A stretch of 53,873 nt of DNA from an uncultured Faecalibacterium sp. (GTDB taxonomy: Bacteria; Bacillota; Clostridia; Oscillospirales; Ruminococcaceae): contig CALWZK010000009.1 in NCBI GenBank assembly GCA_944386015.1, positions 1 through 53,873 of the forward strand, read 5' to 3'. The notes beneath the pieces are model-generated. The model was not told the DNA's origin. It saw only the letters and a program-made list of their open reading frames with translations, and did no database searches. The translations under genes and the position numbers were made by a program. Each line of letters starts with the position of its first letter. Within the stretch, counting starts at the first letter, position 1. Shown here piece after piece: positions 1 through 53,873 of the stretch.

Positions 1-2
1 TG

Positions 3-407
3 GAGCACTACGCCAAGATCATCAACATCGAGGCCCTGACCATGCTGGAGATGGCCCGCAAGGAGCTGCTGCCCGCCGTCAACAAGTACATGGGCGACCT
101 GGCTGCCACCATCAACGCCAAGCACGCTGTCAGCGAGAAGATCAGCGCCCGCGCCGAGACTTCCCTGCTGGAGCGCCTGTCCACCGATGCTGACCGGATG
201 TCCGACGCCATCGACCACCTGGCTTCTGCCGAGCGGACCGCCCAGGCCATCACCGACATGACCGAGAAGGCCAACGCCTTCCACGACACCGTGCTGCCCG
301 CCATGCACGAGCTGCGGTCCGCTGCCGACGATGCCGAGACCATCTGCGGCGACAAGTACTGGCCTCTGCCCAGCTACAGCAAGATGCTGTACTACGTGGA
401 GCGCTGA
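3..407 (+). CDS. Glutamine synthetase type III, C-terminal part (truncated by window edge)
   Basis: This is the 3' end of a glutamine synthetase III gene; the reading frame is open to the left edge of the window, so about 134 residues are visible. GSIII makes glutamine from glutamate, ammonia and ATP in the cytoplasm and is a dodecamer of subunits of about 700 residues. The visible part is the helical C-terminal region, and the last residues (YWPLPSY near the end) match the conserved GSIII tail (YWP(F/L)P.Y). A second, unrelated-length glutamine synthetase (GSI) follows 260 bases downstream on the same strand, so the organism carries both types side by side. Catalytic residues lie outside the window. 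Confidence 0.85.
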   Translation, partial: EHYAKIINIEALTMLEMARKELLPAVNKYMGDLAATINAKHAVSEKISARAETSLLERLSTDADRMSDAIDHLASAERTAQAITDMTEKANAFHDTVLPAMHELRSAADDAETICGDKYWPLPSYSKMLYYVER

Positions 408-518
408 GCGCCAGCTTTCCCGTGTCCGGCCCCTTCTCCCAGCCCGCTGCGGCGCCGGGATAAGTGCCTGTAAGATGTACAGCGCTGCGCCTTCTTTTCC
501 CCGGCAGGCCGGGCACAC

Positions 519-548
519 TTGAAAACGCCATTTCCCTTTTCCTATTTT
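519..548 (+). promoter_or_regulatory. Possible glnA promoter
   Basis: TTGAAA at 519-524 and TATTTT at 543-548 are 18 bases apart and precede GSI glnA. If used, transcription would start just at the foot of the terminator-like hairpin at 556-611. The -10 match is weak. Confidence 0.35.
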
Positions 549-555
549 TACACCG

Positions 556-611
556 GCCTGAAGACCTGCTTTTCTGCCCTTGCCGGGCGGGGGCAGGCCT
601 TCAGGCTTTTT
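556..611 (+). terminator. Terminator-like hairpin in the glnA leader
   Basis: Bases 556-569 pair with 593-606 (14 positions, one A-C mismatch), with a smaller nested stem in the loop, followed by TTTTT at 607-611. It ends 56 bases before the glnA start codon. It could be the terminator of the GSIII gene or an attenuator in the glnA leader. Because glnA is followed by an ANTAR protein, a family that works by preventing such terminators from forming, the second reading is attractive. I could not find the paired hexaloop hairpins typical of ANTAR targets. Confidence 0.6.
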
Positions 612-667
612 GGGGCCCGGGGCCCCTCGGAATATCATTCCGTCTACCATTCGTTGGGAGGTTTGCT

Positions 668-1993
668 ATGAACTACACGACGCGGCAGGATGTCCTGGAC
701 TTTGTCGAGGACAACAATGTCAAATTTGTCCGCTTTGCCTTTACCGATATCTTTGGCACCCAGAAAAACATCGCCGTCCTGGCCAGCGATCTGCCCAAGG
801 CCCTGGACGAAGGGGTCTGCTTTGACGGCAGCGCGGTGCCCGGGCTCATGCATGTGGAGGAGAGCGACCTGGTGCTCCGGCCCGACCTGGCCACCATCAC
901 CATCCTTCCCTGGCGGCCCACCGAGGGCCGGGTGATGCAGTTCTTCTGCGACATCGAGCGGCCCGACGGCCAGCCCTTCGGGGGCAACTGCCGCGGCTTT
1001 TTGCGGCAGATCTCCCAGCAGTTCAAGCGGATGGGCCTGGTCTGCAACGTGGGGGCCGAGTGCGAGTTCTACCTGTTCGAGACCGATGACCGGGGCCAGC
1101 CGGTGCGTGTGCCCATCGACCGGGGCGGCTACTTTGACGTCTACCCCATGGACGCCGCCGAAAACCTGCGGCGTGACATCTGCCTGACCATGGAGCAGAT
1201 GGGCCTGGCCCCCCAGCACAGCCACCACGAGAGCGGCCACGGCCAGAACGAGATCGACTTCCACCACGCCACCCCCCTCAAGACCGCCGACAACGTGATG
1301 ATGTTCAAGCAGATCACCCGGGCGGTGGCGGGCCGCAGCGGCATCCACGCCAGCTTCCTGCCCAAGCCCATGGCGGGCCAGGCAGGCAGCGGCCTCCACG
1401 TCAATCTGTCCCTGTATATGGACCGCAAGAACCTGTTTGAGGGGGACATCGCCCCCGACAGCGTGGCGGGCAGCTTTATGGCGGGCATCCTGGCCCACAG
1501 CCGGGAGTTCACCGCCTTCACCAACCCCCTGCCCAACAGCTACCTGCGGTTCGGCTGCGACGAGGCCCCCCGCTATGTGAGCTGGAGCCGCCAGAACCGC
1601 AGCCAGCTGGTGCGGATTCCCGCCGTCCACGGGGACAACTGCCGGATGGAGCTGCGGAGCCCCGACCCGGCCTGCAACCCCTACCTGGCCTTCGGCCTGG
1701 TGCTGGCGGCAGGCATGGACGGCATCAAGAAGCGGATGACCCTGTGCCCCCCGGTGAACCAGAACCTCTTTGAGCTGACCCCCGAACAGGCTGCAGCCCA
1801 GGGCCTGGAGATGCTGCCCTCTACTCTGGAGGAGGCGGTGGAAGTCGCCCGCCAGAGCGCGTTCCTGGCCGAATACCTGCCCCAGGGCCTGGCCGACCGG
1901 TACTTCACCGAACAGCTGCGGCGGTGCGCCGAGCTGCGGGACGCCGCCGACCCTGCGGAATTTGAGCGGGCCCGGTATTTTTGTTCCATCTGA
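668..1993 (+). CDS. glnA: Glutamine synthetase type I
   Basis: This 441-residue protein is a complete GSI, which condenses glutamate and ammonia to glutamine with ATP as a cytoplasmic dodecamer. The N-terminal beta-grasp part carries the usual FTDIFGT motif near residue 35, the catalytic domain has the CEFYLF motif near residue 136, the HHE..GQNEIDF segment near 193 and the ATP-binding GSGLHVN segment near 240. The length matches the GSI-alpha form (about 440), and no adenylylation-loop tyrosine signature is evident. The ATG at 668 has GGAGG seven bases upstream; the longer in-frame extension upstream overlaps the leader hairpin and is not credible. The ANTAR gene starts 36 bases downstream, so the two are probably co-transcribed. 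Confidence 0.95.
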   Translation: MNYTTRQDVLDFVEDNNVKFVRFAFTDIFGTQKNIAVLASDLPKALDEGVCFDGSAVPGLMHVEESDLVLRPDLATITILPWRPTEGRVMQFFCDIERPDGQPFGGNCRGFLRQISQQFKRMGLVCNVGAECEFYLFETDDRGQPVRVPIDRGGYFDVYPMDAAENLRRDICLTMEQMGLAPQHSHHESGHGQNEIDFHHATPLKTADNVMMFKQITRAVAGRSGIHASFLPKPMAGQAGSGLHVNLSLYMDRKNLFEGDIAPDSVAGSFMAGILAHSREFTAFTNPLPNSYLRFGCDEAPRYVSWSRQNRSQLVRIPAVHGDNCRMELRSPDPACNPYLAFGLVLAAGMDGIKKRMTLCPPVNQNLFELTPEQAAAQGLEMLPSTLEEAVEVARQSAFLAEYLPQGLADRYFTEQLRRCAELRDAADPAEFERARYFCSI

Positions 1994-2029
1994 CCCGGGC
2001 ACCGCTCCCATGAAAGAGAGGAGGGTATC

Positions 2030-2617
2030 ATGGGACGTGCGATGATTGTCAGCGCCGGGGCCAACTCCAACGAATATCTGTCCGCCCGTCTGAACGAGCT
2101 GGGCTATGCCCGGCCCGTCATCGTCCCCAGCGGCACCGAAGCCCGGCGCCGGATGCTGGAGGCGGATTTTGAGCTGATCATTGTCAATGCACCGCTGCCG
2201 GACGAATTCGGCCACGAGCTGTGCGCCGCCGCTGTGGAGCAGACCGATGCAGGTGTGATCCTGCTGGCCAAGGCCGCCGCCTGCGACTCCCTGATGGGCC
2301 CCATGAACGCCCAGGGGGTGCTGGTGGTGAGCAAGCCCTTTTCGGGGGCGCTGTTTCTCCAGTCTGTCCACATGGCGGCGGCCAGCAACCACCGTCTCCA
2401 GCGGCTGCGGGCCGAGAATGACCGCATCCAGGCCAAGCTTGCCCAGGTGCGGCTGGTGAGCCGGGCCAAGTGCCTGCTGATCGCCTGCAAGGGGCTTACC
2501 GAGGCCGAAGCCCACCGCACCATCGAGAAAGAGGCCATGGATTCCCGCCGGGACCGGGGAGAAGTTGCCCAGGAGATCATAGATACACTTGATTCTGATG
2601 CCGGTGATGGTGTATAA
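2030..2617 (+). CDS. ANTAR-domain response regulator
   Basis: The 195-residue protein has a receiver-like N-terminal domain (about 1-125) that lacks a convincing DD...D...K phosphorylation set: the expected acidic pocket is replaced by VSAGANS and IIVNAPL. A coiled coil (about 120-145) leads to a C-terminal three-helix ANTAR domain (about 145-190) with the conserved AKCLLIACKGLTEAEAHRTIEKEAMD pattern, written here in part. ANTAR domains bind RNA hairpins and block intrinsic terminators. The gene follows glnA by 36 bases with an AGGAGG site, and nitrogen-related targets are usual for this family in clostridia. Inference: it controls glutamine synthetase expression, perhaps through the hairpin at 556-611, and may sense a ligand or partner rather than phosphate. 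Confidence 0.85.
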   Translation: MGRAMIVSAGANSNEYLSARLNELGYARPVIVPSGTEARRRMLEADFELIIVNAPLPDEFGHELCAAAVEQTDAGVILLAKAAACDSLMGPMNAQGVLVVSKPFSGALFLQSVHMAAASNHRLQRLRAENDRIQAKLAQVRLVSRAKCLLIACKGLTEAEAHRTIEKEAMDSRRDRGEVAQEIIDTLDSDAGDGV

Positions 2618-2618
2618 T
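2589..2618 (+). promoter_or_regulatory. Predicted pyrG promoter
   Basis: TTGATT at 2589-2594 and a perfect TATAAT at 2613-2618, 18 bases apart, lie in the last codons of the ANTAR gene and just past its stop. They would drive pyrG with a leader of about 100 bases. Confidence 0.6.
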
Positions 2619-2641
2619 AGGAATTGTATGATTCTGTAACA

Positions 2642-2669
2642 AAGGTGCGCGGGGTTTCCCGCACACCTT
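2642..2669 (+). terminator. Hairpin between the ANTAR gene and pyrG
   Basis: A 12-position stem (2642-2653 with 2658-2669, one mismatch) with a GTTT loop is followed by a mixed T-rich run (CTGTGTTGTTT). It may end the glnA-ANTAR transcript, or act as an attenuator in the pyrG leader because the predicted pyrG promoter lies upstream of it. Confidence 0.5.
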
Positions 2670-2726
2670 CTGTGTTGTTTATGGATTTTCCGGCGTGGGC
2701 CGGAATCAGATGGAGGAACCGAAATT

Positions 2727-4391
2727 ATGGCGACGAAATACATCTTCGTGACCGGCGGCGTGGTCTCCGGCCTGGGCAAGGGGATCACTGCTGCTTCCCT
2801 GGGCCGCCTGCTCAAGTGCCGCGGCCTCAAGGTGGCCAGCCAGAAGCTGGACCCCTATGTGAACGTAGACCCCGGCACCATGAGCCCCCTGCAGCACGGT
2901 GAAGTGTTCGTCACCGACGACGGCACCGAGACCGACCTGGACCTGGGCCACTACGAGCGCTTCATCGACGAAAACCTGAACAAGTACTCCAACCTGACCA
3001 CCGGCAAGGTCTATTGGAATGTGCTGAACAAGGAGCGCCAGGGCGCCTACCTGGGCCAGACGGTGCAGATCATCCCCCACATCACCAACGAGATCAAGAG
3101 CTACATCTACAACCTGGCCTCCTCCACCGAGGCCGACGTGGTCATCACCGAGATCGGCGGCACCACCGGCGACATCGAGAGCCAGCCCTTCCTGGAGGCC
3201 ATCCGCCAGGTGGGCATCGAGCAGGGCCACGAGAACTGCTGCTACATCCACGTGGTGCTGGTGCCCTACATCTCCGGCTCCAACGAGTACAAGTCGAAAC
3301 CCGCCCAGCACTCGGTCAAGGAGCTGCAGGGCATGGGCATCAGCCCCGACATCATCATCCTGCGGGCCGACGGCAGCGTGGGCAGCGACATCCGCCGCAA
3401 GATCAGCACCTTCTGCAACGTCAAGCCCGAGTGTGTCATTGAGAACCTGACCATGCCCAGCCTGTACCAGTGCCCCCTGATGCTCCACTCCAACGGCCTG
3501 GACGACGTGGTGGTGGAAAAGCTGAACCTGGATGTTCCCGCCGCCGACCTGACCGAGTGGAAGAACGTGGTGTCCCGGATCGCATCCCGGTCCCGCACCT
3601 GCACCATCGCCCTGGTGGGCAAGTACGTCAAGCTGCACGACGCCTACCTGTCGGTGATGGAGAGCCTGTACCACGCCGGCTTTGAGAACGACAGCCAGGT
3701 GGAGATCAAGTGGGTGGACAGCGAAGAGCTGCGCACCGACGAGGACTGCGCCGCCGCCTTCTCGGATGTGGACGGCATCATCGTGCCCGGCGGCTTTGGC
3801 GACCGGGGCATCGAGGGCATGGTGGCCGCTGCCCGCTACGCCCGTGAGCACAACGTGCCCTACTTCGGCATCTGCCTGGGCATGCAGATCATGGTGATCG
3901 AGTTCGCCCGCGGCGTGCTGGGTTATCCCGACGCCAACTCCAGCGAGTTCACCCCCGAGGGCGCCCACAACGTCATCGACCTGATGGCCGACCAGCAGGG
4001 CAACATCCCCAAGGGCGGCACCATGCGTCTGGGCAAGTACCCCTGCAAGGTGAAGCCGGGCACCAAGATGGCCGAGTGCTACGGTGAGGACCTGATCTGG
4101 GAGCGTCACCGCCACCGCTACGAGTTCAACAATGCTTTCCGTGAGGAGATGGAGGCCGCCGGCCTGGTAATCTCCGGCACCAGCCCCGACGGGCGTCTGG
4201 TGGAGACGGTGGAGCTGCCGGGCCGTCCCTTCCACCTGGGTGCCCAGTTCCACCCCGAGTTCAAGAGCCGTCCCAACCGTGCTCACCCCCTGTTCAAGGC
4301 CTTCATTGCCGCCAGCCTGTCCAACCGGTGCACCGCCGGCCGCAGCAGCATGGACCCCTATATGTCCGCCGACAAGAAGGTCAACCGCTAA
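2727..4391 (+). CDS. pyrG: CTP synthase
   Basis: This 554-residue protein converts UTP to CTP using ATP and glutamine in pyrimidine synthesis. The N-terminal synthetase domain (about 1-265) opens with [16 protein letters not shown], the nucleotide-binding loop, and contains the [11 protein letters not shown] segment near residue 147. The C-terminal class I glutamine amidotransferase domain (about 290-535) has the catalytic cysteine in GICLGMQ near residue 387 and the FHPEF triad segment near 512. It is slightly longer than the usual 535 residues because of a polar C-terminal tail. It is probably its own transcription unit, with a promoter and hairpin upstream and a terminator downstream. Confidence 0.97.
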
Positions 4392-4409
4392 ACCGTAAAT
4401 CCTTTCAGT

Positions 4410-4436
4410 CCTCCGCAGCCCTGCGGGGGGCTTTTT
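4410..4436 (+). terminator. pyrG terminator
   Basis: An eight-pair stem (4410-4417 with 4422-4429, two G-T pairs) is followed by a GCTTTTTGTTT run, 18 bases after the pyrG stop. Confidence 0.75.
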
Positions 4437-4490
4437 GTTTGCCCTTTGATGGGGTCCTCTGAGGTTGGATGAGCTTTCTTTTTGATTTAT

Positions 4491-4753
4491 GATTTATCAT
4501 CTATACCCACCCTCCACCCTTTTATCGGTTCCCCCGCGGCTGCGCCGCCGCCCCCATACGGGGGCTCTGGGCCTCTAACTGCTCCTTCTTCTTTTGGGTT
4601 TGCCGAAATTTTCAGGCGCAGGGCTTTGCGGCTGCTGCGCAGCCTGCAATTAGAAGGAGCCGTCTGTGGCTCATTCCCCCCGAAGGGGGGATGCCGCGCA
4701 GCGGCAGGGGGGACTCCGTTAAAAGGGCGGTGGGCGGGTTTAGATCATAAATC
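4491..4753. repeat. MITE-like element with 38-bp terminal inverted repeats, copy 1
   Basis: The ends 4491-4528 and 4716-4753 are inverted copies of each other over 38 bases with about seven mismatches; both carry a CTAAACCC/CTATACCC block and a CCCTTTTA block. The 263-bp unit holds no gene. Its interior shares pieces with element 2 at 8346-8717, including a segment around a GCGCAGCCTGCAATTAGAAG core that lies in the opposite orientation there. No clear target-site duplication is visible. It fits a non-autonomous, transposase-less element or a related structured repeat; no transposase that could move it is in the window. Confidence 0.6.
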
Positions 4754-4862
4754 AAAAGAGTAGCAGTTTTATAACCCCCGCAAGCTCTGTGACTGAAGGA
4801 GCAGTCTGTGCACAGAGCCCCACCGGGGCGGGCCCGCAGGCCGGGGGCAAGCACACCGAAGT

Positions 4863-5036
4863 GCTGCCTGCGGCAGATGCAGCGAGGTGTGCTTGGCTGC
4901 GGAGCCGAGCCGCTGCCTGCGGCAGAAAAAGGCGAGGCGGAGCAGGGGCAGCCGTCCAAATATGCAAGCGGACTGCGATCCGCGCCACATATTTGGGCAA
5001 CGGCAACCCGGAGCAGCGCTCCGTTTTTTGCAAGCG
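4863..5036 (+). repeat. 174-bp perfect inverted repeat, left copy
   Basis: These 174 bases are identical to the reverse complement of 8061-8234; weaker similarity continues on the right to about 5098. The repeat is a chain of short palindromes: a GCTGCCTGCGGCAG module occurring twice, and a CCAAATATG...CATATTTGG stem. It sits upstream of the eno promoter. Open frames in it are by-products of its GC-rich repeats and look nothing like coding sequence. Confidence 0.85.
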
Positions 5037-5134
5037 CCCGCTGCGGCGCGCCGCAAAAATCGGCTAAGCGCAAGAGGACAATGCCCGCCGCCTCAGGCGG
5101 CTCGTTAAAATATACACATTCTGCGTTTTCGGTC

Positions 5135-5163
5135 TTGTACCTTGGGCCCGGGTGTGGTAGAAT
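5135..5163 (+). promoter_or_regulatory. Predicted eno promoter
   Basis: TTGTAC at 5135-5140 and TAGAAT at 5158-5163 are separated by 17 bases and give an mRNA leader of about 115 bases before the eno start. Confidence 0.5.
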
Positions 5164-5263
5164 AAAGGTAATCAGGCGCGCATTACGGCGGGGCATGGTC
5201 TGTTTGGCTCCTGCCCCCCCGGAAGGGCGCCGGCATTGCGCCGGGCTCTGCGCAGGATAATGA

Positions 5264-6586
<1,323 letters not shown>

Positions 6587-6609
6587 TCGGGAATATCCCC
6601 AGAACCTTC

Positions 6610-6648
6610 GGGGCAGTACAGTTTTCGGGCTGTGCTGCCCCTTTTGTT
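6610..6648 (+). terminator. eno terminator
   Basis: A 12-pair stem (6610-6621 with 6630-6641, one G-T pair) is followed by TTTTGTT. Confidence 0.85.
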
Positions 6649-6665
6649 ATGCCCAAACAGCGCAA

Positions 6666-6701
6666 AAAAGCGCCGCACCCCTTGAGAGGTGCGGCGCTTT
6701 T
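6666..6701 (-). terminator. Terminator of the lectin gene
   Basis: A 14-pair stem built on AAAAGCGCCGCACC and its complement is flanked by A and T runs, so it works in both directions. It ends the lectin transcript on the minus strand and backs up the eno terminator on the plus strand. Confidence 0.8.
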
Positions 6702-6715
6702 GTTCGGTTCAGCTC

Positions 6716-7714
6716 TTACTTTTTGCGGGAGCGGCGCTTGGAAGCCGTTGCGGCGGCCGGTGCAGCGGTGGTCTCAGCGGCTGCGGCCTTCTTGGCCCGG
6801 GTGGTCCGCTTCTTGGGTGCGGGCTTTTCCTCGGCAGCAGGTGCGGCCTCAGCAGCGGCGGGGGCCTCTGCCTTTTCCTCGGCGGCCTTGGTCTTTCTGG
6901 TGCGGCAGGCGCGCTTCTTGGGCTCGGCCTTCTCCTCCACGGGAGCGGCCTCAACAGCGGGCTCAGCCTTCTCCTCTGCGGGTGCGGCCTCGGCAGCGGG
7001 CTCGGCCTTCACCTCTGCGGGTGCGGCCTCGGCAGCAGGCTCGGCCTTCACCTCGACAGGAGCAGCCTCAGCAGCAGGCTCAGCCTTCTCCTCTGCGGGA
7101 GCGGCCTCGGCAGCGGGCTCGGCCTTCACCTCTGCGGGTGCAGCCTCGGCGGCGGGCTCGGCCTTCACCTCTGCGGGAGCGGCCTCAGCGGCGGGCTCAG
7201 CCTTCTCCTCTACGGGTGCGGCTTCCTCAGCGGGTGCAGCCTCCTCGGGGGCCTTCTTGTCCTTGACGGCCCGGATGGTCCACAGCTGGTCGCCGCCCTG
7301 GGTCTCCTGCCAGATCTGCAGGATGGCGCCCACAGGGCTGCCCATGCCCACGGTGTCCACGCACTTGCCGCTGGCCCAGGGGCTGACGATCCGGACGGTG
7401 CCGTCGTTGCCGGCCACCAGGGTCCACATCTGGCTGCTGCCCAGCACATCATCCCACAGGTGGAGCCAGGTGCCGTTGTCGGTGCCGGCCATCATCAGGT
7501 CGATCACCTTGCCGTTGGCCCGGCAGTGGATGCGGTAGCTGTTCTCACCCACCCGGTCAAAGGACCACTCCTGTTCCGGCTTGTGCTCATACTTGCCCAG
7601 GCGCAGCTGGGCGCCCTCAGCCTTGTCCGCATACTCGATCACGTTGCCAGTCACAGCAGATGCGATGGTATAGTAACGGCCCGGCTCGATCAGGGTCTGT
7701 TCCACAGTTCTCAT
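6716..7714 (-). CDS. Ricin-type beta-trefoil lectin with histone-H1-like repeat tail
   Basis: The 332-residue protein has two unlike halves. Residues 1 to about 145 form a ricin B-type beta-trefoil with three QxW motifs (QEW, QMW, QLW), one per subdomain, as expected for a sugar-binding module. From about 150 a proline-alanine-glutamate-lysine region repeats a 13-residue unit (EAAPAEVKAEPAA and variants) seven to eight times. The last 70 residues are rich in lysine and arginine (KKRACRTRK, KKRTTRAKK, SKRRSRKK) like histone H1 or AlgP-type tails. There is no signal peptide or membrane segment, so it should be cytoplasmic, which is odd for a ricin-type lectin. Possible roles are nucleic-acid or surface-polymer binding; function is unknown. 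It stands alone, convergent with eno. Confidence 0.8.
   Translation of the reverse strand: MRTVEQTLIEPGRYYTIASAVTGNVIEYADKAEGAQLRLGKYEHKPEQEWSFDRVGENSYRIHCRANGKVIDLMMAGTDNGTWLHLWDDVLGSSQMWTLVAGNDGTVRIVSPWASGKCVDTVGMGSPVGAILQIWQETQGGDQLWTIRAVKDKKAPEEAAPAEEAAPVEEKAEPAAEAAPAEVKAEPAAEAAPAEVKAEPAAEAAPAEEKAEPAAEAAPVEVKAEPAAEAAPAEVKAEPAAEAAPAEEKAEPAVEAAPVEEKAEPKKRACRTRKTKAAEEKAEAPAAAEAAPAAEEKPAPKKRTTRAKKAAAAETTAAPAAATASKRRSRKK
6948..7220 (-). repeat. Coding tandem repeat, seven 39-bp units
   Basis: Seven full 39-bp units begin at 6948, 6987, 7026, 7065, 7104, 7143 and 7182, with partial units beside them. They encode the 13-residue repeats of the lectin tail. Units differ only at a few third positions and by E/V swaps, so the array is likely to change copy number. 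Confidence 0.9.
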
Positions 7715-8060
7715 GGTCTTATCCCTCCATGTTTCAGATTCATACCAAAACGTACCCCCGGGGGTACGGCTTTCCCCTATTTTTGTAAATTATACCACCT
7801 GTCGTTATTTATCACAAGTGCAGCCGGGGCCTTTTGGCGTGTTGCACAAAAGCGTTCATGCATACATCAGGCTTTTTAGGTTTTTAGTATGGTAAAGTGT
7901 CCGCATTGTATAGACAGAGCCTTTTTTGCATTCCACCGCCGAAAAGGCCGCAGCTTGTTTGGAACAGTATACTCCATTTGAACAAGTTTGTCGAGGTCGC
8001 CTGAGGCGACAGGCATTGTCCTCTTGCGCTTAGCCGATTTTTGCGGCGCGGGCCAGCGCC

Positions 8061-8234
8061 CGCTTGCAAAAAACGGAGCGCTGCTCCGGGTTGCCGTTGC
8101 CCAAATATGTGGCGCGGATCGCAGTCCGCTTGCATATTTGGACGGCTGCCCCTGCTCCGCCTCGCCTTTTTCTGCCGCAGGCAGCGGCTCGGCTCCGCAG
8201 CCAAGCACACCTCGCTGCATCTGCCGCAGGCAGC
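8061..8234 (-). repeat. 174-bp perfect inverted repeat, right copy
   Basis: It is the exact reverse complement of 4863-5036, with weaker similarity continuing to about 8001. Together the two copies bracket eno and the lectin gene, with about 3.0 kb between them. Confidence 0.85.
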
Positions 8235-8345
8235 GCTCGGCTCAGCTGCCCCCATGGCTGCGCCATCGCCCCGGAGGGGCTCTGTGCCTCTAGCTGCTCC
8301 GTTATTTGTTGGGTTGGGGTGGCTTGGGGTGTACTGATTTTTTTA

Positions 8346-8717
8346 AAATCTAAACCCACCCTCCACCCTTTTATCGGTGTCCCCCCTGCCGCTGCGCGAC
8401 AGTCCTCTTGCGCTTAGCCGGTTTTTGCGGCGCGCCGCGGCGGGCGCTTGCAAAAATCGGAGCGCTGCGCCAGCTTCGCCTCGCTGTTTCTGCCGCAGGC
8501 AGCGCTCGGCTCAGCTGCCCCCCTTCGGGGGGAATATGCCTTTTAACTGCTCCTTCTAATTGCAGGCTGCGCAGCCGCCGCAAAGCGTCGGCCTGAAAGC
8601 TGCGGTAGCGCTGCCGGATGAGGGAGAAGCTACAGGCAAGTGAGCCCCCACAAGGGGGCGCGGCCGCAGGCCGCAGGGGGCACCGCTATGGGCGGTGGGC
8701 GGGTTTAGATCATAATT
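8346..8717. repeat. MITE-like element, copy 2, with nested palindromic modules
   Basis: The left end (8346-8377) and right end (8683-8717) match the terminal inverted repeats of 4491-4753, including CCCACCCTCCACCCTTTTAT on the left and GGCGGTGGGCGGGTTTAGAT on the right. The interior is longer (372 bp in all) because it carries, around 8398-8520, a minus-strand copy of the TGCCTGCGGCAG and CGCAAAAA...CGGCTAAGCGC modules seen in the inverted repeats. Confidence 0.55.
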
Positions 8718-8768
8718 AAAAAAACAGCCAACCCAAAACGGCGGGGAGACACATTAAAAGGGCGGCGG

Positions 8769-9005
8769 GCTGCGCAGCTGAGGCGCTGCCTGCGGCAGAA
8801 ACAGCCGAAGCGGAGCAGGGGCAAACACAGCGACCGCGTCCTGCGGACGAAACAGGGAGCTGTGTTTGGCGCAGCGCTCCGGTTTTCGCAAGCGGGCACC
8901 GCCCCGCGCCGCGAAAATCGGCCAAGCGCAAGAGGAACGCGGTCTGCTTTTTGCAAGCGGGCTGCGACCCGCGCTGCATATTTGGCTAACGGCAACCCGG
9001 AGGGT
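8769..9005 (+). repeat. Mosaic palindromic repeat with 55-bp shared module
   Basis: This stretch contains the GCTGCCTGCGGCAGAAAC module, a 55-bp module at 8822-8876 that is identical to 17675-17729, the GCGCTCCGGTTTT...CCGCGAAAATCGGCCAAGCGC stem and a CATATTTGGCTAACGGCAAC end. Order and content differ from the other copies, so the family is modular. Confidence 0.7.
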
Positions 9006-9135
9006 AAAGATCTAAATAAAAAACACACACCAAATCCCACCCTGGGGCCCGGAAGAATCCATTCAAAAGACATCCCCAGCCTCCGGCCTGGAGAGGCCTT
9101 GTTTGAAAAAGTCCTACTTTTCCTGCAAAAAACCG

Positions 9136-9164
9136 TTGACAGCCCACGGTTAGCCATGTATAAT
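9136..9164 (+). promoter_or_regulatory. Zinc operon promoter
   Basis: TTGACA at 9136-9141 and TATAAT at 9159-9164 are a perfect consensus pair with a 17-base spacer, about 60 bases before the first gene. A zinc-responsive repressor site would be expected here, but I see no convincing Zur or AdcR palindrome. Confidence 0.85.
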
Positions 9165-9225
9165 CATTTCGCAAACAAGTTGCAAATTCAGAACAGGGGT
9201 TTATTTCCCTGCCCCGGAGGTTATC

Positions 9226-10272
9226 ATGAGAAAGAAAAACCGCATCCTCGCCGCCCTGCTGGCTGTCTGCCTGGGGGCCATGCTGCTGGCCGGCTGCGCC
9301 GGCAGCCCGTCCAGCACCCACAGTGCGTCCAGCGCCGCCCCCGCCGCCCCCGCCGGGGATGCCGATCCCCCCGCGGGCCAAACCCTGCGGGTGGTGGCTA
9401 CCATCTTCCCGGTCTATGACTGGGCCCGCCAGGTGGTGGGGGATCTGCCCGGGGTGGAGCTGGTATGGCTCCAGGACACCGGGGTGGATCTCCACAGCTA
9501 CCAGCCTTCGGCCTCTGACCTGCTGACCCTCTCCTCCTGTGACCTGTTCCTCTATGTAGGGGGCGAGTCGGACAGCTGGGTGGAAAGTGCCCTGGCAGAA
9601 GCCGTCAACCCCAACCAGCAGACCCTCAACCTGCTGGATGTGCTGGGGGACAAGGCCCTTCCCGAGGAGCTGACCGAGGGGATGCAGCCCGAGGAGGACC
9701 ACGAGGGCCACGACCATGACCACGAGGACGAGGAGGCCCCCGATGAGCACATCTGGCTCTCCCTGCGGAACGCCTCCCTGCTGACCGGCGCCCTGGCCGA
9801 CGCCCTGGGCCGGCTGGACCCTGCCAACGCCGACGCCTACGCCGCCAATGCTGCCGCCTATCAGGCGCAGCTGGCCGATCTGGACGCGAAATACCAGGCG
9901 GCGGTGGAGGGGGCCTCGGTGTCCGCCCTGCTGTTCGGGGACCGGTTCCCCTTCCGTTACCTGACCGATGACTACGGGCTGGAAGTCTACGCCGCCTTCC
10001 CCGGCTGCTCTGCCGAGACCGAGGCCAGCTTTGAGACGGTGGCTTTCCTGGCGGGCAAGGTGGACCAGCTGGGCCTGCCCGCTGTGCTGACCATCGAGGG
10101 TTCCGACCAGCGGGTGGCCCAGACCATCGTCCAGAACACCGCCGCCCAGGACGCCGCCCTGCTGCGGCTGGATTCGATGCAGGGCACCTCGGCCCGGGAC
10201 GCCGCCGGCGGCGCCACCTATCTCTCCATCATGGAATCCAACCTGGAAGTCCTGAAAGCCGCCCTGGCATAA
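9226..10272 (+). CDS. znuA: Zinc ABC transporter substrate-binding lipoprotein
   Basis: The 348-residue protein is the extracellular metal-capturing part of a cluster A-I uptake system. It starts with a lipoprotein signal peptide ending in the lipobox LAGC (cysteine near residue 24), then an alanine/serine/proline linker. The ZnuA fold follows from about residue 50: a first histidine ligand lies in VDLHSY, an acidic-histidine loop (HEGHDHDHEDEE, about 162-173) lies between the lobes, and a second ligand lies in DEHIWLS. The usual third histidine is replaced by the GDRFPFRY segment of a known clostridial subgroup. Zinc is the likely substrate because of the His loop; manganese is less likely. 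The ABC ATPase starts ten bases downstream. Confidence 0.9.
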   Translation: MRKKNRILAALLAVCLGAMLLAGCAGSPSSTHSASSAAPAAPAGDADPPAGQTLRVVATIFPVYDWARQVVGDLPGVELVWLQDTGVDLHSYQPSASDLLTLSSCDLFLYVGGESDSWVESALAEAVNPNQQTLNLLDVLGDKALPEELTEGMQPEEDHEGHDHDHEDEEAPDEHIWLSLRNASLLTGALADALGRLDPANADAYAANAAAYQAQLADLDAKYQAAVEGASVSALLFGDRFPFRYLTDDYGLEVYAAFPGCSAETEASFETVAFLAGKVDQLGLPAVLTIEGSDQRVAQTIVQNTAAQDAALLRLDSMQGTSARDAAGGATYLSIMESNLEVLKAALA

Positions 10273-10282
10273 AGGAGGCACT

Positions 10283-11014
10283 ATGGCACTGATCACCTGC
10301 AAAGATTTGACCCTGGGCTACGAATCCATCCCGGTGGCCCGTCACCTCTCCTTCACGGTGGAGGAGGGGGATTACCTGTGCATCCTGGGGGAAAACGGCT
10401 CGGGCAAATCCACCCTGATGAAAACTCTGCTGGGGCTCCAGGCCCCTCTGGCGGGGTCGGTGACCTACGGCGACGGCCTGCGCCAAAACCAGATCGGCTA
10501 CCTGCCCCAGCAGACCCCCCTCCAGCGGGATTTCCCCGCCTCGGTGCAGGAGGTGGTGCTGTCGGGCTGTCTGGGCCGGTGCGGCTGGAGGCCCTTCTTC
10601 TCCCAGGAGGAAAAAGCCCTGGCCGCCCGGAACATGGAGCGGCTGGGAATCACCGGTCTGGCCCGCCGGTGCTACCGGGAACTGTCGGGGGGCCAGCAGC
10701 AGCGGGTGCTGCTGGCCCGGGCCCTGTGCGCCACCCAAAAGCTGCTTTTGCTGGACGAGCCCGCGGCGGGGCTGGACCCCAAAGTTACCGCCGGGCTGTA
10801 TGACCTGATTGCCGGCCTCAACCGCAAAGACGGCCTCACCATCCTGATGATCTCCCACGACATGGCCGCGGCGGCCCGGTACGCCAGCCGGATCCTCCAT
10901 CTGGGGGAGGGGCAGACCCTGTTCTTCGGCACGGCGGCGGAGTACCGCACCAGCCCGGCAGGCCGGCTCTTTGCCAGCCTCCACCATTCACAGAAAGGCG
11001 GTGACAGCGCATGA
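10283..11014 (+). CDS. znuC: Zinc ABC transporter ATP-binding protein
   Basis: The 243-residue ATPase powers the importer. Walker A is GENGSGKST near residue 37, the signature is LSGGQQQR near 134, Walker B is LLLLDEP near 155 and the H-loop is MISHD near 190. It is the second gene of the operon with an AGGAGG site, and its last four bases overlap the start of the permease gene (ATGA at 11011), so the two are translationally coupled. Confidence 0.92.
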   Translation: MALITCKDLTLGYESIPVARHLSFTVEEGDYLCILGENGSGKSTLMKTLLGLQAPLAGSVTYGDGLRQNQIGYLPQQTPLQRDFPASVQEVVLSGCLGRCGWRPFFSQEEKALAARNMERLGITGLARRCYRELSGGQQQRVLLARALCATQKLLLLDEPAAGLDPKVTAGLYDLIAGLNRKDGLTILMISHDMAAAARYASRILHLGEGQTLFFGTAAEYRTSPAGRLFASLHHSQKGGDSA

Positions 11015-11862
11015 ACCCCCTGGAAACCCTGGCTTATTACTTCAGCTTTCCCTTTGTCCGCTACGCCCTGATTGTGGGGGTGCTGATCGCCCTGTGCGCC
11101 TCCCTGTTCGGGGTCACCCTGGTGCTCAAGCGGTTTTCCTTCATTGGGGACGGCCTGTCCCATGTGGCCTTCGGGGCCCTGGCGGTGGCGTCGGTGTGCA
11201 ATCTCACCGACGAGATGCTGCTGGTGCTGCCGGTGACGGTGATGGCCGCCGTCCTGCTGCTGCGCACCGGCCGCAGCGCCAAATTGCAGGGTGACGCCGC
11301 CATTGCGGTGCTGTCGGTGGGGACCCTGGCTTTGGGCTATCTCTTGATGAATCTCTTTTCCACCAGCACCAACCTGTCGGGGGATGTGTGCAGCACCCTC
11401 TTTGGCTCCACCTCCATCCTCACCTTGACCCGGGAAGAGGTCTGGCTGTGCGTGGGGCTGTCGGCGGCGGTGATTGCCCTGTTCTTTTTGTTCTACCACC
11501 GGATCTTTGCCATCACCTTTGACGAGGCCTTCGCCTCTGCCACCGGCCTTCCCGCCAGCCGATACAGCCTGGTGATTGCGGTGGTGGTGGCGGTGATCAT
11601 TGTGCTGGCCATGAACCTGGTGGGCTCCCTGCTGATCTCGGCCCTGATTGTCTTCCCCGCCCTGTCGGCCATGCGGCTGTTCAAGAGCTTCCGGGCCGTC
11701 ACCCTCTGCGCGGCGGTGGTGTCGGTGGTGTGCGCTGTGGCCGGCATCCTGATCTCGATCCTGGCGGGCACCCCGGTGGGCTCCACCATTGTGGCGGTGG
11801 ACCTGGCGGTCTTTGGCCTCTTTGCCCTGCTGGGGATGGTGAAGGGGGGCGCCGCCGCATGA
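11011..11862 (+). CDS. znuB: Zinc ABC transporter permease
   Basis: The 283-residue protein has about eight or nine membrane segments and belongs to the ZnuB/MntB cluster A-I permeases. The GDGLSHVAFGALAV segment near residue 47 is the conserved motif of this family, and NLVGSLLISALIVFPALSA near 196 is the second conserved stretch. It should form the membrane dimer that accepts metal from the lipoprotein and pairs with the upstream ATPase. Its stop codon overlaps the start of the next lipoprotein gene. Confidence 0.92.
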   Translation: MNPLETLAYYFSFPFVRYALIVGVLIALCASLFGVTLVLKRFSFIGDGLSHVAFGALAVASVCNLTDEMLLVLPVTVMAAVLLLRTGRSAKLQGDAAIAVLSVGTLALGYLLMNLFSTSTNLSGDVCSTLFGSTSILTLTREEVWLCVGLSAAVIALFFLFYHRIFAITFDEAFASATGLPASRYSLVIAVVVAVIIVLAMNLVGSLLISALIVFPALSAMRLFKSFRAVTLCAAVVSVVCAVAGILISILAGTPVGSTIVAVDLAVFGLFALLGMVKGGAAA

Positions 11863-12392
11863 GAAAGTCCCTGCTCCGCCTGGCGGCTGCTCTGTCCGCC
11901 GCCCTGGTGCTGGCGGGCTGCGGCGGCAAAGCCCCCGCCCCTTCTTCCAGCGTTCCCCCCGCCCCTTCCAGCAGCACCCCCCTGTCCCAGGAACCCCGGC
12001 CCGAACCGGAATCCCAGGCCGGGGCGGTGGATGTGGATTTGACCACCCTCAGCAGCACCATGGTCTTTGCCGAGGTGAGCAGCCTGGTGTATGACCCCAT
12101 CCCCTACCTGGGCAAGCGGGTGCGGATGGAGGGGATCTTCTCGGTGGACCATGCCTACACCATGGAGGGGGAAGTGGACCCAAGCCAGAACTATTTCTAC
12201 TGCATCATCCAGGACGCCCTGGCCTGCTGCGCCCAGGGGCTGGAATTCAGCCTGGCGGGGGACCTGCAGTACCCCGAGGACTACCCCGCCGAGGGGGATA
12301 CCGTCCGGGTGGTGGGGACGGTGGAATTTTTTGAGGAAAACGGCTTCCGCCATCTCCGCCTGGGGGACGCCGTCCTGGAACCCGCAGCATAA
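11859..12392 (+). CDS. Lipoprotein of unknown function in the zinc operon
   Basis: The 177-residue protein has a lipobox signal peptide (LAGC, cysteine near 21), a proline/serine linker to about residue 55 and a compact C-terminal domain with a DALACCAQGLEF motif near 120. A CC-A-GLEF motif next to metal transporters is also seen in the C-terminal domain of TIGR03943-type proteins, which probably adopt a small beta-barrel; I am not sure of the relation. The start ATG at 11859 overlaps the permease stop by four bases, so it is the fourth gene of the operon and likely helps extracellular zinc handling. The paired cysteines could bind metal. That role is inference. Confidence 0.7.
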   Translation: MRKSLLRLAAALSAALVLAGCGGKAPAPSSSVPPAPSSSTPLSQEPRPEPESQAGAVDVDLTTLSSTMVFAEVSSLVYDPIPYLGKRVRMEGIFSVDHAYTMEGEVDPSQNYFYCIIQDALACCAQGLEFSLAGDLQYPEDYPAEGDTVRVVGTVEFFEENGFRHLRLGDAVLEPAA

Positions 12393-12394
12393 AC

Positions 12395-12436
12395 AAAGCC
12401 CGCCCCGGGGTTGTTGCCCCCGGCAGCGGGCTTTTT
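12395..12436. terminator. Bidirectional terminator of the zinc operon and ZIP gene
   Basis: The stem AAAGCCCGC (12395-12403) pairs with 12426-12434, with further pairing inside, and has T runs on both strands. Confidence 0.85.
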
Positions 12437-12450
12437 GGTTTGCTTATGTT

Positions 12451-13239
12451 TTAGCCCAGGGCCACGTCCAGGGCCATCATCAGGGTGAAGCCCAGGGCAA
12501 AGGCCACCGGTCCCAGGTCGGAGTGTCCACCCTCGGTGAGCTCGGGGACCAGCTCCTCCACCACCACATACAGCATGGCGCCGGCGGCAAAGCTGAGCAG
12601 CCAGGGCAGGGCGGGCACCACCAGGCTGGCGGCCAGGATGGTGAACAGGGCGGCGATGGGCTCCACCGCCCCCGACAGCACCCCGTCCAGGAAGGCCCGG
12701 CCCTTGCCGGCCCCCTCAGCCCGCAGGGGCATGGATACGATGGCCCCCTCGGGGAAGTTCTGGATGGCGATGCCCAGAGACAGGGCCAGGGCCCCCGCCA
12801 GGGTCACCTCCCCTTCCCCGGCCAGCCAGGCGGCGTAGACTACCCCCACCGCCATTCCCTCGGGGATGTTGTGGATGGTCACCGCCAGCAGCATCATGGT
12901 GATGCGGGGCAGCCGGACCGGCGGGCCCTCGGGGTTGTCGGCGTCCTGGTGCAGGTGGGGCACCAGATGGTCCAGGGCCAGCAGGAACAGCACCCCCAGC
13001 CAGAAGCCTCCCGCCGCCGGCACAAAGGACCACACCCCCATCCCGGCGGATTCCGCGTCCTCCAGGGCGGGGATCAGCAGGCTCCACACCGACGCCGCCA
13101 CCATCACGCCGGCGGCAAAGCCGATCAGCACCCGGCGCAGGTTCTGCCCCAGCTGCTGGCGCATCAGAAAAACGCACCCGGCCCCCAGGGAGGTGCCGGC
13201 AAAGGGGATCAATATCCCCAGAATCATCTCTTTTGTCAT
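12451..13239 (-). CDS. ZIP family metal transporter
   Basis: The 262-residue membrane protein has eight predicted segments and the ZIP metal-site motifs HNIPEGMAVG near residue 122 and QNFPEGAIVS near 159. A HLHQD stretch near 95 in the loop after TM3 is a typical histidine-rich loop. GufA/ZupT-type ZIP proteins carry zinc and other divalent metals. It faces the zinc ABC operon and shares its terminator, so two zinc-type transport systems sit next to each other. Direction and regulation cannot be read from sequence. Confidence 0.9.
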   Translation of the reverse strand: MTKEMILGILIPFAGTSLGAGCVFLMRQQLGQNLRRVLIGFAAGVMVAASVWSLLIPALEDAESAGMGVWSFVPAAGGFWLGVLFLLALDHLVPHLHQDADNPEGPPVRLPRITMMLLAVTIHNIPEGMAVGVVYAAWLAGEGEVTLAGALALSLGIAIQNFPEGAIVSMPLRAEGAGKGRAFLDGVLSGAVEPIAALFTILAASLVVPALPWLLSFAAGAMLYVVVEELVPELTEGGHSDLGPVAFALGFTLMMALDVALG

Positions 13240-13445
13240 GGTTTCACCCTCGTTTCGCTGCAGTTTGGGGGCCTGGCTGCCCCCACGGCTCCCCCATTCT
13301 ATTCCGCAGACGGCGAGGGGGTTCCGGTTTTATTGGTTCGTTTTGGCAAACTTTTGCTCTTTTTCAAAGGCCGGGGCCACAGGGCGCCCGGCCCGCAGTT
13401 CTGTTTTGATTGTATCAAACGGGTCTGGTTTTGTCGGTGAGCGGG

Positions 13446-13646
13446 TCACTTTCGGCCCCGCAGCAGCCACAGCACCAGCCGGATCAGGCAGACCACCCCC
13501 AGGGCCGCCGCCAGGGCCCCCATCAGCCCGATGGCCACCAGCCCCGCCGGGTTGCCGGGCAGAAACACCATGCAGGCCACCCGGGCCGCCGCGGTGAGCA
13601 CCACCAGCATCCCCAGCCACAGGGTCAGATCTTCCAGGATTTTCAT
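13446..13646 (-). CDS. Small two-helix membrane protein
   Basis: The 66-residue protein has two hydrophobic helices (about 8-28 and 35-60) and a basic C-terminus (LLRGRK). Its ATG lies one base after the stop of the methionine synthase-type gene, and its GGGAGG site is inside that gene's last codons, so it is translationally coupled. I do not recognise a family. The coupling supports that it is a real gene. Confidence 0.6.
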   Translation of the reverse strand: MKILEDLTLWLGMLVVLTAAARVACMVFLPGNPAGLVAIGLMGALAAALGVVCLIRLVLWLLRGRK

Positions 13647-13647
13647 C

Positions 13648-15423
13648 TCACAGCACCTCCCGGCGCAGGGCGGCGATCAGGCGCTCCATCAGCCCCACCC
13701 GGTTGAAGGGGGTCATCAGGTAAAAGCCGTCGGCATAGGGGGCGGCGGCCCGGGCCATCTCCAGGGAGATTTCCAGCCCCAGCTCCTCGCCCCGGGCCCG
13801 GTCGGCCCCTTCGTACCGCCGGATGATGGCCTCCTCCACATGGATGCCGTTGATCTCGTTTTCCATGTAGAGGGCGTTGCGCTGGCTCACCACCGGCAGG
13901 ATGCCCGCCAAAATCTTGGCCTCCGGCAAGCCCTCCCGGGCGGCTTTCAGGTTGTCCACCGCCCGGCCCGACAGCACCGGCTGGGTCAAAAAGCCCGCCA
14001 TCCCACTCTCCTGTTTTTCCTTGGCCCGGCGCAGCTCCACGTCAAAGTTCCGGGCGTTGAGGTTCAGCGCGCCGAACACCGTCATCCCCGGCAGGGCCTC
14101 CCCCGGCCCCGCCAGGGAGTGGATATACCGGGCCAGCTTCCGGGAGTTGAACTGGTAGACGTTTTTCACCTCGTCCCGCTCGGCGGTGGGGATGGGGTCG
14201 CCGGTGATGGCCAGCACCTCCCGCACCCCCTCGGCGTACAGCCCCAGCAGCAGGGCCTTGGTGGCGTTGAGGTTCCGGTCCCGGCAGGTCATGTGGGGCA
14301 GGGCCACCACCCCCAGCTCCCGCCGCAGCTTGCAGGCGGTGAGGGAGGAATCCACCCGGGCCCGGGCGATGGGGCAGTCGGCCACCGTGACGGCGTCGGC
14401 CCCGGCTGCCTGGAGCCGCCGGGCCCCCTCCACATAGCCCGCGAGGTTGGCGTCCTTGGGGGAATCCAGCTCCACCGCAATGACTTTTTCTCCCCGGGCC
14501 AGCTTCCGGAGGAAGGGGTCTGCGGGGGCCAGCACCGGCGGGGCCTCGGGGGCCGAGACCACCGGCGCCGCCCCGGCGATGGGCATGGGCTCTGCTTCCA
14601 GGGCCTGGCGCAGGGCGGCGATGTGGGCGGGGGTGGTGCCGCAGCAGCCCCCCAGGATCACCCCGCCCCGGCGGCGGACCCGGCACATCTCCCGGGCAAA
14701 ATAGTCGGGGCGGCCCTGGTACACCACCCGGCTCCGGGTCACCAGGGGGTAGCCCCCGTTGGGCATGGCGGCGACGGGCAGCCCGCAGCCGGTGATGGCG
14801 GGCAGCACCGAGGCCATGGCGGCGGGGGGCAGCAGGCAGTTGAGGCCCACCGCGTCCACCTGGCCGCAGCGGGCCATCTGGGCCGCCAGATCCCGGCAGG
14901 AGCGGCCCTCCCGGGTGTAGCCGTCGGGCAGGGCCGCAAAGGACACCAGGATGAAAGCCTCGGGGCGCTGCTGCTTGATATAAGCCGCAGCCTCCGCCAC
15001 CCCGTCGTCGGTGCTGAGGGTCTCAAACAGGAAGTTTTCCGCCCCCAGCTCCAAAAAGACCCGGGCCACCGCCTGGTAGGTGCCGGCGGCAGGGGCGGCA
15101 TCGGTGGCAGGGGCAGGGCCCAGATCTGCAAACACCGCCGCCCCGGTGCCCTCGGCGGCCCGGCAGGCCAGGGCCCAGCCGGCGGCCGCCAGCTCCTGCC
15201 AGCCCGGCTGGCCGGCGGCCGCCATCCGGGGCAGGCCGAAGGTGTTGGTCTTGATGGCCTCGGCCCCGGCCTCCAGATAGGCCCGGTGGACCGCCAGAAT
15301 CCCCTCGGGGTCGGCGGTGTTGGCCTGTTCACATTCCAGGCCGGGGCGGCCCTTGTAATAGGTGCCCATGGCGCCGTCCAACACCAGGACCCGGTCTTGC
15401 AGAATCTCGCGCGCGTTTTTCAT
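13648..15423 (-). CDS. Bifunctional homocysteine S-methyltransferase / methylenetetrahydrofolate reductase
   Basis: The 591-residue protein joins two steps of methionine synthesis. The N-terminal homocysteine methyltransferase domain (about 1-280) begins VLVLDGAMGTYY and carries the zinc cysteines in GLNC and GGCCGTTP. The C-terminal half (about 300-590) is an FAD-dependent methylenetetrahydrofolate reductase with HMTCRDRN and the AITGDP motif. This arrangement is that of the YitJ-type proteins of Firmicutes. I chose the ATG at 15423, which has an AAGTGAG site eight bases upstream, over the in-frame GTG at 15432. It is divergent from the GNAT gene with overlapping promoter regions. Confidence 0.9.
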   Translation of the reverse strand: MKNAREILQDRVLVLDGAMGTYYKGRPGLECEQANTADPEGILAVHRAYLEAGAEAIKTNTFGLPRMAAAGQPGWQELAAAGWALACRAAEGTGAAVFADLGPAPATDAAPAAGTYQAVARVFLELGAENFLFETLSTDDGVAEAAAYIKQQRPEAFILVSFAALPDGYTREGRSCRDLAAQMARCGQVDAVGLNCLLPPAAMASVLPAITGCGLPVAAMPNGGYPLVTRSRVVYQGRPDYFAREMCRVRRRGGVILGGCCGTTPAHIAALRQALEAEPMPIAGAAPVVSAPEAPPVLAPADPFLRKLARGEKVIAVELDSPKDANLAGYVEGARRLQAAGADAVTVADCPIARARVDSSLTACKLRRELGVVALPHMTCRDRNLNATKALLLGLYAEGVREVLAITGDPIPTAERDEVKNVYQFNSRKLARYIHSLAGPGEALPGMTVFGALNLNARNFDVELRRAKEKQESGMAGFLTQPVLSGRAVDNLKAAREGLPEAKILAGILPVVSQRNALYMENEINGIHVEEAIIRRYEGADRARGEELGLEISLEMARAAAPYADGFYLMTPFNRVGLMERLIAALRREVL

Positions 15424-15456
15424 ACTTTGCACTCACTTTCGGTGGTTTATGGTAAC

Positions 15457-15484
15457 AGTGTAACGGTCTGGTGAGAATTGTCAA
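15457..15484 (-). promoter_or_regulatory. Promoter of the methionine/folate gene
   Basis: On the minus strand TTGACA (15479-15484) and TACACT (15457-15462) are 16 bases apart, giving a leader of about 28 bases. No SAM riboswitch or T-box fits in this space. Confidence 0.65.
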
Positions 15485-15491
15485 GCACCGC

Positions 15492-15520
15492 TTGCATAAA
15501 AGACGGATTTCCGTTATACT
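15492..15520 (+). promoter_or_regulatory. Promoter of the GNAT gene
   Basis: TTGCAT (15492-15497) and TATACT (15515-15520) have a 17-base spacer. The element lies back-to-back with the divergent promoter at 15457-15484. Confidence 0.6.
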
Positions 15521-15555
15521 GGTCTGCACACAACAGGAAAGGAAGTGGATGCCGG

Positions 15556-16176
15556 ATGCATCACGTTGGCACCCAAAAGCTGGAAACCCCGCGGCTGGTT
15601 CTGCGCCGCCTGCTGCCGGAGGACGCTCCGGCCATGTACCGCAACTGGGCCAGCAACCCGGCGGTGACCCGCTGGCTCCGGTGGGAGCCCCACAAGAGCC
15701 TGGCCGAGACCTGCGCTTTGCTCACCGCCTGGTCGGTGCTGTACCAGAACCCCGACTACTACCAGTGGGCCATCGAGGTGAAAGCCACCGGCGAGGTGAT
15801 CGGCGCCATCAGCCTGACGGTCAGCTGCTGCGCCGAGCCGGAGGCCGCCAAGGCCTGGGAGGCACGGGGCGCTGACCTGTCTCAGGGCATCTGGGAGCCG
15901 GGCTACTGCATCGGCCAGCCCTGGTGGAACCAGGGCTACACCACCGAGGCCCTGCAGGCGGTGACCGACTACTGGTTTGTGCGGGCGGAGGGCTGCTGGC
16001 TGGCCTGCTGCCACGCGGTGGAAAACCCCGCCAGCGGCGCCGTGATGCGCCACGCCGGCTTTGTCTACGACCACGATGCGGTCTATCATCGGTTTGATGG
16101 AACGCCGGTGGACTGCCACGTCTACCGGCTGACCCGGGCGGAATGGACCGCCCACAAGAGAAAGGAACTGCTTTGA
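15556..16176 (+). CDS. GNAT family N-acetyltransferase (RimJ/RimL type)
   Basis: The 206-residue protein begins with the classical ETPRLVLRRLLPED motif of RimJ/RimL-like acetyltransferases and has the acetyl-CoA region near residues 120-145 (YCIGQPWWNQGYTTEAL) followed by NPASGAVMRHAGF, the usual distal part of the domain. It would move an acetyl group from acetyl-CoA to an amine, perhaps a protein N-terminus; the substrate is unknown. The ATG at 15556 is chosen because GGAAGTGG lies eight bases before it and the family motif begins ten residues in. Its stop overlaps the TTG start of hflX. Confidence 0.85.
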   Translation: MHHVGTQKLETPRLVLRRLLPEDAPAMYRNWASNPAVTRWLRWEPHKSLAETCALLTAWSVLYQNPDYYQWAIEVKATGEVIGAISLTVSCCAEPEAAKAWEARGADLSQGIWEPGYCIGQPWWNQGYTTEALQAVTDYWFVRAEGCWLACCHAVENPASGAVMRHAGFVYDHDAVYHRFDGTPVDCHVYRLTRAEWTAHKRKELL

Positions 16177-17435
16177 GCGAACTGTACGATGTTTTGGTGG
16201 AGACGCCCCCCACCCCCACCCTGCTGCTGGCTTTGGATCAGGGGGCCTGGGACTGTGAGCGGAGCCTGGGGGAGCTGGCGGCCCTGTGCGAGGCCAACCA
16301 CATGGAGGCTGTGGGAGAAGTGGTCCAGAAGCGGGCCACCCCCGAGGCCGGCACCCTGCTGGGCAGCGGCAAGCTGGAGGAAGCCCGGATGGCCGCGGAA
16401 CAGCTTGGGGCACAGTGCGCCGTCTTTGACGGGGAGCTGACCGGCAGCCAGATCCGCAACATTTCGGCGGCCATCGGGGTGGAGGTCATTGACCGCACCA
16501 TGCTGATTCTGGAAATTTTCCGCAGCCGGGCTGTCACCAATGAAGGCAAGCTGCAGACCGAGCTGGCCCTGCTGAAATACCGCCTGCCCCGGCTGCAGGG
16601 GATGGGCGAAAGCATGAGCCGCCAGGGCGGCGGCGGCGGGGGCGGGGGCGGCGCCCGGCGCGGCGCCGGCGAGACCAAGCTGGAGCTGGACCGCCGCCAC
16701 ATCCACGCCCGGATCGACACCCTGGCCCAGCGGCTGGCCGAGATGGAAAAGCGCCGCAGCGAGAGCCGGAAGGCCCGGGCCAAAACCGGAATGCCGGTGG
16801 TGAGCCTGGTGGGCTACACCAACGTGGGCAAATCCAGCCTGATGAACGCCCTGTGCGGCCCCAGCGTGGCCGAAGCAGACATGCTGTTCGCCACCCTGGA
16901 CCCCACCAGCCGCAAGCTGACCCTGCCCAGCGGGATGTCGGTGCTGCTGGTGGACACAGTCGGGTTTGTGTCCCGGCTGCCCCACAACCTGGTGGAGGCC
17001 TTCAAGAGCACCCTGGAGGAGGCGGCCTGGTCGGACGTCATCATCCAGGTGGCGGACGCCGCCGACCCCCTGCGGGAGGAGCAGCTGGCGGTGACCCAGC
17101 AGGTGCTGGACAGCCTGGACTGTGACGACATCCCCCGCCTCACCGTCTACAACAAGTGCGACAAGCCCGGCGCTGCCGCCTTTGACCCGGACATCCTGCT
17201 GACCAGCGCCAAAACAGGCCTGGGGCTGGACCGGCTGCTCCAGCGGCTGGACCAGATTCTCAGCGACCGGGTGCGGACCATCCGGGTGCTTTTGCCCTAT
17301 GACGCTCTGGGCCTGGCGGCTCCCATGCGGGAGCGGGGCAGCGTGCTGACCGAGGAATACCGCCCCGAGGGGCTGTATCTGGAAGGCATCGTCAAGCGGG
17401 AGGACTTGCATCTTTTTGAGGGCTATCTGGTCTGA
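16173..17435 (+). CDS. hflX: GTPase HflX
   Basis: The 420-residue ribosome-associated GTPase splits or rescues stalled 70S ribosomes in related bacteria. The N-terminal HflX domain (about 1-180) contains GTLLGSGKLEEA; a glycine-rich linker RQGGGGGGGG precedes GAGETKLE near 165. The G domain has GYTNVGKSS near 211, DTVGF near 261 and NKCD near 326. I place the start at the TTG at 16173, because AAAGGA lies six bases upstream and the TTG overlaps the TGA of the GNAT gene; an in-frame ATG at 16143 would add ten residues and lacks a good site. It is co-transcribed with the acetyltransferase. Confidence 0.92.
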   Translation: MSELYDVLVETPPTPTLLLALDQGAWDCERSLGELAALCEANHMEAVGEVVQKRATPEAGTLLGSGKLEEARMAAEQLGAQCAVFDGELTGSQIRNISAAIGVEVIDRTMLILEIFRSRAVTNEGKLQTELALLKYRLPRLQGMGESMSRQGGGGGGGGGARRGAGETKLELDRRHIHARIDTLAQRLAEMEKRRSESRKARAKTGMPVVSLVGYTNVGKSSLMNALCGPSVAEADMLFATLDPTSRKLTLPSGMSVLLVDTVGFVSRLPHNLVEAFKSTLEEAAWSDVIIQVADAADPLREEQLAVTQQVLDSLDCDDIPRLTVYNKCDKPGAAAFDPDILLTSAKTGLGLDRLLQRLDQILSDRVRTIRVLLPYDALGLAAPMRERGSVLTEEYRPEGLYLEGIVKREDLHLFEGYLV

Positions 17436-17464
17436 CGGCTGCCTGCATTTTAAACTTTTTACGG

Positions 17465-17494
17465 CTCCTCCTGTCGAAAACAGGGGGAGTTTTT
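17465..17494 (+). terminator. hflX terminator
   Basis: A ten-pair stem (17465-17474 with 17480-17489) with a CGAAA loop is followed by TTTTTGTTTT. Confidence 0.85.
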
Positions 17495-17564
17495 GTTTTG
17501 GCATTCAAGCAGACTTTGCGACTGAGGGCGCAGTTTACGGTTTAGAGCCCCCGTATGGGGCAGC

Positions 17565-17785
17565 TGAGCCGAGCGCTGCCTGCGGCAGAAACAGCGAGGC
17601 GAAGCTGGCGCAGCGCTCCGGTTTTTGCAAGCGGGCACCGCCCCGCGCCGCAAAAATCGGCTAAGCGCAAGAGGCAAACACAGCGACCGCGTCCTGCGGA
17701 CGAAACAGGGAGCTGTGTTTGGCGCAGCGGTCTGAATATGCAAGCATCATCCTTGATGCGCCGCATATTCACGGAACCGCAAGAG
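17565..17785 (+). repeat. Mosaic palindromic repeat, third locus
   Basis: It carries the AGCGCTGCCTGCGGCAGAAA module, the GCGCTCCGGTTTTTGC...GCAAAAATCGGCTAAGCGC stem, the 55-bp module 17675-17729 (identical to 8822-8876) and a GAATATGCAAGCATCATCC...GGATGATGC-like end stem in place of the CCAAATATG stem of the other copies. Confidence 0.7.
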
Positions 17786-18444
17786 GAGGGAGCGCCGGTT
17801 TTACCTTTCCCGCTGACCGTGCCGCTGGGCCCGTTTTGACGCTGCGCTGGCCCAGAGGGGGAGGGAGGGTGTTTCGAATCCCCCTCCCTACCCCCTCTGG
17901 ACTCCCTACCCTCCCGCAACGACCAGAGGAAACCTCTGGACTCACAAGAAGAAGTCGCAGCGAACAAAGGCCTAAAAAATGCGACACTCTGCCTGGCCCA
18001 TTGAAACCACCAACACGCTAAAACGGCGGCAGATGCATTTTTCTTAACGGTCTTTGACCGCCGCTCCGATTGTAGAAAAGCGCCAGCTGTGCGCTGGCGC
18101 GTGACTGCGAACGTCTGGGCAGACTTCTGTGTTGCCTTTCACTCTCACGGCGGATTGGTTGCCGAAAACTTTGCCGCTCTGCCGGGGGAACATTTTTACC
18201 CACCCACCCGCCCACAGAGGTAACCCCCGGCCTGCGGCCGCGCCCCTTGACAGGGGCTCGAAACCTGTAACAATCCTGCGAAAATAAAAAATCCCCGCTC
18301 CTGAAAACAGGAACAGGGATCGGTGAAGCCTTGGACTCACAGGGCCGCAGGCCAAAACGCCGATTAAGATGCAGGGCCCGGCCGCCGGCTAGCCGTAACG
18401 TGAGTGCGGCCAGAGTTGCGCGGTACACAGTGAAAAGCTTTTTG

Positions 18445-18468
18445 CCTACTTTTTCTCGAAAAAGTAGG
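18445..18468. other. Palindromic hairpin
   Basis: CCTACTTTTT pairs with AAAAAGTAGG around a CTCG tip. It lies five bases before a second, stronger hairpin. Role unknown; it may be part of a repeat or a transcript end. Confidence 0.5.
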
Positions 18469-18472
18469 AGAA

Positions 18473-18506
18473 ACACAAAAACCCGCCTGGCAGCGGGTTT
18501 TTGTGT
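18473..18506. terminator. Strong symmetric hairpin, bidirectional terminator-like
   Basis: ACACAAAAACCCGC (18473-18486) pairs perfectly with 18493-18506 around a CTGGCA loop. The arms hold A5 and T5 runs, so it resembles a bidirectional terminator, yet no gene ends nearby on either strand. Confidence 0.5.
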
Positions 18507-18656
18507 ATAGAGGGGTGGGAAAGTATATAAAGCAGTAAATCTCACGCAAACGGCTGAACCTGCGTGTTGGCGCGCAGCACAGCTCTGTGATTTGTATTAT
18601 ACCCAAATTGGATTTATTGTCAAATTGTAAAATTTCAAAATGCCTTATCATTTCAC

Positions 18657-18685
18657 TTTACTTTTTGGCGAAAACTTTATATAAT
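18657..18685 (+). promoter_or_regulatory. Predicted promoter of the Lrp-family gene
   Basis: TTTACT (18657-18662) and TATAAT (18680-18685) are 17 bases apart in an AT-rich tract. The leader of about 117 bases contains an imperfect CGAGTT...AACTCG hairpin at 18719-18744. Confidence 0.45.
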
Positions 18686-18808
18686 TAAAGATACATTCGA
18701 GCTGTTCCCGGTTTTGGGACGAGTTTGTGATTTTTTACAACTCGAAACTTTATTTACAGAAAATTTTATCTATTTCACCAGAAATAGAGCGATGGAGGTA
18801 CCACAACC

Positions 18809-19249
18809 ATGGATGATTTGGACCGCAAGATCCTCTCTCTTTTGGCGCATAATGCGCGGATGCCCGTCAAGGAGATCGCCGAGCATGTTTCCCTCACCAG
18901 CCCCGCTGTTTCCAGCCGGATTCACAAGCTGGAATCGGACGGCATCATCGGCGGCTACACCGTGGTTCTGAACCGCCCCGCCAACCGCCTGTATGTGGAC
19001 GCCCTGATCAGTTTGTCGGTGGCCCCCTCGGAGCGGGAAGGCCTGCTGAGCCTGCTGCAGAACAGCAAAGAAGTGCTCCAGTGCTACCACGTCACCGGTG
19101 AATACACCTTCCTGATCAAGGTCAGCTGCGGCAGCATGATGCAGCTGGAACAGCTGATTCTCCAGTTCCAGAAGCTGGGCAGCACCTGCACCCAGATCAT
19201 CCTCTCCACCCCTGTGGACCACGGCCCTCTGGAGGCTTTGCAGCTGTAA
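18809..19249 (+). CDS. Lrp/AsnC family transcriptional regulator
   Basis: The 146-residue protein has an N-terminal winged helix-turn-helix (about 1-60, DDLDRKILSLLAHNARMPVKEIAEHV then SPAVSSRIHKLE, quoted in part) and a C-terminal RAM/ligand-binding domain (about 65-146). Family members bind DNA as octamers and answer to amino acids such as leucine or branched-chain compounds. GGAGG lies 12 bases before the ATG. It stands alone with its own terminator; targets are unknown, and autoregulation through the AT-rich upstream region is plausible. Confidence 0.92.
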   Translation: MDDLDRKILSLLAHNARMPVKEIAEHVSLTSPAVSSRIHKLESDGIIGGYTVVLNRPANRLYVDALISLSVAPSEREGLLSLLQNSKEVLQCYHVTGEYTFLIKVSCGSMMQLEQLILQFQKLGSTCTQIILSTPVDHGPLEALQL

Positions 19250-19266
19250 CTCTTTTGTTCTTCATT

Positions 19267-19301
19267 GCCCCTTCCGCCTTCGGGCGGCAGGGGCTTTTTT
19301 T
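19267..19301 (+). terminator. Terminator of the Lrp-family gene
   Basis: GCCCC..CCGCC pairs with GGCGG..GGGGC around a TTCG loop, followed by seven T residues. Confidence 0.9.
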
Positions 19302-19492
19302 GCGCTTTGGGACCAAATGTAAATTGATTTTGAACAGCCGCAATTTTCCACCAGGGCGGTTCGTTTAGGTTATGTCAGCGCTTTCCAACGGCGGGGCGGG
19401 GCGTATAAACAGCCCGCCATCCGCCCATCCTGTGGGAAAGCGCCTTCCTGGAACGAACAACGCTATTTCAATAAAGGAAAGGAATCAACCCT

Positions 19493-20062
19493 ATGAAACT
19501 GACCAAACGCCTGTTTGCCGCCCTGGCCGCCTCGGTGGCCCTGTTTGCCCTGGCGGGCTGCGGCACCACCTCCTCCTCCAATTCCACCTCCACCCCCAAG
19601 GACTACACCCAGATCATCCACAACGCCCGCCCCGACGAGGAGAACGAGAGCATGCTGATCCTCTCCACCGACGGCAAGGGCGGCTTCACCGCCACCGACG
19701 GCTACAGCGCCGACATGACCGCCGAGGACTGCAAGAGCCAGGCCGACAACTTCATCCTCCCCATGCTGGGCCTGGCCGAAGGGGATTATGAGAGCTTTGC
19801 CGCCTCGGTGTCCCTGATGAACGTCCGCAGCTACGCGGTGGCCATCGTCAAGCCCGCCGCGGGCAAGACTGACGCTGTCAAGCAGGCCCTGGAAGACTAC
19901 GTCACCGGCCAGCAGATGTCGATGCAGAACTACCTGGCCGACCAGTACGAGATCGCCAAGGCCGCCAAGGTCACCACCGTCCCCTCGGGGGAAGTGGTGC
20001 TGGTGTGCTGTGAAAACTCCGACGCCGTGCTGAGCGCCATCGAGGACGCCCTGGCCGCCTGA
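19493..20062 (+). CDS. DUF4358 lipoprotein
   Basis: The 189-residue protein has a lipobox signal peptide (FALAGC, cysteine near 23) and a serine-rich linker. The C-terminal part has the features of the DUF4358 family of gut Firmicutes: a VSLMNVRSYAVAIVKPAAGK segment, a helix of the KxALEDYVTGQ type and YLADQYEIAKAAK. Family members are surface lipoproteins without known activity. It has an AAAGGA site and its own terminator and is not tied to a neighbour. Confidence 0.75.
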   Translation: MKLTKRLFAALAASVALFALAGCGTTSSSNSTSTPKDYTQIIHNARPDEENESMLILSTDGKGGFTATDGYSADMTAEDCKSQADNFILPMLGLAEGDYESFAASVSLMNVRSYAVAIVKPAAGKTDAVKQALEDYVTGQQMSMQNYLADQYEIAKAAKVTTVPSGEVVLVCCENSDAVLSAIEDALAA

Positions 20063-20079
20063 AACTGACACTTTCCCCC

Positions 20080-20116
20080 CAGCCCGCAGCAAAAAAGCCG
20101 CTGCGGGCTGTTTTTT
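20080..20116 (+). terminator. Terminator of the DUF4358 gene
   Basis: CAGCCCGCAG pairs with CTGCGGGCTG, followed by six T residues. Confidence 0.9.
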
Positions 20117-20131
20117 ATGGGGAAATTATGC

Positions 20132-20137
20132 TATAAT
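20132..20137 (+). promoter_or_regulatory. -10 element before the glycosyltransferase leader
   Basis: A perfect TATAAT lies six bases before the first base of the structured repeat at 20143, so transcription should begin at the repeat's first stem. The -35 region (TGTTTT, 20109-20114) is poor. Confidence 0.5.
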
Positions 20138-20142
20138 ACTGA

Positions 20143-20341
20143 GCGTGTCGAACAACGACACGCTTTAGGGGGAACCCATTTCTGCGCGCAGCCGCGCGGC
20201 AGAAATTCCTTCCCCCTAATATCCCCCTGGGGACAAAATTTGGCGCAGAACCGCGCACTCGGCCTTGCGGCCTCGCACACTCTCTGCGCCAAATTTCCCT
20301 GTCGGTGTCCCAGCCGTACGCACATGTCGTCCGGCCGGGAC
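20143..20341 (+). repeat. 199-bp structured direct repeat, copy 1 (leader of the glycosyltransferase gene)
   Basis: The repeat folds into four successive stem-loops: GCGTGTCG/CGACACGC; AGGGGGAA/TTCCCCCT enclosing an ATTTCTGC stem; AAATTTGGCGCAGA (20236-20249) with 20283-20296 enclosing GGCC-TTGC-GGCC; and GTCCCAGCCG/CGGCCGGGAC. Copy 2 lies at 21451-21649 in the same orientation with 188 of 199 bases identical and no gaps. The two copies bracket the glycosyltransferase gene. Copy 1 occupies most of the predicted 5' leader. Confidence 0.9.
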
Positions 20342-20404
20342 GGTTTTCTGCATTGTGTGAAAAACAGGGGGCCGCCCGGCGGCCCCAAGGGACAGGAGCG
20401 GCGC

Positions 20405-21403
20405 ATGAAAGCAACCATCATCATTCCCAACATCAACGGCAAGGGCTGGCTGAAGGATTCCATCGAGTCGGTCTACGCCCAGACCGAGCAGGATTTTGAG
20501 CTGATCGTGGTGGACAACGGCTCCACCGACGAAAGCCTGGACCAGGCCCGCAGCTATTGCAGCCGGCCCAACTTCACCCTGATCGAGAACGGCCATAACA
20601 CCGGCTTTTCCCATGCGGTGAACCAGGGCATCGCCCGGGCCCAGAGTGAATATGTGGTGCTGTTCAACAACGACGCCTTTGCCGAGCCCGACTGGCTGGC
20701 CCAGCTGATCCGGGCCGCCGACAGCGACCCCAAGATTTTCGCGGTCCAGAGCCTGATGATCCGCCACTTTGACCGGGAGCTGGCCGACGACGCCGGGGAC
20801 TACGTCACCTGGATGGGCTTTGCCTGCAAGACCGGCGACGGCCGCCGGGCCAGCCGCTACACCAAACAGAAGCGGATTTTCTCGGCCTGCGGCGGCGCGG
20901 CCCTCTACCGGAAAAGCATCCTGGACGAGATCGGCGCCTTTGACGAAAACTTCTTCGCTTACTTCGAGGATGTGGACCTGAGCTGGCGGGCCAACAATGC
21001 CGGCTACAAAAACATCCTCTGCCCCGCCGCCAGGTGCTACCACATCTGCGGCGCCAGCACCGGCGCCGTCCGCTACAACGCCTTCAAGAGCCAGCAGAGC
21101 GGCCGCAACAGCATCCTGCTGCCCCTCAAGAATGAGCCCGTTCTGATGCTGCTGGTGAACGCCATCCCCCTGCTGGCGGGCTATCTGCTGAAGTGCTACA
21201 AGTTCCATAAGCAGGGCTTTGGCGAAGCCTGGGATAAAGGGATGCACGAGGCCTTCGCCATCCTGCGGGAGGGCCGGCTGGGCAAGCGGCCTTTCCGGCT
21301 GCGGGATCTGCCCCACTACCTTCACATGGAACTGTGGATGATCTGGAACATGGTGCCCTACCTGTGGTACCGGCTGGTGATTGTCCGCTTTGACCTGAAA
21401 TAA
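20405..21403 (+). CDS. Family 2 glycosyltransferase (rhamnosyltransferase-like)
   Basis: The 332-residue protein has a GT-A fold: TIIIPNINGKGWL at the start, VVDNGSTDES near residue 38, the DXD-like FNNDAF near 88 and the FEDVDLSWR motif near 190, which is usual in rhamnosyltransferase-type members. A hydrophobic helix near 240-262 suggests peripheral membrane binding. It would move a sugar from a nucleotide donor to a surface polysaccharide; donor and acceptor cannot be read. I use the ATG at 20405 (GGAGCGG upstream); the in-frame extension upstream runs through the structured repeat. It stands alone, not in a polysaccharide cluster, which is unusual. Confidence 0.85.
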   Translation: MKATIIIPNINGKGWLKDSIESVYAQTEQDFELIVVDNGSTDESLDQARSYCSRPNFTLIENGHNTGFSHAVNQGIARAQSEYVVLFNNDAFAEPDWLAQLIRAADSDPKIFAVQSLMIRHFDRELADDAGDYVTWMGFACKTGDGRRASRYTKQKRIFSACGGAALYRKSILDEIGAFDENFFAYFEDVDLSWRANNAGYKNILCPAARCYHICGASTGAVRYNAFKSQQSGRNSILLPLKNEPVLMLLVNAIPLLAGYLLKCYKFHKQGFGEAWDKGMHEAFAILREGRLGKRPFRLRDLPHYLHMELWMIWNMVPYLWYRLVIVRFDLK

Positions 21404-21415
21404 ACAAGTAAGCCA

Positions 21416-21449
21416 AAAAGACCGCCGCCCCGACTGGGGCAGCGGTTTA
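21416..21449 (+). terminator. Hairpin after the glycosyltransferase gene
   Basis: ACCGCCGCCCC pairs with GGGGCAGCGGT (one mismatch). Nearly the same hairpin recurs at 21664-21704, on the other side of repeat copy 2. The T run is short (TTT). Confidence 0.5.
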
Positions 21450-21450
21450 A

Positions 21451-21649
21451 GCGTGTCGTAAAACGACACGCTTTAGGGGGAACCCATTTCTGCGCGCAGT
21501 CGCGCGGCAGAAATTCCTTCCCCCTAATATCCCCCTGGGGACAAAATTTGCCGCAGAACCGCGCACTCGGCTTTGCAGCCTCGCACACTCCCTGCGGCAA
21601 ATTTCCCTGTAGGTGTCCCAGCCGTACGCACATGTCGTCCGGCTGAGAC
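21451..21649 (+). repeat. 199-bp structured direct repeat, copy 2
   Basis: It is a gap-free copy of 20143-20341. Eleven bases differ. Two pairs of these are compensatory: G20243-C20289 becomes C21551-G21597, and C20264-G20269 becomes T21572-A21577. Most of the remaining changes lie in loops, or make or break one pair. This copy has no obvious promoter or downstream gene on its strand. Confidence 0.9.
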
Positions 21650-21663
21650 TTTTTGACAGTATA

Positions 21664-21704
21664 AGACCGCCGCCCCGGTTTGGGCAGCGGTCTTGCTTTT
21701 TGTA
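21664..21704. terminator. Hairpin after repeat copy 2
   Basis: AAGACCGC(C)GCCCC pairs with GGGCAGCGGTCTT, followed on the plus strand by GCTTTTTG. It probably ends the plus-strand transcript; it also lies just past the minus-strand gene at 21713-22639. Confidence 0.6.
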
Positions 21705-21712
21705 TGGGTTTT

Positions 21713-22639
21713 TCAGGCGGCGGGGCTGGCAGCAGTGTCGCTGGAAGCCGCTTCACTGGAAGCCGCCGGCTCTGCGGTGCTGGAAGCTGCCTCGCTGGAA
21801 GCAGCCTGCTCCGAAGCGGCAGGGGCCGAGGCGGCCTGGCTGGAGGCGGCGCCGGGGTTCACACCCGACAGGATGGCATCCTGGAGCTGGTCCGGGTCCA
21901 TCATCACCACCGAGTTGGCCTGCTGGGAGGAGGCGGCTGCCTCCGGCTTGGTGGCGCTCTCGGTGAGGCCGGTGAGGTACCAGCTGCCGCTGGTCCGCTC
22001 AAACAGGTAGTCCATGTACTTGGTGGGGGTGTCGGACTGGGTGCTGATCAGGTCGCCCTCGGAATTGATGGGGATATAGCCCACCGTCACGTGGAGCTTG
22101 CCCCCCTCCTTGAACATCTTGGTGACCTGGGCCCGGTAATAGCCCACCACGCCGGTGACCGGGATCTTGTAGCACTGGCTGTTCTCGTCGAACTCGACGG
22201 TCATGTCGTCCATCTCAAAGCTCTTGTGGGTCAGCTGGAAGGAGGGGCCTACCAGCCGGGCCAGATAGGCGTCCACATCCACCGCCGGCAGCAGCAGCTG
22301 CTCGGTGTCGGGGTCGTGGGCGTAGTTGTCAAAGTTGCCCTGGGTCTCCTGGATGCTGTAGATGCAGCCCCAGACGGCGGCTTCCCGCAGGGTCAGGTCG
22401 TCGATGTTCTCGATGCCGTCAAAGGGCAGCGGGTCAAACATCACCAGCCCTTCCAGCTTGTCCTGGTATTCCTCCATCTGTTTGGTGTTGTCAAACAGGG
22501 AGGCCAGCAGCTGGTACCCTGCCCCCAGCACCGTAAAAATCCCGATGACCAGCAGCACCGCCATCACCAGCCCCAGTGCCTGGCGCCGGCGGCGGCGGTG
22601 GATCCGTGCGTGTTCCTCCGGGGTAACATAACTTCTCAT
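21713..22639 (-). CDS. Membrane-anchored protein of unknown function with Ala/Ser-rich tail
   Basis: The 308-residue protein starts with a basic cytoplasmic stretch (HRRRRRQ), has one membrane helix (about 20-46), and an extracellular domain (about 50-235) with YIPINSEGDLIS and SGSWYLTGL segments that recall small stress- or transfer-associated extracellular domains (NTF2-like fold is possible). The last 70 residues are a low-complexity EAASS/PAASSEA tail that may act as a wall spacer. I do not recognise a named family. It is transcribed away from the threonine aldolase-like gene, with about 220 bases of shared upstream DNA. Confidence 0.6.
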   Translation of the reverse strand: MRSYVTPEEHARIHRRRRRQALGLVMAVLLVIGIFTVLGAGYQLLASLFDNTKQMEEYQDKLEGLVMFDPLPFDGIENIDDLTLREAAVWGCIYSIQETQGNFDNYAHDPDTEQLLLPAVDVDAYLARLVGPSFQLTHKSFEMDDMTVEFDENSQCYKIPVTGVVGYYRAQVTKMFKEGGKLHVTVGYIPINSEGDLISTQSDTPTKYMDYLFERTSGSWYLTGLTESATKPEAAASSQQANSVVMMDPDQLQDAILSGVNPGAASSQAASAPAASEQAASSEAASSTAEPAASSEAASSDTAASPAA

Positions 22640-22788
22640 GATGTGTCGGTCTCCTGCCTTCCCAAAAATCTATGGTACAGGGCCCTGGGGCCCATGTGTC
22701 CAGTATTCACCCTATAGTATAGCACAATGTGCCCCGGGGCGCAAAAGCCTGGGGATGGTAATTTTGTGAAATGATGGGCCGGCCGCCC

Positions 22789-22818
22789 TTGCCTGGCCCG
22801 CCGGGTGTGGTATATAAT
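22789..22818 (+). promoter_or_regulatory. Promoter of the aldolase-like gene
   Basis: TTGCCT (22789-22794) and TATAAT (22813-22818) are 18 bases apart, 40 bases before the start codon. Confidence 0.6.
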
Positions 22819-22857
22819 AGGGCTGTTTTCCATCTACAGAACAAAGGAGTGTTTGGC

Positions 22858-23880
22858 ATGATCCGTTTTACCAACGATTACAGCGAAGGCTGCCATCCGT
22901 CCATTCTGGAGGCCATGGCTGCCACCAACACCGAGGGCAACCCCGGCTATTCCACCGACCCCCACTCGGCCCATGCCCATGAGCTGATCCGCCAGGCCAT
23001 CGGCCGCCCCGACGCCGACGTCCACCTGCTGGTAGGGGGCACCCAGACCAACGCCACCGCCATTGCGGCCTTCCTGCGGCCCTATGAGGCCGCCATCGCC
23101 GCCGCCAGCGGCCATATCTGCGTCCACGAGACCGGCGCCATCGAGGCCACCGGCCACAAGTGCATCGCCTGCCCCGCCGTCAACGGCAAGCTGACCCCCG
23201 ACGCCGTCCGGGCCGCCGTGGCCGCCCATCCCGACGAGCACATGGTCAAGCCCAAGCTGGTGTACATCAGCCAGACCACCGAGATCGGCACCCTCTACAG
23301 CCTGGAAGAGATCGAGGCCCTGCGGGCTGTCTGCGATGAGCTGGGCCTGTGGCTCTACCTGGACGGCGCCCGGCTGGCCTGCGGCCTGGCCGCCGGCGGC
23401 CCCTCCCTCACCGACCTGGGCCGCCTGTGCGACGCCTTCTACATCGGCGGCACCAAGAACGGCGCCCTCTTCGGCGAGGCCCTGGTGATCCTGAACGACG
23501 CTTTGAAGCCCGACTTCCGCTACAACATCAAGCAGCGGGGCGGCATGCTGGCCAAGGGCTGGCTGCTGGGCATCCAGTTTGAGCAGCTGTTCCAGGAGGG
23601 CCGCTATGTGGCCCTGGCCGCCCACGCCAACCAGATGGCCCTCAAGCTGAAGGCCGGCATTGCCGCCCTGGGCTATCCCTTCTTCTGCGACAGCATCACC
23701 AACCAGCAGTTCCCCATCTTCCCGGATGCTGTGGTGGAGGCCCTCAAGCCCGACTTTGACTTTGAGTTTTCTTCCAAGCCCGACGCCGGTCACACCTGCA
23801 TCCGTCTGGTGACCAGCTGGGCCACCCCCGAATCCAACGTGGACGCCTTTGTGGAAGCCCTGAAAAAACTCACCGTCTGA
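22858..23880 (+). CDS. Threonine aldolase-type PLP enzyme (beta-eliminating lyase family)
   Basis: The 340-residue protein is a fold-type I PLP enzyme. It opens with FTNDYSEGCHPSIL as in low-specificity threonine aldolases; YLDGARL near residue 170 holds the PLP-ring aspartate and IGGTKNGA near 200 holds the lysine that forms the Schiff base. The family cleaves L-threonine or L-allo-threonine to glycine and acetaldehyde, or acts on related beta-hydroxy amino acids. AAAGGAG lies ten bases before the ATG. It converges with the ArsC/Spx-type gene three bases downstream, with no room for a terminator between them. Confidence 0.87.
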   Translation: MIRFTNDYSEGCHPSILEAMAATNTEGNPGYSTDPHSAHAHELIRQAIGRPDADVHLLVGGTQTNATAIAAFLRPYEAAIAAASGHICVHETGAIEATGHKCIACPAVNGKLTPDAVRAAVAAHPDEHMVKPKLVYISQTTEIGTLYSLEEIEALRAVCDELGLWLYLDGARLACGLAAGGPSLTDLGRLCDAFYIGGTKNGALFGEALVILNDALKPDFRYNIKQRGGMLAKGWLLGIQFEQLFQEGRYVALAAHANQMALKLKAGIAALGYPFFCDSITNQQFPIFPDAVVEALKPDFDFEFSSKPDAGHTCIRLVTSWATPESNVDAFVEALKKLTV

Positions 23881-23883
23881 TGG

Positions 23884-24225
23884 TCACTCCCACTTGGCCC
23901 ACACCTCGGGCTGATAGCCCACGGTGGCCTGGCGGCCATTGCGGACGATGGGGGTTTTCAGCAGCTGCTGGTTTTCAAACAGCTTGTCCTCCTTCTGCCA
24001 GTCGATCAGAGCATCCAGCAAAGCCAGGGTCTGTTTGTCTTTGGCGGCGGGGTTGACCAGATTCTGCCAGCCTCCCACCGCCCGGGCCACGTTGTCAAAC
24101 TCCCCCCGGCTCATTCCTTTTTCTTTCAGGTCGATCATCTGAAAGCGGATGCCCCGCTCCTTGAAATACCGCTGGGCCTTTTTGGTGTCAAAGCACTTGC
24201 TGGTGCCGAAAATCTGAATGTTCAT
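23884..24225 (-). CDS. ArsC/Spx family protein
   Basis: The 113-residue protein has the thioredoxin-like ArsC/Spx fold: IFGTSKCFDTKKAQRYF with a single cysteine at position 11, a FQMIDLKEKG helix and TPIVRNGRQATVGYQPEVW at the end. Spx proteins bind RNA polymerase and use CxxC; here the second cysteine is phenylalanine-aspartate-threonine, so it is closer to the single-cysteine arsenate reductase/YffB group. Substrate is unknown. The start at 24225 has AAAGGAACG upstream. It converges with the aldolase-like gene. Confidence 0.85.
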   Translation of the reverse strand: MNIQIFGTSKCFDTKKAQRYFKERGIRFQMIDLKEKGMSRGEFDNVARAVGGWQNLVNPAAKDKQTLALLDALIDWQKEDKLFENQQLLKTPIVRNGRQATVGYQPEVWAKWE

Positions 24226-24364
24226 GGTTCTGCGTTCCTTTCGGGTTATTTTGTATGTATTGTAGCATACCGCCCCGGGAAAGTATAGACCGGCGGTTTT
24301 GGGGGCAGACTCCTTGTTGAAGGGCGGGCCTTCCCACCCCCAATCCAAAAAGGAGGATCCTGAC

Positions 24365-24553
24365 ATGAAAGCCTCTGTTGATCCCAATCTCTGCATCGGC
24401 TGCACCCAGTGCACCGGCATCTGCCCCGAGGTCTTTTCGATGGACGGCACCCTGGCGGTGGCCATCCCCGGGGAGATTCCCCCCGAGGACGTGCCCCAGG
24501 CGGTGAACGCCGCCCAGGCCTGCCCGGTGGGCGCCATCCAGACCGACGCCTAA
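24365..24553 (+). CDS. Small [4Fe-4S] ferredoxin
   Basis: The 62-residue electron carrier has cysteines at 10, 13, 16 and 20 (CIGCTQCTGICP) and one at 52 (ACPVGAI). By comparison with single-cluster ferredoxins of the Thermotoga type, 10, 13, 16 and 52 should bind one [4Fe-4S] cluster. Cysteine 20 pairs in a disulfide in some relatives, but its partner is missing here. AGGAGG lies nine bases before the ATG; the longer upstream frame has no start site of similar quality. It stands alone with its own terminator. Confidence 0.93.
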   Translation: MKASVDPNLCIGCTQCTGICPEVFSMDGTLAVAIPGEIPPEDVPQAVNAAQACPVGAIQTDA

Positions 24554-24565
24554 ACCCTTTTGCCC

Positions 24566-24595
24566 ATCCCCGCCCCTTTCGGGCGGGGTGTTTTT
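24566..24595 (+). terminator. Ferredoxin terminator
   Basis: CCCCGCCC pairs with GGGCGGGG around CTTTC, followed by TG and five T residues. Confidence 0.88.
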
Positions 24596-24613
24596 GTATC
24601 TGCCGGCCCGGCC

Positions 24614-24643
24614 TTGTTCCGGCGGGACCTTTTGTGGTATACT
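24614..24643 (+). promoter_or_regulatory. Predicted polA promoter
   Basis: TTGTTC (24614-24619) and TATACT (24638-24643) are 18 bases apart, 70 bases before polA. Confidence 0.5.
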
Positions 24644-24712
24644 GAGGGGTAAAGTCTACAGGACGCACCCCCCGCCCCGGCGGGCAGAAGCTACAGGGAG
24701 GAATTTTTCATC

Positions 24713-27292
24713 ATGTCTTTACTGGTCGTTGACGGCAACAGCATCGCCAATCGCGCATTTTTCGGGATCAAGGTGCTGACCACCAAAACAGGGCAGTTCA
24801 CCAATGCCATCTATGGATTCATGAACATCTTGCTCTCCCTGACCCAGAACTATCAGCCCGACCATGTGGCCATCGCCTTTGACCTGCCGGCCCCCACCTT
24901 CCGCCATAAGATGTACGACGGCTACAAGGCCAACCGCCACGGCATGCCCGAGGAACTGGCCAGCCAGATGCCCCTGCTGCGCCAGCTGCTGACTGACCTG
25001 GGCTACACCCTGGTGACCGCCGAGGGCTGGGAGGCAGACGACATCCTGGGCACCCTGGCCGCCGCCTGGACCCAGCGGGGGGACACCTGCTACCTGGCCA
25101 CCGGCGACCGGGACAGCCTGCAGCTGGTGAGCGACACCACCACCGTCCTGCTGGCCGCCACCTCCCGGGGCCACAGTGAGACCAAGGTGATGGACAAAGC
25201 CGCCATCCAGGAACAGTACGGCGTTTCCCCCCGGCAGCTGATCGACGTCAAGAGCCTGATGGGGGACACCTCGGACAACATCCCCGGGGTCAAGGGCATC
25301 GGCGAAAAGACCGCCCTTTCCCTGGTGCAGAAGTTCGGCAGCATGGAGGGGGTGTATGAGCACATCGACGACCCCGCCATCAAGCCCAAGCAGCGGGAAA
25401 ACCTGCTGGCCCACCGGGAGGATGCAAAGCTCAGCTACACCCTGGGCACCATCCGCACCGACGCCCCCATCTCCACCGATGCCGACAGCTACCTGCCCGG
25501 CGCCGGGGACAAGCCGGCGGCGGTGCGGCTGATGCAGGACCTGGAGCTGCGGTCCCTGATCGGCCGGCTGGGCCTGGAGGATGTGGCCCCCGCCGGGGAC
25601 CAGCCCGCCCCCGACGCCCCGCCCCTGCCCGAAGGCACCGTCTCCCCCCTGCCCGAAAAGCTGGAGGGCACCTACCTGGTGGCGGCCCGCCCTGCGGTCT
25701 ACGGCAAAAAGGGCAACAAGATCATCGAGGAGCGCCCCGCCCACTGGTACGCCGTCCAGGGCACCACTGTTTACCCGCTCACTGAGGAGGATCTGCCCCG
25801 GCTGCTGGATGACCCCGCCGTTCAGACGGAGGTCTTTGACTCGGCCCCCCTCTACGCCGCCGCCATGGCCAAGGGGGGCTGGGGCAGCTCCATCACCTGG
25901 GACGGCAAGCTGGCCGCCTATCTGCTGGACGCCTCGGCGGCCAAATACAGCATCGAGACCCTGGCCGAGTCCTACCGGATTTCCCCCGCCTTCACCTGTG
26001 CCGACTGGCCCGACGCCCCCCGGCTGGCAGGCCTCTTCGCCAAAATGAAGGAGGAGATCACCGCCCTGGGGGAGGATGACCTCTACAACAACATCGAGTT
26101 CCCCCTGGCCCAGGTGCTGGCCGACATGACCCGCACCGGCATGCTGGTGGACCGGGAAGGCATCGAGACCTTTGGTGTCCGGCTGCGGGAGAAGATCGAC
26201 GGCGCCCTGGCCGCCATCCAGCGCCAGGTGGACGACCCCGCCTTCAACCCCAACAGCCCCAAGCAGCTGGGGGAGCTGCTGTTTGACAAGATGCACCTGC
26301 CCCACGGCCGCAAGACCAGCCGGGGCTGGTCCACCGACAACGCCACCCTGCAGAAGCTGCGGCCCGACTGCCCTCTCATCGACGACATTCTGGAATACCG
26401 CTCCTATCAGAAACTGTACTCCACCTATGTGGAGGGCCTGCTGAAGGTGATCGGCCCCGACGGCCGGATTCACTCCACCTTCAACCAGACCGAGGCCCGC
26501 ACCGGGCGGCTCTCCTCGGATAACCCCAACCTGCAGAACATCCCCATCCGCACCGAGCTGGGCAGCCAGCTGCGTGGGTTCTTCATCGCCAAGCCCGGCT
26601 GCGTCCTGGTGGACGCCGACTACAGCCAGATTGAGCTGCGGATCCTGGCCCACATCACCGGGGACGAGCACATGCAGGAGGCCTTCCGCAGCGGCCAGGA
26701 CATCCACCGCAGCACCGCCGCCAAGATCTACGGCATCCCCCTGGAGGAGGTCACCCCCCGGCTGCGCACCGCCGCCAAGGCCATCAACTTCGGCATCATG
26801 TACGGCAAGGGGGCTTTCAGCCTGTCGGAGGACCTGGGGGTGTCCATGCGGGAGGCCGGCACCTTCCTGAAAAACTATCTGGACAGCTTCCCCAAGGTGG
26901 ACGGCTATATGGAAAAGACCATCGCCGACGCCAAGGAAAAAGGCTACGTCAGCACCCTGTTCGGGCGGCGGCGGGCCCTGCCCGAGCTGTCCAGCTCCAA
27001 CTTCGCAGTCCGCACCAGCGGGGAGCGGATGGCCCGCAACACCCCCATTCAGGGCACCGCAGCAGACGTCATCAAGCTGGCCATGGTGCGGGTGTGGCGG
27101 CGGCTCCGGGCCGAAAAGCTGGAGAGCCGGCTGATCCTCACCGTCCACGACGAGCTGATTGTGGAGGCCCCTGAGGCCGAGGCCGGCACCGCGGCCCGGA
27201 TTCTGAAAGAAGAGATGGAGGGCTGCGTCCAGTTTGCAGTCCCCCTGGAAACCGACGTCCGCCAGGGCAAATCCTGGCTGGAAGCCCACTAA
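24713..27292 (+). CDS. polA: DNA polymerase I
   Basis: The 859-residue enzyme fills gaps and removes RNA primers. Residues 1 to about 290 are the 5'-3' flap exonuclease (VVDGNSIANRAFFG, EADDILGTLA, GVKGIGEKTA helix-hairpin-helix). About 310-480 has the 3'-5' exonuclease fold, but the DxE and later acidic residues are not apparent, so proofreading is probably lost, as in many Firmicutes. The polymerase domain carries motif A (DADYSQIELR near 633), motif B (RTAAKAINFGIMYG near 685) and motif C (VHDE near 811). GGAGG precedes the ATG. tsaD begins 26 bases downstream and is probably co-transcribed. Confidence 0.97.
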   Translation: MSLLVVDGNSIANRAFFGIKVLTTKTGQFTNAIYGFMNILLSLTQNYQPDHVAIAFDLPAPTFRHKMYDGYKANRHGMPEELASQMPLLRQLLTDLGYTLVTAEGWEADDILGTLAAAWTQRGDTCYLATGDRDSLQLVSDTTTVLLAATSRGHSETKVMDKAAIQEQYGVSPRQLIDVKSLMGDTSDNIPGVKGIGEKTALSLVQKFGSMEGVYEHIDDPAIKPKQRENLLAHREDAKLSYTLGTIRTDAPISTDADSYLPGAGDKPAAVRLMQDLELRSLIGRLGLEDVAPAGDQPAPDAPPLPEGTVSPLPEKLEGTYLVAARPAVYGKKGNKIIEERPAHWYAVQGTTVYPLTEEDLPRLLDDPAVQTEVFDSAPLYAAAMAKGGWGSSITWDGKLAAYLLDASAAKYSIETLAESYRISPAFTCADWPDAPRLAGLFAKMKEEITALGEDDLYNNIEFPLAQVLADMTRTGMLVDREGIETFGVRLREKIDGALAAIQRQVDDPAFNPNSPKQLGELLFDKMHLPHGRKTSRGWSTDNATLQKLRPDCPLIDDILEYRSYQKLYSTYVEGLLKVIGPDGRIHSTFNQTEARTGRLSSDNPNLQNIPIRTELGSQLRGFFIAKPGCVLVDADYSQIELRILAHITGDEHMQEAFRSGQDIHRSTAAKIYGIPLEEVTPRLRTAAKAINFGIMYGKGAFSLSEDLGVSMREAGTFLKNYLDSFPKVDGYMEKTIADAKEKGYVSTLFGRRRALPELSSSNFAVRTSGERMARNTPIQGTAADVIKLAMVRVWRRLRAEKLESRLILTVHDELIVEAPEAEAGTAARILKEEMEGCVQFAVPLETDVRQGKSWLEAH

Positions 27293-27318
27293 CGATACAG
27301 CGGAGGAAACACGCAACC

Positions 27319-28326
27319 ATGGTTATATTGGGAATTGAATCCACCTGTGACGAGACAGCGGCGGCCCTGGTGGAGGACGGACGGGTGCTGCACAGCAATG
27401 TGATTTCCACCAGCGTCAAGGAGCAGGCCCTGTACGGGGGCGTGGTGCCCGAGATCGCCAGCCGCCGCCACTGTGAGTTCATCAGCGCCACGGTGGACAA
27501 GGCCCTGGCCGACGCCGGCCGCACCATCGACCAGGTGGACGCAGTGGCGGTCACCTTTGCCCCGGGGCTGATCGGGGCGGTGCTGGTGGGGGTCAACTTT
27601 GCCAAGGGCCTGGCCTATGCCGCCGGCAAACCCCTGGTGCCGGTCCACCACCTGCGGGGCCACATTGCGGCCCTCTACCTGACCCACCCCGAGCTGAAGC
27701 CCCCCTTCCTGTGCCTGGTGGCCTCGGGGGGCCACAGCCACATTGTCCAGGTGGAGGACTACACCAAATTCCGGGTCCTGGGCCGGACGGTGGACGACGC
27801 CGCCGGCGAGGCCTTCGACAAGGTGGCCCGGACCCTGGGCCTGCCCTACCCCGGCGGCCCCAGCATCTCCAATGCCGCCAAGACCGGCAACCCCAAAGCC
27901 TACCGGCTGCCGGTGCCCCATGTGGAGGGCAAGTACAACGTCAGCTTCTCGGGCCTCAAGACCGCCGTCCTCAACGAGGTGAACCAGGCCCGGATGAAGG
28001 GCCAGGAGATCAACGTCCCCGACCTGGCGGCCAGCTTCCAGGAGCGGATCGACGGCATCCTGGCCGAAAAGCTGCTTCTGGCCGCCGCCGACACCGGTGC
28101 AAAGCAGGTGTGCATGGCCGGCGGCGTGGCGGCCAACGGCCGGCTCCGCCAGCTGGTGAACGACGGCGCCCAGAAGCTGGGGGCCCAGGTCTACCTGCCC
28201 CTGCTGAAGTTCTGCGGGGACAACGGCGCCATGATCGCCTCCCAGGGCTACTACGAGTACATGGCGGGCCACACCGCCGGGCTGGACCTCAACGGCCTGC
28301 CCACCCTGCCCATCGACTACCAGTAA
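27319..28326 (+). CDS. tsaD: tRNA N6-threonylcarbamoyladenosine transferase subunit TsaD
   Basis: The 335-residue Kae1/TsaD protein transfers the threonylcarbamoyl group to A37 of tRNAs that read ANN codons, together with TsaB and TsaE (not in this window). It has the ASKHA fold with GIESTCDETAA at the start, metal-binding HHLRGH near residues 110-115, VASGGHSHIV near 135 and a CMAGGVAANGRLR phosphate loop near 270. Length is standard. GGAGG lies just upstream of the ATG, and the gene follows polA at 26 bases. Confidence 0.97.
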   Translation: MVILGIESTCDETAAALVEDGRVLHSNVISTSVKEQALYGGVVPEIASRRHCEFISATVDKALADAGRTIDQVDAVAVTFAPGLIGAVLVGVNFAKGLAYAAGKPLVPVHHLRGHIAALYLTHPELKPPFLCLVASGGHSHIVQVEDYTKFRVLGRTVDDAAGEAFDKVARTLGLPYPGGPSISNAAKTGNPKAYRLPVPHVEGKYNVSFSGLKTAVLNEVNQARMKGQEINVPDLAASFQERIDGILAEKLLLAAADTGAKQVCMAGGVAANGRLRQLVNDGAQKLGAQVYLPLLKFCGDNGAMIASQGYYEYMAGHTAGLDLNGLPTLPIDYQ

Positions 28327-28341
28327 TCCATACACAGAGAA

Positions 28342-28388
28342 AACCTGCCTCCGCAGCCTTTTGGGGCCTGCGGGGGCAGGTTCTTTTT
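28342..28388. terminator. Bidirectional terminator between tsaD and the CPBP gene
   Basis: AACCTGCCTCCGCAG pairs with CTGCGGGGGCAGGTT, with T and A runs outside. Confidence 0.88.
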
Positions 28389-28397
28389 GTTGTTGGT

Positions 28398-29282
28398 TCA
28401 GATTTCGCTCTGGGGCTGGGGGTCGGGCCGGGGCGGCTCCACCTCCGAGAAGATGGCCACTTCAGGCAGCCGGCTCTTCCGCAGCAGGATGACGGTGGGG
28501 ATCAGGTACAGCAGCACTGCGTACAGCATGCTGGGGTCATAGCTGCTGACCGCCTCTGCAATCCCCTGGGTCCCCTCGTAGAGGCCCGAGTTGATGAGGG
28601 CGGCGGTGTCCTGCAGGGCGTGGAGAAAGACCAGGACCCACAGGTTGCCGGTGCGGAAATAAATGGCCGCATAGAGGATGCCCAGGGAGGCGGTGATGCA
28701 CACCTGGATCAGCACCCCCAGGGGGGCGCTCTCCAGGATGTTGACGGTATGGCCGGCGCCGAAGATCAGGCCTGAAAGCACCACTGCTTTCCAGATGCCG
28801 GCCCGGCTGGCGCCGCAGTGCTCCAGCAAAGTCTGGGCGATGACGCCCCGGAACAGGGCCTCCTCTGCCAGGCCGATCAGGAACATGGCGATCAAAAAGA
28901 CTACCACCTGCCACACGGCCTTGGGGGTCGAACCTTCCGGCGGGCCCACGATCCCCACATTGACGCTGAGGCTCAACCCCAGCAGCACAAAGGGGAAGAT
29001 GCCCACCAGCAGCCCGTCCCAGAAGCCGGTGCCCCGCCGGGTGAAGACCCGGAGCTTTTGGGTGCGCCACAGCAGCAGCAGGGCTGCCAGGAAGGCGAAA
29101 ATCTCGTTGATCCCCTGGAGCAGATAGGGCTCGGAGTCAAACAGCTGGATCAGGGCGGGCGGCCCCAGCAGGACCACCGCCATCGAGAACAGGAACTGGC
29201 CTGCCATCATCATGGCCATAAACAGGACGACGGCCAGCACACAGTAGAGGTACGGGTGTTTTTCCCGCAGACGTTTCAGCAT
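28398..29282 (-). CDS. CPBP family intramembrane metalloprotease
   Basis: The 294-residue protein has about eight membrane segments and the three CAAX-protease/bacteriocin-processing motifs: EEALFRG near residue 145, FGAGH near 180 and FLHALQD near 220. The two glutamates and histidines should bind a metal or catalyse cleavage within the membrane. Family members process peptides or prenylated proteins, or give self-immunity to bacteriocins, but no peptide gene is visible beside it. A proline/glutamate-rich cytoplasmic tail ends the protein. Confidence 0.88.
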   Translation of the reverse strand: MLKRLREKHPYLYCVLAVVLFMAMMMAGQFLFSMAVVLLGPPALIQLFDSEPYLLQGINEIFAFLAALLLLWRTQKLRVFTRRGTGFWDGLLVGIFPFVLLGLSLSVNVGIVGPPEGSTPKAVWQVVVFLIAMFLIGLAEEALFRGVIAQTLLEHCGASRAGIWKAVVLSGLIFGAGHTVNILESAPLGVLIQVCITASLGILYAAIYFRTGNLWVLVFLHALQDTAALINSGLYEGTQGIAEAVSSYDPSMLYAVLLYLIPTVILLRKSRLPEVAIFSEVEPPRPDPQPQSEI

Positions 29283-29362
29283 TGGGTGTTCCTCCTGGAT
29301 TGTCAGTCAGGGCACGGGGCCCGGCACCATTGTATCATAAACCCGGCGGCAAGTCAGGAACT

Positions 29363-31936
29363 TCACAGATTTTTCGCCTCTTGGGCCGGGCCCTTGTCCA
29401 GCAGGTGCTCCAGGGTGTAGCACAGGGTGCGGAAATCAATGGGCTTGGAGATATGGGCGTTCATCCCCGCCGCGGTGGTGGCGGCGATGTCCTCAGCGAA
29501 GGCGTTGGCCGTCACCGCCACAATGGGGATCACCGGCGCGTCGGGGCGGTCGGCGGCCCGGATCTTCCGGGCGGCCTCGCAGCCGTCCATCACCGGCATC
29601 TGCATATCCATCAAAATGGCGTCGATGGCAAAGGGGGCCGACCCCAGGAACAGGTCAACGGCTTCCCGGCCGTTCCAGGCCTGGAGCACCTCCACCCCGT
29701 TCATGGACAAAATCTCGCTGGCGATTTCCATGTTCAGCACATTGTCCTCGGCCAGCAGGATTTTTTTGCCCTTGAGGGAGAAGGTCTTGGCGGCCCTGGC
29801 GGGGGCGGCCGGCTTTTCCTTCTGTTCCCGGCGCTCCTCCTCGGCCTGGGCGGTGATGAAGGGCAGGGTGATGGTGAAGGTGGTGCCCTCCCCCAGCTTG
29901 CTGTCCACATAGATCTGGCCGCTCATCTGGGTCACCAGGCTCTTGACGATGGGCATGCCCAGGCCGGTGCCCACCACCTGCCGGGAGAAGAACCGGGTCT
30001 CCCGGACATAGGGCTCAAACAGATGGGGCAGGAATTCCTCCGACATCCCGATGCCGGTGTCCCTGACCACAATCTGGTACTGGGGGGCGGGCGGGTTGCC
30101 CATCTGCCGCACCGACAGGCTGACGGTGTCCCCCTCCGAGGTGAACTTGAAGGCGTTGGACAAAAGGTTATTCAGCATCTGGGTCATCCGGGTGACATCT
30201 CCCATCACCCGGGTGTCCCGGATGTCGCAGTGGATCTCAAAGGGCTTGTTCTCCCGCCGGGCCTGGGGGGTGAAGGAATCGGCGCAGGCCCGGATGCAGT
30301 TTTCCAGGTCGAAGGCCTGGTGGTTGAGGGTCACCTTGCCCTGCTCCAGCCGGGACATCTCCAGGATATCGTTCACCAGGTCCAGCAGCTGCCGGCCCGA
30401 ATAGGCGATCTTGTCGGCGTAGTCCAGCACCCTGTCCGGCTCGCCGGCGTGCTGCCGCAGCAGGTCCAGCACGCCCAGGATCGCATTCAGAGGGGTGCGC
30501 ATATCGTGGGACATGTTGTTGAAGAAGGCCAGCTTGGATTTTTCGTTCCGGCGGGAGATGGCCAGGGTCTCCTCCAGCAGCTTGCGCTCCTGGATTTCCC
30601 GGCGCTTTTTCTGGTCCACTTCCCGGAAGCAGAGCACCGCCTCGTCCTCGCCCAGCGCCGCGTCAAAGAGGACCCGGATGTTGATCCACCGGTCTCCGCT
30701 GGGGTACCGGCCCAGGAAGTCGCCGCCGTAGTCCCGGATGTGCTGGGCCTGGAGATTCTGGAGGCTGTCGGTGGAAAAGCTCTTGCAGAACTCGTTGGCG
30801 GTGTCCCTGTCCATCAGCCGGGTCACCGCCTGGATGAAGTCGGCATAGGAGCCCTCCCGGCTCAGCTGGCCCCAGGCATAGATGGACCCCTTGATGATCT
30901 CATAGGTGTCCTCCCGGAAGTTGATCCGGAACAGACCCTCATAGGAGTTGCTCAGCACCTGGACCGTCTCGTCGGACCGCTCCACCAGGGAGTCCAGCCG
31001 CAGGTTGTGGCCCACCGTCACCACAAAGCCCGCAATCCAGGCGCACATGATGGCAAAGTAAAAGGCCATGAACTGGGTCAACTGGGTCAGCATCCGGTCC
31101 ACCGGCACCGTGATGATCACCTTCCAGCCGTTGTTGGTGTCGGCGTAGTAGATGCCCCGCCGCACCCCGTCCACCCCTGTGACAAAGGCGTCGTAGCGGG
31201 CCAGCCGGCCTTTTTCCACCGCCGCCAGAATCCGGTCGATGTAGCTCTGGAGCTGCTCCTCGGTGACATCCAGGTCGGTGCGGCTATAGACGGTGCGGCC
31301 GCTGGAATCACAGATGAAGATGGAGGTGCCCTCCGAGGGGCTGGTGCCCTCGGGCTGGATGGCCAGGTTCTCGGGGAAGATGTCCATGGCCACCACCGCG
31401 TCGCTGTCGGCGCACTTCTGGGCCACCGTCACCACCGTGCGGTTGTAGATGGCATCGGTGTATACGTCGGTGAACACCACCTGCCCGTCGGCCTCCAGGG
31501 CCTTCTGATACCACACCGCCGAGGTGTAGTCGTAGTCCGCATCCCCCTCCCAGGGGTTGGCGGCGATAATCTTGCCGTCGTAGACCACATAGGGGTCCAC
31601 CTGGTCGTCCATCACCGTCTGGATCCGCAGGCAGTACTGCTGGATCCGGTTCCGCAGCTTCTCCTCGGTGTCCCCCTCCTGGTCCCGGGCGTCGATCATG
31701 TGGGTGCCGTAGGAGATCAGGGTCTCATAGGTGTTGAGGCCCCCCTCCACCTCCAGGGCATAGCTCTGGGCCAGGTTGGTCTCGGTGTGCTGGTAGCTCT
31801 CCAGCAGCACCCGCCGCAGAAAGAAGAAAAACACAATGCCCGCCACCAGCAGCACCAGGGTGGCGAAGATGTAATACCGCAGCTTTTTCAGCAGATGCAG
31901 GAACTTTTGCCGCCTGCTGCACTTTTTGCACTTCAT
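29363..31936 (-). CDS. Hybrid sensor histidine kinase with receiver domain
   Basis: The 857-residue protein has a basic N-terminus, TM1 (about 20-42), an extracellular sensor region (about 43-270; a double-Cache fold is likely from VVYDGKIIAANP and FICDSSGRTVYS), TM2 (about 280-305), a PAS-like domain (about 315-435), the HisKA box NMSHDMRTPLNA near 475, an ATPase domain (NNLLSNAFKF, DTGIGMSEE, GTGLGMPI) and a C-terminal receiver domain (LLAEDN near 730, phosphoacceptor in LMDMQMPVMDG near 780). The phosphate should go from this receiver to the HPt protein encoded by the gene just upstream, whose stop it overlaps by four bases. Signal unknown. Confidence 0.92.
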   Translation of the reverse strand: MKCKKCSRRQKFLHLLKKLRYYIFATLVLLVAGIVFFFFLRRVLLESYQHTETNLAQSYALEVEGGLNTYETLISYGTHMIDARDQEGDTEEKLRNRIQQYCLRIQTVMDDQVDPYVVYDGKIIAANPWEGDADYDYTSAVWYQKALEADGQVVFTDVYTDAIYNRTVVTVAQKCADSDAVVAMDIFPENLAIQPEGTSPSEGTSIFICDSSGRTVYSRTDLDVTEEQLQSYIDRILAAVEKGRLARYDAFVTGVDGVRRGIYYADTNNGWKVIITVPVDRMLTQLTQFMAFYFAIMCAWIAGFVVTVGHNLRLDSLVERSDETVQVLSNSYEGLFRINFREDTYEIIKGSIYAWGQLSREGSYADFIQAVTRLMDRDTANEFCKSFSTDSLQNLQAQHIRDYGGDFLGRYPSGDRWINIRVLFDAALGEDEAVLCFREVDQKKRREIQERKLLEETLAISRRNEKSKLAFFNNMSHDMRTPLNAILGVLDLLRQHAGEPDRVLDYADKIAYSGRQLLDLVNDILEMSRLEQGKVTLNHQAFDLENCIRACADSFTPQARRENKPFEIHCDIRDTRVMGDVTRMTQMLNNLLSNAFKFTSEGDTVSLSVRQMGNPPAPQYQIVVRDTGIGMSEEFLPHLFEPYVRETRFFSRQVVGTGLGMPIVKSLVTQMSGQIYVDSKLGEGTTFTITLPFITAQAEEERREQKEKPAAPARAAKTFSLKGKKILLAEDNVLNMEIASEILSMNGVEVLQAWNGREAVDLFLGSAPFAIDAILMDMQMPVMDGCEAARKIRAADRPDAPVIPIVAVTANAFAEDIAATTAAGMNAHISKPIDFRTLCYTLEHLLDKGPAQEAKNL

Positions 31937-32295
31937 ACCGCTGTCAGCCGTCCAATCGCGTCGGCCGCACGGCCGTAAGCCGCCTCAATGGCAGGCATCA
32001 GGGCGGCGGCCTCTGCGGGCTGGCCGGCCCGCAGCAAAGCCACCTGCCGGGTGAACAGGTCATACAATTCGGTCATGGACAAATTGCCGCACATCCCCTT
32101 CAGGGTGTGGGAGGCCATCAGGGCCTTTTCCCAGTCCCCGGCCTCCACCGCCTGGCACAGGGCCTGATAGGTGGCATCCTCCAGAAACCGCCCCAAAAAC
32201 CGCACCAGCAGCGCCTCGCTGCCCATCATCCGGTCCAGCGCGTCGGCGGCGTCGATGCCCCCTGCCGCCAGGATCTCCATCTTTTCCTGATCCAT
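31933..32295 (-). CDS. HPt-domain phosphotransfer protein
   Basis: The 120-residue four-helix-bundle protein has the HPt motif SHTLKGMCGNL near residue 62, with the phosphoaccepting histidine. It lies between the hybrid kinase gene (four-base overlap) and the HD-GYP regulator gene (three bases apart), so it should carry phosphate from the kinase's receiver to the regulator's receiver. Confidence 0.92.
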   Translation of the reverse strand: MDQEKMEILAAGGIDAADALDRMMGSEALLVRFLGRFLEDATYQALCQAVEAGDWEKALMASHTLKGMCGNLSMTELYDLFTRQVALLRAGQPAEAAALMPAIEAAYGRAADAIGRLTAV

Positions 32296-32298
32296 CCC

Positions 32299-33402
32299 TC
32301 ATTCCTCCTTGCATGGATTGTGGTAAAGTTTTGCCAGCTCCCCTTCCACCTGGAAAAAACATTCCAGCAGCCGGGGGTTGAAGCTGCCGCACTGGCCCTC
32401 CCGGATCATCTCCACCACCTTTTCCCGTGGGAAAGCGTCTTTGTACACCCGCTTGCAGCTGAGGGCGTCGTAGACGTCGGCCAGAGACACCACCTGGGCC
32501 GCCAGGGAGATTTCGTCCCCCTTCAGCCCGTCGGGGTAGCCCCGGCCGTCCCACCGCTCGTGGTGGTGGCGGGCAATGTCCCGGGCGTAGGGGTAGGCGC
32601 CGTTTTCCCGCAGCTGGGGGATCTGCTCCAGCAGCTTTGCCCCCTGGACGGTGTGGCTTTTCATCACCTCGAACTCCTCGGGGGTCAGCCTGCCGGGCTT
32701 GTTCAGGATGGCGTCGGGCACCGCAATCTTGCCCACGTCGTGCATGATGGACCCCAGGGCGATCTGCTCCACCTCGATTTTGCTCAGCCCCTCCCCCAGC
32801 GGGGTGTGGGTCAGCAGGTATTCGGTGATGTCGTGAATCCGGCGGACATGGTCCCCCGACTCCTCGCTGCGGAATTCAATGGCGGCGGCCAGGGTCTCGA
32901 TCATCCCCTTGTTCAGCTCGATGATCTGCTTGGCCTGGGCCAGCAGGTCGGCCTGCTGCAGCTCCACCACATTGCTCAGCCGCTCCCGGGCCTGGAACAA
33001 TTCCACCACCGACTGCACCCGCCGCAGCACCATGTAGGGGATCACCGGCTTGCTGATGACATCCATCACCCCCAGGGTGTAGGCCTCCTTGATGACGGCG
33101 CTGCTGGTCTCGGCGGTGATCAGGAACACCGGGACCTTTTCCAGCACCCCCCGGTCCTTCAGGCAGCGCAGCACCTGGATGCCGTCCATCTCGGGCATCA
33201 TCACATCCAGCAGGATGGCGCACAGGTCGTTCTCCCGCTCCCTCACCCGCTGCAGCCCTGCCCAGCCGTTTTCGGCTGCGGCGGTGTCATAGTAAGGTGC
33301 AAAGATGTTTTCCAGAATGGCGCAGTTGATGGCGTCGTCGTCCACAATCAACAGCAGTCTGCGCTCCTGTCGGGGGACAGGCAGAGGATTTTGCATCTCC
33401 AT
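32299..33402 (-). CDS. Response regulator with HD-GYP cyclic-di-GMP phosphodiesterase domain
   Basis: The 367-residue protein has a receiver domain (about 12-135: VDDDAINC, phosphoacceptor in ILLDVMMPEMDG near 65, lysine in SKPV near 115), a helical linker and an HD-GYP domain (about 175-360). The catalytic HD is in MHDVGK near 230, and HHHERWDGRGYPDGL near 285 contains the full GYP motif, so it should be active and break c-di-GMP to pGpG or GMP. It is the first gene of a three-gene operon and the output of the phosphorelay. The ATG at 33402 is followed by a short basic lead-in. Confidence 0.93.
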   Translation of the reverse strand: MEMQNPLPVPRQERRLLLIVDDDAINCAILENIFAPYYDTAAAENGWAGLQRVRERENDLCAILLDVMMPEMDGIQVLRCLKDRGVLEKVPVFLITAETSSAVIKEAYTLGVMDVISKPVIPYMVLRRVQSVVELFQARERLSNVVELQQADLLAQAKQIIELNKGMIETLAAAIEFRSEESGDHVRRIHDITEYLLTHTPLGEGLSKIEVEQIALGSIMHDVGKIAVPDAILNKPGRLTPEEFEVMKSHTVQGAKLLEQIPQLRENGAYPYARDIARHHHERWDGRGYPDGLKGDEISLAAQVVSLADVYDALSCKRVYKDAFPREKVVEMIREGQCGSFNPRLLECFFQVEGELAKLYHNPCKEE

Positions 33403-33730
33403 GATTTGGTTCCTTCCCGGGCTGTGCAGGCCCTTCCGATTCGGTTGTATCGCCCTTTCATTATACCGGTTTTGGAAGCAAATTACAATTCAAAAGCCCC
33501 AAACCGCCCCCGCCCCGGCGGCTGCCCAATGCGCCGCCGCCCCTGCCCCCGGCCCGGCTTTTTTCGCTGGCAGGCGCCTGATTCTCTCAAACTCCTTGAC
33601 CATTTTTTCTTTTTCCGATATCATTGTAACGAAAGATCTTCCCGCCGCCCTGCGGCTGCGAGGGCTTTTGCGGTCCGGGCTGCGGAACGCCCGGCCCTTG
33701 TTTTATGTTTTCGGTTGTGAGGTATGAAAA
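33403..33730. other. 328-bp divergent intergenic region
   Basis: It separates the c-di-GMP operon from the large secreted protein gene. It contains the predicted promoter at 33596-33624 and a leader of about 100 bases with GC-rich inverted segments (GCCCTGCGG, GGGCTTTTGC, CCGGGCTGCGG). I see no gene. Codon-like GC bias is present but no start site is convincing. Confidence 0.6.
33596..33624 (+). promoter_or_regulatory. Promoter of the secreted-protein gene
   Basis: TTGACC (33596-33601) and TATCAT (33619-33624) are 17 bases apart. The same -10 hexamer is used before dps. Confidence 0.65.
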
Positions 33731-36043
33731 ATGAATCTAAAGCGATTGGGCAAGCGGGGGGCAGTGCTGACCACTGCCCTCCTGCTGGCGGCATCCACCG
33801 CCTTCAGCGTCTGGGCGGCCCCCTTTGCCGCCCGCTACACCTACAGCAGCGCAGGCTATCTGTTTGAGAAGTTCTCCCACCCCGACTCTGCCACCCAGCA
33901 GCCCGACGGCCTGGTGGATTACATCGGGGACGGCGCGGTGGCCGCCTATGACCAGGGCCAGGGCGCCCGGGGCCAGAGCTATTCCTGGGCTGCCATCGCC
34001 TATGGGGACGCCCTCTATGTCTCCACCAACTACGCCTCCCTGCCCCAGACTTTGAACATGATGGACACCATCCTGGGGGAAACCTTTGACAAGGACGTGA
34101 TGGCCGCCGAGCTGAAAGCCCTGTACAACGGCTCCTTCTTCTATGGGGAGGAGGACGGCGCCAACACCGGCGGCGTCCTGGTCAAGTTTGATGTGAACAC
34201 CGGGGAGATGAAGGTGCTGATGTCCCGGGCCACCACCGGCCAGGCCTGCGCCCTGCGCAACGCTGTGGAGTACAACGGCAAACTGTATTTCTGCGGCGCC
34301 GTGGCCGAGGGCACCCAGCTGGGCTACCCCAGCATCTGGCAGGTGGACCCCGCCACCGATGAGTGCCGCCAGGTCTACACCGGCTTTGCCAGCGCCCAGG
34401 AATACTACACCGCCTACCAGAAGAGTATCTGCGTCAGCATCCGGGGCATCACCGAGTTCAACGGCTATCTGATCATCAGCTGCGTGGGAGCCAACGGCCC
34501 CTACATCCTGGCCTCCAACCACCCCTGGGACGGCCAGGACGCCTTTGTGAAGATCGCCTCGGATGAGGAGAACGCCCCCGAAAAAGACCTCTTCGGCTAC
34601 ACCGCCTACCACTATTCCGACAGCATCTACGGCGGGTCCATCTGGGAGATGGTCTCCTACAACGGCAGTTTGTATGTGGCCCTGTGCACCGGCACCCCCG
34701 ACAACCAGCCCGACCCCTACACCATGCAGTCCTTCGCCCTGATCCGCGGCGACTACGACCCCTCCAAGGGCACGGTGGACAACCCCGACAGCTGGACCTG
34801 GACCCCGGTGGTGGGCGACAAGGCCGACGGCGCCAAATACACCTTCGGCATCGACCCCGAGCGTACCCGCTCGGGCGCCTGCAACCTGGTGGTCTACGAC
34901 GGCTACCTCTACATCGGCGAATACAACGACGAGGAAATCGCCCTCCAGTCCATCATCTTTGACCTGGACTTCACCTTCCTGGCCCGGAACCTGACCCAGT
35001 CGGCCAACCTCTACCGGATGGACGCCGACGAGAACATGGAGCTGGTGGTGGGCGACGCCACCGACATGTTCCCCGAAGGCAGCCTGTCGGGCTACGGCTC
35101 GGGCTTTGGGGACCACGAAAACCAGTATATCTGGCAGTCCACCGTCTGGCACGACAAGCTGTACCTGGGCACCTTTGACACCTCCAGCCTGCTGGAGCCC
35201 CTGGGCCAGTTTGTCAACGGGAACCTGCTGCGGATGAGCAAAGAGGAATGGACCAGCCAGCTGGGCTACATCCGCACCGCCATCCAGGTGGCCACCAGCA
35301 AGCTGGCGGATGACCTGCTGGGCACCAACAGCCCTGCCGCCGACCCGGCAGCCCTGCCCACCGAGACCGAGGCCCGGGCCCTGGTGCAGCAGGCCATGGC
35401 CGACGCCAACAACTGCTGGTCGGCCCAGCAGGCCGCCGCCCAGGAAAACGGCGAGCCCGCCGAGACCCAGACCATCGCCCTCACCGAAGACCAGGTGGAC
35501 AGCCTGGTCCAGGCGGTCACCAGCGGCCAGCTGGTGCCGGGCAGCCTCAGCGAAGCCGAGGCCAACGGGCTGCTGGGCATCAGCCAGGAGCTGGACCAGT
35601 GCACCGCCCTCTTTGACCAGCACGCCCCCGAGGCCCTGCTGGAGATGTACCAGGATCTGAACGACAAGATCGAGGCCACCAACGGCGTCTTGAAGATGGC
35701 CTACCGCAAGCTGGTGAACAACAACCTGCTGCAGAACATCCAGTCCTACCTGGTCTGCGTCAAGTACCTCACCACCGCCAAGCGGGGCTTCGGCATGTAC
35801 GTCAGCGACGACGGCGTCCACTTTGACCAGATCACCGACAACGGCTTCGGCGATCCCTACAACCACGGCCTGCGGGTCTTCGCCTCCACCGATGACTACC
35901 TGTTCATCGGCACCGCCAACCCCTTCATGGGCACCCAGATCTGGCGCACCACCCAGCCCTCTGCAGTCCTGAGCGCCGGGACGGAACAGCCCGGCTCCTC
36001 GAACCCCATTTCTGCCTTCCTGGGGAGCCTGCTGGGCCGCTGA
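33731..36043 (+). CDS. Large secreted protein of unknown function, beta-propeller-like
   Basis: The 770-residue protein has a Sec signal peptide (residues 1 to about 29, cleavage after VWA). It is rich in blades of the form NGKLYFCG, NGSLYVAL, DGYLYIGEY, HDKLYLGTF and DDYLFIGTANPFMGTQIWR, spaced roughly 60-110 residues apart, which suggests a beta-propeller. Residues about 515-660 form an alanine/glutamine-rich helical insert. No transmembrane anchor, LPXTG or catalytic motif is visible, so it is probably released or held by interactions. It faces the c-di-GMP operon across a 328-bp gap. I do not recognise the family; function is unknown. Confidence 0.7.
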   Translation: MNLKRLGKRGAVLTTALLLAASTAFSVWAAPFAARYTYSSAGYLFEKFSHPDSATQQPDGLVDYIGDGAVAAYDQGQGARGQSYSWAAIAYGDALYVSTNYASLPQTLNMMDTILGETFDKDVMAAELKALYNGSFFYGEEDGANTGGVLVKFDVNTGEMKVLMSRATTGQACALRNAVEYNGKLYFCGAVAEGTQLGYPSIWQVDPATDECRQVYTGFASAQEYYTAYQKSICVSIRGITEFNGYLIISCVGANGPYILASNHPWDGQDAFVKIASDEENAPEKDLFGYTAYHYSDSIYGGSIWEMVSYNGSLYVALCTGTPDNQPDPYTMQSFALIRGDYDPSKGTVDNPDSWTWTPVVGDKADGAKYTFGIDPERTRSGACNLVVYDGYLYIGEYNDEEIALQSIIFDLDFTFLARNLTQSANLYRMDADENMELVVGDATDMFPEGSLSGYGSGFGDHENQYIWQSTVWHDKLYLGTFDTSSLLEPLGQFVNGNLLRMSKEEWTSQLGYIRTAIQVATSKLADDLLGTNSPAADPAALPTETEARALVQQAMADANNCWSAQQAAAQENGEPAETQTIALTEDQVDSLVQAVTSGQLVPGSLSEAEANGLLGISQELDQCTALFDQHAPEALLEMYQDLNDKIEATNGVLKMAYRKLVNNNLLQNIQSYLVCVKYLTTAKRGFGMYVSDDGVHFDQITDNGFGDPYNHGLRVFASTDDYLFIGTANPFMGTQIWRTTQPSAVLSAGTEQPGSSNPISAFLGSLLGR

Positions 36044-36131
36044 TGGTTCTGTTTTAAATATCCCGCTTCTTTCCCCGCCGGCACCCCCGGCGGGGATTTT
36101 TGCGTCTTTTCCCCTTTGTGACTGCCTCACC

Positions 36132-36160
36132 TTGACAAAGGCCGGCGGTTCTGGTATCAT
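36132..36160 (+). promoter_or_regulatory. dps promoter
   Basis: TTGACA (36132-36137) and TATCAT (36155-36160) have a 17-base spacer. Transcription should start near 36167, just before the palindrome at 36171-36192. Confidence 0.8.
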
Positions 36161-36170
36161 AAGGCCACAA

Positions 36171-36192
36171 GGTTAGTTATATATAACTAACC
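36171..36192. promoter_or_regulatory. Perfect 22-bp palindromic operator before dps
   Basis: GGTTAGTTATA is followed directly by its exact reverse complement, with no spacer. It lies just past the predicted start of transcription, where a bound repressor would block the polymerase. It does not match the PerR or Fur consensus closely; its AT-rich symmetric form is more like MarR-type operators. Confidence 0.75.
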
Positions 36193-36220
36193 ACAAGAAC
36201 CATTTGAAAGGAGCATCCTT

Positions 36221-36661
36221 ATGAAGAAAGAACTGGCAACCGCTCTCAACACCTATCTCGCCGATCTGGGCGTTCTGTATATCAAGCTGCACAACCTCCA
36301 CTGGAATGTGGTGGGCCGTGACTTCAAGCAGGTCCACGAGTACCTGGAGACCCTCTACGACGGGGTGTCCGGCGTGCTGGACGAAGTGGCCGAGCTGCTG
36401 AAGATGCAGGGCGAACAGCCCCTGGCCTCCCTGAAGGACTATCTGGCTGCGGCCTCGGTCCAGGAGCTCCCTTCGGCTGAGCTGCACTCCCGGGAGGTGC
36501 TGGCCATTGTCCATGGCGACATGACCAACCTGCGGGATCAGGCCCAGAAGATCCGCGTCGCCGCAGATGCGGAGGACGGCTATGCCGTGGTGTCCATGAT
36601 GGAGAGCCACCTGGCCCAGTACAACAAGACCCTGTGGTTTGTAGAGGCCATGCAGAAGTAA
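36221..36661 (+). CDS. dps: Dps family ferritin-like protein
   Basis: The 146-residue protein forms twelve-subunit shells that oxidise and store iron and protect DNA. The ferroxidase residues lie in LHNLHWNVVGRDF near residue 24 and in HEYLETLYDGVSGVLDEVAE near 45-64, as usual at the two-subunit interface. The N-terminus is short, so DNA binding through a lysine tail is unlikely. GAAAGGAG lies eight bases before the ATG. The consensus promoter and perfect palindrome upstream point to strong, repressor-controlled expression. Confidence 0.92.
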   Translation: MKKELATALNTYLADLGVLYIKLHNLHWNVVGRDFKQVHEYLETLYDGVSGVLDEVAELLKMQGEQPLASLKDYLAAASVQELPSAELHSREVLAIVHGDMTNLRDQAQKIRVAADAEDGYAVVSMMESHLAQYNKTLWFVEAMQK

Positions 36662-36697
36662 GATTTTCCCCGGCATCCTTTCCCTTTTCCTCCTGAC

Positions 36698-36738
36698 AAA
36701 AAAAGCCGCGCACTCCCCGCCGGGGGTGCGCGGTTTTT
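36698..36738. terminator. Bidirectional terminator of dps and the MATE gene
   Basis: GCCGCGCAC pairs with GTGCGCGG(T), with A7 and T5 runs outside. Confidence 0.88.
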
Positions 36739-36746
36739 GTATGGGT

Positions 36747-38120
36747 TTACTCGAATTCCACCCCGTCCTGGGCGGGCAGGCGGCGGTAGAGGGTCAGCCA
36801 CATGGTGACAAAGCAGGCCAGCCCGCCGATGGCGTTGGAGATGGGCTCGGCCCAGAAGACGCCGGCGGTGCCCATCCCCCACTGGGGCAGCAGGATGGTC
36901 AGGGGGGCCACGATCACCGCCTTGCGCAGCAGAGAGAAGAAGATGGCCCGCTTGGGGCACCGCAGGGAGGTAAAGCAGGACTGGCCCACAAACTGGAAGG
37001 CCATGAAGAAGAAGCCGAAGAAATACTGTTTCAGGGCCACCTGGCCGGCCTCCAGCATGGCGGGGTCGCTGGTGAAGATGGATACCAGCAGATGGGGCAT
37101 GGCGATGACCAGCGCCCAGGCCAGGACGGTATAGCCTGCGCCCAGCAGGGCGGTGAACCGGATGCCCTCCCGCACCCGGCTGTAGCGCTGGGCGCCGAAG
37201 TTGTAGCTCAGCACAGGCTGGGCGCCGCTGGTGATGCCGTTGACCGGCAGGGACAAAATCTCCCGCACCGAGTTCAGGATGGTCATGACGCCGACGTACA
37301 AATCGCCGCCCCAGACCCGCAGGGTGGCGTTGCACACCACCTGTACCAGGCAGTTGGTGGCGGCCATGATGAAGCCGGACATTCCCAGCCCCAGGATATC
37401 CCGCACCAGGGGCAGCTGGAGCCGCAGGTTTTCTTTGCGGATGCGGCAGATGCTCTGGCGCCCTGCAAAGAACAGCAGCACCCAGATCATGGAGGCCAGC
37501 TGGCTGATGACGGTGGCGATGGCGGCCCCCTGGACCCCCATCCCGAAACCGAAGATGAACACCGGGTCCAGCACCAGGTTCAGAGCCGCCCCCAGCAGGG
37601 TGGTGCCCATCCCCACCCGGGGGTGGCCCTGGGCGCTGATGAATCCGTTGAGGCCGGTGGCCAGCATGGTGCAGGGGGTGCCCAGCAGGTAGATTTTCAG
37701 GTAGGCGTCGGCGTAGCCGTAGGAGGCGTCGCTGGCGCCGAAGAGATACAGCACCGGCCGCCGGAACAGATAGCACACCCCCATCAGCACCAGGGCGCTG
37801 ACAAAGAGCAATGTCACCACCTGGCCCAGAATCCGCTCGGCCCGCTTGTCATCCTGGGCCCCCCGGGCGATGGCGAACAGGGGCGTGCCGCCGTTGCCGT
37901 AGAGATAGGTAAAGGCCGAGATCAGGGTGGTCAGGGGGAAGGCCAGCCCGATGCCGGTGAGGGCCATGGCCCCCACGTCGGGCAGGTGGCCGATGTAGAT
38001 CCGGTCCACCACATTGTACAGCAGCTGGACCAGCTGGGCCACCGTCAGGGGCACCGCCTGGGCCACAATGCCGCGCCAGACCTTTCCTTTTGTAAAATCA
38101 CTGGTGTTTTTTGTTTCCAT
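36747..38120 (-). CDS. MATE family efflux transporter
   Basis: The 457-residue protein has twelve predicted membrane segments in two halves, the NorM/DinF-type arrangement, with PLTVAQLVQLLYNVVDRIYIGH in TM1 and a matching second half from about residue 235. It should export cationic drugs or metabolites using sodium or proton gradients; substrate unknown. The ATG at 38120 (METKNTSDF) is chosen because AAAGGA lies about ten bases upstream and the residues before it read through non-coding DNA. It shares a terminator with dps. Confidence 0.9.
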   Translation of the reverse strand: METKNTSDFTKGKVWRGIVAQAVPLTVAQLVQLLYNVVDRIYIGHLPDVGAMALTGIGLAFPLTTLISAFTYLYGNGGTPLFAIARGAQDDKRAERILGQVVTLLFVSALVLMGVCYLFRRPVLYLFGASDASYGYADAYLKIYLLGTPCTMLATGLNGFISAQGHPRVGMGTTLLGAALNLVLDPVFIFGFGMGVQGAAIATVISQLASMIWVLLFFAGRQSICRIRKENLRLQLPLVRDILGLGMSGFIMAATNCLVQVVCNATLRVWGGDLYVGVMTILNSVREILSLPVNGITSGAQPVLSYNFGAQRYSRVREGIRFTALLGAGYTVLAWALVIAMPHLLVSIFTSDPAMLEAGQVALKQYFFGFFFMAFQFVGQSCFTSLRCPKRAIFFSLLRKAVIVAPLTILLPQWGMGTAGVFWAEPISNAIGGLACFVTMWLTLYRRLPAQDGVEFE

Positions 38121-38243
38121 CCTCTTTGGGTTCCTTTCCTTCCGCAATGTTACTCTTATTGTAGCACGGGACGGGGTTGGGTGCAAATGGGGCCGCCCCG
38201 CCGGCATCTTGACGGCCCACAGAACCCTCCCGCCCCATAAACC

Positions 38244-38282
38244 AAAAAGAGGCAGGCGCCCGCCGGGGCGTCTGCCTCTTTT
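38244..38282. terminator. Terminator of the Tat-signal protein gene
   Basis: AGAGGCAG(G)CGCC pairs with GGCG(T)CTGCCTCT with A and T runs on either side. Confidence 0.85.
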
Positions 38283-38294
38283 GCTGTTTGGTTG

Positions 38295-38930
38295 TTACAG
38301 GTAGGCCATCTGCAGGTCGTCGGGGCCGCAGGCCTCCCCAAAGTGTACCGTGAAGGTGTGGGTGGAACTGTGGACGCCGGCGTTGGGGCCGGCCTGTTCC
38401 GGCGGGGTGAAGGTGAGGGTCAGGGTGCCTGCCCCGCTGCTCATGGTGCCGGTGGCGCTGATGTCGAGGGTCTGCCCCGGGTTGACCCCGTAGTAGACGC
38501 TGGACTCGCCGCCGTCCCCGGTGCTCTGCTCGGACTGGGCCATCTTCTCGCTGTGGGTGATCTTGGCCTGGAAGGCCTGGTCCCCAAAGGACCCGCCGAT
38601 GGTCTCAGAGCCGTCCTCATACTGTCCGAAGGCGTTGCTGTGGGCATGGTAGATCCACACCGGGCTCCCGGTGAGGTTGGTGACGGTGAACCCCAGCAGC
38701 ACCAGGCAGGAAGGCTCGGCCTGCCGGTAGACCGACCGGGACACGGTGTTCAGGGTCACCCGGAGATAGCCGTCCTCGGTGGTGGACTGGGTGATCTCCA
38801 CCCCGCCCTTCCCGCCGTTGTGCTGGTCCAGCCCTTCCTGGGCCGAGGCAGCCAGCGGGAACGCCAGGCTCAAAGCGGCGGCCCCCGCCGCAGCGCTGCA
38901 CTTCAAAAAAGATCTGCGGGAAATCATCAT
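38295..38930 (-). CDS. Exported protein with twin-arginine signal, DUF5067-like
   Basis: The 211-residue protein starts MMISRRSFLKCSAAAGAAAL, which contains the Tat motif S-R-R-x-F-L-K, followed by a hydrophobic stretch and cleavage after ASA near residue 29. The mature part (about 30-211) has alternating beta-strand segments (CLVLLGFTVTNLTGSPVWI; GTLTLTFTPPE) resembling the immunoglobulin-like DUF5067/DUF4352 domains of clostridial surface proteins. No anchor is visible. GAGGAGGGAG precedes the tandem ATGs. Tat export is uncommon in this bacterial group, so folded or cofactor-bearing export should be considered; a Sec-compatible signal is the alternative. Confidence 0.7.
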   Translation of the reverse strand: MMISRRSFLKCSAAAGAAALSLAFPLAASAQEGLDQHNGGKGGVEITQSTTEDGYLRVTLNTVSRSVYRQAEPSCLVLLGFTVTNLTGSPVWIYHAHSNAFGQYEDGSETIGGSFGDQAFQAKITHSEKMAQSEQSTGDGGESSVYYGVNPGQTLDISATGTMSSGAGTLTLTFTPPEQAGPNAGVHSSTHTFTVHFGEACGPDDLQMAYL

Positions 38931-39127
38931 GGTATACTCCCTCCTCGCTGCCCGATGACGGGCCGGTCTGTTCCCATCTGAAAGAAAAGCAGATCGTCAC
39001 CCTCAGTATAGCACACCCCGCCCCCCTTTGGCAGGAATTCAGGACCCCATTTCACACAAATCCTTAAATTCATTGAACCATACAATTTTGCGGGGTCTGA
39101 TTTGTGTAGTTTGCTAAGACGCAAATC

Positions 39128-39172
39128 AAAAAGCGGGCGGCCCGGCGCCGTCCGCTTTGGCTTTCCAGCGGC
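39128..39172 (-). terminator. Terminator of the DUF2089 operon
   Basis: On the minus strand AAGCGG(A)CGGC pairs with GCCG(C)CCGCTT, followed by TTTTTGATTTG. Confidence 0.75.
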
Positions 39173-39192
39173 GCTTTCTTCCGCTGTGCCGA

Positions 39193-39465
39193 TCAGATGT
39201 CTTTCGCCTTCATCCGGTCCAGCTGGGCCTTCTGATACCGGGCCGACCGGGCATAACCGATGGCCCATGCGGCAGCCAGGGCTGCCACACATCCCACTGC
39301 CGGGACCAGATAGCGGGCGGTGTGTTCCATCACACTGCCCGCCGCCAGCACCGCCGCAATGGCAGCCGGCAGCAGCGCTCCCAACAGTTTCTTTTTCCGC
39401 AGGCCAAAAGCATACTCCCCTGCCAGCACAGCCACTGTCAGCACCCAAACCAGTATTTCCTGCAT
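39193..39465 (-). CDS. Small membrane protein, third gene of the DUF2089 operon
   Basis: The 90-residue protein has three hydrophobic helices and a charged tail ending RMKAKDI. The tail is like that of the preceding gene product (QMKSRDL), so the two may be distant paralogues. No family name is clear. It starts 20 bases after the preceding gene. Confidence 0.7.
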   Translation of the reverse strand: MQEILVWVLTVAVLAGEYAFGLRKKKLLGALLPAAIAAVLAAGSVMEHTARYLVPAVGCVAALAAAWAIGYARSARYQKAQLDRMKAKDI

Positions 39466-39485
39466 CTCAACGCACCCCCTGTGCC

Positions 39486-39761
39486 TCACAAATCCCGGGA
39501 TTTCATCTGTTCCATTTCCTTCTTTTTGGCGGCCTGGTGACCATCCAGCCACAGCAGCAGCAGAATCGCCGAGGGGAACACCACATGCTTCCAGTCCTCT
39601 CCCAGGTTCAGCTGGCCGGCTACCAGCAGGAACACCACCAAACCCATCCACAGCCCAGGCACAATGGCCCCCAGATACCAGTACTTGGGCTTTCTGCGGG
39701 AAGCCCAGATGTGGAACACCGTGACTGCCGCTGCAATCACCCAAACCAGAACAGGGTTCAT
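39486..39761 (-). CDS. Small membrane protein, second gene of the DUF2089 operon
   Basis: The 91-residue protein has three hydrophobic helices and a lysine/glutamate-rich end (KKKEMEQMKSRDL). Its start overlaps the stop of the DUF2089 gene by four bases, so expression is coupled. Small membrane partners are common downstream of DUF2089 genes; function is unknown. Confidence 0.75.
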   Translation of the reverse strand: MNPVLVWVIAAAVTVFHIWASRRKPKYWYLGAIVPGLWMGLVVFLLVAGQLNLGEDWKHVVFPSAILLLLWLDGHQAAKKKEMEQMKSRDL

Positions 39762-40057
39762 GTTGCATCCTCCTTTTCAGCGCGGTATTTGTCGATGATC
39801 AGCCGGGCCGTCTCCAGGTCCAGCCGGGAATCCACCGCCAGCTCCTTGATGAAGGCGGTAAAGGGCTCCTCCGCCCGGTCATGGAGCTGAATTTTCTGGA
39901 TCAGTTTATCCAGCCGCAGCCGTACTGTAGGGTAAGAGACCTGGTACAGCTTGGCAATCTCTTTCAGCGACCCCGACTTCAGCACAAAGTTTTTCAAAAA
40001 GGTCACGTCCTCCGGCTCCAGTGCCAAAAGCCAGGGTGGGATTTTGTCGATGTCCAT
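39758..40057 (-). CDS. DUF2089 family helix-turn-helix protein
   Basis: The 99-residue protein matches DUF2089: PPWLLALEPEDVTFLKNFVL, then a helix-turn-helix (SLKEIAKLYQVSYPTVRLRLDKLI, residues about 29-53), then a helical end. It probably binds DNA and regulates its own operon through the 15-bp palindrome overlapping its -10 element. The two small membrane proteins downstream are likely its effectors or its signal source. It is coupled to the next gene by a four-base overlap. Confidence 0.87.
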   Translation of the reverse strand: MDIDKIPPWLLALEPEDVTFLKNFVLKSGSLKEIAKLYQVSYPTVRLRLDKLIQKIQLHDRAEEPFTAFIKELAVDSRLDLETARLIIDKYRAEKEDAT

Positions 40058-40085
40058 CTCGGTTTTCCTTTCGGTTTGTGTTTAA

Positions 40086-40100
40086 CTATATTCAATATAG
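40086..40100. promoter_or_regulatory. 15-bp palindromic operator of the DUF2089 operon
   Basis: CTATATT and AATATAG are exact inverted copies around one C. The right arm overlaps the predicted -10 element, so a bound regulator would block the promoter. Confidence 0.65.
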
Positions 40101-40121
40101 CATAAACAAAACGAAAGTCAA
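40094..40121 (-). promoter_or_regulatory. Promoter of the DUF2089 operon
   Basis: On the minus strand TTGACT (40116-40121) and TATATT (40094-40099) are 16 bases apart, 37 bases before the start codon, with an upstream TATG extension. Confidence 0.65.
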
Positions 40122-40162
40122 GATGAAAATCAAACTTTTTTCCTGGGGTTCCCGCCCTTGCA

Positions 40163-40191
40163 TTGACGCCGTGGGCCCGCCATGTTATACT
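40163..40191 (+). promoter_or_regulatory. Promoter of the prolyl-tRNA editing gene
   Basis: TTGACG (40163-40168) and TATACT (40186-40191) are separated by 17 bases, giving a leader of about 85 bases. Confidence 0.65.
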
Positions 40192-40283
40192 GCTTTCAAA
40201 AGCAAAGGATTTCGCACAAAAAGGCGGGGCCGCTTTTCCAAAGGAAAGCCGGTCCGCCCGTCCACCGACAGGGGGAAAAGCAG

Positions 40284-40775
40284 ATGAACAAAAACGAGGT
40301 CTACCGTTTTCTGGACCAGAAACAGGTCTGGCATCAGATCACCGAACACGCCGCAGTGTACAACATGGAGCAGCTGGAACAGGTCTGCCTGCCCTACCCC
40401 GGCTGCGACGCCAAAAATCTCTTTGTCCGGGACGACAAGCGGCGGAACTATTACCTGATCACCGTCAAGGGGGACAAGCGGGTCAACCTGAAGGACTTCC
40501 GGCGCAAGCAGGGCACCAAGCCTCTGACCTTTGCCTCCCCCGAGGAGCTGGACACCCTGCTGGGGCTGATCCCGGGGGCGGTGACCCCTCTGGGCCTGCT
40601 GGACGACACCGAATGCCGGGTGGCCTTTTTCATCGACCGGGACTTCTGGCAGGAGCCCGGCCTCATCGGGGTCCACCCCAACGACAACACCGCCACCGTC
40701 TGGCTGAAAGCCGACGACCTGGTGGCCCTGCTGCGGGAGCACGGCAACCCCGTCCAGGTGGTGGACCTGGACTGA
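40284..40775 (+). CDS. Prolyl-tRNA editing (YbaK/ProX-type) deacylase
   Basis: The 163-residue protein belongs to the YbaK/PrdX group that removes wrongly attached amino acids, usually alanine, from tRNA-Pro in trans. It has NLFVRDDKRRNYYL near residue 45, the key lysine in VKGDKRVNL near 60, the GLIPGAVTPLGLL segment near 95 and HPNDNTATVWL near 135. The ATG at 40284 has GGGGGAAAAG just upstream. The Memo-AMMECR1 gene begins 37 bases downstream, so the two may share a transcript. Confidence 0.9.
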   Translation: MNKNEVYRFLDQKQVWHQITEHAAVYNMEQLEQVCLPYPGCDAKNLFVRDDKRRNYYLITVKGDKRVNLKDFRRKQGTKPLTFASPEELDTLLGLIPGAVTPLGLLDDTECRVAFFIDRDFWQEPGLIGVHPNDNTATVWLKADDLVALLREHGNPVQVVDLD

Positions 40776-40812
40776 ACGTTCCTCAAACAACCCTTGAAAG
40801 GAGTGAGCTTGT

Positions 40813-42201
40813 ATGCCTATGCTGGGCGCAATATTGACCCCTCACCCGCCGGTGCTGCTGCCCGAGGTGGGCCGGGGCCGGGAGCGGGAAATTGCCGCCA
40901 CCGGCCGCGCCATGGAACAGGCCGCCCGGGAGGTGGCCCGGTGGAACCCGGATGTGCTGATTGTGTCCTCTCCCCACACCATCCTGTATGGGGACTACTT
41001 CCATATTGCCCCGGGCGCGGGGGCCAGCGGGTCGATGGCCGCCTTCGGGGCGCCCCAGGTCCGGATGGACGTGACCTATGACGCCGCCCTGCGGGACGAA
41101 GTGATCCGCCGGGCCGGGGCGGCGGGGCTGGAAGCCGGCACCCTGGGCCAGCGGGACCCCGCCCTGGACCACGGGGTGCTGATCCCCCTGTACTATCTGC
41201 GGAAGTCTGGGGTCACCTGTCCCATCCTGCGGATGGGGCTCTCCGGCTTTTCGGCCCTGGATCACTACCGGCTGGGCCAGTGCGTGGCAGAGGCGGCGGA
41301 GGCCCTGGGACGGCGGGCGGTGTTTGTGGCCAGCGGCGATCTGTCCCACAAGCTGAAAGCCGACGGCCCCTACGGCTTCGCCCCCGAGGGCCCTGTCTTT
41401 GATGAGGCCGTCACCAAAGCCATGGCCGCGGGGGATTTCCTCTCCTTTTTGACCATGGACGCCGGCCTGTGCAGCCGGGCCGCCGAGTGCGGGCTCCGGT
41501 CCTTCCAGATGATGGCCGGGGCCCTGGACGGCCTGGCGGTGTCCCCCCGGCTTTTGAGCCATGAGGGCACCTTTGGGGTGGGGTATGCGGTGGCCCTGTT
41601 CCCGGTCACCGGCCGGGATGCAGGCCGCTGCTTTGCCCCTGCCTGTGAGGCCGCCCTGAAAGCCAAACTGGCCCGGCGCCGGGCCAGCGAGGACCCCTGG
41701 GTGCGGCTGGCCCGCCTGTCCCTTGAAACCTGCGTCCGCACCGGCCGCCCCCTGGATACCCTGCCGGACGGCCTGCCGGCCCAGCTGACGGGGCAGGCGG
41801 CGGGGGCCTTTGTGTCCCTCCACCAGAACGGCCAGCTCCGGGGCTGCATCGGCACCACCAGCCCCACCCAGCCCAGCGTGGCCTGGGAGATTGTCCGCAA
41901 CGCCGTGTCGGCGGGCACCCGGGACCCCCGGTTCCCCGCCCTGCGGAAAGAGGAGCTGGACACCCTGGAATACAGTGTGGACGTGCTGGGCCAGCCCCAG
42001 CCGGTGGATTCCCCTGCACAGCTGGACCCCAGACGCTATGGGGTCATTGTGACCTATGGCCGCAAACGGGGCCTGCTGCTGCCCGACCTGGAAGGGGTGG
42101 ACACGGTGGAACAGCAGGTGGACATCGCCCGCCAGAAGGGAGGCATCCGCCCCGAGGACCCCTACACCCTCCAGCGGTTTGAGGTGGTGCGGCATCTATG
42201 A
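40813..42201 (+). CDS. AmmeMemoRadiSam system fusion: Memo domain plus AMMECR1 domain
   Basis: The 462-residue protein fuses two conserved families. Residues 1 to about 267 form a Memo-type dioxygenase-like domain (ILTPHPPVLLPEVG at the start, VSSPHTILYGDYF near 50, DHGVLIPLYYL near 118, VASGDLSHKL near 177; these histidines and aspartates are the likely metal ligands). Residues about 280-462 form an AMMECR1 domain with GAFVSLHQNGQLRGCIGT near 336. The radical SAM partner overlaps by four bases. The three-part set is widespread in anaerobes; its chemistry is not settled to my knowledge. The start has GGAG upstream at the usual distance. Confidence 0.9.
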   Translation: MPMLGAILTPHPPVLLPEVGRGREREIAATGRAMEQAAREVARWNPDVLIVSSPHTILYGDYFHIAPGAGASGSMAAFGAPQVRMDVTYDAALRDEVIRRAGAAGLEAGTLGQRDPALDHGVLIPLYYLRKSGVTCPILRMGLSGFSALDHYRLGQCVAEAAEALGRRAVFVASGDLSHKLKADGPYGFAPEGPVFDEAVTKAMAAGDFLSFLTMDAGLCSRAAECGLRSFQMMAGALDGLAVSPRLLSHEGTFGVGYAVALFPVTGRDAGRCFAPACEAALKAKLARRRASEDPWVRLARLSLETCVRTGRPLDTLPDGLPAQLTGQAAGAFVSLHQNGQLRGCIGTTSPTQPSVAWEIVRNAVSAGTRDPRFPALRKEELDTLEYSVDVLGQPQPVDSPAQLDPRRYGVIVTYGRKRGLLLPDLEGVDTVEQQVDIARQKGGIRPEDPYTLQRFEVVRHL

Positions 42202-43022
42202 AGGTTTCCTGTGATCTCTGCTTTCACCGCTGCGCCCTGGCGGAGGGCCAGACCGGCCTGTGCCGGGCCCGGGCCAATCGGGGCGGGGAGATTGTCCCCC
42301 TGAACTATGGCCGCCTCACCGCCCTGGCCCTGGACCCCATCGAGAAAAAGCCCCTGCGGCGGTTCCACCCCGGCAGCCTGATTTTGTCGGCGGGGAGCTT
42401 CGGGTGCAATCTCCGCTGCCCCTTCTGCCAGAACGCCGAAATTGCCGCGGCGGGCCCCGAAAGCTTCACCCGGGACTGCTCCCCGGAACAGTTGGCACAG
42501 ACCGCACTGGAACTGCGCAGCCGGGGGAACATCGGGGTGGCCTACACCTACAACGAGCCCCTGGTGGGCTATGAATATGTGCGGGACTGCGCCCGGCTGG
42601 TGCATCAGGCCGGGATGGTCAACGTCCTGGTCACCAACGGCACCATCCAGCCGGGCCCCTGGGAGGCCCTGCTCCCCCTGCTGGACGCGGTGAACATCGA
42701 CCTGAAGGGTTTTACCCAGGGCTGGTACAACATCCTGGGAGGTGATCTTGCCACCGTCCAGCGGTCCATCTCGATGGCCGCCCGAGCCTGCCATCTGGAG
42801 GTCACCACCCTGGTGGTGCCGGGGGAAAACGACACGGTGCAGGAGATGGACGCCCTGGCCCGGTGGCTGGCCTCGGTGAGCCCCGACATTCCCCTCCACG
42901 TCTCCCGGTTTTTCCCGCGGCACAAGATGCAGGACAAGTCCCCCACCCCGGTGGACACCGTCTACCGCCTGGCGGATACCGCCCGGCAGCACCTGCACTG
43001 GGTCTACACCGGCAACTGCTGA
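42198..43022 (+). CDS. amrS: AmmeMemoRadiSam system radical SAM enzyme
   Basis: The 274-residue protein has the radical SAM cluster motif CNLRCPFC (CxxxCxxC near residue 70) and the expected TIM-barrel segments (TYNEPLVGYEYV, NTYN-like INIDLKG near 170). A short cysteine motif CDLCFHRC...GLC at the N-terminus may bind a second metal or cluster. It starts inside the stop of the Memo-AMMECR1 gene (ATGA at 42198), so the two are translated together. The substrate is unknown; glycyl-radical activase-like and peptide-modifying chemistries are possible. Confidence 0.9.
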   Translation: MKVSCDLCFHRCALAEGQTGLCRARANRGGEIVPLNYGRLTALALDPIEKKPLRRFHPGSLILSAGSFGCNLRCPFCQNAEIAAAGPESFTRDCSPEQLAQTALELRSRGNIGVAYTYNEPLVGYEYVRDCARLVHQAGMVNVLVTNGTIQPGPWEALLPLLDAVNIDLKGFTQGWYNILGGDLATVQRSISMAARACHLEVTTLVVPGENDTVQEMDALARWLASVSPDIPLHVSRFFPRHKMQDKSPTPVDTVYRLADTARQHLHWVYTGNC

Positions 43023-43027
43023 CACAA

Positions 43028-43080
43028 AACAACCGGAACAGCCTGTGCCAAAGGTACAGGCTGTTCCGGTTGTTCTTTGG
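43028..43080. terminator. Bidirectional terminator between amrS and tspO
   Basis: Bases 43028-43046 pair perfectly with 43056-43074 (19 pairs) around a nine-base loop, an unusually long arm, and then CTTTGG. Confidence 0.8.
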
Positions 43081-43083
43081 GTT

Positions 43084-43557
43084 TCAGTTGAGAATCCAGA
43101 CCCCCAGGTTCAGGTACCCGGCAAAGGCCACCCATACCAGATAGGGGATCTGCAGCTGGGCCGCGGCCTGTTCCACCCGGGAAAAGGCGGTGATCATCCA
43201 GAGGATGGCGCCCCAGAGGGCGATCAGCCACACCAGGGCCAGCCCGAACAGCTGGAACTTGAAGAACAAAATGCTCCACAGAAAGTTCATCCCCAGCTGC
43301 AGCCCAAAGACGGCCAGTGCCCGGCTCCGCTGAGGGCTGTCGGGGGCCAGGGCAACCCGGGCCGCGCCGATGCCCATCAGGGCATACAGGATGGTCCAGG
43401 CCACCGGGAACACCAGGGGCGGCGGGGACAGGGGCGGCTGCGCGATGCTGTCGGTGTAGATTTTGACATCCTCCCGAGTCAGCCACCCGGCCAGGCCGCC
43501 CACCGCCTCGGCCAGCAGAATCCATAACAAATAGGTCTTGATTTTGGTTCGGTTCAT
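43084..43557 (-). CDS. tspO: TspO/MBR family membrane protein
   Basis: The 157-residue protein has five membrane segments and the TspO motifs PPLSPPPLVFPVAWTILYALMG near residue 40, MNFLWSILFF near 90 and PYLVWVAFAGYLN near 137. TspO proteins bind porphyrins and similar ring compounds and affect stress responses; here the role is unknown. I chose the ATG at 43557 because GGGAGG lies about seven bases before it; the ATG at 43563 touches the site. The gene converges with amrS. Confidence 0.92.
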   Translation of the reverse strand: MNRTKIKTYLLWILLAEAVGGLAGWLTREDVKIYTDSIAQPPLSPPPLVFPVAWTILYALMGIGAARVALAPDSPQRSRALAVFGLQLGMNFLWSILFFKFQLFGLALVWLIALWGAILWMITAFSRVEQAAAQLQIPYLVWVAFAGYLNLGVWILN

Positions 43558-43628
43558 ACACATCCCTCCCCCACAGGGTATGCAGAAACCAAACGCCTAT
43601 CCACTGAAAAAACTGGAAGGGCCCGGGG

Positions 43629-44021
43629 TCAACCCTCTTTCCCCAGGGCGTCGGCGGCCAGGCAGGCAAGCCCCAGCCCCAGCAGGGCCAGCCCGTCTTT
43701 GGGGGGCAGGGCGTCCAGGAAGGAAAGGACTGCTGTGGCCGCCCCCATGGCCAGGGCCACCCCCCGCAGGATGGTGGACACCAGGGCGCCGGCCTCTTTG
43801 GGGGCGGGCCGGGGCTTTTCCTCTCCCTGCATCAGCTCTTCCAGGGACAGATCCAGCACCTGGGCCAGCAGGGGCAGGGACTGGATGTCGGGGCAGGACA
43901 AATCCCGCTCCCACTTGGAGACGGCCTTGTCGGTCACCCCCATCTTTTCCGCCAGCTCCAGCTGGGTCATGCCTTTTTCTTTCCGGGTCTGGGCGATCAG
44001 GGCGCCGAGGGTCTTTTTCAT
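43629..44021 (-). CDS. XRE-family regulator with C-terminal membrane helices
   Basis: The 130-residue protein has a Cro/C1 helix-turn-helix (about 1-65: LGALIAQTRKEKGMTQLELAEKMGVTDKAVSKWER, quoted in part as MGVTDKAVSKWER) and two hydrophobic helices near the C-terminus (about 85-125). This layout, a DNA-binding head and a membrane tail, is common in clostridial regulators. The ATG at 44021 has GGAGG nine bases upstream and is preferred over an in-frame ATG at 44069. Inverted CTCAACC half-sites lie upstream. Confidence 0.85.
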   Translation of the reverse strand: MKKTLGALIAQTRKEKGMTQLELAEKMGVTDKAVSKWERDLSCPDIQSLPLLAQVLDLSLEELMQGEEKPRPAPKEAGALVSTILRGVALAMGAATAVLSFLDALPPKDGLALLGLGLACLAADALGKEG

Positions 44022-44060
44022 GGCGGGTTCCTCCTTTGGGTGGTCGATTGCTTTGGTCCC

Positions 44061-44089
44061 ATTGTACATCCGTCCCCCTGGGTTCTCAA
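44061..44089 (-). promoter_or_regulatory. Promoter of the XRE gene
   Basis: On the minus strand TTGAGA (44084-44089) and TACAAT (44061-44066) are 17 bases apart. Confidence 0.5.
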
Positions 44090-44103
44090 CCGAAGTGAGG
44101 TTT

Positions 44104-44132
44104 CTTTCCCTCGACCATCGGTTGAGGGAAAG
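44104..44132. promoter_or_regulatory. Inverted repeat upstream of the XRE gene
   Basis: CTTTCCCTCGACC and GGTTGAGGGAAAG face each other around ATC (one G-T pair in 13). A third half-site, CTCAACC at 44086-44092, overlaps the -35 element. This looks like an operator array, probably for the regulator itself. Confidence 0.55.
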
Positions 44133-44167
44133 TAGAATCTCGATGCATCGTCTTTTTGCAATCGCGC

Positions 44168-44206
44168 AAAAAAGCCGCCCGGGGCGGCAGGCCTTCCGGG
44201 CGGCTT
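44168..44206 (-). terminator. Terminator of the rhodanese-SGNH unit
   Basis: AAGCCGCCCGG pairs with CCGGGCGGCTT, with T6 on the minus strand. Confidence 0.85.
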
Positions 44207-44215
44207 GGCAGGATG

Positions 44216-44590
44216 TCAGGTTACAATGTCGTAGGGCCAGGACATGATCCCGCCGAACTCATAAATGCCGGTATACCCCAGGCCGGCCAGGGCCTTGGCG
44301 GCCCGCTTGCTGCGGCTGCCGCTGCGGCAGTAGACCAGGACGGCGGCGTCCTTTTCGGGGATGACAGCGGCGGCGGTGTCCTCATCAATGGTGCCCACCG
44401 GCAGCAGCACCGCCCCGGGGATGTGGCCGCTGTCGTACTCGCTTTGCTCCCGCACGTCCAGCACCAGCACCTCCTGGGTGTCCATCATCTCTTTGGCCTT
44501 GTCCTGGCTGATCTTCTGATAGCTGTCGGCCCCGCAGCCGGTAAACATCAGCAGGGCCGAGCACACCAGGGGCAGAATGCGTTTTTTCAT
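44216..44590 (-). CDS. Rhodanese-domain lipoprotein
   Basis: The 124-residue protein has a lipobox (FTGC, cysteine near 19) and a rhodanese domain (about 28-124) with DVREQSEYDSGHIPGA and the catalytic loop YCRSGSRS near residue 88. It should move sulfur from a donor to a thiol outside the membrane or act as a disulfide partner. Its start overlaps the stop of the SGNH hydrolase gene by four bases, so the two form an operon. Confidence 0.9.
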   Translation of the reverse strand: MKKRILPLVCSALLMFTGCGADSYQKISQDKAKEMMDTQEVLVLDVREQSEYDSGHIPGAVLLPVGTIDEDTAAAVIPEKDAAVLVYCRSGSRSKRAAKALAGLGYTGIYEFGGIMSWPYDIVT

Positions 44591-45123
44591 CGAAATACCT
44601 CCTTGTACAGTCCCGCGGCAAAGGCCCGGTGGCCCTCCGGGGTGAAGTGGACGCCGTCATAGTCCAGGGTGACCCCCCAGGCCCCGGCATCGGCGAACCG
44701 GATGCCCATCGCCGCTGCCAGTTCCCGATAAAGCCGGGCCAGCCGGGCCGAGGCGGCAGGCAGGCTCTCCTCCTGGACCCACGCCCCCGGCTCCAGGGGC
44801 GGCGGGGCGATCAGCAGCAGCCTGTCCCGGGTCAGGTTCACCCCGGCGAGAAACTGCTCCATCCGCCGGGCCGCCGTCCCGGGGGCAGCCCCTTCCAGCA
44901 GATCGTTGGTGCCCAGCATCACCACCAGCAAATCGGTGTCCGTCGGGAAGGTTACCGCCTCCCGGGGGATGCTCCTGCCGTTGAGGCCCCGGTTGCAGAT
45001 CTCCCAGCCGGTTTTCCCGGCCAGGATGTCCACCCACCGGCTGCCGGCGTCGTACCGCTCCCCCAGCCAGGACCGGGGGTCGTAGCCCCAGGTGTTGGAA
45101 TCTCCATAGCAGATCACTTTCAT
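44587..45123 (-). CDS. SGNH/GDSL hydrolase
   Basis: The 178-residue esterase has the GDSNTWGYDPR block with the nucleophile serine near residue 9, GLNGRS near 47, the MLGTNDLL block near 70 and the final DGVHFTPEGH triad block near 155. It has no signal peptide. The closest resemblance is to arylesterase/acyl-CoA thioesterase-like SGNH enzymes. It is the first gene of a two-gene unit with the rhodanese lipoprotein. Confidence 0.9.
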   Translation of the reverse strand: MKVICYGDSNTWGYDPRSWLGERYDAGSRWVDILAGKTGWEICNRGLNGRSIPREAVTFPTDTDLLVVMLGTNDLLEGAAPGTAARRMEQFLAGVNLTRDRLLLIAPPPLEPGAWVQEESLPAASARLARLYRELAAAMGIRFADAGAWGVTLDYDGVHFTPEGHRAFAAGLYKEVFR

Positions 45124-45237
45124 GGTTTTGTCCTCCCGGCGTCCCGTCGTTTCTGCTGCCATTATAGCATGGCGCCGCCCGGCCCACAACGGCCTGTGTG
45201 ACCGGGGCACAGTCTTTCTTTTTCCACGGCATTCTGT

Positions 45238-45243
45238 TATAAT
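45238..45243 (+). promoter_or_regulatory. -10 element of the small membrane protein gene
   Basis: TATAAT lies 40 bases before the start, with a weak TTTCTT -35 at 45215-45220 (17-base spacer). Confidence 0.5.
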
Positions 45244-45282
45244 ATATAAAAAGAATTCTTCCTTTGAAAGGAGCGTTTTGGA

Positions 45283-45561
45283 ATGGGTGAAATTTTGGCA
45301 GAGCTGGGCTCTTTTCTGCTGAGCGAAGGACTGTACGCCCTGCGGAAAAAGCACCCCCTCCTCTACGGCCTGGCCATGGGCTGCATCCTGGTGCTGTTCG
45401 GGGGGCTGGCCGTCTTCTTTTATGCCGTGGGTGCCCCGGTGAAGGGCACCTTCATGGCAGTGTTCACCCTGGGGATGGGGTTGCTGCTTGTTTATGGCCT
45501 CCGCAAGGACCCCAGGCCCTCCCGCCCCGGCTGGAACTCCTGGTTTGCCAAGCGCCGCTGA
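45283..45561 (+). CDS. Small membrane protein
   Basis: The 92-residue protein has two hydrophobic helices (about 30-52 and 56-73) and a basic tail (GLRKDPRPSRPGW, WFAKRR). GAAAGGAG precedes the ATG. No family is recognised. It has its own promoter and terminator and lies ahead of the sigma-factor gene. Confidence 0.65.
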   Translation: MGEILAELGSFLLSEGLYALRKKHPLLYGLAMGCILVLFGGLAVFFYAVGAPVKGTFMAVFTLGMGLLLVYGLRKDPRPSRPGWNSWFAKRR

Positions 45562-45605
45562 GCCGGGCCCGGCAGGGCGGCGCCCCAATCATTACAGTCA
45601 TTTCT

Positions 45606-45640
45606 GCTCCCGCTCCCCGGCGGGGGCTTTTGTTTTTTCT
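45606..45640 (+). terminator. Terminator of the small membrane protein gene
   Basis: GCTCCCGC pairs with GCGGGGGC, followed by TTTTGTTTTTT. Confidence 0.8.
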
Positions 45641-45713
45641 CCCCCGGCGGCGGGCAAATTTTTGCAGCGGGCCTCATACATTGGAACGAGTCCATCCAAG
45701 GGAGGTTTTGTCC

Positions 45714-46409
45714 ATGCTGCTGCAACTGCTGCAATTTTTCTCCGCCCGGTTCCTCTACCTGGCCCTTCATCTGGAGTCGGGCAGTTTTCCCCGGCCTCTC
45801 ACCCCCCGGGAGGAGGCCGCCGCCTTCGAGGCCCTGCGGGCGGGGGACCCCGCCGCCCGGGAAAAGATCATCCGCCACAACCTGCGGCTGGTGGCCCACA
45901 TCGCCAAGAAATACTATGCCCTCCCGGGGGATCAGGACGACCTCATCAGCATCGGCACCATCGGCCTGATCAAAGCGGTGAACACCTTTGACAGCACCCG
46001 CCGGGCCCGGTTTTCCACCTATGCCAGCCGCTGCATTGAAAACGAGATCCGGATGCAGTTCCGCCGGGACAAAAAGACAGGGCCCACCGTCTCGTTGCAG
46101 GACTCCCTGGACACCGGCAAGGATGACTCGGCCCTGACCCTCTCGGACCTTCTGCAGGACACCGCCTGCATGGAGGAAAACTGCGAAAAGAAAGATGACG
46201 CCGCCCGGCTGCGGGGTCTGATCGAGACCCTCCCCGCCCGGGAGCGCCAGCTGATTGTGCTGCGGTACGGCCTGGGGGGCCAGCCCCCGCTGACCCAGCT
46301 GGAAACCGCCCGGCTGCTGGGCATCAGCAGAAGCTATGTCTCCCGCCTGGAAACCCAGGCCATGGACCGGCTGCGGGCGCGGTGGGAAGGCCCCGCCCAT
46401 CCCCAATGA
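45714..46409 (+). CDS. sigK: Sigma-70 family factor, SigK-like
   Basis: The 231-residue protein has a hydrophobic start (MLLQLLQFFSARFLYLALHL) as in the pro-SigK leader, then region 2 (LVAHIAKKYY, QDDLISIGTIGLIKAVNTFD near 95), a region 3-like segment and region 4 (LPARERQLIVLRYGLGG and SRSYVSRLETQAMDRL near 200-225). SigK is the late mother-cell sporulation sigma factor. AAGGGAGG precedes the ATG at 45714. No other sporulation gene lies nearby. It may be a true SigK in a spore-former or a repurposed copy. Confidence 0.8.
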   Translation: MLLQLLQFFSARFLYLALHLESGSFPRPLTPREEAAAFEALRAGDPAAREKIIRHNLRLVAHIAKKYYALPGDQDDLISIGTIGLIKAVNTFDSTRRARFSTYASRCIENEIRMQFRRDKKTGPTVSLQDSLDTGKDDSALTLSDLLQDTACMEENCEKKDDAARLRGLIETLPARERQLIVLRYGLGGQPPLTQLETARLLGISRSYVSRLETQAMDRLRARWEGPAHPQ

Positions 46410-46427
46410 CAGCCCCGGGGGAACGCA

Positions 46428-46456
46428 TTGCCAGCCGCCCGGGGGCATGGTATACT
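46428..46456 (+). promoter_or_regulatory. Promoter of the Gfo/Idh/MocA gene
   Basis: TTGCCA (46428-46433) and TATACT (46451-46456) are 17 bases apart, 65 bases before the start codon. Confidence 0.6.
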
Positions 46457-46521
46457 GGTGGTGTACAATCAGCATCCGCGCCACGGCGGAACAGCCAACA
46501 CCCCACGGAAGGTAAACTACC

Positions 46522-47511
46522 ATGAAAATCGGAATTCTGGGCGCCGGGCAGATTGCCCAGGTTATGGCCCGCACCATCACCCTGCTCCACCAAAACGGCC
46601 ACCCCGAGGTGGAGCTCTACGCCGTCGGGGCGCGGGATTTGTCCCGGGCCCAGGCCTTTGCCCAGGCCCACGGGGTGGAGAAAGCCTTCGGCAGCTACGA
46701 GGCCATGCTCAGCGACCCTGACCTGGACCTGGTCTACATCGCCACCCCCCACTCCCACCATTACCGCCACATCAAGCTCTGCGCCGACTACGGCAAGCAC
46801 ATCCTGTGCGAAAAGTCCTTCACCGTCAGCGCCCGCCAGGCGGCGGACGCCATCCGCTATGCCCGCAGCAAGGGGGTGCTGGTCACCGAGGCCATCTGGA
46901 CCCGCTACCAGCCCATGCGCCGGATGATCCAGGAGACCCTGGCCTCCGGCCTCATCGGGGAGCCCCGGCTCCTCACCGCCAATCTGGGCTACTTCATCAC
47001 CGGCAACCACCGGATCGTGGTGCCCGAGCTGGCCGGCGGCGCCCTGCTGGATGTGGGCGTCTACACCCTGAACTTTGCCGAGATGGTGTTCGGCCGCCCC
47101 GACGCCATCCACGGCCTGTGCACCAAAAATGAGAACGGGGTAGATCTGACCGACAGCATCACCCTCACCTGGCAGGACGGCCGGGTGGCCAACCTCACCG
47201 CCGCCGCCAATGCGGTGTCCGACCGGTACGGCGTGATCTACGGCACCAATGGCTATATGATGGTGGAAAACATCAACAACCCCCAGGGCCTGCGGGTCTA
47301 CGACGCCGACAACCATCTGATCCACAGCCTCACCTGCCCCGCCCAGCTCACCGGCTATGAGTACGAGGTGCTGGAGACGGTGGACTGCATCCAGAGCGGG
47401 CTGCTGGAATGCCCCTCCATGCCCCACGCCGAGACCATCCACATGATGGAGCAGATGGACCATCTGCGGGCCCAGATGGGCATCCGCTACCCCTGCGAGG
47501 AGATCGACTGA
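46522..47511 (+). CDS. Gfo/Idh/MocA family oxidoreductase
   Basis: The 329-residue protein has an N-terminal Rossmann fold (KIGILGAGQIAQVMARTI) and the family block CEKSFTVSARQA near residue 95, where the lysine of the EKP-type motif is kept but proline is replaced by serine. The C-terminal alpha/beta domain holds GGALLDVGVYTLN near 173 with the aspartate of the active site. It should oxidise or reduce a sugar or cyclitol with NAD(P); it resembles dihydrodiol dehydrogenase-type members. Substrate unknown, and no sugar cluster surrounds it. Confidence 0.92.
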   Translation: MKIGILGAGQIAQVMARTITLLHQNGHPEVELYAVGARDLSRAQAFAQAHGVEKAFGSYEAMLSDPDLDLVYIATPHSHHYRHIKLCADYGKHILCEKSFTVSARQAADAIRYARSKGVLVTEAIWTRYQPMRRMIQETLASGLIGEPRLLTANLGYFITGNHRIVVPELAGGALLDVGVYTLNFAEMVFGRPDAIHGLCTKNENGVDLTDSITLTWQDGRVANLTAAANAVSDRYGVIYGTNGYMMVENINNPQGLRVYDADNHLIHSLTCPAQLTGYEYEVLETVDCIQSGLLECPSMPHAETIHMMEQMDHLRAQMGIRYPCEEID

Positions 47512-47532
47512 GCTTTCGTTTTCCGATACAAC

Positions 47533-47560
47533 AAAACCCCCGGCCAGGCCGGGGGTTTTT
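47533..47560 (+). terminator. Terminator of the oxidoreductase gene
   Basis: AAAACCCCCGGCC pairs with GGCCGGGGGTTTT, with T5 at the end. Confidence 0.92.
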
Positions 47561-47588
47561 CTGTGCGCAGGCTGCCACGGGCAGACAA

Positions 47589-47622
47589 AGGGGCCTCGCC
47601 CGCAAGGCAGGGCCCCTCTTTT
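47589..47622. terminator. Second hairpin, possible bidirectional terminator
   Basis: AGGGGCC and GGCCCCT pair around a smaller GCC...GGC stem, followed by CTTTTC on the plus strand. Confidence 0.55.
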
Positions 47623-47796
47623 CCGTCTGCTGCGACGGCATCTTTCCAGCCGGGCTGTTTGCCAGGGAATTCCGCAACACTCCTCACACAAGCCCGGCGG
47701 AATGACGCTGCTTCAGTATAACAAACTTTGCCGGCTTCTTCATCACATTTGTCTTATTTTGCCGGTTTTATGTCATAAACTGCAGGATTTCCCCTC

Positions 47797-48465
47797 TCAC
47801 TGCTCCAGCATCCAGGCGATGCCGGCGGCGGTGCGGGCAGCGGTGTCCCGGAAATGGTTCCCCGGGTTGAGCTGGAAAGTGGTGGTGATCCCCTGCTCCC
47901 GGCAAAAGGCTTGGATGGCCCGGGTGTTCTCCTCCACGGCGGCCATAAGGGGGTTCCGGGTCTTGCTCTCCTTGCTGCCCAGTGAGAAATAGAGGCAGTC
48001 GGGCCGGGGCGGGTGGGCCATCAGATACTCCCGGATGCCCGGGTACCACAGAGAGCCCGACATACTGGCCCCCCGCCGGAACACATGGGTGCGGCCCAGG
48101 GCCCACACCGCAAACAGCCCCGCCATGGAATACCCCGCCAGCCCCTCCCAGGCCGGAGCCCCCGGCAGCAGGGCCCGGGCGGCGGGCAGCAGGCTGCCGG
48201 TCATCCAGGCCAGGTACTCCGCTGCCCCGCCTGCAAAAGGCTCTTCCCCCCGGCGGACGGCGGGGGCGGGCCAGGGAGACAAATCTTTATCCCAGTCCAG
48301 CCCGCTGACCGCCACCAGGGAGCAGTCGGGGCAGCCCAGCTTGGCCATCTCGGCCCGGACCTGGCCGCCCTCCTCTCCATAGGTGTTGAGGTACACCGCC
48401 GGCGCCCCCGGCTGGCTGCCGGGCCACACCGAGACGGTTTTGCCGTCCAGCACAAATGGGTTCAT
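47797..48465 (-). CDS. Alpha/beta-hydrolase esterase
   Basis: The 222-residue protein has the nucleophile elbow GYSMAG near residue 112, acidic YFSLGSKE near 160 and PGNHF with the histidine near 200, as in esterase D/IroE-type serine hydrolases. It has no signal peptide. Substrate unknown. It lies downstream of the XRE gene by 30 bases on the same strand, so it may belong to that operon. Confidence 0.85.
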   Translation of the reverse strand: MNPFVLDGKTVSVWPGSQPGAPAVYLNTYGEEGGQVRAEMAKLGCPDCSLVAVSGLDWDKDLSPWPAPAVRRGEEPFAGGAAEYLAWMTGSLLPAARALLPGAPAWEGLAGYSMAGLFAVWALGRTHVFRRGASMSGSLWYPGIREYLMAHPPRPDCLYFSLGSKESKTRNPLMAAVEENTRAIQAFCREQGITTTFQLNPGNHFRDTAARTAAGIAWMLEQ

Positions 48466-48495
48466 CTATCCAGTCATCCTTTCCTCTCTGCCGCC

Positions 48496-48693
48496 TTACT
48501 CCTCCACTGTGAACACATCCTCGATAGACACATGGAACACCTCTGCAATCTTCCAGGCCAGCACCAGGGAGGGATTGTATCTGCCTTTTTCCAAGTTCCC
48601 GATGGTTTCCCGGCGAACCCCTACCAGCCTGGCCAGGTCTTCCTGCTTCATCCCATATTTGGCCCGGTATTCCTTCATCTTAGTCCGAATCAC
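48496..48693 (-). CDS. Small XRE-family regulator
   Basis: The 65-residue protein is a minimal Cro/C1 helix-turn-helix: KEYRAKYGMKQEDLARLVGV, RRETIGNLEKGRYNPSL, and a dimer-helix end. Two starts are possible. The GTG at 48693 gives the family's usual VIRTKMKEY beginning, with GGGGA seven bases upstream, inside the end of the DUF3796 gene. The ATG at 48678 starts one base after that gene's stop. I prefer the GTG. It probably represses its own operon. Confidence 0.85.
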   Translation of the reverse strand: MIRTKMKEYRAKYGMKQEDLARLVGVRRETIGNLEKGRYNPSLVLAWKIAEVFHVSIEDVFTVEE

Positions 48694-49051
48694 GTTCCAG
48701 TCCCCATCTTTCCCGGAATCCGTAATAGGCGGTGGAGAGGGCATAGACCACCACCGATACCGCCCATCCTGCCCCCAGGCCAGCGATCAGCGCCTGTTTT
48801 TCATCGGTCAGCCTCCCGAAGAAACAGACCAGCGCCACCAGAGCCACCGAGACCATCCCCAGATAAAAGGCCCGGGAAGCAGAGCGATTCATGGATTCCT
48901 CCAGCATTTCATCCGACTCCATAAAGAGATACTCGAAATCTACCACAAAGGCGAAAAAGGCCAGAAAGGATTTCGCCTCGGTGAAAATCCCGATCAGCCC
49001 CAACAGCGAAAGCAGGCCCAGGGACCCATACAAATTGCGTCTCATCTTCAT
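48680..49051 (-). CDS. DUF3796-type membrane protein
   Basis: The 123-residue protein has about three or four hydrophobic helices and the LGLLSLLGLIGIFTEAKSFLAFFAF beginning (quoted in part) typical of DUF3796 proteins, with DFEYLFMESDEMLEESMNRSA between helices. These proteins are usually encoded with a small XRE regulator, as here. The ATG at 49051 has GGAAGG nine bases upstream. Function unknown; a membrane sensor for the regulator is plausible. Confidence 0.75.
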   Translation of the reverse strand: MKMRRNLYGSLGLLSLLGLIGIFTEAKSFLAFFAFVVDFEYLFMESDEMLEESMNRSASRAFYLGMVSVALVALVCFFGRLTDEKQALIAGLGAGWAVSVVVYALSTAYYGFRERWGLERDSD

Positions 49052-49070
49052 ACAGACCATCCTTCCTTTT

Positions 49071-49127
49071 TGTGGTGTATTTCTATCTTTGTGTGATAAA
49101 TATACCACATTTTCAAAAGACAGTCAA
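49071..49127 (-). promoter_or_regulatory. Promoter and inverted repeat of the DUF3796-XRE operon
   Basis: On the minus strand TTGACT (49122-49127) and TATATT (49099-49104) are 17 bases apart. TGTGGTGTA (49071-49079) and TATACCACA (49101-49109) form an inverted repeat (eight of nine pairs), centred 30 bases apart; the distal half overlaps the -10 element. This is the probable operator for the XRE protein. Confidence 0.6.
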
Positions 49128-49145
49128 GACCTTTTACGGTGAATC

Positions 49146-49174
49146 TTGCCCCCCGGTCCGGGCCGGAGTATAAT
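49146..49174 (+). promoter_or_regulatory. Promoter of the M20 peptidase gene
   Basis: TTGCCC (49146-49151) and TATAAT (49169-49174) are 17 bases apart, just 32 bases before the start codon. Confidence 0.65.
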
Positions 49175-49206
49175 GGCCCTGACATTCATCAGGGAGGGAC
49201 AAGACC

Positions 49207-50340
49207 ATGACAGCTGCACAGCGCGCACAGGCAGAGCAATACGCCGCATCCTGCCGGCAGGAACAGGCCGGCCTGCTGCGGACCCTGGGCCGGATACCGG
49301 CCCCCACCCATCAGGAGGACCGCCGGGCCGCCTTCTGCCGGGACTGGCTGCAAACCCAGGGGGCCCGTGATGTGACGGTGGACGCCGTCAAAAACGTGAT
49401 CTGCCGCCTGGGCCCCGCCGGGTGCACTTCCTATGTGGTGTTTGCCGCCCACACCGACATCGTCTTTCCCGACCAGGAGCCCCTGCCCCTGCGGGAAGAG
49501 GAGGGCAAACTCTTTGCCCCCGGCATCGGGGACGACACCGCCAACCTGGTCAACCTGCTGCTGGCGGCCCGCTGGCTGATCCGGCACCAGAGCGGCCTCC
49601 GCCAGGGGGTGCTGATTGTGGCCAACGCCTGCGAGGAGGGGCTGGGGAACCTGGCCGGCACCAAAGCCCTCTTCGCCGCCTACCCGGGGCAGATCAAGGC
49701 CTTTTATTCCTTTGACCTCTACATGCCCCTGTGCTGCGACACAGCGGTGGGATCCTGGCGGTACAAAATCACCTGCCGCACCCAGGGGGGCCACTCCTAT
49801 TCCGATTTCGGCCGCCCCAGCGCCATCCGGCTGGTGTGCGGGCTGGTGAATGACCTCTACCAGATCCAGCCCCCCGCCGGGGCCACCTACAACGTGGGCC
49901 GCATCGAAGGCGGCACCACCGTCAACTCCATCGCCCAGGAGGCCTCCATCCTCTATGAGTTCCGCTCCACTTCCCAGAAGGACCTGGCGGTGATGGAGCA
50001 GAAGTTCCGGCAGGTGCTCTCCCGGTGGGAAAACCGGGGCGGTGCCTTCGAGGTGGAGCTGCTGGGGGTCCGCCCCGGCAACGGCCCGGTGGACCTTGAG
50101 GCCCTGGCCCGGTTCACCGCCCGGAACTGTGAAATCGTCCAGGCCTTTACTGGCCAGGCCCCCGACCGCAGTCCCAACTCCACCGACAGCAACATCCCCC
50201 TTTCCCTGGGGATTCCCGCCAACACCATCGGCACGGTGACCGGCGCCCTGCCCCACACCCGGCAGGAGTGGGTCAGCCTGGACAGCCTGCCCCGGGGCCT
50301 GGCGCTGGCTCTGGCCCTGATGATGGACAACGCCCTCTGA
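49207..50340 (+). CDS. M20 family metallopeptidase
   Basis: The 377-residue protein has the zinc-peptidase layout: FAAHTDIVF near residue 80 (first metal ligand and aspartate), GDDTANLVNLLL near 102 (bridging aspartate), ANACEEGLGN near 140 (general base glutamate-glutamate) and a dimerisation domain in the middle (GGHSYSDFGRPSAI near 195). The last metal histidine lies in PHTRQEWV near 348. It resembles peptidase T/di- and tripeptidase-type M20 enzymes and has no signal, so it probably cleaves peptides or acylated amino acids in the cytoplasm. GGAGG precedes the ATG. Confidence 0.92.
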   Translation: MTAAQRAQAEQYAASCRQEQAGLLRTLGRIPAPTHQEDRRAAFCRDWLQTQGARDVTVDAVKNVICRLGPAGCTSYVVFAAHTDIVFPDQEPLPLREEEGKLFAPGIGDDTANLVNLLLAARWLIRHQSGLRQGVLIVANACEEGLGNLAGTKALFAAYPGQIKAFYSFDLYMPLCCDTAVGSWRYKITCRTQGGHSYSDFGRPSAIRLVCGLVNDLYQIQPPAGATYNVGRIEGGTTVNSIAQEASILYEFRSTSQKDLAVMEQKFRQVLSRWENRGGAFEVELLGVRPGNGPVDLEALARFTARNCEIVQAFTGQAPDRSPNSTDSNIPLSLGIPANTIGTVTGALPHTRQEWVSLDSLPRGLALALALMMDNAL

Positions 50341-50349
50341 CACAAGCCC

Positions 50350-50381
50350 AAACGCCCGGACAGAACTGCCCGGGCGTTTTT
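50350..50381. terminator. Bidirectional terminator
   Basis: AAACGCCCGG pairs with CCGGGCGTTT with T runs; it ends both the M20 peptidase gene and the minus-strand flavodoxin-ferredoxin gene. Confidence 0.85.
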
Positions 50382-50384
50382 GTA

Positions 50385-51113
50385 TCACTCCAGATATTTT
50401 TCGATGGTGTAGCGGCCCCGCTTTTCGGTGCCCTTGCCGTACTGGATGGCCTGCTGAGGGCAGGCGTTGAGGCAGTGCAGGCACTGGTAGCACTCTTTCC
50501 CCCACACCGGCTTGCCGTCGGTGAGGGTAATGGTGCCGGCGGGGCAGTCCCGGGCGCACTGGCCGCAGCCGTTGCACCGGTCATCGGCGCGGAAGGGCCT
50601 GGTGTTCCGGGCAAACCGGTCGAAGCCGGTGTGGATCAGGCTGGATTTCAGCCAGGCCGCCGGCCCCTCCTTTACCTGGTAGACCTTTTTCCGGGCCTTG
50701 ATTTCCTCGGCCATCCGGTCCATCCGCCAGGAGGCGTCGGCCAGCTTTTGGCGGATCTGGCTGTCCCCCTCCACATCCTCGGCCAGGATGTAGTTGCTGG
50801 GCATCACCAGGCTGTAGCTGCTGTCCAGGGGGAACACCCGGGCCAGCTGTTTGAGGGCCAGCCCCGCCTCCGCCCCGCAGGTGCCCACCCCAAAGGTGAA
50901 GGCATCGGTTTTGGGCAGCCTGGCGGCAAACTCCGCCACCACCCCCGGCACGCCCCAGGCGTACACCGGGAACACCAGGCCCACCCGGCTCTCCCCCTGG
51001 AGATCGGGGATGGGGTCCAGCCCTATCAGATCACAGGCCCTGTCCCCCATCCGGTCCGCCAGGGTTCGTGCCACCCACCGGGAATTCCCGGTGCCCGAAA
51101 AATAAAAGATCAT
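50385..51113 (-). CDS. EFR1-type flavodoxin-ferredoxin
   Basis: The 242-residue protein starts with a flavodoxin-like FMN loop (MIFYFSGTGNSRW) and ends with two 4Fe-4S motifs: CNGCGQCARDCP near residue 185 and CYQCLHCLNACP near 212. This EFR1 layout is widespread in gut clostridia and should carry electrons in the cytoplasm, with an unknown partner. The ATG at 51113 is chosen because GGAGGG lies nine bases before it; earlier in-frame ATGs sit on the site. It lies 20 bases downstream of the histidine kinase gene and probably belongs to its operon. Confidence 0.9.
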   Translation of the reverse strand: MIFYFSGTGNSRWVARTLADRMGDRACDLIGLDPIPDLQGESRVGLVFPVYAWGVPGVVAEFAARLPKTDAFTFGVGTCGAEAGLALKQLARVFPLDSSYSLVMPSNYILAEDVEGDSQIRQKLADASWRMDRMAEEIKARKKVYQVKEGPAAWLKSSLIHTGFDRFARNTRPFRADDRCNGCGQCARDCPAGTITLTDGKPVWGKECYQCLHCLNACPQQAIQYGKGTEKRGRYTIEKYLE

Positions 51114-51132
51114 GCCCATCATCCCTCCCGTT

Positions 51133-52422
51133 TCAAACAGTCGCAGCCTGTTCCGCCGGGGCTCCGGCGGGCAGGGTAAAGGTAAAACAGAACCACCGGT
51201 CCTTGCAGCTGATGGTGTATTCCCCGCCGCTGCGGTCCAGGACCGCGCAGACGTTGGCCATCCCCATGCCGTGGCCCGGCCCGGTTTTGGTAGAGGCGGG
51301 CAGAGCCCCCCGCTCCACCGGCACATCCCGCGCCACACGGTTGCGGACAGAACCAACATATTCCCCTTCCAGGTGTTTGAGCCGCAGGTCAATCCGGGGC
51401 GGATCGGCCTTGGCCGCCGCCTCCACCGCATTGTCCAGCAGGTTGCACATCACCGTCACCAGGTCGGTGTCGGACAGGGGGAACTGCCGCAGGTCGCACA
51501 GGTCAAACTGGAGCATAACCCCCTTTTGGGCGGCCTTGTGGTATTCCCGGCTCAGCAGGGCGTCCAGCAGGGGGTGGTTGGTGTTCACCACCGCGGTGCC
51601 CGCCGCCACCTTCTGGGAGATGCCCGCCAGATAGGTCTTGGCCCCCTCGATGTCCCCCCGGTCCAGGTAAAAGTTCACCGCGTCCATGTGGTTGGAAAAG
51701 TCGTGGGTCAGCCGCCGCTGGCTCCGGTAGGACTCCATCAGGGCCTCCGACCGCTCCTGCTCCATCTTGATCTGGTCCTGGATGCGGTTGGCCTGGAGGG
51801 TCTGGGAGCTGAACAAAGTCAGCAGGGCAAAGTAGGCCGCCACCGACAGGGTCATCCCAATACAGACCAGCATCATAACAGGCGTATAATCCAGCTGCTG
51901 TCCATAGATAGAGAGCACACAATTCATGGCGGCAGACACACACAGAAAGGTATTGGCTGCCAAACGCTGATGGGAATCAACGGGTGCGGCGCTTCTTTTC
52001 AAAAGCTGGACGAACAGCCACACCACCAAGTTGGTGGTCACACCATAAATCAGCACATTGCCGGGTGTCGTCCACACATCTACAAAACGGATGTGCCAGA
52101 TGGTGGCAGCAACAGCCCCCATTAGATTTTCACATCCCAAAATGGCAACCCCGCAGATCACAGGGGAAAAGAATTTTTGCACAAGCGTGCCCCCGAACAG
52201 AAAGGATGCCGCCAGAAACCGCAGTCCATTGAAGGCGATCGCCTGAACCGAATAGGGCTGGTAATCCCACCACAGAACCTGGGTGACAATCCAGAATGCT
52301 CCTGCCAACGTCAACGATCCCCACCGGGGCAACCTGCCCCGGCCCAGCATGGCGTTTTCAATCTGCAGCACCGCGATAAACTCCCCTGCACAGGGCAGGT
52401 GGATGGTCCACTGTTCACTCAT
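51133..52422 (-). CDS. Sensor histidine kinase, GHKL type (AgrC-like)
   Basis: The 429-residue protein has about six or seven hydrophobic segments (about 30-225), a coiled coil, a HisKA-like helix with RRLTHDFSNHMDAV near 245 (phosphoaccepting histidine) and a GHKL ATPase domain with MCNLLDNAVEA near 335 and GHGMGMANV near 390. This is the AgrC/ComD-like layout that often senses peptides, yet no agrB or agrD gene is in the window. Its start overlaps the end of the LytTR regulator gene by eight bases. It is the second gene of the operon. Confidence 0.9.
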   Translation of the reverse strand: MSEQWTIHLPCAGEFIAVLQIENAMLGRGRLPRWGSLTLAGAFWIVTQVLWWDYQPYSVQAIAFNGLRFLAASFLFGGTLVQKFFSPVICGVAILGCENLMGAVAATIWHIRFVDVWTTPGNVLIYGVTTNLVVWLFVQLLKRSAAPVDSHQRLAANTFLCVSAAMNCVLSIYGQQLDYTPVMMLVCIGMTLSVAAYFALLTLFSSQTLQANRIQDQIKMEQERSEALMESYRSQRRLTHDFSNHMDAVNFYLDRGDIEGAKTYLAGISQKVAAGTAVVNTNHPLLDALLSREYHKAAQKGVMLQFDLCDLRQFPLSDTDLVTVMCNLLDNAVEAAAKADPPRIDLRLKHLEGEYVGSVRNRVARDVPVERGALPASTKTGPGHGMGMANVCAVLDRSGGEYTISCKDRWFCFTFTLPAGAPAEQAATV

Positions 52423-53146
52423 TGCCAAACCGCCCCCGCCATTCCAGATAGGTGCTGCGGATCTCCCCGTACAGGGCCCGGCTGACGCTCAGCTCCACCC
52501 CGTTGGTCATCTGCACCTTGTAGCCCAGGATTTTGCGGACGTGGCGCAGGTTGACCACGGCGCTCCGCCCCACCCGCAAAAAGCCGCTGGAAAACATCTC
52601 CCCGGGCAGGTCGGACAGTTTGCCGTAGTAGACGCACAGGGGGCTGCGGGGGGTCTCGCCAAAGACCTGAACCCGCCGCCCTTCGCTCTCCAGGGAGTAG
52701 ATGTCGTCATAGGGCACCCGCACCGTCTCCCGGCTCACCTCCACCACCAGCGCCTTGTGGCGGGTGAACAGCTCGTTGTAGACATCGTTGAGGCAAACCG
52801 GCAAAGTCTGCCGCAGGCTGTCCTTCAAAATATACCGGAAGGCGCTGACGGTATACCCCTGGGGCGCAAACTCCAGGTAGGCCGAGATATACACCAGCAT
52901 CACCGCCGGGTTTTTCTGTTTCAGGCTGCGGCCCAGGGCAATGCCGCTGGCGCCGTCCAGATCCACATCCAGAAAGGCCAGCTGATACTGTTCCAGCTCC
53001 GGCACCGCCTCGGCCTCGGCCGCGCTGGTGCAGATCCGGATGTCCGCCTTGATCCCCTTTGCCGCAAAAAAGGGGGCCGCTGCCTTTTCGATCCGCTCCG
53101 CAAACAAGGGATCGTCGTCGCAAATCAACACTTTCATACGTTCCAT
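52415..53146 (-). CDS. LytTR response regulator
   Basis: The 243-residue protein has a receiver domain (about 4-125: ICDDDPLF, phosphoacceptor in LAFLDVDLDG near 58) and a LytTR DNA-binding domain (about 145-240, with FLRVGRSAVVNLRHV near 205). It should bind DNA and activate genes in response to the linked kinase. The ATG at 53146 has GGAGG nine bases before it. It is the first gene of the kinase-EFR1 operon. Confidence 0.92.
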   Translation of the reverse strand: MERMKVLICDDDPLFAERIEKAAAPFFAAKGIKADIRICTSAAEAEAVPELEQYQLAFLDVDLDGASGIALGRSLKQKNPAVMLVYISAYLEFAPQGYTVSAFRYILKDSLRQTLPVCLNDVYNELFTRHKALVVEVSRETVRVPYDDIYSLESEGRRVQVFGETPRSPLCVYYGKLSDLPGEMFSSGFLRVGRSAVVNLRHVRKILGYKVQMTNGVELSVSRALYGEIRSTYLEWRGRFGNE

Positions 53147-53346
53147 GATTCCATTCCTCCGTTGCCCGTGGGATTTTGTATTCGGGTCAGATTCCGGTTC
53201 TTTAAACATACACAATCGTTCAAACGTTGTCAAGCACCCCGGCCCCAACTTTCCTCTGGCATCCGGGGGCAAACCGTGCTACAATAACAGCGGATTCACC
53301 CGCCGGGCCTCCGGTGGCCCGGCCATTGCAGAAAGGAAGCTTTCTT

Positions 53347-53769
53347 ATGAAAATTGCAGTCACTTATCAGGACGGCCTGGTCTTTCCCCATTTCGGCCAC
53401 ACCGCCCAGTTTAAGCTGTACGAAGTGGAAAACGGCCAGGTGGTCCGCAGCCAGGTGGTGAGCACCAACGGCCAGGGCCACGGCGCCCTGGCTGCCCTGC
53501 TGGGCCAGTTCCAGGTGGACACCCTGATCTGCGGCGGCATCGGCGGCGGCGCCCAGGCCGCGCTGGCAGCTGCCGGCATCCGCCTGTACGGCGGCGTCTC
53601 GGGCCCGGCCGACGCGGCCGTCCAGGCCCTGCTGGCCGGCACCCTGGCCTATGACCCCAACGCCCACTGTGACCACCACGGCCACGAAGGCCACAACCAC
53701 AGCTGCGGCGAGCACGGCTGCGGCAGCCAGGATCACCACGGCTGCGGCGGCCACAGCTGCGGCCAGTAA
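53347..53769 (+). CDS. NifX/NifB-type cofactor-binding domain protein with His/Cys tail
   Basis: The 140-residue protein has a NifX/NafY-like RNase H-fold domain (about 1-105: VFPHFGHTAQFKLYEVENG and GGIGGGAQAALAAAGI) followed by a tail of about 34 residues with nine histidines and five cysteines (HCDHHGHEGHNHSCGEHGCG, then HHGCGGHSCGQ). Family members hold iron-sulfur or iron-molybdenum clusters, but many in Firmicutes have no link to nitrogenase. No nif gene is near. The tail could bind zinc, nickel or iron. GAAAGGAAG precedes the ATG. Confidence 0.85.
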   Translation: MKIAVTYQDGLVFPHFGHTAQFKLYEVENGQVVRSQVVSTNGQGHGALAALLGQFQVDTLICGGIGGGAQAALAAAGIRLYGGVSGPADAAVQALLAGTLAYDPNAHCDHHGHEGHNHSCGEHGCGSQDHHGCGGHSCGQ

Positions 53770-53833
53770 ACCGCCAAGCCCTCAAAAAGCCCCCGGCCTT
53801 GAACCGAACCAGTAAAAACGGACAATAGACAAA

Positions 53834-53873
53834 ACGCCCCCTGTGTAGGAAAATAAACCTATACAGGGGGTGT
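53834..53873. terminator. Hairpin at the window end
   Basis: ACGCCCCCTGTGTAGG and CCTATACAGGGGGTGT pair almost fully (16 positions, G-T pairs). It may be a terminator for the NifX-like gene or for a gene beyond the edge; the window ends on its right arm. Confidence 0.6.

Follow-up and report, generated by a model that had tools for sequence, protein, structure and literature searches.

A folded 199-bp repeat of Faecalibacterium is probably a miniature transposon of the IS1182 type that inserts at terminator hairpins

The 199-bp unit that occurs twice around a putative glycosyltransferase gene in the window (the whole stretch of 53,873 nucleotides analyzed here, from an uncultured Faecalibacterium sp.) is, with a probability that we put at roughly 0.87, a non-autonomous MITE that an IS1182-type transposase mobilizes and that inserts at the feet of DNA hairpins. 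This is the most likely reading because hairpins are duplicated beside the copies, an empty site exists, the ends are inverted, and IS1182 elements have like ends and like duplications. Insertion with an empty site, duplication of a whole hairpin, and like ends plus duplication in intact IS1182 elements of the order were all observed. The original prediction had offered an RNA regulator, a structured mobile element or a pair of arms for recombination; the second of these held and is refined here to an IS1182-type MITE, the RNA regulator is less favored, and the recombination arms found no support.

RESULTS

Two insertions of different age at the glycosyltransferase locus

The features of the locus are as follows.

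20132..20137, + strand: -10 box TATAAT of the glycosyltransferase gene; it predates the element, a similar box being found in element-free relatives
20141..20157, + strand: left terminal repeat of copy 1 (NAGCGTGTCGAA..), which resembles the IS1182 end CAGNCTGTCRAAAAA
20143..20341, + strand: copy 1, the older one, in the 5' leader of the glycosyltransferase gene
20143..20163, + strand: hairpin 1 of copy 1 (fold and family alignment)
20165..20219, + strand: hairpin 2 of copy 1, a two-storey stem (fold and family alignment)
20236..20296, + strand: motif A hairpin of copy 1, with the internal loop ACCGCGCACTC / CTCGCACACTC
20307..20341, + strand: motif B hairpin of copy 1, with apical CACATGT, terminator-like, its T-run broken (GACGGTTTT)
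20406..21403, + strand: putative glycosyltransferase gene between the copies (name from the first reading; matched in 31/31 genomes of the genus)
21418..21446, + strand: left copy of a duplicated terminator hairpin (direct repeat D19; single in genome G001)
21451..21649, + strand: copy 2, the younger one, 3' of the glycosyltransferase gene
21451..21471, + strand: hairpin 1 of copy 2, including the left terminal repeat
21473..21527, + strand: hairpin 2 of copy 2 (family alignment)
21544..21604, + strand: motif A hairpin of copy 2 (family alignment)
21615..21649, + strand: motif B hairpin of copy 2, terminator-like, T-run present (family alignment)
21650..21662, + strand: right terminal repeat of copy 2, TTTTTGACAGTAT; the family consensus is near TTTTTTGACAGTCTG
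21663..21691, + strand: right copy of the duplicated terminator hairpin (direct repeat D19, 90% identical, score 20)

As predicted, an exact comparison of 20143-20341 with 21451-21649 gave a gap-free alignment with 11 differences at the named positions, and copy 1 (20143-20350) indeed folds into four stem-loops, at -104.9 kcal/mol (z -8.1), a value that none of 200 shuffles equaled. Two compensatory pairs had been claimed, and both exist. The first (20243/21551 G>C with 20289/21597 C>G) belongs to the regular pairs of the family, with 66 GC, 25 CG, 2 AU and 14 unpaired at columns 139-193 of the alignment A1 (n = 107 copies). The second (20264/21572 C>T with 20269/21577 G>A) closes a loop of variable length, is standard in 59 of the 99 copies that have letters there and is thus more weakly supported; misalignment of this loop may contribute. 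By our own reading of the alignment, the differences at 20336/21644 and 20338/21646 create or abolish pairs of the last stem and do not compensate each other.

The view that the repeats bracket the gene as a unit did not hold; the two inserted at different times and belong to a set of about 18 copies that this genome contains. Copy 1 is common to two sister species, since it lies at the same site in G001 and also, degraded, in G024, whereas copy 2 is missing in the nearest sister species. Copy 1 does form most of the glycosyltransferase leader, as had been proposed, and a TATAAT/TATACT-type box also precedes the gene in element-free relatives. In an ortholog comparison, among the matches listed from 30 orthologous loci, these relatives have the similar box followed directly by the gene; therefore, the element went in between promoter and gene. 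The terminator of copy 1 is damaged in all three genomes: the T-run is broken in the window, the stem has a mismatch in G001, and the 3' part is gone in G024. This pattern suggests that read-through was selected for at copy 1. A flanking duplication was looked for at copy 1, and none was seen. In some element-free genomes, another folded repeat (of the GGGGGAGCTGTC.. type) lies near the glycosyltransferase ortholog (L156, L166); it resembles the interior of a second short MITE (L385) described below.

A dispersed family within the genus

The genome that contains the window has 28 matching pieces, which were grouped as about 18 elements plus one contig-end piece; 8 of the elements are short, like those in the window, and 10 have different or additional hairpin modules. 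A search of 61 related genomes gave matches in 11 of 31 of the same genus and in 0 of 30 of other genera. Copy numbers reached at least 40 in G016 (best 40 of 78 first-look candidates scored), at least 40 in G004 (best 40 of 96) and at least 34 in G021 (best 40 of 41); G014 had 14 matches with 18/18 candidates scored. An exact pattern scan of named genomes returned 42 stretches, all 42 titled Faecalibacterium, and several of the species names refer to chickens; the isolates An121 and An122 are among the carriers. The element was absent from viral contigs (exact core pattern), plasmids and phages.

The copies measure about 160 to 480 bp and leave no room for a transposase; they are thus short, dispersed and without coding capacity, as is typical of a MITE. 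No longer copy with a coding insert was present among 127 short and 15 long paired copies (24 more pieces were unpaired); 11 regions with odd or lone element ends were taken, one of which (L180) was read for genes. At L010 (G000:C66), two middle modules are tandemly repeated within one element, which suggests that elements grow by module duplication. The end at L028 (G000:C48) and the start at L010 look like halves of one long element on different contigs, and this element seems to have been split by an insertion sequence with the ends GAGCACCTAACAAAACC / GGTTTTGTTAGGTGTTC.

The core is conserved as Watson-Crick hairpins

Covariation in an alignment of many copies was the test on which the original prediction had staked the functional structure, and it turned out to be strong. 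The alignment A1 contained 107 copies (105 of 128 short copies plus the two of the window; near-duplicates and three rows were left out), and its 60-pair structure is paired in 96.3% of cells. Changes on both sides occurred in 36 of the 60 pairs, in 653 cells, compared with an average of 202 in shuffles, a control that can be inflated by the relatedness of the copies, and at most 92 in slid structures, a control that preserves relatedness.

Nearly all pairs obey the Watson-Crick rules: 5768 cells were Watson-Crick, 33 G·T, 88 A·C and 136 others. In conserved C columns, C>T was found in 11/2628 paired cells but 61/2886 unpaired ones; in paired columns, this change corresponds to G·U in plus-strand RNA. 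The values for G>A in conserved columns were 28/2544 paired and 20/749 unpaired cells. Wobble tolerance on the transcribed (plus) strand was thus not seen, and since G·T cells (33) are rarer than A·C cells (88), the data speak for Watson-Crick hairpins rather than an ordinary plus-strand RNA. Constraint on DNA hairpins, or homogenization of hairpin arms, fits better than plus-strand RNA; this is a tendency and not a proof because alignment cells are not independent events, and a constraint seated in minus-strand RNA would also be compatible with the counts. The proposed role as an RNA regulator of the glycosyltransferase lost ground on the same evidence, plus-strand G·U pairs not being favored.

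A scan of the window with Rfam 15 gave zero families at the gathering score. With the limit relaxed to E 1, three weak matches appeared in 20080-21720 (1.6 kb), none near its own gathering score; the best, BcKCsr2, on the minus strand of copy 2, reached 25.4 bits, where the gathering score is 40, and was taken as chance. At another element (L006, G000:C10), a symmetric exchange (TG..CA to CG..CG) distinguishes the two flanking terminator copies; therefore, compensatory change occurs even in a duplicated target.

Whole terminator hairpins can be duplicated on insertion

Direct repeats were counted in 115 of 131 clusters, those with a 3' end and flanks. Repeats of 17 to 42 bp, above the 99th percentile of the null (score 10), lie beside 27 of the 115 copies; 21 of these 27 fold alone at -8 kcal/mol or better, and 26 do so with a margin of 6 nt. 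In 17 of 19 cases with the element start matched, the repeat ends 1 to 5 nt ahead of GCGTG, and on the right side most repeats restart immediately past GACAGTCTG. The base before GCGTG is A in 71 of 76 element copies. A detectable duplication was absent in 88/115 copies, copy 1 being among these. Under other limits, duplications were found in 16/72 copies with hairpin 1 and 3/43 without, against 9/1000 for mismatched flanks. Statistics of right-flank hairpins did not separate elements from controls and were left unused.

Empty sites were found for two of the insertions. Where the window has two terminators with copy 2 between them, G001, whose gene is 95% identical, has one. Likewise, L140 (G014) has two terminators, in a perfect 30-bp duplication, where L129 (G021) has one. 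Insertion with target duplication and an empty site, as in a MITE, was thus found both for copy 2 and for L140. The comparison of L033 with L138, a more distant relative, agrees with this pattern, and in the comparison of L065 with L210 the native terminator is gone entirely.

Copies with and without hairpin 1

Of 117 copies with sufficient flank, hairpin 1 is present in 74 and missing in 43, and the latter therefore have no left end either. A stable hairpin lies directly to the left in 43/74 copies with hairpin 1 and in 2/43 without it, and any of four control windows was as stable in 18%. An upstream stop codon within 120 nt was found for 53/72 copies with hairpin 1, at a median of 54 nt, and for 32/42 copies without it, at a median of 4 nt. 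Both forms occur behind one and the same gene: G013 has the hairpin-1 form between two terminators, and G016 has the other form and no native terminator (L034, L073). We read the class without hairpin 1 as copies that lost a redundant terminator together with mobility; the alternative is insertion by hairpin replacement. Counts of downstream gene orientation are unreliable in GC-rich DNA and were not used.

The ends point to an IS1182-type transposase

The ends of the element are short inverted repeats of the form CAG..TGTCRAAAAA, with CAGCGTGTCGAAAAA, frequently with one additional C, on the 5' side and the 3' consensus given above. The terminal repeats, NAGCGTGTCG..AAAA against the reversed 3' end CAGACTGTCAAAAAA, are short and imperfect, as in a MITE, and the 5' end differs from CAGCCTGTCGAAAAA, an end of the IS1182 kind, at one position.

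An IS1182 transposase above the curated cut-off is encoded in 29 of 394 genomes of the order. We examined 35 of 51 fetched IS1182 loci (28/28 from the order-wide search and 7/23 from an earlier one; the other 16 were fragments). Twelve of the 35 carry CAGNCTGTCRAAAAA at either end, with no more than 2 mismatches in 30. Nine of these 12 are bordered on each side, without a gap, by the same hairpin of 27 to 39 bp, which is the target behavior of the short element; two of the nine (L457, L458) come from the same family as Faecalibacterium. Three of the 12 (L451, L455, L456) are flanked by stable hairpins that differ between left and right, as though the flanks had recombined between copies or diverged. 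Furthermore, a clear inverted end pair was found in 4 of 6 named plasmid copies of the IS1182 family: CAGACCGTGTAAAAACG (ISPa7), CAGAGTGTGTAAAAACA (ISPmo1-like), CAGACCGTGTGAAAAC (Paracoccus) and AGACTGTGTGAAAACTC (Leptolyngbya). These likenesses suggest that an IS1182 transposase moves the element.

No autonomous IS1182 with the ends of the element was found in Faecalibacterium, where the seven loci examined have other ends; the absence of a partner weighs little because the assemblies are drafts. The nearest locus of the genus (L239) shares CAGACTGTC; this IS1182 copy looks intact, has the related end CAGACTGTCTAAC and lies in an element-negative Faecalibacterium (G020). In six genomes, the 3'-end 12-mer with one mismatch gave no IS-sized inward pair with a transposase by eye, and the sole IS-sized inward pair seen, in G014, had no transposase-like frame by eye. 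Of 23 exact TGACAGTCT sites in the collected loci, one lay outside an element, within a gene region. A search of viral contigs for relatives of the G020 IS1182 transposase gave 44 pattern matches and 0 confirmed. IS1634 makes long duplications; as a mobilizer it was rejected, with weak matches in 3/31 genomes of the genus and 0/31 over the cut-off.

At E 0.1, none of the 35 IS1182 loci contained the folded core. The element therefore does not represent a plain internal deletion of one of these insertion sequences, and the core serves the MITE as cargo or as a recognition unit rather than being a piece of an IS among those loci. Among 128 viral-contig loci picked by end sequence (IMG/VR), two other short MITEs, L441:2579-2737 and L385:4365-4567, have the same or similar ends, duplicated hairpins and different interiors. 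Three IS1182 copies of the genus with the ends GGAGCTGTTGACAAA (L235 in G014, L236 in G021 and L234 in G004) lie, by eye, within the loop of a hairpin, and in two of the three the 5-bp loop (GCTTC, GTTTT) seems to be duplicated, which corresponds to the "loop" branch of the published model.

Traces of the core outside the genus

A model of the core (R1), which took in 39 of 41 diverse cores, was run as a covariance search on 394 genomes of the order, with the best 9 candidates scored per genome. Three genomes of Faecalibacterium matched strongly, and five genomes from three other families matched weakly (E 1.2e-4 to 0.0099 per genome); about 4 genomes are expected at E 0.01 by chance, so that the core scores alone prove nothing. 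One of these loci (L298, G220) combines CAGCGTGTCGAAAAA with the core, TTTTTTGACAGACACAGACTG and a terminator of 26 bp that is duplicated. Another (L299, G186) has a duplicated terminator and the ends CTGTCGAAAAAC and TTTTTTGACAAACTG, and a third (L301) has the hairpin GCGTGTCGATTACGACACGC and motif B. In another family, the core lies close 3' of genes, without transposon ends (L297, L300, L305 and L310 in G072 and G187), in G187 in three places.

The unpaired motifs GCGCAC..GCACAC and RCATGYC are found again in further families of the order. A loop-motif pattern, composed after the order-wide core sequences had been seen, found 8 cores in 398 kb chosen around known cores: six known ones and two new ones, both in G220 behind AGCGTGTCGAA hairpins. 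The pattern misses L299 and L301; as background, it occurred once in viral contigs totaling 1083 kb and once in 210 kb from other gut-genome loci. The cores aligned poorly across families (A3), and this alignment was not turned into a model.

DISCUSSION

Under the MITE reading, the element would enter at the foot of a hairpin, above all at rho-independent terminators 3' of genes, and the target would probably be recognized as an extruded hairpin. If the two strands are attacked at the two feet, the whole hairpin would be copied and the element would come to lie between two terminators, one of which might then decay. The copies without hairpin 1 (43/117), which where callable begin a few bases past the stop codon, may be immobile, domesticated 3' ends of genes. 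Copy 1 would represent an insertion between promoter and gene whose terminator was damaged, perhaps through selection for read-through. The folded core might be retained for pairing or recognition during transposition or for a role as RNA.

If the structure were selected as RNA, in a cis-regulator, a 3' UTR element or a small RNA, mobility would be incidental. The strong covariation (653 cells compared with at most 92 in slid structures), the loop motifs recurring across families of the order and the stop codons a median of 4 nt ahead of copies without hairpin 1 agree with this; plus-strand G·U is disfavored, though, in pair cells as well as in C>T counts, and Rfam has zero matches at the gathering score. 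We regard a functional RNA of this kind as unlikely. A modular repeat like BOX, or a MITE of a different enzyme (RAYT/Y1 or another DDE family), is quite improbable: the ends and the hairpin duplication match IS1182, IS1634 stayed below the cut-off in 31/31 genomes of the genus and Y1/RAYT insertion is not known to duplicate targets, against which stand the 10 of about 18 elements in the own genome with other or extra middle modules, reminiscent of boxA-boxB-boxC.

Terminator targeting, duplications of variable length and the missing 5' part of many copies might also be explained by a retro-element, either a remnant of a group IIC intron or target-primed reverse transcription of an RNA at terminators. 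Such an origin is very improbable: the inverted ends are shared by a DDE transposon that is bordered on either side, with no gap, by its duplicated hairpin, a general scan of the window against Rfam gave no match, and no copy was seen that is long enough for a reverse transcriptase; moreover, group IIC introns are not known to duplicate the hairpin. Finally, the two copies bracket one gene in direct orientation, as a composite unit mobilizing or recombining around the glycosyltransferase would. This is barely credible, because G001 and G024 have copy 1 at the same site while G001 lacks copy 2, and because the gene keeps its upstream neighborhood in several genomes without either copy; the proposed pair of recombination arms is unsupported for the related reason that the copies differ in history. 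We therefore return to the IS1182-type MITE as the preferred explanation.

A further-reaching scenario, which we consider possible but doubtful, is that a hairpin-seeking branch of IS1182 in this order of gut bacteria acquired the core (motif A, GCGCAC..GCACACT, and motif B, RCATGYC) and spread it behind genes across several families, and that copies without mobile ends were kept beside stop codons as portable 3' ends acting on the mRNA, by termination, stability or protein binding. On this reading, the core would be a module distributed by a transposon and endowed with a hidden cellular function. The insertions described here are natural cases of structure-directed transposition in which the entire target hairpin is copied. 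By landing at terminators and bringing its own terminator-like hairpin, a mini-transposon can multiply with little harm, and the large set of insertions lends itself to asking how terminators get duplicated, lost and replaced.

In the literature on repeats, MITEs and structured RNAs of Faecalibacterium, the element is not described in the titles and abstract openings among the matches listed, and the same holds for the literature on hairpin and terminator targeting by insertion sequences. The duplications in the ISfinder tables range from 0 to 60 bp for IS1182; long IS1182 duplications may therefore already be on record. Like the RNA families of Rfam 15, the core has a conserved secondary structure with covariation, and none of these families matches the window at the gathering score. 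A further comparison is with the pneumococcal BOX elements (PMC3049150). These are also modular, intergenic, folded and multi-copy and have optional middle modules; the ends and the target of the Faecalibacterium element point to IS1182 instead. The IS1182-derived MITEs of Methanosarcina (ISMac2), of 160 and 169 bp in 14 and 7 copies, are likewise short non-autonomous derivatives (PMC3852290), but their duplications are 4 and 0 bp as the table columns appear to state, and neither hairpin duplication nor folded cargo is mentioned in the available part of that source. The IS1182 family, including IS1272, targets hairpins and terminators, according to the accessible parts of PMC5678879 and PMC4923244, and has ends alike, CAG..TGT....AAAA, in 4/6 of the named plasmid copies and 12/35 loci; compared with it, our element is without a transposase gene and has a folded core that is missing in the 35 IS1182 loci scanned. 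On insertion of IS1272, the target hairpin is deleted (PMC4923244, as far as available), so that the stem-loop is replaced without duplication, whereas the Faecalibacterium element duplicates the whole hairpin, a course that the 2017 paper on IS1272, in its available part, had drawn as a possible branch of its model.
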